From a virus, in the IMG/VR virus record IMGVR_UViG_3300042897_000184, positions 1 through 23,881 of that record: a stretch of DNA of 23,881 bases; one strand, 5' to 3'. Shown piece by piece: positions 1-23,881 of this stretch. Within the stretch, counting starts at the first letter, position 1. Each line of letters starts with the position of its first letter. The position numbers were made by a program, and so were the translations under genes. A model generated the notes under the pieces. It searched no databases. It was not told the origin of the DNA and saw only the letters and a program-made list of their open reading frames with translations.

Positions 1-2
1 CT

Positions 3-2189
3 ATGCAGATCGGCGTAGATGATGAGTTGATTCAAAGTTCAGCGAACTTGTTGCTTACTTTTAAGCAGGTACAAAATCAGGTTGGTGAGAACAACAACAT
101 TTTTGATCAGGCAGTTATTTTGGCACAAGACTTAGGTAATGTTTTTGGTTCTGCTGACGCTGCAGCGATGCAACTTGGTAAGGCGTTAAGTGATCCTGAA
201 AAGGGTATTACAGCGTTGCGTAGGGCTGGTATCAACTTTACTGAAGCGCAGAGGGAACAGATCAAAACTTTGGTGCAGTCTGGTGATGTGTTGGGCGCAC
301 AGAAGTTGATTCTTGCTGAGGTTGAATCGCAGGTTGGTGGTACGGCTGCTGCTACTGCTACTGGTTTTGATCGTATGAGGGTTGCTGTTGAAAATGTTTC
401 CGAAAAGTTTGGCGCACTTCTGCTTCCTTATATAGAGCAGTTTGCAAACTTTGTCATTCAGAAGGTTGTTCCGTATCTAACGAAACTTGCTGATGTTATC
501 GGTGAAAAGGGTGTCGGTGCTGGAATAAAAATGCTCGCAAGTGACTTCCTGAAACTCACAGCAAACATGGGTACTTTCGGTAATGTCTTACTTGGTTTGG
601 TAACACTTTTCACTCTTGTTCGTGCCGTAACTATTGCTGCAACAATTTCACAAAACTTGTTCAATGTGGCTTTGTTAGCAAACCCAATCGGTATCACTAT
701 CGCTTACTTTATTGCGTTAGGTGTGATCTTGGCAGGCTTGTATATCAAGTTCGCTGTTGTCCGTGAAGCAGTGGGGATGATCGGTAGTGCGTTGAAGTTT
801 GTGTTTATGAACACTGTCGCTCTCGTATTCAACTATTTTGTGACCATGATCAATGTTGCTATTACTGGCATCAACCTTTTGATTAAGGCAGCAAACTTTT
901 TCGGTGCAGATATTGAGGAAGTTGGCAAACTTGGTTACATGGCTTTTACTGGTATTGGTTCGGCAGCCAAATCTGCTAAAGCCGAAATATCTGGTGTTGC
1001 AGAACGCACGGGTGCGATGGCTGCTAAAGAAGGTGGCGTACAGAAAGTTGTTCAATCATTAAAGGATGTCGCTAGTGCTGCTGGCTCAGGTAGTGGTGGC
1101 GCTGCGAAGGCTGTTGAAACGGCTGGCGAGAAACTAGAAAAATATATTGACAAGTTAAAAGGTTTAAGTTCGGCACAGAAGTCTGCTCGTGACGCAGATA
1201 AATCTTTGATGAAGTCTCGCACGAGTCTTTCTGAAGCAACATTAAAACTTACTGACGCACAAGCATATTTCAATCAAGTAGTTGGTGGTTATGGTAAGGA
1301 CAGTAAGCAGGCTAAGGATCGTCAGGTGGCTTTGCGTAAAGCACAGGGCGATGTTGAGAAGGCTGGTTACGATGTTGAGGGTTCGGTGTTCGCTGTTACG
1401 GAAGCAGAAAAAGCGTTGGCTGATCTGCGTAAAGATCCTGAAAGTTCTGCGCAGGCTATTCGTGAGGCTGAGATTGACCTTGCTGAAGCAAAACTCGGTG
1501 TTAAGGATGCAACTGAGGCACAGGTTGAGGCAACCGAAGCACTTACTGAAGCAGAAACATTGTTGGATGAAAGTATTAATGGTGCGAAGGTTGGAAGTGA
1601 CGCTTACACAGAGGCGTTAGATAAGTTGAATACTGCAAAGCAAACACAACTTGATGCAACTGATGCTGTTACGGATGCGATTGAACGCCAAACTGAAGCA
1701 GTGGATCGTTTGCGTGAAGCAGAAACTAAAGCCCAAGAAGCACGAACAGGTGTGAAGGCTGGTGATGCTTCGGCAGCAGAAGTAAAAGTTGGTGTAACGC
1801 CACCACCTGCAGCGACTTCGGGTGGTTTGTTTGGTTCGTTTATGGAGGCTGTGCGTAATTTGCATCCAAACGCATCGTCACTGAAATCTAAAACACCAGT
1901 TGCAGATTCTCGTTCAGCGTTCCCAAAACTTTATGCCCAATACAAGGCAGCAGGTTTAGCAATGGCGAAAGGTGGCATCGTTACGCAACCAACACAAATC
2001 CTTGCTGGTGAGTCTGGCGCAGAAGCAATCATTCCTCTTGATCGTTTCGGTGGGTTGGGTGGTCAAACAATTAATGTGACCATCAATGCAGGTATCGGCA
2101 CGGATGCTTCTGCTGTTGGTGATGAGATTGTGAATGTGTTGCAACGATATAACCGTAGGAATGGTGCATTGCCGTTGAAGGTGGCGTAA
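3..2189 (+). CDS. Tail tape measure protein (5' end outside window)
   Basis: Tape measure protein, which sets tail length and is threaded through the tail tube. The first visible Met is probably internal: the frame is open to the window edge, so the 728 residues seen are a C-terminal part. Residues about 1-150 match the core of prophage tape measures (the pattern ALSDPEKGITALRRAG, then IKTLVQSGD, then AQKLILAEVESQVGG). Residues about 185-300 hold several hydrophobic stretches, and about 385-600 form a long Ala/Glu/Lys-rich coiled coil. At 654-680 is the GGIVTQPTQILAGESGAEA motif common near the C-terminus of actinophage tape measures. The stop overlaps the next start (TAATG). Identification is firm; only the true start is unknown. 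Confidence 0.93.
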   Translation: MQIGVDDELIQSSANLLLTFKQVQNQVGENNNIFDQAVILAQDLGNVFGSADAAAMQLGKALSDPEKGITALRRAGINFTEAQREQIKTLVQSGDVLGAQKLILAEVESQVGGTAAATATGFDRMRVAVENVSEKFGALLLPYIEQFANFVIQKVVPYLTKLADVIGEKGVGAGIKMLASDFLKLTANMGTFGNVLLGLVTLFTLVRAVTIAATISQNLFNVALLANPIGITIAYFIALGVILAGLYIKFAVVREAVGMIGSALKFVFMNTVALVFNYFVTMINVAITGINLLIKAANFFGADIEEVGKLGYMAFTGIGSAAKSAKAEISGVAERTGAMAAKEGGVQKVVQSLKDVASAAGSGSGGAAKAVETAGEKLEKYIDKLKGLSSAQKSARDADKSLMKSRTSLSEATLKLTDAQAYFNQVVGGYGKDSKQAKDRQVALRKAQGDVEKAGYDVEGSVFAVTEAEKALADLRKDPESSAQAIREAEIDLAEAKLGVKDATEAQVEATEALTEAETLLDESINGAKVGSDAYTEALDKLNTAKQTQLDATDAVTDAIERQTEAVDRLREAETKAQEARTGVKAGDASAAEVKVGVTPPPAATSGGLFGSFMEAVRNLHPNASSLKSKTPVADSRSAFPKLYAQYKAAGLAMAKGGIVTQPTQILAGESGAEAIIPLDRFGGLGGQTINVTINAGIGTDASAVGDEIVNVLQRYNRRNGALPLKVA

Positions 2190-3472
2190 TGGCTACAACG
2201 ATGGCTTGGGGTGAACAAATCCAAGTAATAATGGAACTTGGTTTCCCTGTAAATGTGTTTACACTTGACAGCCTTGAAAATGGCATTTTAGATGAGGATT
2301 TTCTTGAAGGAACTTTGTTAGGTGATGATGTTTCCGAATATGTGCAAAACATTTCTATTAGTCGTGGGCGTTCCGATCAATTACAAACTTTTAATGCTGG
2401 CACAGCGTCAATTACTTTGTTGAATAATGATCGCCGTTTTGATCCAATCAACGAGGATTCACCTTATTGGGATTCTGCAACCAACAAATCGGGTGTTACA
2501 CCACGCCGTAAAGTAACTATCATATCTAACGGTGTAACAATTTTTGTTGGGCGTATCGCCGATATTGATGTTGTTTACGATCCTCAAAGACCAAATGCCA
2601 CAACAGATAATTCTACGGTTGTGATTACGGTTGCAGATGATTTCGTGTTGTTAGCAAACACATATATTGGTAACGCAATTACTCCTTCACAAGAGTTGTC
2701 TGGTACACGGGTAACAACTATTCTTGATTTGCCCGAAGTGGCTTATCCTGCTACCCGTAATATTGATGCTGGTTCAGCAACTTTGGGTGGTGGCGCAACT
2801 TTTGAGATCGCAGCAAACACTAATGTTCTTTCTTATTTACAAAATGTGGCGTTGGCTGAACAAGGCTATTTCTTTGTCGCAGGGAACGGTGACATCACTT
2901 TTACGGATCGTGTGTCAGCATCATTTTTTACTGCGTCAGCAACTTTCAGCGATCAAGTTGGTACTGATCTACCTTACACAGGGCTATCAGTTTTGTATGG
3001 TCAAGAGTTTTTATATAACAAAGTTGTTGCATCCGTTGAGGGTGGTACAGAACAAACTGCTAACGATGTGACTTCACAAACCGAATATGGTATTTCTACT
3101 TTGAATCTGTCAGGGTTGTTGTTAAATAATGATGCTGCAGCAAATACTTTAGCAGTTGAACTTTTGTCAAGATACAAAGAACCTATATACAGGTTTGACA
3201 AACTACAAACGATCTACAATATGTTGGATGTAGGTGAGCAAACAGATGTAAACAATTTGGAGATCGCTGATGTTATTGAAATCACCCGAACCTATCCAAC
3301 TGGTAGTCCTGCTTCGGTTACTTTGCCTTATAGTGTTGAATCTATAAAACATTCAATTACGCCATCAGATCATAGGGTTGAGATCGGTTTGGCTGTAGCA
3401 GATTTGCTGTTTGCATTTATACTGGATGACGCAACTTTTGGTATCTTGGACTCAACAAACGCACTCGCTTAG
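2189..3472 (+). CDS. Minor tail protein (distal tail/baseplate type)
   Basis: A 427-residue protein directly after the tape measure, where siphoviruses encode distal tail or baseplate proteins. The N-terminal part has the pattern seen in many actinophage minor tail proteins: ISISRGRSDQL, then AGTASITLLNNDRRFDP, SPYW, TPRRKVTI and FVGRIADIDVVYD. This looks like a beta-rich tail hub domain. The rest is beta-strand-like, low in Cys and without membrane segments, as expected for a virion protein. The start overlaps the tape measure stop by one base, so translation is probably coupled. The exact position in the tail tip cannot be told from sequence. Confidence 0.8.
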   Translation: MATTMAWGEQIQVIMELGFPVNVFTLDSLENGILDEDFLEGTLLGDDVSEYVQNISISRGRSDQLQTFNAGTASITLLNNDRRFDPINEDSPYWDSATNKSGVTPRRKVTIISNGVTIFVGRIADIDVVYDPQRPNATTDNSTVVITVADDFVLLANTYIGNAITPSQELSGTRVTTILDLPEVAYPATRNIDAGSATLGGGATFEIAANTNVLSYLQNVALAEQGYFFVAGNGDITFTDRVSASFFTASATFSDQVGTDLPYTGLSVLYGQEFLYNKVVASVEGGTEQTANDVTSQTEYGISTLNLSGLLLNNDAAANTLAVELLSRYKEPIYRFDKLQTIYNMLDVGEQTDVNNLEIADVIEITRTYPTGSPASVTLPYSVESIKHSITPSDHRVEIGLAVADLLFAFILDDATFGILDSTNALA

Positions 3473-3493
3473 AGTGTTACACTAGGAGACACT

Positions 3494-4282
3494 ATGGCGA
3501 AACAGACCTTTACAGCAAGTCAGGTTCTTACTGCAGCGCAGATGAATACACTGCAAACAAACGACTACAACCAAACTGTCTCAACTAAGACTGCTTCGTA
3601 CACGCTGGTCGCTGCTGATGCTGGCACTAAAGTTGTGATGAACTCTGCAAGCGCAACTGCGATCACAGTGAACACTTCGCTGTTCACGGCAGGTGACACT
3701 CTGACGATCCTAAACATTGGTGCAGGTGTTTGCACGATCACGGCTGGTACAGCAACGGTTGCTTCGGCTGGCAGTTTGGGATTGGCTACTAATGCTGGCG
3801 GTACTTTATATTTTACTAGCGCAGGTGTCAGCATCTTTCAGACTGACACCGTGTCAATGGGTTTGGTCAAGGAGACGGGCGCAACTGCCTCTACAGCATT
3901 TACAGCTGGCACACCGCTTACAGTTTTAAGTCTTTCTGCAACAATTTACGCAGGCAGAAGTTACCAAATTTTCGGTAAATTAGATGTCCAATATTCAACA
4001 TCTGCTGCAACTGGCGCCGCCTTGTTTGTGACTGCTAATTCAGTTAACCGTACTTTGTATTATCAAACAGAAGCCGTTCCAGCATTTTTTTGTCTTGGCG
4101 TCAGTGGGTTCGTATTAATGAGTGCAACAGAATTGGGCGTGACAAGTGGAAGTGCTTCCAAAACTTTTGAATTAAAATTTAAGAGTAGTGCTGCAGGATC
4201 ATTAAACACTGACCCTGACGGGTTTATTTCTGGTGGATCATTTTCGCAACAACTTTTGGTGATAGATGTAGGCGCAGCATGA
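3494..4282 (+). CDS. Putative tail fibre / virion surface protein
   Basis: A 262-residue protein rich in Ala, Thr, Ser and Gly with repeated short beta-type segments. It opens with AKQTFTASQVLTAAQMNTLQ, an N-terminal pattern I associate with tail-fibre-like proteins of phages. Residues about 35-115 (YTLVAADAGTKVVMN to TLYFTSAG) look like a repeated fibre or carbohydrate-binding fold. The C-terminal half (from about 135) is a beta-sandwich-like stretch found in other phage fibres. A strong ribosome site AGGAG at 3484-3488 precedes the ATG. No signal peptide is seen. The structural role is inferred from position and composition; host receptor binding is possible but unproven. Confidence 0.65.
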   Translation: MAKQTFTASQVLTAAQMNTLQTNDYNQTVSTKTASYTLVAADAGTKVVMNSASATAITVNTSLFTAGDTLTILNIGAGVCTITAGTATVASAGSLGLATNAGGTLYFTSAGVSIFQTDTVSMGLVKETGATASTAFTAGTPLTVLSLSATIYAGRSYQIFGKLDVQYSTSAATGAALFVTANSVNRTLYYQTEAVPAFFCLGVSGFVLMSATELGVTSGSASKTFELKFKSSAAGSLNTDPDGFISGGSFSQQLLVIDVGAA

Positions 4283-4455
4283 TGATTGAATACAAGTATC
4301 TAATTTTGGCGTTTATGGAATTGTGCGGTGATAAACACGGTGCAACATTTCTTGACGAGAACATAGACACGCTACATATTGATGATAAACCTGCATCAGC
4401 AACTTTGATTCAAGCAATCAAGACTTTGGCACAGCAATACGCTGATGAAGCCTAA
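4279..4455 (+). CDS. Small hypothetical protein, 58 aa
   Basis: An ORF starting ATGATG that overlaps the stop of the fibre-like gene by four bases, typical of coupled phage genes. It encodes MMIEYKYLILAFMELCGDKH followed by an acidic segment ending QQYADEA. It has no membrane segment (the hydrophobic stretch is short) and no motif I recognise. The tight overlap and the way it fills the gap before the next gene support it being real. Function unknown. Confidence 0.6.
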   Translation: MMIEYKYLILAFMELCGDKHGATFLDENIDTLHIDDKPASATLIQAIKTLAQQYADEA

Positions 4456-4475
4456 ACGCTTATTGGTTAATCAAT

Positions 4476-5996
4476 GTGCGTAATACTCGTTGGCTGGTTT
4501 TTGCGCCTGTAGCAATCTTGGCGTTATTCGCCCCACAAGCCAACGCTGAACCAGTAGCAGGATTACAAACCACTTACTACACGATTGACTCTGTACCACC
4601 AACACAGTCAGACAACATCTATACCGTTTGCGGTAGTGAAGTGGAAAACAACATCAACCGTTCATATGACGGTGAACCATATTTGGATTGCACGAACGAT
4701 TTGTTTATGGTGCATATGTCTGGCTTCATTACTATTCCAGAGCATCAGACGATTGAGTTTTGGTTGGCTTCCGATGATGGTGGCACAATAGATATTGGTG
4801 GTAATGAGTGGGGCAACTGGTCTGATCAGGGTTGTTCTTGGATGGAGTCTGGACAGATAGACATTAGTGCAGGCAGCCAGCCTTTAGATTTGTGGATGTA
4901 CGAAAACGGTGGAAGCACCTGTTTGATGTTGGCTTGGAATATCAACGATCAGGGATGGTCAATAGTTCCTGATGAAGCCTTCACAACCAATGGTATCCAA
5001 ACGGATACAAATACCACAGTACCGATTACGACCACAACCGAAAGTCCAGTAACGACTATTCAGGAGACAACAACATCATGGGAAACGACAACAACATCCA
5101 CGAGTACGACCACGACCACTTCTACTATTGCACCCTCCACGACTGTTCTTGTAACACCAAACTTGACTACTACGACACTTCAAACAACCACTACTTTAAG
5201 TCCGACCACAACACAAGAAGCAACAACAACAACAACAACGACAGAAGCCCCGAAAACAAAAAGCACCCTGTTACCAGAATCCAATGAAACATCATCTACC
5301 TCCTCAACTAGTTCTACTACAACTACGAGCGAGGCTTTGCCCGTAGAAACGACTTTGCCCACCACCCAATCAACAGAAGTTGAAGCATCGCCTTCAACGG
5401 AGTCTCCAACAACCACAGTCCAAAAAGCACCAGCAACGACATCCCCTGATACTACCGTCACGCCAGACACCCTCCCAGAGCCTTCTACGAGCCTACCTAA
5501 CGCCACAGAAACCTCAACAACGGTAAACCTACCCTCCACAACTTTTCCAGAGGATGCGCCCCTGTTGCCTACTTTGTCTGACACAGAGTTTGTGGCTGTC
5601 TTACAAGATTTACAGGATGCGTTACCTGATCAGATAACAGCGATTGTGACCACATTATTGAACACGGAAGTTACGAGCGAACAGGCTGTTGAAGTGGTTT
5701 CCAGTTCCGAAGTGTTGGAATCTATTTCTGGTGAACAGGCACAAGAATTGTTTGATGCTGTAGATCAAAGTGCTTTGACAGTTGAGCAGCAGATAGACAT
5801 TGTTGCAGCCGTGCAAGATGCACCGACAGCAGTGAAAGAAGCGTTTGAGAACGAGATAAATATCTTTGGTGGCGAAGGCTTTGATGACTATGTGCCAGTT
5901 GGCTCAAATGTGAATGTCGCTGTTAGACGCACAATTATTGTTGGTACTACAATCCTTGTGGCAATGCCATCACCAGTAGTCAGGCGCAACAGTTAA
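4476..5996 (+). CDS. Exported PA14/GLEYA-like domain protein with Thr-rich stalk
   Basis: A 506-residue protein starting at GTG. Residues 1-24 form a clear Sec signal peptide (basic MRNTRW, hydrophobic core, A-N-A then EP). Residues about 28-165 resemble a PA14/GLEYA sugar-binding domain: GLQTTYYT, a DDGGTIDIGG segment and paired Cys. Residues about 170-370 are an extreme Thr/Ser/Pro-rich mucin-like stalk. The C-terminal part is an acidic helical domain (repeats around SGEQAQELFDAV and LTVEQQIDIVAAVQDAP), then FGGEGFDDYVPVGS, a short hydrophobic stretch TIIVGTTILVAM and a basic tail. I infer a surface-displayed glycoprotein-like protein made by the infected cell, or a virion appendage. It sits between the fibre and lysis genes. 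No good ribosome site precedes the start. Confidence 0.7.
   Translation: MRNTRWLVFAPVAILALFAPQANAEPVAGLQTTYYTIDSVPPTQSDNIYTVCGSEVENNINRSYDGEPYLDCTNDLFMVHMSGFITIPEHQTIEFWLASDDGGTIDIGGNEWGNWSDQGCSWMESGQIDISAGSQPLDLWMYENGGSTCLMLAWNINDQGWSIVPDEAFTTNGIQTDTNTTVPITTTTESPVTTIQETTTSWETTTTSTSTTTTTSTIAPSTTVLVTPNLTTTTLQTTTTLSPTTTQEATTTTTTTEAPKTKSTLLPESNETSSTSSTSSTTTTSEALPVETTLPTTQSTEVEASPSTESPTTTVQKAPATTSPDTTVTPDTLPEPSTSLPNATETSTTVNLPSTTFPEDAPLLPTLSDTEFVAVLQDLQDALPDQITAIVTTLLNTEVTSEQAVEVVSSSEVLESISGEQAQELFDAVDQSALTVEQQIDIVAAVQDAPTAVKEAFENEINIFGGEGFDDYVPVGSNVNVAVRRTIIVGTTILVAMPSPVVRRNS
5216..5243 (+). repeat. ACA triplet tract in Thr-rich stalk
   Basis: A run of ACA (Thr) codons inside the Thr-rich stalk of the PA14 protein, part of a wider ACN-rich low-complexity stretch from about 5020 to 5450. 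Such a tract can change in copy number by slippage, in steps that keep the frame. Confidence 0.6.
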
Positions 5997-6157
5997 TGAA
6001 AAATTATCTTGTAGAAAATGTTTGGGTTTGGGCTGGCACAGGTTTAGTGCTGCTCACCCTTTCAGGAACTACATTGCGTCAAGCATTATGGATTACCTGT
6101 TTAACGGTAGTGGTACATTCGTTAGCAACATATCTCAAGAAAGGCGATGATCAATGA
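5996..6157 (+). CDS. Small two-helix membrane protein, holin candidate
   Basis: A 53-residue ORF (MKNYLVENVWVWAGTGLVLL onward, ending LKKGDDQ). It contains two hydrophobic stretches, about residues 9-24 and 29-46, and a short charged C-terminal tail. It overlaps the previous stop (TAATG) and the next start (ATGA), so it sits in a translationally coupled lysis block directly before a holin-like gene and the endolysin. The size and two-segment topology suit a class II holin or a holin partner. Membrane location is well supported; the role is inferred from context. Confidence 0.65.
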   Translation: MKNYLVENVWVWAGTGLVLLTLSGTTLRQALWITCLTVVVHSLATYLKKGDDQ

Positions 6158-6417
6158 AAAAGGTTCAAGATATTGCAGGCAGAATTGTTGCCTTGTTTCT
6201 CACTAACGCACTCGGAGTTATTACTGGCGCAGCCGTAATCGCACCTGATCTAGAGGTTTGGAAGTCGGCGTGTATCGCTGGCGCTGTTTCCGTGTTCAAA
6301 GTGGTTGAGTCACTTGCGAAAGCATCTATTGATGGCACACTTTCCAAAGATGAAATTGATGCAGCGTTCGGTGCTACACCTAAAAAGATCGCTAGCAAAA
6401 GGGCTGCTGCTAAATGA
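6154..6417 (+). CDS. Holin-like membrane protein
   Basis: An 87-residue protein with hydrophobic segments at about 9-31 (IVALFLTNALGVITGAAVIA) and 38-52 (ACIAGAVSVFKVVESLA), then an amphipathic segment with the pattern IDGTLSKDEIDAAF and a strongly basic C-terminus KKIASKRAAAK. This layout is typical of small actinophage holins, which form the membrane lesion that releases the endolysin. It overlaps both neighbours by four bases (ATGA) and lies immediately before the endolysin. The call rests on topology and position. Confidence 0.7.
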   Translation: MKKVQDIAGRIVALFLTNALGVITGAAVIAPDLEVWKSACIAGAVSVFKVVESLAKASIDGTLSKDEIDAAFGATPKKIASKRAAAK

Positions 6418-6929
6418 GTTTGTTGCCAATACATAAAATTGTTTTGCCATCAAACTTGGTTGGTGTTCCAGCAGGGAAGTTGCCTTCAACAATGTTGCTC
6501 AAAGTTGCTGGTGGAGGTTTCCTACATCCGAAAGCAGCGAAAGCATGGAACGCACTTGTCGCTAAAGCAGCAGCAGACGGTATTGAGTTGAAACCAACTA
6601 GCGCAGGAGATTTGTATCGTTCATACGATGTGCAGAAGCGTGGCTTTTTAACTCGCTATCAACTTGCACCTATTGAGGGTGCAAAGACACGCAAGTTTGA
6701 AGGCAAAGTTTGGTATCTGAAAAAAGGTTACGCACCGTTAGCAGCACCAGGAACTTCAAACCATAATCTTGGTATTGCGATTGATGTGGCTAATGCGAGT
6801 GGAAAAGTTTTGGAATGGATGAAAGAAAACATTGAGGCTTACGGTTTCAGTTGGGAACTACAAGAGGAAGCGTGGCATATCCGTCTAGTTTGTGGCGATA
6901 ATCTGCCTGCTGTGGTTACTGGGGCATAA
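6414..6929 (+). CDS. Endolysin, M15-family D-Ala-D-Ala carboxypeptidase/endopeptidase
   Basis: A 171-residue peptidoglycan peptidase. The zinc-binding pattern of the M15 (VanY/M15C) family is visible: SNHNLGIAIDVA gives His117 and Asp124, and EEAWHIR gives the catalytic Glu (151 or 152) and third ligand His155. An upstream LYRSYDVQ segment matches the Arg-containing substrate region. There is no signal peptide or separate cell-wall-binding domain, so export would depend on a holin, and two candidates lie just upstream and overlap by four bases. It is expected to cut peptide cross-links in the host wall at the end of infection. Confidence 0.9.
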   Translation: MSLLPIHKIVLPSNLVGVPAGKLPSTMLLKVAGGGFLHPKAAKAWNALVAKAAADGIELKPTSAGDLYRSYDVQKRGFLTRYQLAPIEGAKTRKFEGKVWYLKKGYAPLAAPGTSNHNLGIAIDVANASGKVLEWMKENIEAYGFSWELQEEAWHIRLVCGDNLPAVVTGA

Positions 6930-6930
6930 G

Positions 6931-7185
6931 ATGGATATGGGTTTGGCTGCTATTTTGGTTGCAGTCATTACGACTGTTGGTGGCATTGTCGTTGGATATA
7001 TGCAATCATTTAAGAAGGAAACATTAAGCGCAAGAGTAGAGAACAGGACAGATCACGCAGTTGTGCAAGCACAGTTACGGATGCTGCATAAAAGTGTGGA
7101 CAGAGTTGGTGACAAGTTAGAAACACATATTGAACGACACGGAGAAGGTGTATATGGGAAAACTACTGGAACAAATCCAAACTGA
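6931..7185 (+). CDS. Membrane-anchored coiled-coil protein, DUF2746-like
   Basis: An 84-residue protein from ATG 6931, one base after the endolysin stop (an upstream in-frame start inside the endolysin gene is less likely). Residues about 4-24 (GLAAILVAVITTVGGIVVGY) form one membrane segment. The rest is a charged helical stretch ending HIERHGEGVYGKTTGTNPN. This architecture, and the segment DKLETHIERH, resemble the small DUF2746 proteins in actinophage lysis cassettes. It may be a holin partner or spanin-like factor, though the role is unproven. No strong ribosome site is seen, so coupling to the endolysin is likely. Confidence 0.6.
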   Translation: MDMGLAAILVAVITTVGGIVVGYMQSFKKETLSARVENRTDHAVVQAQLRMLHKSVDRVGDKLETHIERHGEGVYGKTTGTNPN

Positions 7186-7393
7186 AAAACCTAAAAGCGC
7201 TGGCGCAAAGTCACGCATACAAAGCATTCTTGACAGCATGACACCAGAGGATCGTGATGATCTTTTGGAAGCGTTAATGGACACAACAATCCAGACAGCC
7301 GTTATTCGTAATGTGTTGGCGCAGCGTGGATACAAGATGGCGCATTCAACTGTTGGTTGCTTCCGAAGGGATTTGGCTAATGGCGTTGCGTGA
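7154..7393 (+). CDS. Small helix-turn-helix-like DNA-binding protein
   Basis: A 79-residue protein. ATG 7154 is chosen over the upstream in-frame Met because GGAGAAGG (7141-7148) lies at the right distance. The N-terminal half is charged and helical (SMTPEDRDDLLEALMD). The second half (IQTAVIRNVLAQRGYKMAHSTVGCFRRDL) looks like a helix-turn-helix in which the GYKMAHSTVGCFRR segment would be the recognition helix. It overlaps the preceding gene by 32 bases and the phosphoesterase by 14. A role as regulator or DNA-binding accessory is inferred only. Confidence 0.55.
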   Translation: MGKLLEQIQTEKPKSAGAKSRIQSILDSMTPEDRDDLLEALMDTTIQTAVIRNVLAQRGYKMAHSTVGCFRRDLANGVA

Positions 7394-8441
7394 CGAAATT
7401 GATCAAGCCAAAATTGTAGAGATTGATGTTGATGTGGTGCGTGTACGCAAGCAGCGTGACCAGTTAGCAAACCAGAACGCACGGCTACTTTCAAAGGTTG
7501 AGGAACTTGAGCGCACTTTGTCTGTGGTTGATATGGCTGAAGGTACAGCGATACAGCCTCCGATGTGGCTTGCACCTGTAAAACCGAAAAGCAGTGCAGG
7601 CACTCTCGTTGTCATGTTGTCAGATACACACTTTGATGAAGTGGTGAACCCTGATGAGATGGAAGGTTTGAACGCTTACAACCGTGAGATTGCTGTCATG
7701 CGTTTGGAGCGTTGGACACAGAATGTGATCAAGATGGCACGCCACTATTTATCTGGCGTTTCGTATGACGGTGTTGTGATCATTCTTGGTGGAGACATTT
7801 TCACGGGTGACATCCATGAGGAACTTGCTTTAACAAACGAGGACACGATGATCGGGTCATTGTTGTTTTGGTCTGAACAAGTTGCAGCAGCAATCCAGTT
7901 GCTTACTGACGAGTTCAAGAAATGCCATGTTGTTTCTGTTGTCGGTAATCACGGCAGGACTACACGGAAGCCTCGTATGAAGCAGCGTGTGAGAACTAAC
8001 TTTGATTGGCTGATAGCAAAAATGATTGAACGCCATTTCACAAAAGATAAACGAGTCACATTTAGTATCCCCGAATCGGCTGATGCGTTAATCAATATTT
8101 ATGATCACGGACATTTGATTACTCACGGCGATCAAGTTTCTGGTGGTTCAGGTTGGGGTGGCATCTACTCACCGATTATGCGTATGCGCTCACGCAAGGA
8201 AGCACGCTATCTCGCTACAGGTAAATCGTTTCAAACAATGTGGCTAGGTCACTGGCATCAATACATCAGCACACCAAAGATGGTCGTGAATGGAACGATG
8301 AAAGGTTTTGACGAGTACGCATTGTTGATGGGTTTCGGTTACGAGCAGCCACAGCAAGCATTGGCTTTAGTTACACCTGAAAAGAACATTACGATTCAAG
8401 CACCCGTATTTTTTGTTGATCGTAAGAAGGAATGTTGGTGA
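7380..8441 (+). CDS. Calcineurin-like metallophosphoesterase
   Basis: A 353-residue protein starting at ATG 7380, within the end of the preceding gene. All five metal-binding blocks of the calcineurin-like family are present: SDTH (Asp82, His84), GGD (Asp139), GNH (Asn190, His191), THGD (His249) and GHWH (His291, His293). Residues 1-60 are a charged predicted coiled coil ending in the VEELERTL segment, which may mediate multimerisation. Members hydrolyse phosphodiesters or phosphomonoesters with two metal ions. Phage homologues are often encoded near late genes and may act on DNA, nucleotides or wall polymers; the substrate cannot be read from sequence. Confidence 0.88.
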   Translation: MALRDEIDQAKIVEIDVDVVRVRKQRDQLANQNARLLSKVEELERTLSVVDMAEGTAIQPPMWLAPVKPKSSAGTLVVMLSDTHFDEVVNPDEMEGLNAYNREIAVMRLERWTQNVIKMARHYLSGVSYDGVVIILGGDIFTGDIHEELALTNEDTMIGSLLFWSEQVAAAIQLLTDEFKKCHVVSVVGNHGRTTRKPRMKQRVRTNFDWLIAKMIERHFTKDKRVTFSIPESADALINIYDHGHLITHGDQVSGGSGWGGIYSPIMRMRSRKEARYLATGKSFQTMWLGHWHQYISTPKMVVNGTMKGFDEYALLMGFGYEQPQQALALVTPEKNITIQAPVFFVDRKKECW

Positions 8442-8695
8442 TGACAACTTTTGTGGAAGTTGTTTGGCATGATGCGCACGCCGACACATCTAATTGGATT
8501 GAGATAAGCGAAGTTGGTTGCGATCCGTGTGTAGTTGTTTCGGTAGGCATTTTGTTGCCTGAAACAAAACCAGATCATATTGTTTTGGCGCAGTCGCAGA
8601 ACAGTTTTGATCAGTTGGATTGTGTGTTGGCTATTCCTGTTGCGATGGTTAAAAGTATGCGTGCGATTTTTGCTGGTGGACTTGACACGGTTTGA
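8441..8695 (+). CDS. Small phage-conserved protein of unknown function, 84 aa
   Basis: Starts at ATG 8441, overlapping the phosphoesterase stop; AGAAGGA at 8425-8431 supports this start over the in-frame ATG 8432. It has the pattern of a small family that is common in phages: VEVVWHDAH with W near residue 19, CVVVSVGILL, then HIVLAQS and a final IPVAMVKSMRAI. The strand-rich pattern suggests a compact beta fold. No catalytic motif is visible. It is the last gene before the double hairpin that appears to close this transcription unit. Confidence 0.65.
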   Translation: MTTFVEVVWHDAHADTSNWIEISEVGCDPCVVVSVGILLPETKPDHIVLAQSQNSFDQLDCVLAIPVAMVKSMRAIFAGGLDTV

Positions 8696-8709
8696 TCTGT
8701 AGTGTTTTT

Positions 8710-8746
8710 TTGTTGCGTTATGTTCTCCTTCTCCGTAACGCAACAA
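8710..8746 (+). repeat. 11-bp inverted repeat hairpin
   Basis: TTGTTGCGTTA (8710-8720) pairs perfectly with TAACGCAACAA (8736-8746) around a 15-nt loop. A T-run precedes the stem but none follows it, so it is not a textbook terminator by itself. It sits 15 bases after the last gene of the late/phosphoesterase unit. Confidence 0.75.
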
Positions 8747-8754
8747 AGTGGGTT

Positions 8755-8795
8755 GAGCAGCCCTGTTACTGATCTAATAGGGCTGCTCCCTATTT
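8755..8795 (+). terminator. Probable transcription terminator
   Basis: GAGCAGCCCT (8755-8764) pairs with AGGGCTGCTC (8779-8788), a perfect 10-bp GC-rich stem with a 14-nt loop, followed by the weak pyrimidine tract CCTATTT. Its position at the end of one gene block and before a new promoter supports a terminator. The T-tract is poor, so efficiency may be modest or factor-assisted. Confidence 0.6.
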
Positions 8796-8804
8796 ACGGT
8801 GCGC

Positions 8805-8826
8805 TGAAATCCGTACCAGTATAGGG
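8805..8826 (+). promoter_or_regulatory. Conserved upstream element, copy 1
   Basis: A 22-nt sequence beginning TGAAATCCGTACC and ending GTATAGGG, matched at 18 of 22 positions (all differences are transitions) by 15170-15191. Both copies lie just upstream of a TTGCAA promoter: here 11 nt before the -35, there 20 nt. A regulator-binding site is the natural reading. Confidence 0.6.
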
Positions 8827-8837
8827 AAACAAAAGAC

Positions 8838-8866
8838 TTGCAATCACTTGTTGAAGTTGGTATGAT
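8838..8866 (+). promoter_or_regulatory. Early promoter P1 (TTGCAA-17-TATGAT)
   Basis: TTGCAA (8838-8843), a 17-bp spacer and TATGAT (8861-8866). The same arrangement recurs upstream of the genes at 10324, 15285 and 19859, with GACTTGC or GATTTGC at the -35. The leader to the 8904 gene would be roughly 30 nt. Confidence 0.75.
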
Positions 8867-8884
8867 GGTGTTGTTAGCAAATAA

Positions 8885-8896
8885 CCCTGAGGAGGG
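8885..8896 (+). promoter_or_regulatory. Start-associated RBS hairpin, copy 1
   Basis: CCCTGAGGAGGG, 7 nt before the ATG at 8904. CCCT can pair with AGGG, placing the GAGG of the ribosome site in a tetraloop. The identical 12-mer recurs at 9117, 15270 and 19843. Confidence 0.8.
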
Positions 8897-8903
8897 AATC
8901 ATA

Positions 8904-9080
8904 ATGAAAAAGCCAAGAGAGTTCAAACAAGGTAAGTGCGAAATCTGTTCTAAAAAAACAGAAGTCCAAAGACCAATCAACAGTTTTAATGCGTGGTGTT
9001 GTTTGCCTTGCCTTGAAACAATGGAAGCACGAAGTGCTGCACGAGGTGCTGCAGCAAACTTGTTCGGAAGAATGTTTTAA
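8904..9080 (+). CDS. Small zinc-ribbon protein, 58 aa
   Basis: First gene of the unit driven by P1. The start is fixed by the start-associated ribosome site 7 nt upstream. CEIC at 12-15 and CCLPC at 32-36 form a two-knuckle zinc ribbon; between them is KKTEVQRPINSFNAW, and the C-terminus is an Ala/Arg helix (EARSAARGAAANLFGRMF). Small proteins of this type are common in actinophage early regions and may bind nucleic acid or host protein. A second, related CxxC/CLPC arrangement starts the SprT-like protein at 9483. Specific function unknown. Confidence 0.75.
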   Translation: MKKPREFKQGKCEICSKKTEVQRPINSFNAWCCLPCLETMEARSAARGAAANLFGRMF

Positions 9081-9116
9081 CACGCATCGCTTACGAAACG
9101 ATCAAACAACCCACAA

Positions 9117-9128
9117 CCCTGAGGAGGG
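9117..9128 (+). promoter_or_regulatory. Start-associated RBS hairpin, copy 2
   Basis: CCCTGAGGAGGG, 4 nt before the ATG at 9133. This copy has no TTGCAA promoter in the 52-base gap before it, so the motif is not merely part of the promoter. Confidence 0.8.
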
Positions 9129-9132
9129 AAAA

Positions 9133-9486
9133 ATGAAAGTCAGCATTTTAATAACAAACCATTATCTGGGATGCACGGAAGCAACCCACGAGGATCACAA
9201 CAACTGCGATGTCCTCACACAAGAGTGTTGCATCGGTGACCCATCTCCACACCTGCGATTGGCAGCGATAGCAAGAGGTGAGAAGCGCAAGCACGGAATC
9301 AAGATTTCGGATTTGACTCTTGAGGAAGTAAAAGCGTTGGCAGAGGAATGCAACGAGCAAATCTACTTCACCAGTTCAACCCATCTAGACGATGGCTTCA
9401 GCAGCACCCGACACATCCACTACGCACTCAAGCGTCTGCACAACAGACTGACCAACCTGCAGAAAGCGATGGGGGAAACAAAATGA
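9133..9486 (+). CDS. Hypothetical early protein, 117 aa
   Basis: The start is set by the ribosome site at 9121-9128. The N-terminal part is rich in His, Asp and Cys (CTEATHEDHNNCDVLTQECC), which could bind metal. The rest has KISDLTLEEVKALAEECNEQ and a C-terminal amphipathic helix (YALKRLHNRLTNLQKAM). I do not recognise a family. The gene overlaps the next start by four bases (ATGA), so it is co-translated with the SprT-like protein. Confidence 0.7.
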   Translation: MKVSILITNHYLGCTEATHEDHNNCDVLTQECCIGDPSPHLRLAAIARGEKRKHGIKISDLTLEEVKALAEECNEQIYFTSSTHLDDGFSSTRHIHYALKRLHNRLTNLQKAMGETK

Positions 9487-10196
9487 CAAAGCAAGTGAGA
9501 TGGAAGTGTGCGATCTGCAATGACGGTTTGCTCGCACCGAGCAAGCCACGCAAGAACGATGTGCGCAGGTACTGCCTGCCTTGTTCATCTGAGTCTGGAA
9601 AACTTGTTGAGCGAGTTGCACCAACTTTAGAAAAGCAACGCACTGCAAAGAAAGCAGCAGTCAAGAAAAAGACTGTGGCGAAGCGTGCAACGGTTGCGAA
9701 ACGAACTGCACCTGCGAAAGCGCAGCAGCGTATTGATGCGCAGCGTGCAAAAATGATTCATGCCGAAGCAGAAAAGATTTGGAAGTTGATGCAGCCGTAT
9801 CACAAAGGCAAACCACTTCCACAGATCAAGATTGCTCGTGGAAAGAACTGGGGCAGCCAATATGGATACGCCCAATCAGGATGGAATCATATTCAAGTCA
9901 ATGTTGACCGTGAACAATCGGTGGGGCGCAGCAAACGAGTGTGGGAAGTCCTAGCCCACGAACTATGCCACTGCGCAGTGCCACCGATCTATCGGAACGG
10001 CGCACGGGATGTTCACTCAAGAGAGTTCTATGGTTGCCTCAAAGATGTATGGCAGAGGAGATGGAAGTGCGAAATCTCATTTGCAAAAGTTTCCACTTGG
10101 GGATACTCGGTGGATCACATCATTGCACGGCAGGCAGAGCATCTGATTGATTGGGTTCTGCCAACGATAGAGGTAGCGAAGAGGGATAGGGCATGA
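9483..10196 (+). CDS. SprT-like zinc metalloprotease with zinc ribbon and basic linker
   Basis: A 237-residue, three-part protein. CAIC (9-12) and CLPC (31-34) form an N-terminal zinc ribbon. Residues about 51-82 are a Lys/Ala-rich, histone-H1-like linker (repeats such as KKAAVKKK, AKRATVAKR). The C-terminal domain contains HELCH at 159-163 with a third probable ligand, His178 (HSREFYG), as in the SprT/Spartan family. Such proteases act on DNA-bound proteins in eukaryotes; in phages the role is not established. The basic linker supports nucleic-acid association. The start ATG overlaps the previous stop. Confidence 0.8.
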   Translation: MTKQVRWKCAICNDGLLAPSKPRKNDVRRYCLPCSSESGKLVERVAPTLEKQRTAKKAAVKKKTVAKRATVAKRTAPAKAQQRIDAQRAKMIHAEAEKIWKLMQPYHKGKPLPQIKIARGKNWGSQYGYAQSGWNHIQVNVDREQSVGRSKRVWEVLAHELCHCAVPPIYRNGARDVHSREFYGCLKDVWQRRWKCEISFAKVSTWGYSVDHIIARQAEHLIDWVLPTIEVAKRDRA

Positions 10197-10327
10197 GGGC
10201 AGGCAAGGCAGGCGCTGCGCTCGTATGCCCTGCGTGTACGGCTTTGATTGACTTGCAATGCCTACACCAGAAACGGTATGGTGGTTACACGGGGAAATAC
10301 CCCACGCTCAAGAGGAGGGCAAAATGA
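10193..10327 (+). CDS. Possible small zinc-knuckle ORF, 44 aa
   Basis: Starts ATGAG across the SprT stop and ends in the ATGA that starts the next gene, so it is coupled at both ends. It encodes a basic peptide with CPAC followed by DLQCLH, a plausible CxxC...CxxH zinc knuckle, and a KRRAK end. It overlays promoter P2 and the next gene's ribosome site, so part of its apparent conservation could reflect those. It may equally be chance read-through of a regulatory region. Confidence 0.4.
   Translation: MRAGKAGAALVCPACTALIDLQCLHQKRYGGYTGKYPTLKRRAK
10253..10282 (+). promoter_or_regulatory. Early promoter P2 (TTGCAA-18-TATGGT)
   Basis: TTGCAA (10253-10258) within TTGACTTGCAATG, an 18-bp spacer, then TATGGT (10277-10282). 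It belongs to the same family as P1, P3 and P4 and lies about 40 bases before the start at 10324. Confidence 0.7.
10311..10319 (+). promoter_or_regulatory. Start-associated RBS, variant copy
   Basis: AGAGGAGGG, 4 nt before the ATG at 10324. It shares the GAGGAGGG core with the other copies but lacks the CCC arm directly upstream, so the hairpin is weaker or absent. Confidence 0.65.
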
Positions 10328-10686
10328 ATGCAGTAGATCAGGTTGCAGAAGCAATAGCAACGCACGGCAGACCACTATGGGCTGCGCACATCCCATACCA
10401 AACACGGCAGCAAGTACCGAACCGAAAGATCGGTGAACTACTAGCCAACGCACATCGCTCACCCGACAGCGTTACACGGGCAGACCTGTATGGCGATCTG
10501 AAAGCGTGGTGCGCCAGCAATGTGTTTGCAGAAGTCACCGTGCCGATGCTCGCTACGGTTTCGGGATTGTCAAAACCTTCGGTTCGGAAGTTCATTGATG
10601 ATCACGGCGATATGTTTAAGAGGATTGAGAAGCGCACTTGGGAAGTACGAGATCCGAAATCGGATCGGGCGCTAGACAAAAAATAA
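10324..10686 (+). CDS. Winged-helix-like DNA-binding protein, 120 aa
   Basis: ATG 10324 is chosen because GAGGAGGG lies 4 nt upstream; longer in-frame starts have no ribosome site. The N-terminal half (AVDQVAEAIATHGRPLWAAH) is helical. The C-terminal half has VTVPMLATVSGLSKPSVRKFIDDHG, a convincing helix-turn-helix, followed by FKRIEKRTWEVRDP, which looks like a wing. A regulator or replication-initiation accessory is plausible. It is followed by a 58-base gap before the exonuclease. No specific family is recognised. Confidence 0.6.
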   Translation: MNAVDQVAEAIATHGRPLWAAHIPYQTRQQVPNRKIGELLANAHRSPDSVTRADLYGDLKAWCASNVFAEVTVPMLATVSGLSKPSVRKFIDDHGDMFKRIEKRTWEVRDPKSDRALDKK

Positions 10687-10744
10687 CTCTGTTACACCCC
10701 TGAGTAATAGTTGAGATCAGACAACAACAAAGAAAGAAGCAAAC

Positions 10745-11689
10745 ATGAAGGTACTAGCAAAAGAAAAGCACGGCAGTAAAGATTGGTTGCTGGCACGCTG
10801 GAAAGACGAGAACGGTAACTGCGTTTTCGGTGCGTCAGACATACCAACCCTGATGGGTGCAAGCCCGTACAAGACCCGTGCAGAGTTGTTCGCAGACAAA
10901 CTCAACGAGCCAGTTGAGCAACCATCAAACGCAGTGTTTGATCGTGGCAACATTCTGGAATCGCCATTGATCATCAACGCATCAAACAAGTTGGGCAAAC
11001 AAATCTTTACGCCCGAAGTGATCTACCGAGACGGGCGTTTGTCAATCAGCCTTGACGGAGTGGACAACGAACAAAAACCAACTGTAGTTGTAGAAGCGAA
11101 AACAACAACCCGTTACAGCGTTTATGACTCTGGCGATTTGCCAGAAGAATGGTTGTGGCAAGGGTGGGCGCAGCAAGCCGTGTTGGGCGTTCCTGTTTGG
11201 TTCAGCGTGTTGGATCGTGACTTGCGTTTGAGTGTTGTTGAGTTACCAGAGAATAAGTTGGCTGAGGATAGTTTGATTTTAGAATCAGAAATCTTTGGTG
11301 ACTGGGTTGATAACAATACTCCTCCGATGGATGAGATCAACAACTTCAGCGCAGATGACATCGCACGCATATTCAAGGTGCAACCAGCCAGCATTGAATT
11401 GCCTGAAGGCGCTTTAGATTGGGTACAGCAGTTAGAGGAAGCCCGTGCGATGGCGAAGCAGGCAGCAGAACTTGAATCAAAGTGCAAAGACGCTTTGGCA
11501 CAAATCATGTTGGGCAACGATGTTGGTACTTGGCAGGGTGAACAAATAGTTTCGTGGAAGCAGCAAGCAGGAAAAGAATCGTTTGATGCTGCACGAATAA
11601 AACAAGAACATCCAGATTTAGTAAAGCAATATATGAAGCAAGGCAACCCATACCGTGTGATGAGAACACACAGAAAGAAGGCAAAGTAA
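10745..11689 (+). CDS. YqaJ-type (lambda Exo-like) exonuclease
   Basis: A 314-residue recombination nuclease. The YqaJ blocks are visible in order: GASDIPTLMGASPY (29-42), RGNILE (Glu72), SLDGV (Asp104), VVEAKTTT (Glu117 and Lys119) and WLWQGWAQQAVLG (Gln139 region). Together these form the PD-(D/E)XK core that degrades one strand of duplex DNA from an end. The C-terminal third is helical. It is followed with a one-base overlap by a probable single-strand annealing protein, the usual two-gene phage recombination pair. AAAGAAG upstream can serve as ribosome site. Confidence 0.88.
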   Translation: MKVLAKEKHGSKDWLLARWKDENGNCVFGASDIPTLMGASPYKTRAELFADKLNEPVEQPSNAVFDRGNILESPLIINASNKLGKQIFTPEVIYRDGRLSISLDGVDNEQKPTVVVEAKTTTRYSVYDSGDLPEEWLWQGWAQQAVLGVPVWFSVLDRDLRLSVVELPENKLAEDSLILESEIFGDWVDNNTPPMDEINNFSADDIARIFKVQPASIELPEGALDWVQQLEEARAMAKQAAELESKCKDALAQIMLGNDVGTWQGEQIVSWKQQAGKESFDAARIKQEHPDLVKQYMKQGNPYRVMRTHRKKAK

Positions 11690-12453
11690 TGAGTGAGGAA
11701 CTAGATACAACAATGTTGAAAGCAGTATTGGAGCAGTATGCAATTCCTGATCCAAAGATCGTTGGCACGATCCCACGCAATGGAATCAATCTGGCGTATG
11801 TGAGTCACGCAGACATCACAAAAATACTTATTGAGATTGATCCGAACTGGAACTGGCAGCCTGCTGCATGGGATAACGGCAGACCAGCGATTCATGTTGA
11901 GAACGGCACAGCAACAATGTGGGCGAACCTCACGCTGCTCGGAAAAACTTTGTTAGGTGTTGGTTCGGTGCGAGCCGATAAACAAGACTTAGACAAAGAA
12001 TTGATTGGAGACTTTTTGCGTAACGCCAGTATGCGTTTCGGAATTGCACTCAGTCTTTGGTCTAAACAGGATTGGTCGGACAACACAACAATTGTGCGCA
12101 CGGATGAAGTCAAGCGTTCAATACAAAACCATCCAGCGTCACAACCTGCCGAGCGTGAAATTACTCCTGCCGAAGTAGCAGAAATCTTTGGTGGTGCAGT
12201 TGTAACAGAGGCAGTAATCACACCGATCAAAGCAGCCGTAACGGGTGGAACTATCAGCGATAAGCAAAAGGGTTTGATCAGCAAACTTGCGAAAGAAAAA
12301 GTTGATGGAGATGTAACACCGATCTTGAAACAGCAGTTCAAAAAAACATCGGTGAACGAACTAACCACTAAAGAAGGTTCAGCACTGATCAAACTTTTGA
12401 TGGAAGCAACAGTTGGCAAGCCTGTTGTTCTACCTGACGAGGAAGCCTTTTGA
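11689..12453 (+). CDS. Single-strand annealing recombinase (Rad52/ERF-like)
   Basis: A 254-residue protein paired with the YqaJ exonuclease. The N-terminal half carries the pattern of the ERF/Rad52-like annealing proteins of actinobacterial phages: INLAYVSHADITKILIEIDPNWNW, TLLGKTLLGVGS and FLRNASMRFGIALSLWSK. It would anneal complementary single strands left by the exonuclease. The C-terminal segment (about 195-245, ISDKQKGLISKLAKE to SALIKLLME) is a small helical module often attached to phage recombination proteins. Translation is coupled to both neighbours by overlaps. The subfamily assignment (ERF versus Sak) is less certain than the role. Confidence 0.78.
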   Translation: MSEELDTTMLKAVLEQYAIPDPKIVGTIPRNGINLAYVSHADITKILIEIDPNWNWQPAAWDNGRPAIHVENGTATMWANLTLLGKTLLGVGSVRADKQDLDKELIGDFLRNASMRFGIALSLWSKQDWSDNTTIVRTDEVKRSIQNHPASQPAEREITPAEVAEIFGGAVVTEAVITPIKAAVTGGTISDKQKGLISKLAKEKVDGDVTPILKQQFKKTSVNELTTKEGSALIKLLMEATVGKPVVLPDEEAF

Positions 12454-12701
12454 GGCGTGATCATTGGCGAGAGGATGCGTTGTGTTTGGGATTGGACTCT
12501 AGAGTTTTCTTTCCTGAATACAACGCATTTGAGTCTCGTTGGGATGACGCAAAATTGATTTGTGCGCTCTGCCCTGTACGCCAAGAGTGTTTGGATTTAG
12601 TGATCGGGTTGGATGAGGATTGTGATCGTTGGGGTGTGTTTGGTGGTATGACACCAGCGCAGCGCAGGGTTCACCGTGACGAATTGAGGCGCAGGAGATG
12701 A
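12450..12701 (+). CDS. whiB-like: WhiB-family iron-sulfur regulator
   Basis: An 83-residue protein with the four conserved cysteines of WhiB proteins: Cys12, then CxxC at 38-41 and Cys47. The GVFGG turn (62-66) and a basic C-terminal tail RRVHRDELRRRR follow. Family members hold a 4Fe-4S cluster and contact the host primary sigma factor to alter transcription. The family is known only from Actinomycetota and their phages, which is the strongest host clue here. The start is TTG, overlapping the previous stop; GAGGAA 5 nt upstream supports it and no ATG is available. Confidence 0.9.
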   Translation: MRRDHWREDALCLGLDSRVFFPEYNAFESRWDDAKLICALCPVRQECLDLVIGLDEDCDRWGVFGGMTPAQRRVHRDELRRRR

Positions 12702-12796
12702 AATCTATTGGACAGCCACAGGCTGATTGTGATTGTGTGTTACAAAAAATTGTTAAGGAAACTAGATGTGGAAAGACGGAGGATGATGATGAGTAG
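12698..12796 (+). CDS. Possible tiny ORF, 32 aa
   Basis: ATG overlaps the WhiB stop (ATGA), and the ORF ends 8 bases into the next gene. It encodes a short acidic-tailed peptide with CDC and one further Cys. It fills an otherwise 87-base gap in a dense operon, which is the main argument for it. The length allows chance, and I recognise no family. Confidence 0.35.
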   Translation: MKSIGQPQADCDCVLQKIVKETRCGKTEDDDE

Positions 12797-13115
12797 GTAC
12801 AACAGCAATTGGGGTAGCCATGATCAGTTGCAGGATTTGCGTAAAGCAAACATGGTGCTGCATCGTGAACTTGATGAAATAAAAGGTCGCACTGTTTCTA
12901 TGGAGAATCAGATAATAGAATTGACTGATGAACTTTATTTAGCGCACGAAGCATTGCGCAGACAAATGCCTGAACACACATTGAGCGAGGTGAATAAGTG
13001 GCGTGGGTTGGCAACGATGATGAGCCACTTTGATATTTGCACTAGCGCAAGAATCACCTGCAATATTTGTGCAGAAGCACGCCGAGCCTATGTTGAAGCG
13101 CTTACAAATGGATGA
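12789..13115 (+). CDS. Coiled-coil protein with C-terminal Cys pair, 108 aa
   Basis: Three ATGs lie in a row; 12789 is chosen because GGAGG (12778-12782) is 6 nt upstream. Residues about 12-60 (LQDLRKANMVLHRELDEIKG to LTDELYLAHEALRRQM) form a coiled coil. The C-terminal part has SHFDIC, then CNIC and AEARRAYVEAL, a possible zinc site with a closing helix. It may form a dimeric accessory protein of the recombination operon. No known family recognised. Confidence 0.65.
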   Translation: MSRYNSNWGSHDQLQDLRKANMVLHRELDEIKGRTVSMENQIIELTDELYLAHEALRRQMPEHTLSEVNKWRGLATMMSHFDICTSARITCNICAEARRAYVEALTNG

Positions 13116-13557
13116 GCGCAAAGGTGAATGTCAAGGCAATCAAGAGAAATGCAATTTGACTGGATGCCCGAAGTTCGGTGCGCTTGGTAGACCTGCCCGT
13201 GATGGTTTGCGCCGTGTGAAGGGCTGCAGCGATCCTACGGCTAGAGGTAAGCGCAACCGTTCTAAGGGCGATAGCAAGGCTCGTGTCGCACGCAAAAAAC
13301 TTGGGTTGGCTGCTACAGGGAACGCTGGCACACGCCACGAGGAGCATTGGGGAGGAATGTTCAGAGTTGAGGTAAAGGCTGGCGCACAGATCAATGCGAT
13401 CTGGACACGCTTCCGTGACGCACGACTGCAATCCAACGCTTCAAAATCTTTAGGCGATATAAGACCGTTCGCAATGATCGCTATGCCTGACGGAACATCA
13501 GAAGGAATTGTTTTGATGTCGCTGGATGAGTTCGCAGAGTTGTGTGCGCTGCTGTGA
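13108..13557 (+). CDS. Putative PD-(D/E)XK nuclease / resolvase-like protein
   Basis: A 149-residue protein, start taken at ATG 13108 (13090 is an in-frame alternative). The N-terminal part has Cys8, 15, 20 and 40, a likely zinc-binding insertion, then a very basic segment ARGKRNRSKGDSKARVARKK. The core has HEEHWGG (77-83) followed by FRVEVKAGAQ with E88-V-K90, matching the E-x-K half of a nuclease core, and PFAMIAMPDGTSEGIVLMSL as further strands. Similar actinophage proteins have been described as resolvases. No clear Asp of the core is visible, so activity is uncertain. Confidence 0.55.
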   Translation: MDERKGECQGNQEKCNLTGCPKFGALGRPARDGLRRVKGCSDPTARGKRNRSKGDSKARVARKKLGLAATGNAGTRHEEHWGGMFRVEVKAGAQINAIWTRFRDARLQSNASKSLGDIRPFAMIAMPDGTSEGIVLMSLDEFAELCALL

Positions 13558-13982
13558 GCAAAGTATTTTCAGAGGAGCATTACAACGCAGACGATAACGC
13601 CAAACATAAAGTCATTGAATGGTTGGTTGCACAAGGTTTTATGGCTTGGGTTAATCCAGATCAGTATGGCATTGATGTTCAAGGCGTGCGCAACGGTGGC
13701 TGCTACGAGTTTGAAGTAGAGGTCAAACATAATTGGTCTGGTACAAACTTCCCGTTTGACACAATCCATTTTTCTAATCGGAAACGCAAGTTCGCTACAC
13801 CAGACAAATTGACTTGGTTTGTGATGTTGAATGACGAGCGCACACACGCCCTACTTATTTCTGGGGAAACCTTTTTGGCTGCACCTGTTGTAACAAAGAA
13901 CACGATCTATACGCAGGGAGAACAGTTTGTGGCGATCCCTATTGCGCAGGGTAGATTGATCACGCTTCAGGAGGGCTTGTGA
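13554..13982 (+). CDS. Putative PD-(D/E)XK endonuclease, 142 aa
   Basis: Starts at GTG 13554 (GTGA overlap with the previous gene). The nuclease core reads: helix KHKVIEWLVAQGFMAW, then YGIDVQG with Asp41, then CYEFEVEVKHNW with E56-V-K58. The D-x(14)-E-x-K spacing fits the PD-(D/E)XK superfamily. Later segments (KLTWFVMLNDE, HALLISGETF) look like the remaining sheet. This is the second nuclease-like gene in tandem. Junction processing or defence-related cleavage are both possible. Confidence 0.6.
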   Translation: MSKVFSEEHYNADDNAKHKVIEWLVAQGFMAWVNPDQYGIDVQGVRNGGCYEFEVEVKHNWSGTNFPFDTIHFSNRKRKFATPDKLTWFVMLNDERTHALLISGETFLAAPVVTKNTIYTQGEQFVAIPIAQGRLITLQEGL

Positions 13983-14359
13983 CACCGATTCAGATTGATT
14001 CAATGATTGACAAGATTTGTGGGATGTACCCAACGACACCTGTGCCTCGTAACGGTATGAAAGCGTTGTGGCGTGAGGATGCGCTGCTGCTTTCTGTTGA
14101 TGTGAAGCAAGGCAGGGAAGTTATGGTGCTGGTTGAGAAGCACAACACGATCCCATCGCTGCCAGAAATAAAAACTATGGTGCGAACAATTATGAAAGGA
14201 ACTGTGGGTAGTGTTCCACCCTGCACGGTTTGTAACGGTACGGGTTGGGATGACGGTTTGAGAATTGAGGATGGGATAGTGGTTCACGATCTTTACACGG
14301 TGGTTGATGTACGAGGAAAGGTTTGTACGACAGTTATTCGTTGTGAGTGTATGAAATAA
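13979..14359 (+). CDS. Zinc-finger protein, possibly replication-associated
   Basis: A 126-residue protein starting at GTG (GTGA overlap). The N-terminal half (IDSMIDKICGMYPTTPVPRNGMKALWREDALLL and IPSLPEIKTMVRTI) is reminiscent of short phage helicase-loader-type domains. The C-terminal half has PPCTVCNGTGWDDG and CTTVIRCECMK, a DnaJ-like CxxCxGxG knuckle plus a second Cys pair that would complete a zinc site. It is the last gene of the recombination operon before a 327-base non-coding region. The replication link is tentative. Confidence 0.5.
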   Translation: MTPIQIDSMIDKICGMYPTTPVPRNGMKALWREDALLLSVDVKQGREVMVLVEKHNTIPSLPEIKTMVRTIMKGTVGSVPPCTVCNGTGWDDGLRIEDGIVVHDLYTVVDVRGKVCTTVIRCECMK

Positions 14360-14686
14360 AAGTTTGACAATCGGCTAGTTGCATAGACCTAAGCGAGTCG
14401 CATCGCAGTTGGATGACCTGTGGTAACACAGTTAGATCACCATGCGCTTTATCATGCAACACAAAATGATTTACGCAAGATGGTGGGGCGCAGCGTAATA
14501 AAATAAATAGGGTGTTGGAGTGTGGCATACCAACGGGGGGCATTACATCTCCGAGTTTGGTGTGATGTGAACATAAAATATATATTTTGTATGTGCTTCA
14601 AGGTGCAGGTGTTAGAGTGGTTGCACACGCCGAAGCGAGGCGAACGAGGCGCACAGCCAATCCAAGTTCCATGAGAAGGACTTACG
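14360..14686. other. 327-base non-coding region with structured elements
   Basis: No ORF of useful length is found on either strand. It contains TTGACA at 14364 without a convincing -10, a hairpin CTGTG-GTAA-CACAG at 14418-14431, a purine-rich stretch, the AT palindrome at 14575-14588, and at 14602-14642 an arrangement like the 5' half of a tRNA (D-arm GTG/CAC with AGAGTGGTT, then CGCC/GGCG with a 7-nt loop) but no T-arm. It ends with the ribosome site AGAAGGA of the lysozyme-like gene. An untranslated leader or small RNA is possible. Confidence 0.6.
14557..14588 (+). promoter_or_regulatory. AT-rich palindrome and possible promoter
   Basis: AAAATATATATTTT at 14575-14588 is a perfect 14-bp palindrome. 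TTGGTG (14557-14562) and TATATT (14581-14586) are spaced by 18 bp and could be a promoter for the lysozyme-like gene, with the palindrome overlapping its -10 as an operator. The -35 match is weak. Confidence 0.35.
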
Positions 14687-15142
14687 ATGAACGGAGTAAT
14701 TATGAAAAAGATTTTTGTTTGTATTGTGGCATTAAGTTTAGGGTTTGCGAATGTTTCTGCTGTTGATGCGAAGCGTTTACCAAAAGTGAACTGTATGAAT
14801 GTGTGGAAACTTACAACTGAAGCAGGTTGGAGTAATGCTGATGTTCGTATGGCTGATCGGATTGCGTTTCGTGAGTCACGCTGCAATAAGTTGGCGCACA
14901 ACAAACTTGATCCTGTAACTATTAAAGGTGTTAAAGGTTCGCTTGGTTTGTTTCAGATCAATTTGTTTTGGCTGTCAAAAACGAGTTCGTATCCTAAAGG
15001 TTTTTTGCAAACTGTTATGAAGCGTGATCTTGTTCCGACAGATTTGTTTGTTCCCGAAATCAATGTCGCTGCTGCAGAGGCGATTATCAAATACAATCGG
15101 GCTAACGGGGGATGTGGCTGGCAGGCTTGGAATGGCTGCTAG
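14687..15142 (+). CDS. Sec-exported lysozyme/transglycosylase-like protein
   Basis: A 151-residue protein. Start 14687 has AGAAGGA 6 nt upstream; ATG 14702 (MKKIFVC) is a second good candidate with ACGGAG. A signal peptide (MKKIFVCIVALSLGFANVSAVDA) is clear. The mature part has the lysozyme-like fold signature: IAFRESRCNKLA with catalytic Glu63, GSLGLFQINLFW (GLFQIN 87-92), and AAAEAIIKYNRANGGCGWQAW near the end, with Cys pairs that may form disulfides. It should reach the outside of the membrane without a holin, unlike the M15 endolysin. It stands far from the lysis cassette. Confidence 0.8.
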   Translation: MNGVIMKKIFVCIVALSLGFANVSAVDAKRLPKVNCMNVWKLTTEAGWSNADVRMADRIAFRESRCNKLAHNKLDPVTIKGVKGSLGLFQINLFWLSKTSSYPKGFLQTVMKRDLVPTDLFVPEINVAAAEAIIKYNRANGGCGWQAWNGC

Positions 15143-15163
15143 TTTCTAAAGAAAGTTTCAAGA

Positions 15164-15204
15164 AACCCCTGAAACCCGTACTGGCATAGGGTTTGACGGG
15201 GGTT
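15164..15204 (+). terminator. Two-tier GC-rich hairpin after lysozyme-like gene
   Basis: An outer stem AACCCC (15164-15169) with GGGGTT (15199-15204) and an inner stem AAACCC (15172-15177) with GGGTTT (15189-15194) share one axis. No T-run follows. It may end the upstream transcript or shape the adjacent regulatory element, which occupies its inner arm. Confidence 0.45.
15170..15191 (+). promoter_or_regulatory. Conserved upstream element, copy 2
   Basis: A 22-nt sequence beginning TGAAACCCGTACT and ending GCATAGGG, 18/22 identical to 8805-8826, 20 nt before the P3 -35. The 9-nt difference in distance to the promoter relative to copy 1 is close to one helical turn. Confidence 0.6.
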
Positions 15205-15211
15205 GAATGAT

Positions 15212-15240
15212 TTGCAATGTTTCGCTACTTAGGGCATGAT
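15212..15240 (+). promoter_or_regulatory. Early promoter P3 (TTGCAA-17-CATGAT)
   Basis: TTGCAA (15212-15217), a 17-bp spacer, CATGAT (15235-15240). Its -10 departs from the other copies at the first base. It lies 45 bases before the start at 15285. Confidence 0.7.
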
Positions 15241-15269
15241 TAATACATCAGCCACACGGTTGATAGAAG

Positions 15270-15281
15270 CCCTGAGGAGGG
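15270..15281 (+). promoter_or_regulatory. Start-associated RBS hairpin, copy 3
   Basis: CCCTGAGGAGGG, 3 nt before the ATG at 15285; identical to copies 1, 2 and the one at 19843. Confidence 0.8.
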
Positions 15282-15284
15282 ATC

Positions 15285-15725
15285 ATGAAGACAGCGACAT
15301 ACAAAAAGCCAACGAAGGTTGGTATTGCACGCACACTCAACGATGCGAGGTGCAGCAAATCAGGTTGGGATGCATCCAGAATGGTACGGGGATACGGATC
15401 AGTAACTTCGGGTTGGGTTTGCACGCAGTTGGAAAACGGTGACTTCAAAATTGAATACAAGGCTTCAATGGGAACTTACAACGGCGTAGACAATGTCGGT
15501 TTGACTGACGAGGAAAGAATGGAGCGCCACGAACGCTGCACAAAAATCTTTATCAACCAGTTAGAGACTTATACAAAAGTCTTGATCGCAAAAGGCTACA
15601 ACGCATACGGCTTTACAAAAATGGTTGAGGCAAAAATTGCTTCTGGGGATTTCAGCAACAGGACTTACAAGCCTTGCCAAGAGGTTGAGGGTTTCGTAAC
15701 CGTAAAAAACGAGGAGACAAAATGA
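15285..15725 (+). CDS. Hypothetical early protein, 146 aa
   Basis: First gene of the P3 unit. The N-terminal half is basic and aromatic (TYKKPTKVGIARTLNDARCSKSGWD, VTSGWVCTQLENGDFKIEYKAS) and looks like a small beta domain. The C-terminal half has a helical charged stretch (LTDEERMERHERCTKIFINQLETYTKVLIAKGYNAYGF). No catalytic motif, membrane segment or family is recognised. It overlaps the next gene by four bases. Base use here is A/C-rich compared with the G/T-rich late genes. Confidence 0.65.
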   Translation: MKTATYKKPTKVGIARTLNDARCSKSGWDASRMVRGYGSVTSGWVCTQLENGDFKIEYKASMGTYNGVDNVGLTDEERMERHERCTKIFINQLETYTKVLIAKGYNAYGFTKMVEAKIASGDFSNRTYKPCQEVEGFVTVKNEETK

Positions 15726-15982
15726 AAACTACATCGCACGCAAGAGAAGTAGTTGCCTTTATCAATTCTGTAGAGGATAAAGATATCCAAAATGAAATGC
15801 TTGACATCAGCAGCAACTACTCACAGGCACTCGCAGGGCTGAGGCTTGCAAAAAACTTTCTTACAAAAATTGACGATGAAACAGGAACCGATCACGAAGA
15901 GTTGTTTGTTCAAATAACCGACCTGCTTGAAAGCATTAAGCACAGCGAAATCAGTATGCTTGAAATAGTAGCGAACTGGTAG
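15722..15982 (+). CDS. Hypothetical helical protein, 86 aa
   Basis: Overlaps the previous stop (ATGA). The protein is acidic and predicted all-helical: REVVAFINSVEDKDIQNEML, YSQALAGLRLAKNFLTKI and ELFVQITDLLESIKHSEISML. No Cys, no membrane segment and no family recognised. Small acidic helical proteins are a common type among phage early proteins that inhibit host or defence functions, but nothing here proves that. Confidence 0.6.
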   Translation: MKTTSHAREVVAFINSVEDKDIQNEMLDISSNYSQALAGLRLAKNFLTKIDDETGTDHEELFVQITDLLESIKHSEISMLEIVANW

Positions 15983-16010
15983 AAAGCAAAGTTCGGGTGG
16001 CTGGCAGGCA

Positions 16011-16029
16011 CTTGGGTTCAAGCCCCAAG
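16011..16029 (+). other. tRNA T-arm-like hairpin
   Basis: CTTGGG-TTCAAGC-CCCAAG, with the seven-base loop TTCAAGC that matches a tRNA T-loop. No matching acceptor, D or anticodon arms can be placed around it. It may be chance, a tRNA remnant, or a tRNA-derived attachment core. Confidence 0.4.
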
Positions 16030-16054
16030 CATCCACAAGGCAACAACGCCGAAG

Positions 16055-16072
16055 TTTCCCAGAGGAGGGAAA
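16055..16072 (+). promoter_or_regulatory. Start-associated RBS hairpin, extended copy
   Basis: TTTCCCAGAGGAGGGAAA directly abuts the ATG at 16073. TTTCCC and GGGAAA pair perfectly (6 bp), placing AGAGGA in the loop. This is the strongest hairpin in the set, although the loop differs from CCCTGAGGAGGG. No TTGCAA promoter lies in front of it. Confidence 0.75.
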
Positions 16073-16483
16073 ATGGAAACCGTCAAAGCAAACATTAAGA
16101 AAGCACTAATAAAAAAATACAAAAACAGAGACGAGTTTTTCTCTGACATCAAACTTAATTTGGATGAGGACACAGCAGAGTTCCGAACAGCACAAGCATT
16201 GGTTTACGCTTTGGATCATTGGCAGTATCAGCAATGGAAAATCAACGACTCATTAACCAAATTGATTGACAGCGCAAAAAAGACACAAGAAAATGTAAAA
16301 GAATATAAAGAGTGTCGTACTTACTGGATTGGACAATCCAACTTTCAAGAAAGTTCTGCAATTTCAAGAGAAATTCAAAACGGGATATTGCAACTTTGTC
16401 ATTTAATTGAATTAGACGGAACTACAACGGCAGAATTATTTAAGAAAGTTATTACATTCATCAACTTTGATAGTTTTATCTGA
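16073..16483 (+). CDS. Hypothetical helical protein, 136 aa
   Basis: Start fixed by the ribosome hairpin immediately upstream. The protein is charged and predicted mostly helical (VKANIKKALIKKYKNRDEFFSDIK, RTAQALVYALDHWQYQQWKI, LTKLIDSAKKTQENVKEYKE). The C-terminal end is more hydrophobic (AELFKKVITFINFDSFI). No motif I recognise. It is preceded by a 90-base gap containing a T-arm-like hairpin, and begins a further set of small early genes. Confidence 0.6.
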   Translation: METVKANIKKALIKKYKNRDEFFSDIKLNLDEDTAEFRTAQALVYALDHWQYQQWKINDSLTKLIDSAKKTQENVKEYKECRTYWIGQSNFQESSAISREIQNGILQLCHLIELDGTTTAELFKKVITFINFDSFI

Positions 16484-16501
16484 GACAAGGAGAACAACAA
16501 A

Positions 16502-16786
16502 ATGAAAATTACAAAGCACACACTGGAACACATCCAACTAATTGAGACAGGGCGTACAGCCTTGTTTGAGGTAAACATGATCGTGGCAATGCACGATTGG
16601 GAGGAAAGCAAAGATGACGAAGATGGCTTCTATGAACTAGGCGCACTTGGTTGGCTTACCAACCTGCTCACTCTCGCAGCAGCAGGCAACGACATCCAGC
16701 ACGGAGCAGCAGAGTTCCTGAAAGCAACAATGACATTGAACGAGAAACGGGTACACCTGTGCAAAGTAGAAAAGATCACAGCATGA
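16502..16786 (+). CDS. Hypothetical acidic protein, 94 aa
   Basis: AAGGAGAA lies just upstream of the ATG. The sequence is acidic, with a long helix HTLEHIQLIETGRTALFEVNMIVAMHDWEESKDDEDGF and a second one around LGWLTNLLTLAAAG. It ends HLCKVEKITA. No recognised domain. It overlaps the next gene by four bases, so the two are translated together. Confidence 0.6.
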   Translation: MKITKHTLEHIQLIETGRTALFEVNMIVAMHDWEESKDDEDGFYELGALGWLTNLLTLAAAGNDIQHGAAEFLKATMTLNEKRVHLCKVEKITA

Positions 16787-17049
16787 AACAATCAGCATTT
16801 GACAGTTGGCTTACAACACAAGATGATGAACCAGCACATTTCATCTTTGACATCACGGCACACAATTACGATTGGTCAATAGAACACTCTGTAATTGACG
16901 GACTATGTTCACACTGCGATCTCGTTGTAGGGATTGATTCCGATTACGGAAGCACAAAAAACTACTGGCAGATAGACATTGACGGAGAAGTTTTGTGGTG
17001 CGATGAATGTTACGAAACCCTGACTGCAGAAATAGGAGAAACAAAATGA
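16783..17049 (+). CDS. Small two-knuckle zinc protein, 88 aa
   Basis: ATG 16783 overlaps the preceding stop and is preferred over longer in-frame starts inside that gene. CSHC (42-45) and CDEC (73-76) form a probable zinc ribbon, separated by GIDSDYGSTKNYWQIDIDGEVLW. The rest is acidic with conserved-looking aromatic residues (FIFDITAHNYDWSIEH). It may be a protein-protein adaptor. It overlaps the membrane protein that follows. Confidence 0.6.
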   Translation: MKQSAFDSWLTTQDDEPAHFIFDITAHNYDWSIEHSVIDGLCSHCDLVVGIDSDYGSTKNYWQIDIDGEVLWCDECYETLTAEIGETK

Positions 17050-17255
17050 ATCCATTTATAGACAACCCTGCATTGCTTGTGTTCTCAGGCATCGCTATCG
17101 GACTTGTCGCTGGCATATATGTTGGCATCATTGACGGGATACAACGAGAGCAAAAAGCGCAAGCAGCACGAAACCGTATCCAACGAGAACTGCGCTCACG
17201 AGAACGAAACCAACGCCACGAACAGTGGGAACGATCTAGTGGTCAGGTAAAGTAA
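17046..17255 (+). CDS. Small single-pass membrane protein, 69 aa
   Basis: Residues about 8-30 (ALLVFSGIAIGLVAGIYVGII) are one membrane segment. The remainder is a long Arg/Glu/Gln-rich helix (QREQKAQAARNRIQRELRSRERNQRHEQWERSS), expected in the cytoplasm. ATG 17046 overlaps the previous stop. Similar layouts occur among phage superinfection-exclusion and host-takeover membrane proteins; the function here is unknown. Confidence 0.65.
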   Translation: MNPFIDNPALLVFSGIAIGLVAGIYVGIIDGIQREQKAQAARNRIQRELRSRERNQRHEQWERSSGQVK

Positions 17256-17261
17256 GAGCGC

Positions 17262-17337
17262 ACCAATGGCAAGCAGCGCAACCTCACTTCACCCTCCTCG
17301 GTTAGAGAGTTAGCCCATCTGCAATGATGGCATTGGT
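17262..17337 (+). ncRNA. Candidate structured RNA with anti-Shine-Dalgarno-type loop
   Basis: A 76-nt element bounded by ACCAATG and CATTGGT (7-bp pairing). Inside are CCATC-TGCAAT-GATGG directly against the 3' arm, and AACCTC (17280-17285) pairing with GAG-A-GTT (17305-17311), which leaves the loop segment CCCTCCTC (17292-17299) exposed. That 8-mer is the exact complement of the GAGGAGGG core shared by six phage ribosome sites; CCCTCCTCGG could form ten pairs (one G-U) with CTGAGGAGGG. It may be a separate small RNA or a leader element of the gene at 17358. No dedicated promoter or terminator is seen. Confidence 0.4.
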
Positions 17338-17357
17338 ACTAGACATGGAGAACAACA

Positions 17358-17492
17358 ATGACAATCAAAGACTTAGAGGCAGCCGTAGCGTTCTTACGAA
17401 AGATGACTGTTGGACAGATGGAAGTGGATTTGTTGATCCAAACTGTGGAAGCATTAGAAACAGAAATTAAGAAAAGGAGAACAAAGAAATGA
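17358..17492 (+). CDS. Small helical ORF, 44 aa
   Basis: ATG 17358 has GGAG (17347-17350) at good distance and the ORF ends over the next ATG (ATGA). The peptide is MTIKDLEAAVAFLRKMTVGQ followed by a leucine-rich helix and a basic end KKRRTKK. It is likely a short amphipathic or coiled-coil protein. The good ribosome site and the coupling support it being real. Confidence 0.6.
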   Translation: MTIKDLEAAVAFLRKMTVGQMEVDLLIQTVEALETEIKKRRTKK

Positions 17493-17704
17493 GTGAATCA
17501 GCAACAGTTGAACTGGCACATTGGCAGGCACGCTGCGATGAAATGCAAGTGGCGTTAGAGCGTGTCCGTGAGGAACGGGATGACTTACGCATCAACAACG
17601 ATGCGCTGACCGTTGCTTACGCAAAGATCGCTAACGAAGTTGCGCAACTGCGCTCTGTTGTCAGCCGTATCCAAGTAGCGATGTCACAAGGACAAGAACT
17701 GTGA
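17489..17704 (+). CDS. Coiled-coil protein, 71 aa
   Basis: Start ATG overlaps the previous stop; AAAAGGAGAA precedes it. The sequence (AHWQARCDEMQVALERVREERDDLRIN, then VAQLRSVVSRIQVAM) has heptad-like Leu/Val spacing throughout, so it is likely a parallel or antiparallel coiled coil. It may oligomerise with the upstream 44-residue helical protein. No specific family recognised. Confidence 0.6.
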   Translation: MSESATVELAHWQARCDEMQVALERVREERDDLRINNDALTVAYAKIANEVAQLRSVVSRIQVAMSQGQEL

Positions 17705-17922
17705 TGGAAGTCTTTGCGTTAGAACCAAAGTTCATAACCATTCTGGCTGACGATGATGGCTACTGCAGATGGAAAGTAACGCTGCGCAACTTTGATACAG
17801 GAGACAAACCCATTGATTTACTTATCATGATGGATGTTGATGGTGAAATGGCATTAGCAACACGCCCACCACACGATCCTTCATGCAGTTGGTCTCCACC
17901 TGTTTACCCTGCACGATCATGA
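17701..17922 (+). CDS. Hypothetical protein, 73 aa
   Basis: The start is GTG 17701 or the adjacent ATG 17704, overlapping the previous stop. The predicted product is strand-rich (FITILADDDGYCRWKVTLRNFD, PIDLLIMMDVDGEMALA) and ends RPPHDPSCSWSPPVYPARS, a proline-rich tail. No motif recognised. It overlaps the next ATG by four bases. Confidence 0.5.
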   Translation: MMEVFALEPKFITILADDDGYCRWKVTLRNFDTGDKPIDLLIMMDVDGEMALATRPPHDPSCSWSPPVYPARS

Positions 17923-18080
17923 AGATTATCTGCAACAAATGTCAAGCAATCCTGACATGGAATCCAGAACAAACAAACGGCTGCCTTTGCGATAGTGACG
18001 CACCAACATGGATTTGTATTACCCGAACAAAACAATTCGTTCATATGAGCCACGCCGACTACACAATTGAGGAACAATGA
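17919..18080 (+). CDS. Small zinc-binding protein, 53 aa
   Basis: Begins MKIICNKCQAILTW and has CLCDSD at 22-27, a rubredoxin-like or zinc-ribbon pairing (Cys5, 8, 22, 24). The remainder is APTWICITRTKQFVHMSHAD. Start and stop overlap both neighbours by four bases. It directly precedes the methyltransferase and is translated with it; whether the two interact is unknown. Confidence 0.55.
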   Translation: MKIICNKCQAILTWNPEQTNGCLCDSDAPTWICITRTKQFVHMSHADYTIEEQ

Positions 18081-19303
18081 TCCGAAAAGAAATAGAACAC
18101 CTAGCAATCAACATTGATGAACTACACACGCACCCATCCAATGTGCGACAGGGAGATGTAGGTGCAATCAGCGAATCATTGGAAGCGCACGGACAATACC
18201 GATCAATCGTGTATCAGCAATCCACCAAACGAATCCTCGCAGGCAACCACACCTACAAAGCAGCAAAGGCTTTAGGTTGGACACACATCGCAGCAACACC
18301 TGTCATCTGTGACGATGAACAAGCCTTGCGCATATTGCTCGCAGACAACAAAGCCAACGACTTAGCCACTTACGATGAACCAGAACTCATAGAACTATTG
18401 AAACAACTCGCCGAGACAAGCGATGGACTATTAGGCACACTCTTTGACGGAGATGAACTAGACAGCCTCATAGAAGACAACAGCCACTTTGAGTTACCAA
18501 CCGATGCAGATGATGTTCCAGACAAAGCACCAGCAATAACCAACGCAGGTGATGTATGGCTACTAGGCAAGCACAGAGTTATGTGTGGTGACTCAACGAT
18601 CAGCGACCAAGTCAAAGCACTCATGAATGGTTTAGAAGCAGACCTTGTATGGACAGACCCACCATACGGTGTCGCTTACATAGGCAAAACCAAAGACGCA
18701 CTCACCATTGAGAACGATGATATGGATATAGATGCGCTGCAAGAGTTCCTAACCAAAGCGTTCACTGCAGGACACGATGTAACAAAGAAAGGTGGCTGCT
18801 GGTATGTAGCAGCACCATCAGGCAACATATTTCAAGCGTTCAGCATCCCACTAACCAATCTCGGCATCTGGAGACACACACTCGTATGGGTCAAGGACAG
18901 TTTGGTAATGGGTCGTGCCGACTACCACTACAAACATGAATCAATCTTTTACGGCTGGAAGGAAGGCGCAGCCCACCAAGCCCCACCAGATCGTAAGCAA
19001 GACACCGTCTGGGAGATACCACGACCCAAGCGCAGCACAGAACATCCAACGATGAAACCAGTGGAACTGATCGCCAAAGCAATCAAGAACTCCACCAACC
19101 AAAACCAAATCGTCTTAGACCTATTCGGTGGATCAGGCAGCACACTCATCGCAGCACAAGAAACCAATCGCATCGCATACCTGATGGAACTAGACCCACG
19201 CTATGTAGATGTGATCTGCGCCCGATACCAAAAGCACACAGGAAACCAACCCGTACTAGAAGCGACAGCCGAACCACACAACTTTATGACTGATGCCGAT
19301 TAA
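18077..19303 (+). CDS. ParB-domain / DNA methyltransferase fusion
   Basis: A 408-residue protein. Residues 1-100 are a ParB/sulfiredoxin-like domain (HPSNVRQGDVGAISESLEAHG, ILAGNHTYKAAKALGW, LLADNKANDLA). Residues 160-385 are a methyltransferase of the N4-cytosine/N6-adenine type: GDVWLLGKHRVMCGDST, catalytic TDPPYG (193-198), EHPTMKPVELIAK, and the AdoMet-binding DLFGGSGSTLIAA (348-360). The order DPPY before FGGSG indicates the beta group. It probably modifies phage DNA. No partner restriction enzyme is recognised, though an HNH gene overlaps its end by 11 bases. Confidence 0.92.
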   Translation: MIRKEIEHLAINIDELHTHPSNVRQGDVGAISESLEAHGQYRSIVYQQSTKRILAGNHTYKAAKALGWTHIAATPVICDDEQALRILLADNKANDLATYDEPELIELLKQLAETSDGLLGTLFDGDELDSLIEDNSHFELPTDADDVPDKAPAITNAGDVWLLGKHRVMCGDSTISDQVKALMNGLEADLVWTDPPYGVAYIGKTKDALTIENDDMDIDALQEFLTKAFTAGHDVTKKGGCWYVAAPSGNIFQAFSIPLTNLGIWRHTLVWVKDSLVMGRADYHYKHESIFYGWKEGAAHQAPPDRKQDTVWEIPRPKRSTEHPTMKPVELIAKAIKNSTNQNQIVLDLFGGSGSTLIAAQETNRIAYLMELDPRYVDVICARYQKHTGNQPVLEATAEPHNFMTDAD

Positions 19304-19604
19304 ACGACCCTGCCTCACCTGTCGCACACTTACTACGAACACACCACGCTGCGACACCTGCCAAGCAACATGGACAAGACAACATCCGAAACCTGACAGA
19401 CCCCACTATGCAGGCACATACAAACGCAGAGCAAAGATCATCCGAGACACAGCAATCGCCTGCTGGATATGTGGACAAGGCAAACGCCAAGACGATCCAT
19501 TCACAGCCGATCATTTAATACCAGCCGACCCCCACAGCCCACTAGCAGCAGCCCATCGCTCCTGTAACTCAAGACGCCAAAACAACCCCATAACCCCCCA
19601 CTAG
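19293..19604 (+). CDS. HNH endonuclease
   Basis: A 103-residue protein overlapping the methyltransferase by 11 bases. CLTC (7-10) and CDTC (20-23) form an N-terminal zinc ribbon. CWIC (57-60), ADHLIPADP (72-80) and AHRSCNSRR (87-95) are the HNH core with its structural zinc, the His-containing metal site and the final Asn/His. Small HNH enzymes next to terminase genes in HK97-like phages help cut genome ends. Here three small genes and a C-rich gap lie between it and the terminase. Confidence 0.85.
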   Translation: MPIKRPCLTCRTLTTNTPRCDTCQATWTRQHPKPDRPHYAGTYKRRAKIIRDTAIACWICGQGKRQDDPFTADHLIPADPHSPLAAAHRSCNSRRQNNPITPH

Positions 19605-19647
19605 AACCACCAGCACACGCACACACAGCCCTCCTAACGCCCTCAAA

Positions 19648-19692
19648 CCCCAAGACCCCTATATCCACCCCCACCAAACCCCAGACCCCCCC
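19648..19692 (-). other. Potential G-quadruplex on the minus strand
   Basis: Five C-runs on the plus strand (4, 4, 5, 4 and 7 bases) separated by 4-8 bases. The complement could fold into a stacked G-tetrad structure during transcription or replication. Confidence 0.5.
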
Positions 19693-19721
19693 ACCTATAC
19701 CGTTTTTTCCTACACCTATAC
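19693..19721 (+). repeat. Direct repeat ACCTATAC, 21-bp spacing
   Basis: ACCTATAC at 19693-19700 and 19714-19721, exactly 21 bp apart, two DNA turns. The reverse complement GTATAGGT nearly matches GTATAGGG in the conserved element at 8805-8826. Likely a dimer-type protein-binding site. Confidence 0.5.
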
Positions 19722-19792
19722 GCTGGCTACCCCTGTGCCCCCATTCCGTAGGCATCGTCAGCAAAACTAGTTTTATTGGTAGGGCAATTGAC

Positions 19793-19822
19793 TTGCTTTC
19801 TGGGGTCGGGTGGGCGTATGCT
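19793..19822 (+). promoter_or_regulatory. Early promoter P4 (TTGCTT-18-TATGCT)
   Basis: TTGCTT (19793-19798) within TTGACTTGC, an 18-bp spacer, TATGCT (19817-19822). It belongs to the P1-P3 family and lies 36 bases before the start at 19859. Confidence 0.7.
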
Positions 19823-19842
19823 GGTCTTGTTAGCGAAACAAG

Positions 19843-19854
19843 CCCTGAGGAGGG
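19843..19854 (+). promoter_or_regulatory. Start-associated RBS hairpin, copy 4
   Basis: CCCTGAGGAGGG, 4 nt before the ATG at 19859; identical to the copies at 8885, 9117 and 15270. Confidence 0.8.
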
Positions 19855-19858
19855 AATC

Positions 19859-20002
19859 ATGAGCAAGACGCACTTAATAAACACAAGAACAAAAAAGATT
19901 GTTCGTACTTTTGAGACTCGTAAGAGCGCAGAACGATTTGCGCAACTTTACAGCGATCTTTGTGGTCAGCAGTGCGCATTCAGCACAAGGACAGCAAAAT
20001 AG
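19859..20002 (+). CDS. Small basic protein, 47 aa
   Basis: Start fixed by the ribosome hairpin 4 nt upstream. The peptide (MSKTHLINTRTKKIVRTFET then RKSAERFAQLYSDL) has a basic N-terminal strand and a helix, ending in a Cys-containing tail. First gene of the P4 unit. No recognised family. Confidence 0.65.
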   Translation: MSKTHLINTRTKKIVRTFETRKSAERFAQLYSDLCGQQCAFSTRTAK

Positions 20003-20238
20003 TGGGTTACATGGTTGAGGTGAACAAGGGCAAGCGCAACGCCGTCATGAACTTGCAGGTCGGAGATGTTTTCACTTGGTACATGCACAAAGAAAATTAT
20101 CTGGTGCAGGAGATCAAACCTTCAACACGCAAGAACGGAAATACTTGGGTGGTTGTCACTGTGGGTTGCTCTACGGGGATTGTCACCGAGCGCAAGTTGC
20201 CTAAAGATTCTTTGGTCGGATTACTGGAGGCAAAATAA
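20002..20238 (+). CDS. Hypothetical protein, 78 aa
   Basis: Starts at GTG 20002 on the previous stop (ATAGTG); ATG 20011 and ATG 20047 are in-frame alternatives. The core (MNLQVGDVFTWYMHKENYLVQEIK, TWVVVTVGCSTGIVTERKLP) is a strand-rich segment with the look of a small beta barrel of the SH3 or Tudor-like type. The role is unknown. It overlaps the next gene by one base. Confidence 0.5.
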   Translation: MGYMVEVNKGKRNAVMNLQVGDVFTWYMHKENYLVQEIKPSTRKNGNTWVVVTVGCSTGIVTERKLPKDSLVGLLEAK

Positions 20239-20459
20239 TGAATCAAGTATTAAAAAAGTTCAAAGGTTCTTTCGGCAGTCAAGTGACATTGGAACTTGCT
20301 GAATGTCCAGAGGATGGTGGGCGATGGGCTTTGTATTGTGAACATGAAAACGGTGTTGGCATTCTCCAAGACACAAACCGTAATCGGATTAGTGCGTGGG
20401 GTTCTCATTCAATTGCGTGGTGTCCACTTTGTCAGGATATTGCGCAGGAGGCAAAGTAA
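20238..20459 (+). CDS. Small Cys-containing protein, 73 aa
   Basis: GGAGG lies just before the ATG, which overlaps the previous stop. The protein is strand-rich with Cys23, Cys34 and a WCPLC motif (61-65), which could form a zinc site. NRNRISAWGSHSIAWCPLC is the most distinctive part. It is the last gene before a strong terminator. No family is recognised. Confidence 0.6.
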   Translation: MNQVLKKFKGSFGSQVTLELAECPEDGGRWALYCEHENGVGILQDTNRNRISAWGSHSIAWCPLCQDIAQEAK

Positions 20460-20482
20460 TACAATAAGTGAACTTCCCCCTG

Positions 20483-20525
20483 TGGGCTGCGTTTCCTTTG
20501 ATCGGGGAGGCGCAGCCCATTTTTT
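20483..20525 (+). terminator. Rho-independent terminator
   Basis: TGGGCTGCG (20483-20491) pairs with CGCAGCCCA (20511-20519), followed directly by six T. It separates the early unit from the terminase module. CCCC (20477-20480) can alternatively pair with GGGG (20504-20507) inside the loop, a possible antiterminator-type fold. Confidence 0.85.
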
Positions 20526-20568
20526 GTTTGTAGCATGGCACAATGATCATTTATAGAAAGTTGATTTG

Positions 20569-21048
20569 ATGGGTGGCAAGGGTAGTGGTGGCAGCAATCG
20601 GAAACCTGTGGAACGCAAGATGCGTATCGGTAATCCGTCAGGGCGCAAACTTCCTGCTGTAACAAAGTCGGCAGAGATCATTGGTTTGCCCAGCAACCAT
20701 ATCCCTGAACCTCATCGCCCAATCGGTGAAGGCAGCAGGAGGCTTTGGAATCAGGTTTGGCAATCAGGTGCAGGTTGGCTCAAACAAAATATGGATACAG
20801 AACTGATTTTGATGTTGTGTGAAGCAACTGAGGAACGAACAAGGCTGCGAGTTATGTTGCAGGCAGATCAAACTTTGTGGCGTGAACGCCGTGCGCTGCG
20901 TGAGATAGATCGCCAGATCATTACTTTGTTGGGTCAGATAGGATTCAGTCCGTCAGAGCGAGGACTATTAGGAACAGGTGAAACACAAAAGCATGAGTTC
21001 AGCGACCTCAACAAACGCATTGCCGAAAAGCGTTCAGCCAGCAGGTAA
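20569..21048 (+). CDS. terS: Small terminase subunit
   Basis: A 159-residue protein just before the large terminase. The N-terminus is basic and Gly-rich (MGGKGSGGSNRKPVERKMRIGNPSGRKLP), and the pattern EPHRPIGEGSRRLWNQVWQSG with LILMLCEATEERTRLR then WRERRALREIDRQIITLLGQIGFSPSERG matches phage small terminases (P27-type). It would bind the packaging site and recruit the large subunit. ATG 20569 is preferred; TTG 20566 is adjacent. Its last 71 bases also encode the start of the large subunit in another frame. Confidence 0.82.
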   Translation: MGGKGSGGSNRKPVERKMRIGNPSGRKLPAVTKSAEIIGLPSNHIPEPHRPIGEGSRRLWNQVWQSGAGWLKQNMDTELILMLCEATEERTRLRVMLQADQTLWRERRALREIDRQIITLLGQIGFSPSERGLLGTGETQKHEFSDLNKRIAEKRSASR

Positions 21049-22498
21049 GTGGAAACCAGCGTTTTATACGGAACGCAAAAACAAATCATCTGATGGCGAT
21101 GAGATTATAAGTTTCGCAGAAAATTATTTCAATGTCTTGAAAGGCTTTCGGTCAGGTGAACCGTTGGTATTTACCAACTGGCAGAAGTGGCTGCTCCGTT
21201 CTTTGTATGAGCGCAACGATGTAACAGGCAGGTTGCGTTATCGCCGTGCGCTTATCGGTTTGCCTCGCAAGCAGGGGAAGTCTTTAATGATGTCTGCTGT
21301 CGGTGTGTACGGAATGATCGCAGGCGAATCAGGATCAGAAGTTTATGCTGTAGCAAACGACAGACAGCAAGCACGAATCATTTTCAATGAAGCAAAACAA
21401 CAAATAGTGAACAGCCCGTTGCTCGCTGCAGAATCAAAGGTGTATCGGGATGCGATTGAGATGCCACGCTTCGGCTCTGTGTTCCGTGTGCTGTCATCGG
21501 ATTTTAAGGGGCAGGCTGGTCTAAACCCTTCACTGGTTTTGTTTGATGAACTTTGGGGGCAGAACACTCCCGATCTCTACGATCAGATGACATTAGGTTC
21601 AGGCGCACGCATAGAACCATTGACGGTAAGTATTACCACTGCAGGATATGACTTGGATTCGTTAGCAGGGAAGTTGTACCAGTACGGCAAACAAGTTGCT
21701 GCTGGCGAAGTAGAGGATGATCAGTTTGGTTTTTGGTGGTGGGAAGCACCAGAGGATTGCAAAGTGGATGATCGGAAGGCGTGGCAGGTTTCTAATCCAA
21801 ACTTGGCTGAAGGTTTACTTGACCCAGAGGATTTGGCTGTTGCAGTTAAACAGACTTCAGAGATGGGTATGCGCAGATGGCGATTAAATCAATGGGTGCG
21901 TTCACAAGAGAGTTGGCTGCCTGTGGGCGCTTGGGAACAATGTGTTTCTGATTTGCAGTTTGATTCGGAACTTCCTGTTTGGGTTGGAATTGATATGGCG
22001 TTAAAGCACGACACGATTGCTGTGTGTGTTGCTCAACCACAAGCAGATCGGGTTGTTGTGCGCTCAAAGATTTGGCAGCCCGAACTAGAAGGTGTTGATG
22101 TTGTGGCTGTAGAACATTATTTGCGTGAACTACATAACCAGTTTCAGGTACAGGAGTTTGCGTTTGACCCTGCTTATTTTCAACGCAGCGCAGAAGCGTT
22201 ATCTGATGACGGACTACCGATGGTGGAGTTCCCACAGTCAGGCGCACGCATGATCCCTGCTTGTGGTAACGCCTACGAAATGATTGTGAACCGAAAGATC
22301 GCTCACGATGGTTCACCAACATTCACAGATCAAGTGCTTTCTGCTGCACAACGGATGACAGATACAGGGTGGCGTTTATCTAAAGGCAAATCTAAAAGAA
22401 AAATTGACGCTTGTATTGCTATGGTTATGGCGTTAGATCGTGCAACAACAAAACCCGTTACACCAACCTCAGCGACAGTATTGGATATTTGGTCATGA
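20978..22498 (+). CDS. terL: Large terminase subunit (ATPase-nuclease)
   Basis: A 506-residue packaging motor. The ATPase domain shows a Walker A-like GLPRKQGKS (94-102) and Walker B LVLFDE (186-191). The C-terminal nuclease has Asp339 (VGIDMALKHD), Asp397 (FDPAYF) and Asp477 (KRKIDACIA), the acidic triad of the RNase H-like fold. Start GTG 20978 has TTAGGA upstream at rather short spacing; ATG 20993 is a plausible alternative and would shorten the overlap to 56 bases. The size is typical for HK97-like phages. Confidence 0.95.
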   Translation: MKHKSMSSATSTNALPKSVQPAGKWKPAFYTERKNKSSDGDEIISFAENYFNVLKGFRSGEPLVFTNWQKWLLRSLYERNDVTGRLRYRRALIGLPRKQGKSLMMSAVGVYGMIAGESGSEVYAVANDRQQARIIFNEAKQQIVNSPLLAAESKVYRDAIEMPRFGSVFRVLSSDFKGQAGLNPSLVLFDELWGQNTPDLYDQMTLGSGARIEPLTVSITTAGYDLDSLAGKLYQYGKQVAAGEVEDDQFGFWWWEAPEDCKVDDRKAWQVSNPNLAEGLLDPEDLAVAVKQTSEMGMRRWRLNQWVRSQESWLPVGAWEQCVSDLQFDSELPVWVGIDMALKHDTIAVCVAQPQADRVVVRSKIWQPELEGVDVVAVEHYLRELHNQFQVQEFAFDPAYFQRSAEALSDDGLPMVEFPQSGARMIPACGNAYEMIVNRKIAHDGSPTFTDQVLSAAQRMTDTGWRLSKGKSKRKIDACIAMVMALDRATTKPVTPTSATVLDIWS

Positions 22499-22638
22499 AC
22501 AAAAAAGAAACTATTACAACAGCAATAGAAATTGTGGGTGGCATTTTGATTGTTGTCGGCATCGGCTGTTTCAATGTTCCCGTTAGTGTTATTGTTGCAG
22601 GCGTTCTGATGGTTATCGGTGGAGGCTTGGCAGCATGA
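22495..22638 (+). CDS. Small two-helix membrane protein, 47 aa
   Basis: Overlaps the terminase stop and the portal start by four bases each. After MNKKETITTA it is almost all hydrophobic: IEIVGGILIVVGIGC and VPVSVIVAGVLMVIGGGLAA. Its position inside the packaging/head block is unusual for a holin; small membrane proteins between terminase and portal are known in some phages without a defined role. Coupling at both ends strongly supports expression. Confidence 0.65.
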   Translation: MNKKETITTAIEIVGGILIVVGIGCFNVPVSVIVAGVLMVIGGGLAA

Positions 22639-23831
22639 GTTTATGGAAACGGACTGAACAGCGTGCTTTGCCTACAAGCATTGACCCATACCAGATAACT
22701 GCACGCCCGTACTACAACAACTGGTCAGGCGAAATCGTTAATGAAACTTCTGCGTTTGCTCACAGCGCATTTCTTGCTGCAGTAAGCATCCTCGCTGATT
22801 CGGTTGCGTCTATGCCGATTGAGGTAGTGCGTAACCGTAGAGGCAAAATAGAGAACATCCCAACGCCATCTGTGTTGATGAAACCAAATGACAGACAAAC
22901 AATGTTTGACTTCATTCACCAAACGATGCTCACCCTCACCATTCACGGTAACGCATACATTTACGCCCCAAGAGGTTCAAATGGTTTCCCTGTTGAAATG
23001 CGCAACATACATCCGAACGCAATCAAAAACATTACAGACACAGATACAAGCGAAACTTTTTATCAGATCGGCAAAGAACAATTTTCATCCGATGACATCA
23101 TTGCTATTCACTGGATGATTCTGCCGAACTACAAAAAAGGTTTGTCACCTTTGGAAACTATGCGCAACACAGTCGGTATGGGGCTTGCGATGGATAGGTT
23201 CTTGGCACAGTTTTATGGTGAAGGCGCAACACCATCATCGGTATTGGAAACAGATCAAGCGATAACACCTGAGCAAGCAAAACAGATCAGGGATAATTGG
23301 GAGGAGTCACATTACAAGCATCGCAAGCCTGCTGTGCTTCAAGGTGGTTTGAAGTGGCGTTCTGTAACAACTAGCGCAGCCGATATGCAAATGTTGGAAC
23401 ACAAAGAGTCAATCATTCGTGACATCGCCCGTGTTTATCGCATCCCGTTGCACTTGATCATTGGTACTGGTGGTGATTCGCAGACCTATCAAAACTTAGA
23501 GGCTTTGGGTTCAGCGTTTTACAAATACACTTTGCTCGGATGGGTGCGCCGTTTGGAAGAATCTATTTCAAGCAGACTGCCTATAGATACATACATCAAG
23601 TTTAATGCTGATGAGTTCTTGCGTGCTGATCTAACAACTCGTGTGAAGGCACAACAAATCCAGATCATGTCTGGAACGATGACACCGAATGAGGCTCGTG
23701 AATTAGAAAACTATGAACCGTATGAAGGTGGCGATCAGTTTGTTATGGGCTTGGCTGGAACTGCGATTGCAGGTGTTGAGGGTGGGGAACTTCCAACTTT
23801 GGGTACAGATCCGAAACCACCAGTGAGGTAA
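22635..23831 (+). CDS. Portal protein (HK97 type)
   Basis: A 398-residue portal. The HK97-family pattern is clear: SAFLAAVSILADSVASMPIEV near residue 50, FIHQTMLTLTIHGNAYIY, DDIIAIHWMI, GLSPLETMRNTVGMGLAMDRFLAQFYGEGATPSSVLE, and the C-terminal IPLHLIIGTGGDSQTYQNLEALGSAFYKYTLLGWVRRLEE. It forms the ring through which DNA enters and leaves the head and to which the terminase docks. Size is normal. Downstream, protease and capsid genes would be expected outside the window. Confidence 0.95.
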   Translation: MSLWKRTEQRALPTSIDPYQITARPYYNNWSGEIVNETSAFAHSAFLAAVSILADSVASMPIEVVRNRRGKIENIPTPSVLMKPNDRQTMFDFIHQTMLTLTIHGNAYIYAPRGSNGFPVEMRNIHPNAIKNITDTDTSETFYQIGKEQFSSDDIIAIHWMILPNYKKGLSPLETMRNTVGMGLAMDRFLAQFYGEGATPSSVLETDQAITPEQAKQIRDNWEESHYKHRKPAVLQGGLKWRSVTTSAADMQMLEHKESIIRDIARVYRIPLHLIIGTGGDSQTYQNLEALGSAFYKYTLLGWVRRLEESISSRLPIDTYIKFNADEFLRADLTTRVKAQQIQIMSGTMTPNEARELENYEPYEGGDQFVMGLAGTAIAGVEGGELPTLGTDPKPPVR

Positions 23832-23834
23832 GCC

Positions 23835-23881
23835 ATGAAATCCGTATCGGTCACAGTAACTACTTCACCAACATTAATTGT
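23835..23881 (+). CDS. Start of next gene (partial)
   Basis: ATG 23835 lies three bases after the portal stop and is open to the window end (MKSVSVTVTTSPTLI). The VTVTTSPT opening resembles small phage structural proteins, but too little is visible for a call. Confidence 0.45.
   Translation, partial: MKSVSVTVTTSPTLI

Follow-up and report, generated by a model that had tools for sequence, protein, structure and literature searches.

The window analysed here, a stretch of 23,881 nucleotides of viral DNA from IMG/VR record IMGVR_UViG_3300042897_000184, carries a strict two-gene cassette, consisting of a large gene for a 506-residue protein with a lectin-like head and a small gene for a membrane hairpin. 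Comparison with 107 distinct relatives of the large protein, nearly all of which come from IMG/VR fragments, reveals a common mount of stalk, C-terminal helical module and hairpin, on which swappable and mostly lectin-like heads are carried. We give about even chances to the proposal that this is a surface-display cassette, masking or remodelling the glycans of the infected cell against both superinfection and the re-adsorption of progeny. The hairpin pairing, the fusion of the two genes in some phages and the exchange of heads are new here, whereas the two proteins themselves were already in databases, either without a name or with one assigned automatically (relatives of the large one are listed as 'PA14 domain containing protein' in uncultured Caudovirales phages). 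The open-licence literature searched, papers on freshwater actinophages among it, yielded no account of the pairing, of the fusion or of the swapping of heads.

Architecture of the large protein

The large gene occupies positions 4476-5996 of the plus strand, on which all the features described below also lie, and begins with GTG. Its product comprises, in order, a signal peptide, a PA14 head, a stalk rich in Thr, Ser and Pro, an acidic helical module, a hydrophobic helix and an Arg-rich tail. Hydropathy, relatives, AlphaFold and VIA all bear out this arrangement, which had been proposed by a sequence-only reading of the window. In an AlphaFold model built with 44 sequences in the alignment, pLDDT is mostly 91-97 in the head and 94-98 in the helical module, and the stalk is disordered. 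When the gene is compared with its four closest relatives (L015, L016, L005 and L007), the PA14 part has a dN/dS of 0.08-0.11 and the C-terminal module one of 0.14-0.19, while the stalk has values of 0.42-0.68. This is a real gene under purifying selection, and the profile of constrained ends and a relaxed stalk is counted in favour of surface display.

The predicted Sec-type signal peptide (residues 1-24; 4476..4547) reads MRNTRWLVFAPVAILALFAPQANA, has a peak 15-mer KD hydropathy of 2.2 and ends in an AxA-like cleavage site before EPV. Of 86 distinct complete relatives, 85 have a comparable hydrophobic leader, as judged by simple hydropathy. No Cys is found near the end of the signal peptide; an Ltp/Llp-type lipoprotein was rejected, as there is no lipobox Cys and the site reads ANA followed by EPV. 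Past the hydrophobic leader, cysteine counts are even (0, 2, 4 or 6) in 85 of the 86 distinct complete proteins, as would be the case if exported domains were held together by disulfide bonds. A cruder tally that used fixed boundaries, and so took in codons ahead of the real start in some ORFs, gave five odd values.

The head (residues 25-176; 4548..5003), which contains four Cys, was delimited by Pfam, the profile of relatives and structure matches. It is followed by a stalk of approximately 190 residues (5004..5573), recognised from its composition, predicted disorder and relaxed dN/dS. This extended region is mucin-like, Thr, Ser and Pro accounting for 63% of the 197 residues from 176 to 372, which are disordered in the model. 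The Thr codons used within it are mixed (31/17/15/15), hence it is not a simple DNA repeat. The acidic C-terminal module (about residues 367-478; 5574..5909) consists of seven helices, according to the AlphaFold model and viral relatives. Behind an Arg-Arg pair, hydropathy, the model and conservation then define a short hydrophobic helix with an RRNS tail (5931..5993). In the model this helix spans residues 481-496, being about 16-17 residues in length, with a pLDDT of about 85 that drops to 60. The Arg-Arg pair is invariant among relatives and may be either a processing mark or a contact with the hairpin. It closes a conserved segment, YVPxGSxIxVGxRR, found in place of the LPXTG motif that is missing from the 506 residues, and a sortase substrate was accordingly rejected. 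With an N-terminal signal peptide and a C-terminal hydrophobic segment with basic tail both present, as judged from hydropathy and the model rather than a trained signal-peptide predictor, the protein is predicted to be of the Sec-exported, membrane-anchored type.

The head as a predicted lectin

In the window protein itself, the Pfam PA14 domain scores E = 2.6e-4, which is under the Pfam cut-off, and E = 9.7e-7 in a one-genome search. This weak score is made good by relatives and by structure. The relative L019 matches PF07691 at E = 8.7e-12, and the window domain aligns to that of L019 at E = 9e-16. When compared with the PDB, a head profile built from nine sequences matches the PA14 domain of RsgI3 (E = 3.8e-22) and the lectins MhPA14 and MpPA14 (E of about 1e-4 and 1e-3, respectively). 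The head model superposes on MpPA14 with Z = 17.0 and an rmsd of 2.1 Å over 146 residues (VIA), and on the yeast Flo1/Epa1 adhesins with Z of 12-13, a Foldseek search also having been run. Taken together, these alignments and model comparisons confirm the PA14 domain.

In PA14 lectins, an Asp-Asp pair holds the sugar-binding calcium (PMC8092209, PMC6650083); in MpPA14 this pair is Asp110-Asp111 (PMC8092209). Aligned to it, at the position of the DcisD calcium/sugar motif, are Asp100-Asp101 of the window protein (4773..4778), and DDG is present in all 47 PA14 heads among the relatives. A Glu-Asn-Gly-Gly loop (residues 143-146; 4902..4913) likewise lines up with DQGG in MpPA14, where these residues form a loop of the sugar site (PMC8092209). 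The combination of PA14 fold, Asp-Asp pair and ENGG loop implies that calcium-dependent lectin activity is to be expected of the head, the glycan-binding nature of which is well supported by these sequence and model comparisons. The fold, the consecutive Asp residues of the DcisD motif and a [DE][QN]GG-type calcium/sugar loop are thus common to the phage head and to MpPA14 and MhPA14 of RTX adhesins (PMC8092209, PMC6650083), but identity is 18%, and the latter are parts of giant Gram-negative adhesins whereas the phage domain is found in a protein of 506 residues.

Exchange of heads on a common mount

Clustering the heads of the 86 distinct complete proteins places 47 in the PA14 class and 18 in a class of unknown family; the remaining classes have nine, four, four and two members, with a single LCCL head in addition, and one protein (L078) is without a clear head or leader. 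The head of L068 is confidently identified as an L-type lectin (E = 1.6e-40). The interchange of heads is seen in the comparison of L135 with L159, in which the downstream DNA is 94% identical over 899 bases and the heads are unrelated.

The mount is also found in extended forms. Extra helical repeats precede the C-terminal module in L057, L058 and L078, making a longer helical rod, and L057 and L058 match GatB/YqeY-type helical domains. Homology to GatB/YqeY was rejected for L057 (E = 2.9e-8), the match lying mostly in the extra helical repeats near the module.

The hairpin partner

The partner gene (5996-6157) encodes a 53-residue hairpin of two transmembrane segments, its start overlapping the stop codon of the large gene (TAATG). 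The hairpin matches phrog_29041 (E = 3.7e-20), a family of unknown function that hereby gains a partner and a context. This obligate partner had been missed by the sequence-only reading, as had the exchange of heads. Of the 107 distinct module proteins, 104 either had at least 200 bases of downstream sequence or were fused to a hairpin, and the hairpin is present in all 104. It forms a separate gene in 98 cases, mostly starting at or overlapping the stop codon of the large gene, and is fused to the C-terminus in six (L013, L062, L068, L074, L076 and L082). When 62 distinct hairpin genes were tested in reverse, 61 proved to be preceded by a module protein; in the 62nd case (L123) an HNH endonuclease-like ORF (3513-4001) has been inserted between the pair, which is the sole break in adjacency seen. 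One module protein apiece was detected in the 32 records searched whole, which are mostly fragments, five weak second matches being repeats inside the same ORF.

Fusion in some phages, together with strict adjacency elsewhere, implies that the two proteins work together, and we infer that they form a complex. The model of the fused C-terminus of L062 is poor, with a mean pLDDT of 46. In L056 (5441-5447), the surface protein stops at NSIFKY, the motif behind which the fused proteins continue into the hairpin, whose gene here begins two bases past the stop codon; this locus is a possible intermediate of fusion or fission.

Genomic neighbourhood and host

In the small phages, the cassette is found between tail genes and holin-like/VanY genes. 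The neighbouring genes show the window to have the same order, as the sequence-only reading had described it: outside the cassette lie a holin-like small membrane protein (6154..6417; identified by sequence, phrog_26427 and synteny) and a VanY-type endolysin (6414..6929; PF02557 at E = 2.8e-13, and synteny). PHROG names phrog_26427 'nuclease'; the sequence looks holin-like, and the gene adjoins that of the endolysin. In four records of 60-98 kb (L057, L058, L070 and L089), by contrast, the flanks read contain no holin or VanY homologue; the closest one in L077 is 4 kb upstream. The cassette therefore seems to be independent of recognisable lysis genes, being away from them in several larger phages.

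The window encodes a WhiB protein (E = 1.8e-16), which is an actinophage marker (PMC10202952), and its terminase (TerL) is nearest to that of Pontimonas phage phiPsal1 (38.7%). Hence an aquatic actinobacterium is the probable host. The tail genes of the window yielded no second PA14 domain and so give no indication that the head and the fibre of this phage share a target, which counts against the masking role proposed below.

Proposed function and alternatives

Under the surface-display proposal, the large protein would leave the cell via the host Sec pathway, with removal of its signal peptide, and its C-terminus would be kept in the membrane jointly by the two-transmembrane hairpin and the short hydrophobic helix. 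The Thr/Ser-rich stalk would then project the exchangeable head past the cell wall. Most probably, the lectin heads would occupy or remodel surface glycans, their putative ligands, late in infection, such that other phages would be kept from superinfecting the cell and released progeny would be spared renewed adsorption to debris and to cells already doomed. That other phages may be blocked had already been suggested by the sequence-only reading; the position beside lysis genes fits the protection of progeny better than early exclusion.

Phage surface proteins that block superinfection have been described, namely Llp of T5 (PMC9586334) and Ltp of the S. thermophilus phage TP-J34 (PMC3952083). 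The likeness is that a phage gene puts a protein into the host envelope, with blocked adsorption or debris binding as the outcome proposed here; mechanism and family differ, however, as Llp and Ltp are lipoproteins with neither a lectin head nor this anchor. The comparison also provides an argument against the masking view, in that exclusion proteins of the T5 Llp type are made early, whereas the cassette is positioned with late lysis genes in small phages. A further such argument is that a simple stop-transfer anchor would not usually have so short a hydrophobic helix with an Arg-Arg pair ahead of it. Conceptually, the closest precedent is Cryophage, whose exported proteins, cargo of the type IX secretion system (T9SS), are variable, include one with a PA14 domain and have been suggested to act in competition or superinfection exclusion (PMC7468147). 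Common to both is a phage-encoded exported PA14 protein that varies between related phages, but Cryophage uses this Bacteroidetes system with its own C-terminal signal, while the present proteins are from actinophages, would use Sec and have a private membrane partner. T9SS cargo was considered and rejected for the window protein.

More broadly, the invariant anchor of module and hairpin, with its plug-in glycan-binding heads, might represent a dedicated and widespread system by which freshwater actinophages repaint the host surface, a view that we hold tentatively and with slightly less than even confidence. If it is correct, infected cells become coated with lectin, excluding rivals and protecting progeny. 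Phages of actinobacteria, the dominant bacteria of many lakes, have hardly been characterised; a cassette found on hundreds of phage fragments is a concrete and testable candidate for altering the surface of the infected cell.

Display of the lectin could instead serve adhesion, with the infected cell stuck to neighbours or particles and its progeny thereby set free beside new hosts. This seems unlikely, although it retains some plausibility. The overall plan is that of the yeast adhesins Flo1, Flo5 and Epa1, with a secretory signal, an N-terminal lectin of the PA14/GLEYA type, a modular and variable centre and an anchored C-terminus (PMC8621652), MpPA14 itself belongs to an adhesin (PMC8092209), and variable heads would suit variable partners. 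Against this, an adhesin would be expected to have more than a single stalk of about 190 residues, and expression beside lysis genes gives little time to aggregate. The yeast proteins, moreover, have a GPI/cell-wall anchor, whereas the phage protein has a helical module, a short hydrophobic helix and a two-transmembrane partner, and there is no sign of common descent beyond the PA14 domain.

It is distinctly improbable that the pair is a lysis or envelope component belonging to the lysis cassette, for instance a sensor timing the holin or a stabiliser of the envelope until lysis. Speaking for such a role, the pair immediately precedes the holin-like and VanY genes in most small phages, with overlapping genes, and the partner is a small protein with two transmembrane segments. 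This is countered by the larger phages mentioned above, in which those genes are distant or missing from the flanks read, and by the six phages in which stalk protein and hairpin form a single polypeptide; nor does a lysis role have any need of swapped lectin heads.

Still less probable is a virion component, either a tail-associated or a head-decorating lectin, in which the apparent signal peptide is a hydrophobic segment for assembly. The gene comes right after tail genes, and PA14 and lectin domains are found in many phage proteins, but nearly all relatives have a leader with a basic n-region and an AxA-like site, and the even cysteine counts and the C-terminal hydrophobic helix with its membrane hairpin partner also argue against residence in the particle.

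Origin and distribution of the C-terminal module

The exported, surface-anchored architecture and the glycan-binding head that were envisaged by the sequence-only reading are both supported, as predictions, by this analysis; its further claim, that the C-terminal module had recently been acquired from an aquatic actinobacterial host, is not. In neither of two scans covering 84,980 genomes of bacteria and archaea was a relative of the module detected, the pattern sensitivity being about 62% (the two patterns of the second scan match 66 of 107 viral members), and plasmids gave no match, whereas at least 277 IMG/VR stretches contain it. Given this sensitivity, the null scans argue against a host family while falling short of exclusion. 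A moron recently captured from an actinobacterial surface protein, for which the surface-protein architecture and a resemblance to secreted proteins of some aquatic actinobacteria, noted by the sequence-only reading, speak, is therefore very improbable, the more so as the viral copies number in the hundreds, are diverged and occur once per record.

Searches with the module against Pfam, NCBIfam, PHROG and PDB sequences returned no informative match, merely scattered weak helical ones. Among named phages its sole relative is in Actinomycetia phage DSL-LC01, and a search of the same phages with the hairpin alone found none. The hairpin is present on at least 564 IMG/VR stretches.

Other genes of the window

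Three further genes of the window have recognisable domains. The ORF at 9450-10193 has a SprT-like metalloprotease domain (E = 4.8e-6). In that at 14687-15142, which lies away from the lysis genes, a lysozyme-like SLT_3 domain (E = 3.1e-8) comes after an apparent signal peptide, and the product is probably a second exported protein. The ORF at 18077-19303 contains an N6/N4 DNA methylase domain (E = 5.6e-27), its N-terminal part appears ParB-like by eye, and an HNH-like ORF comes after it.
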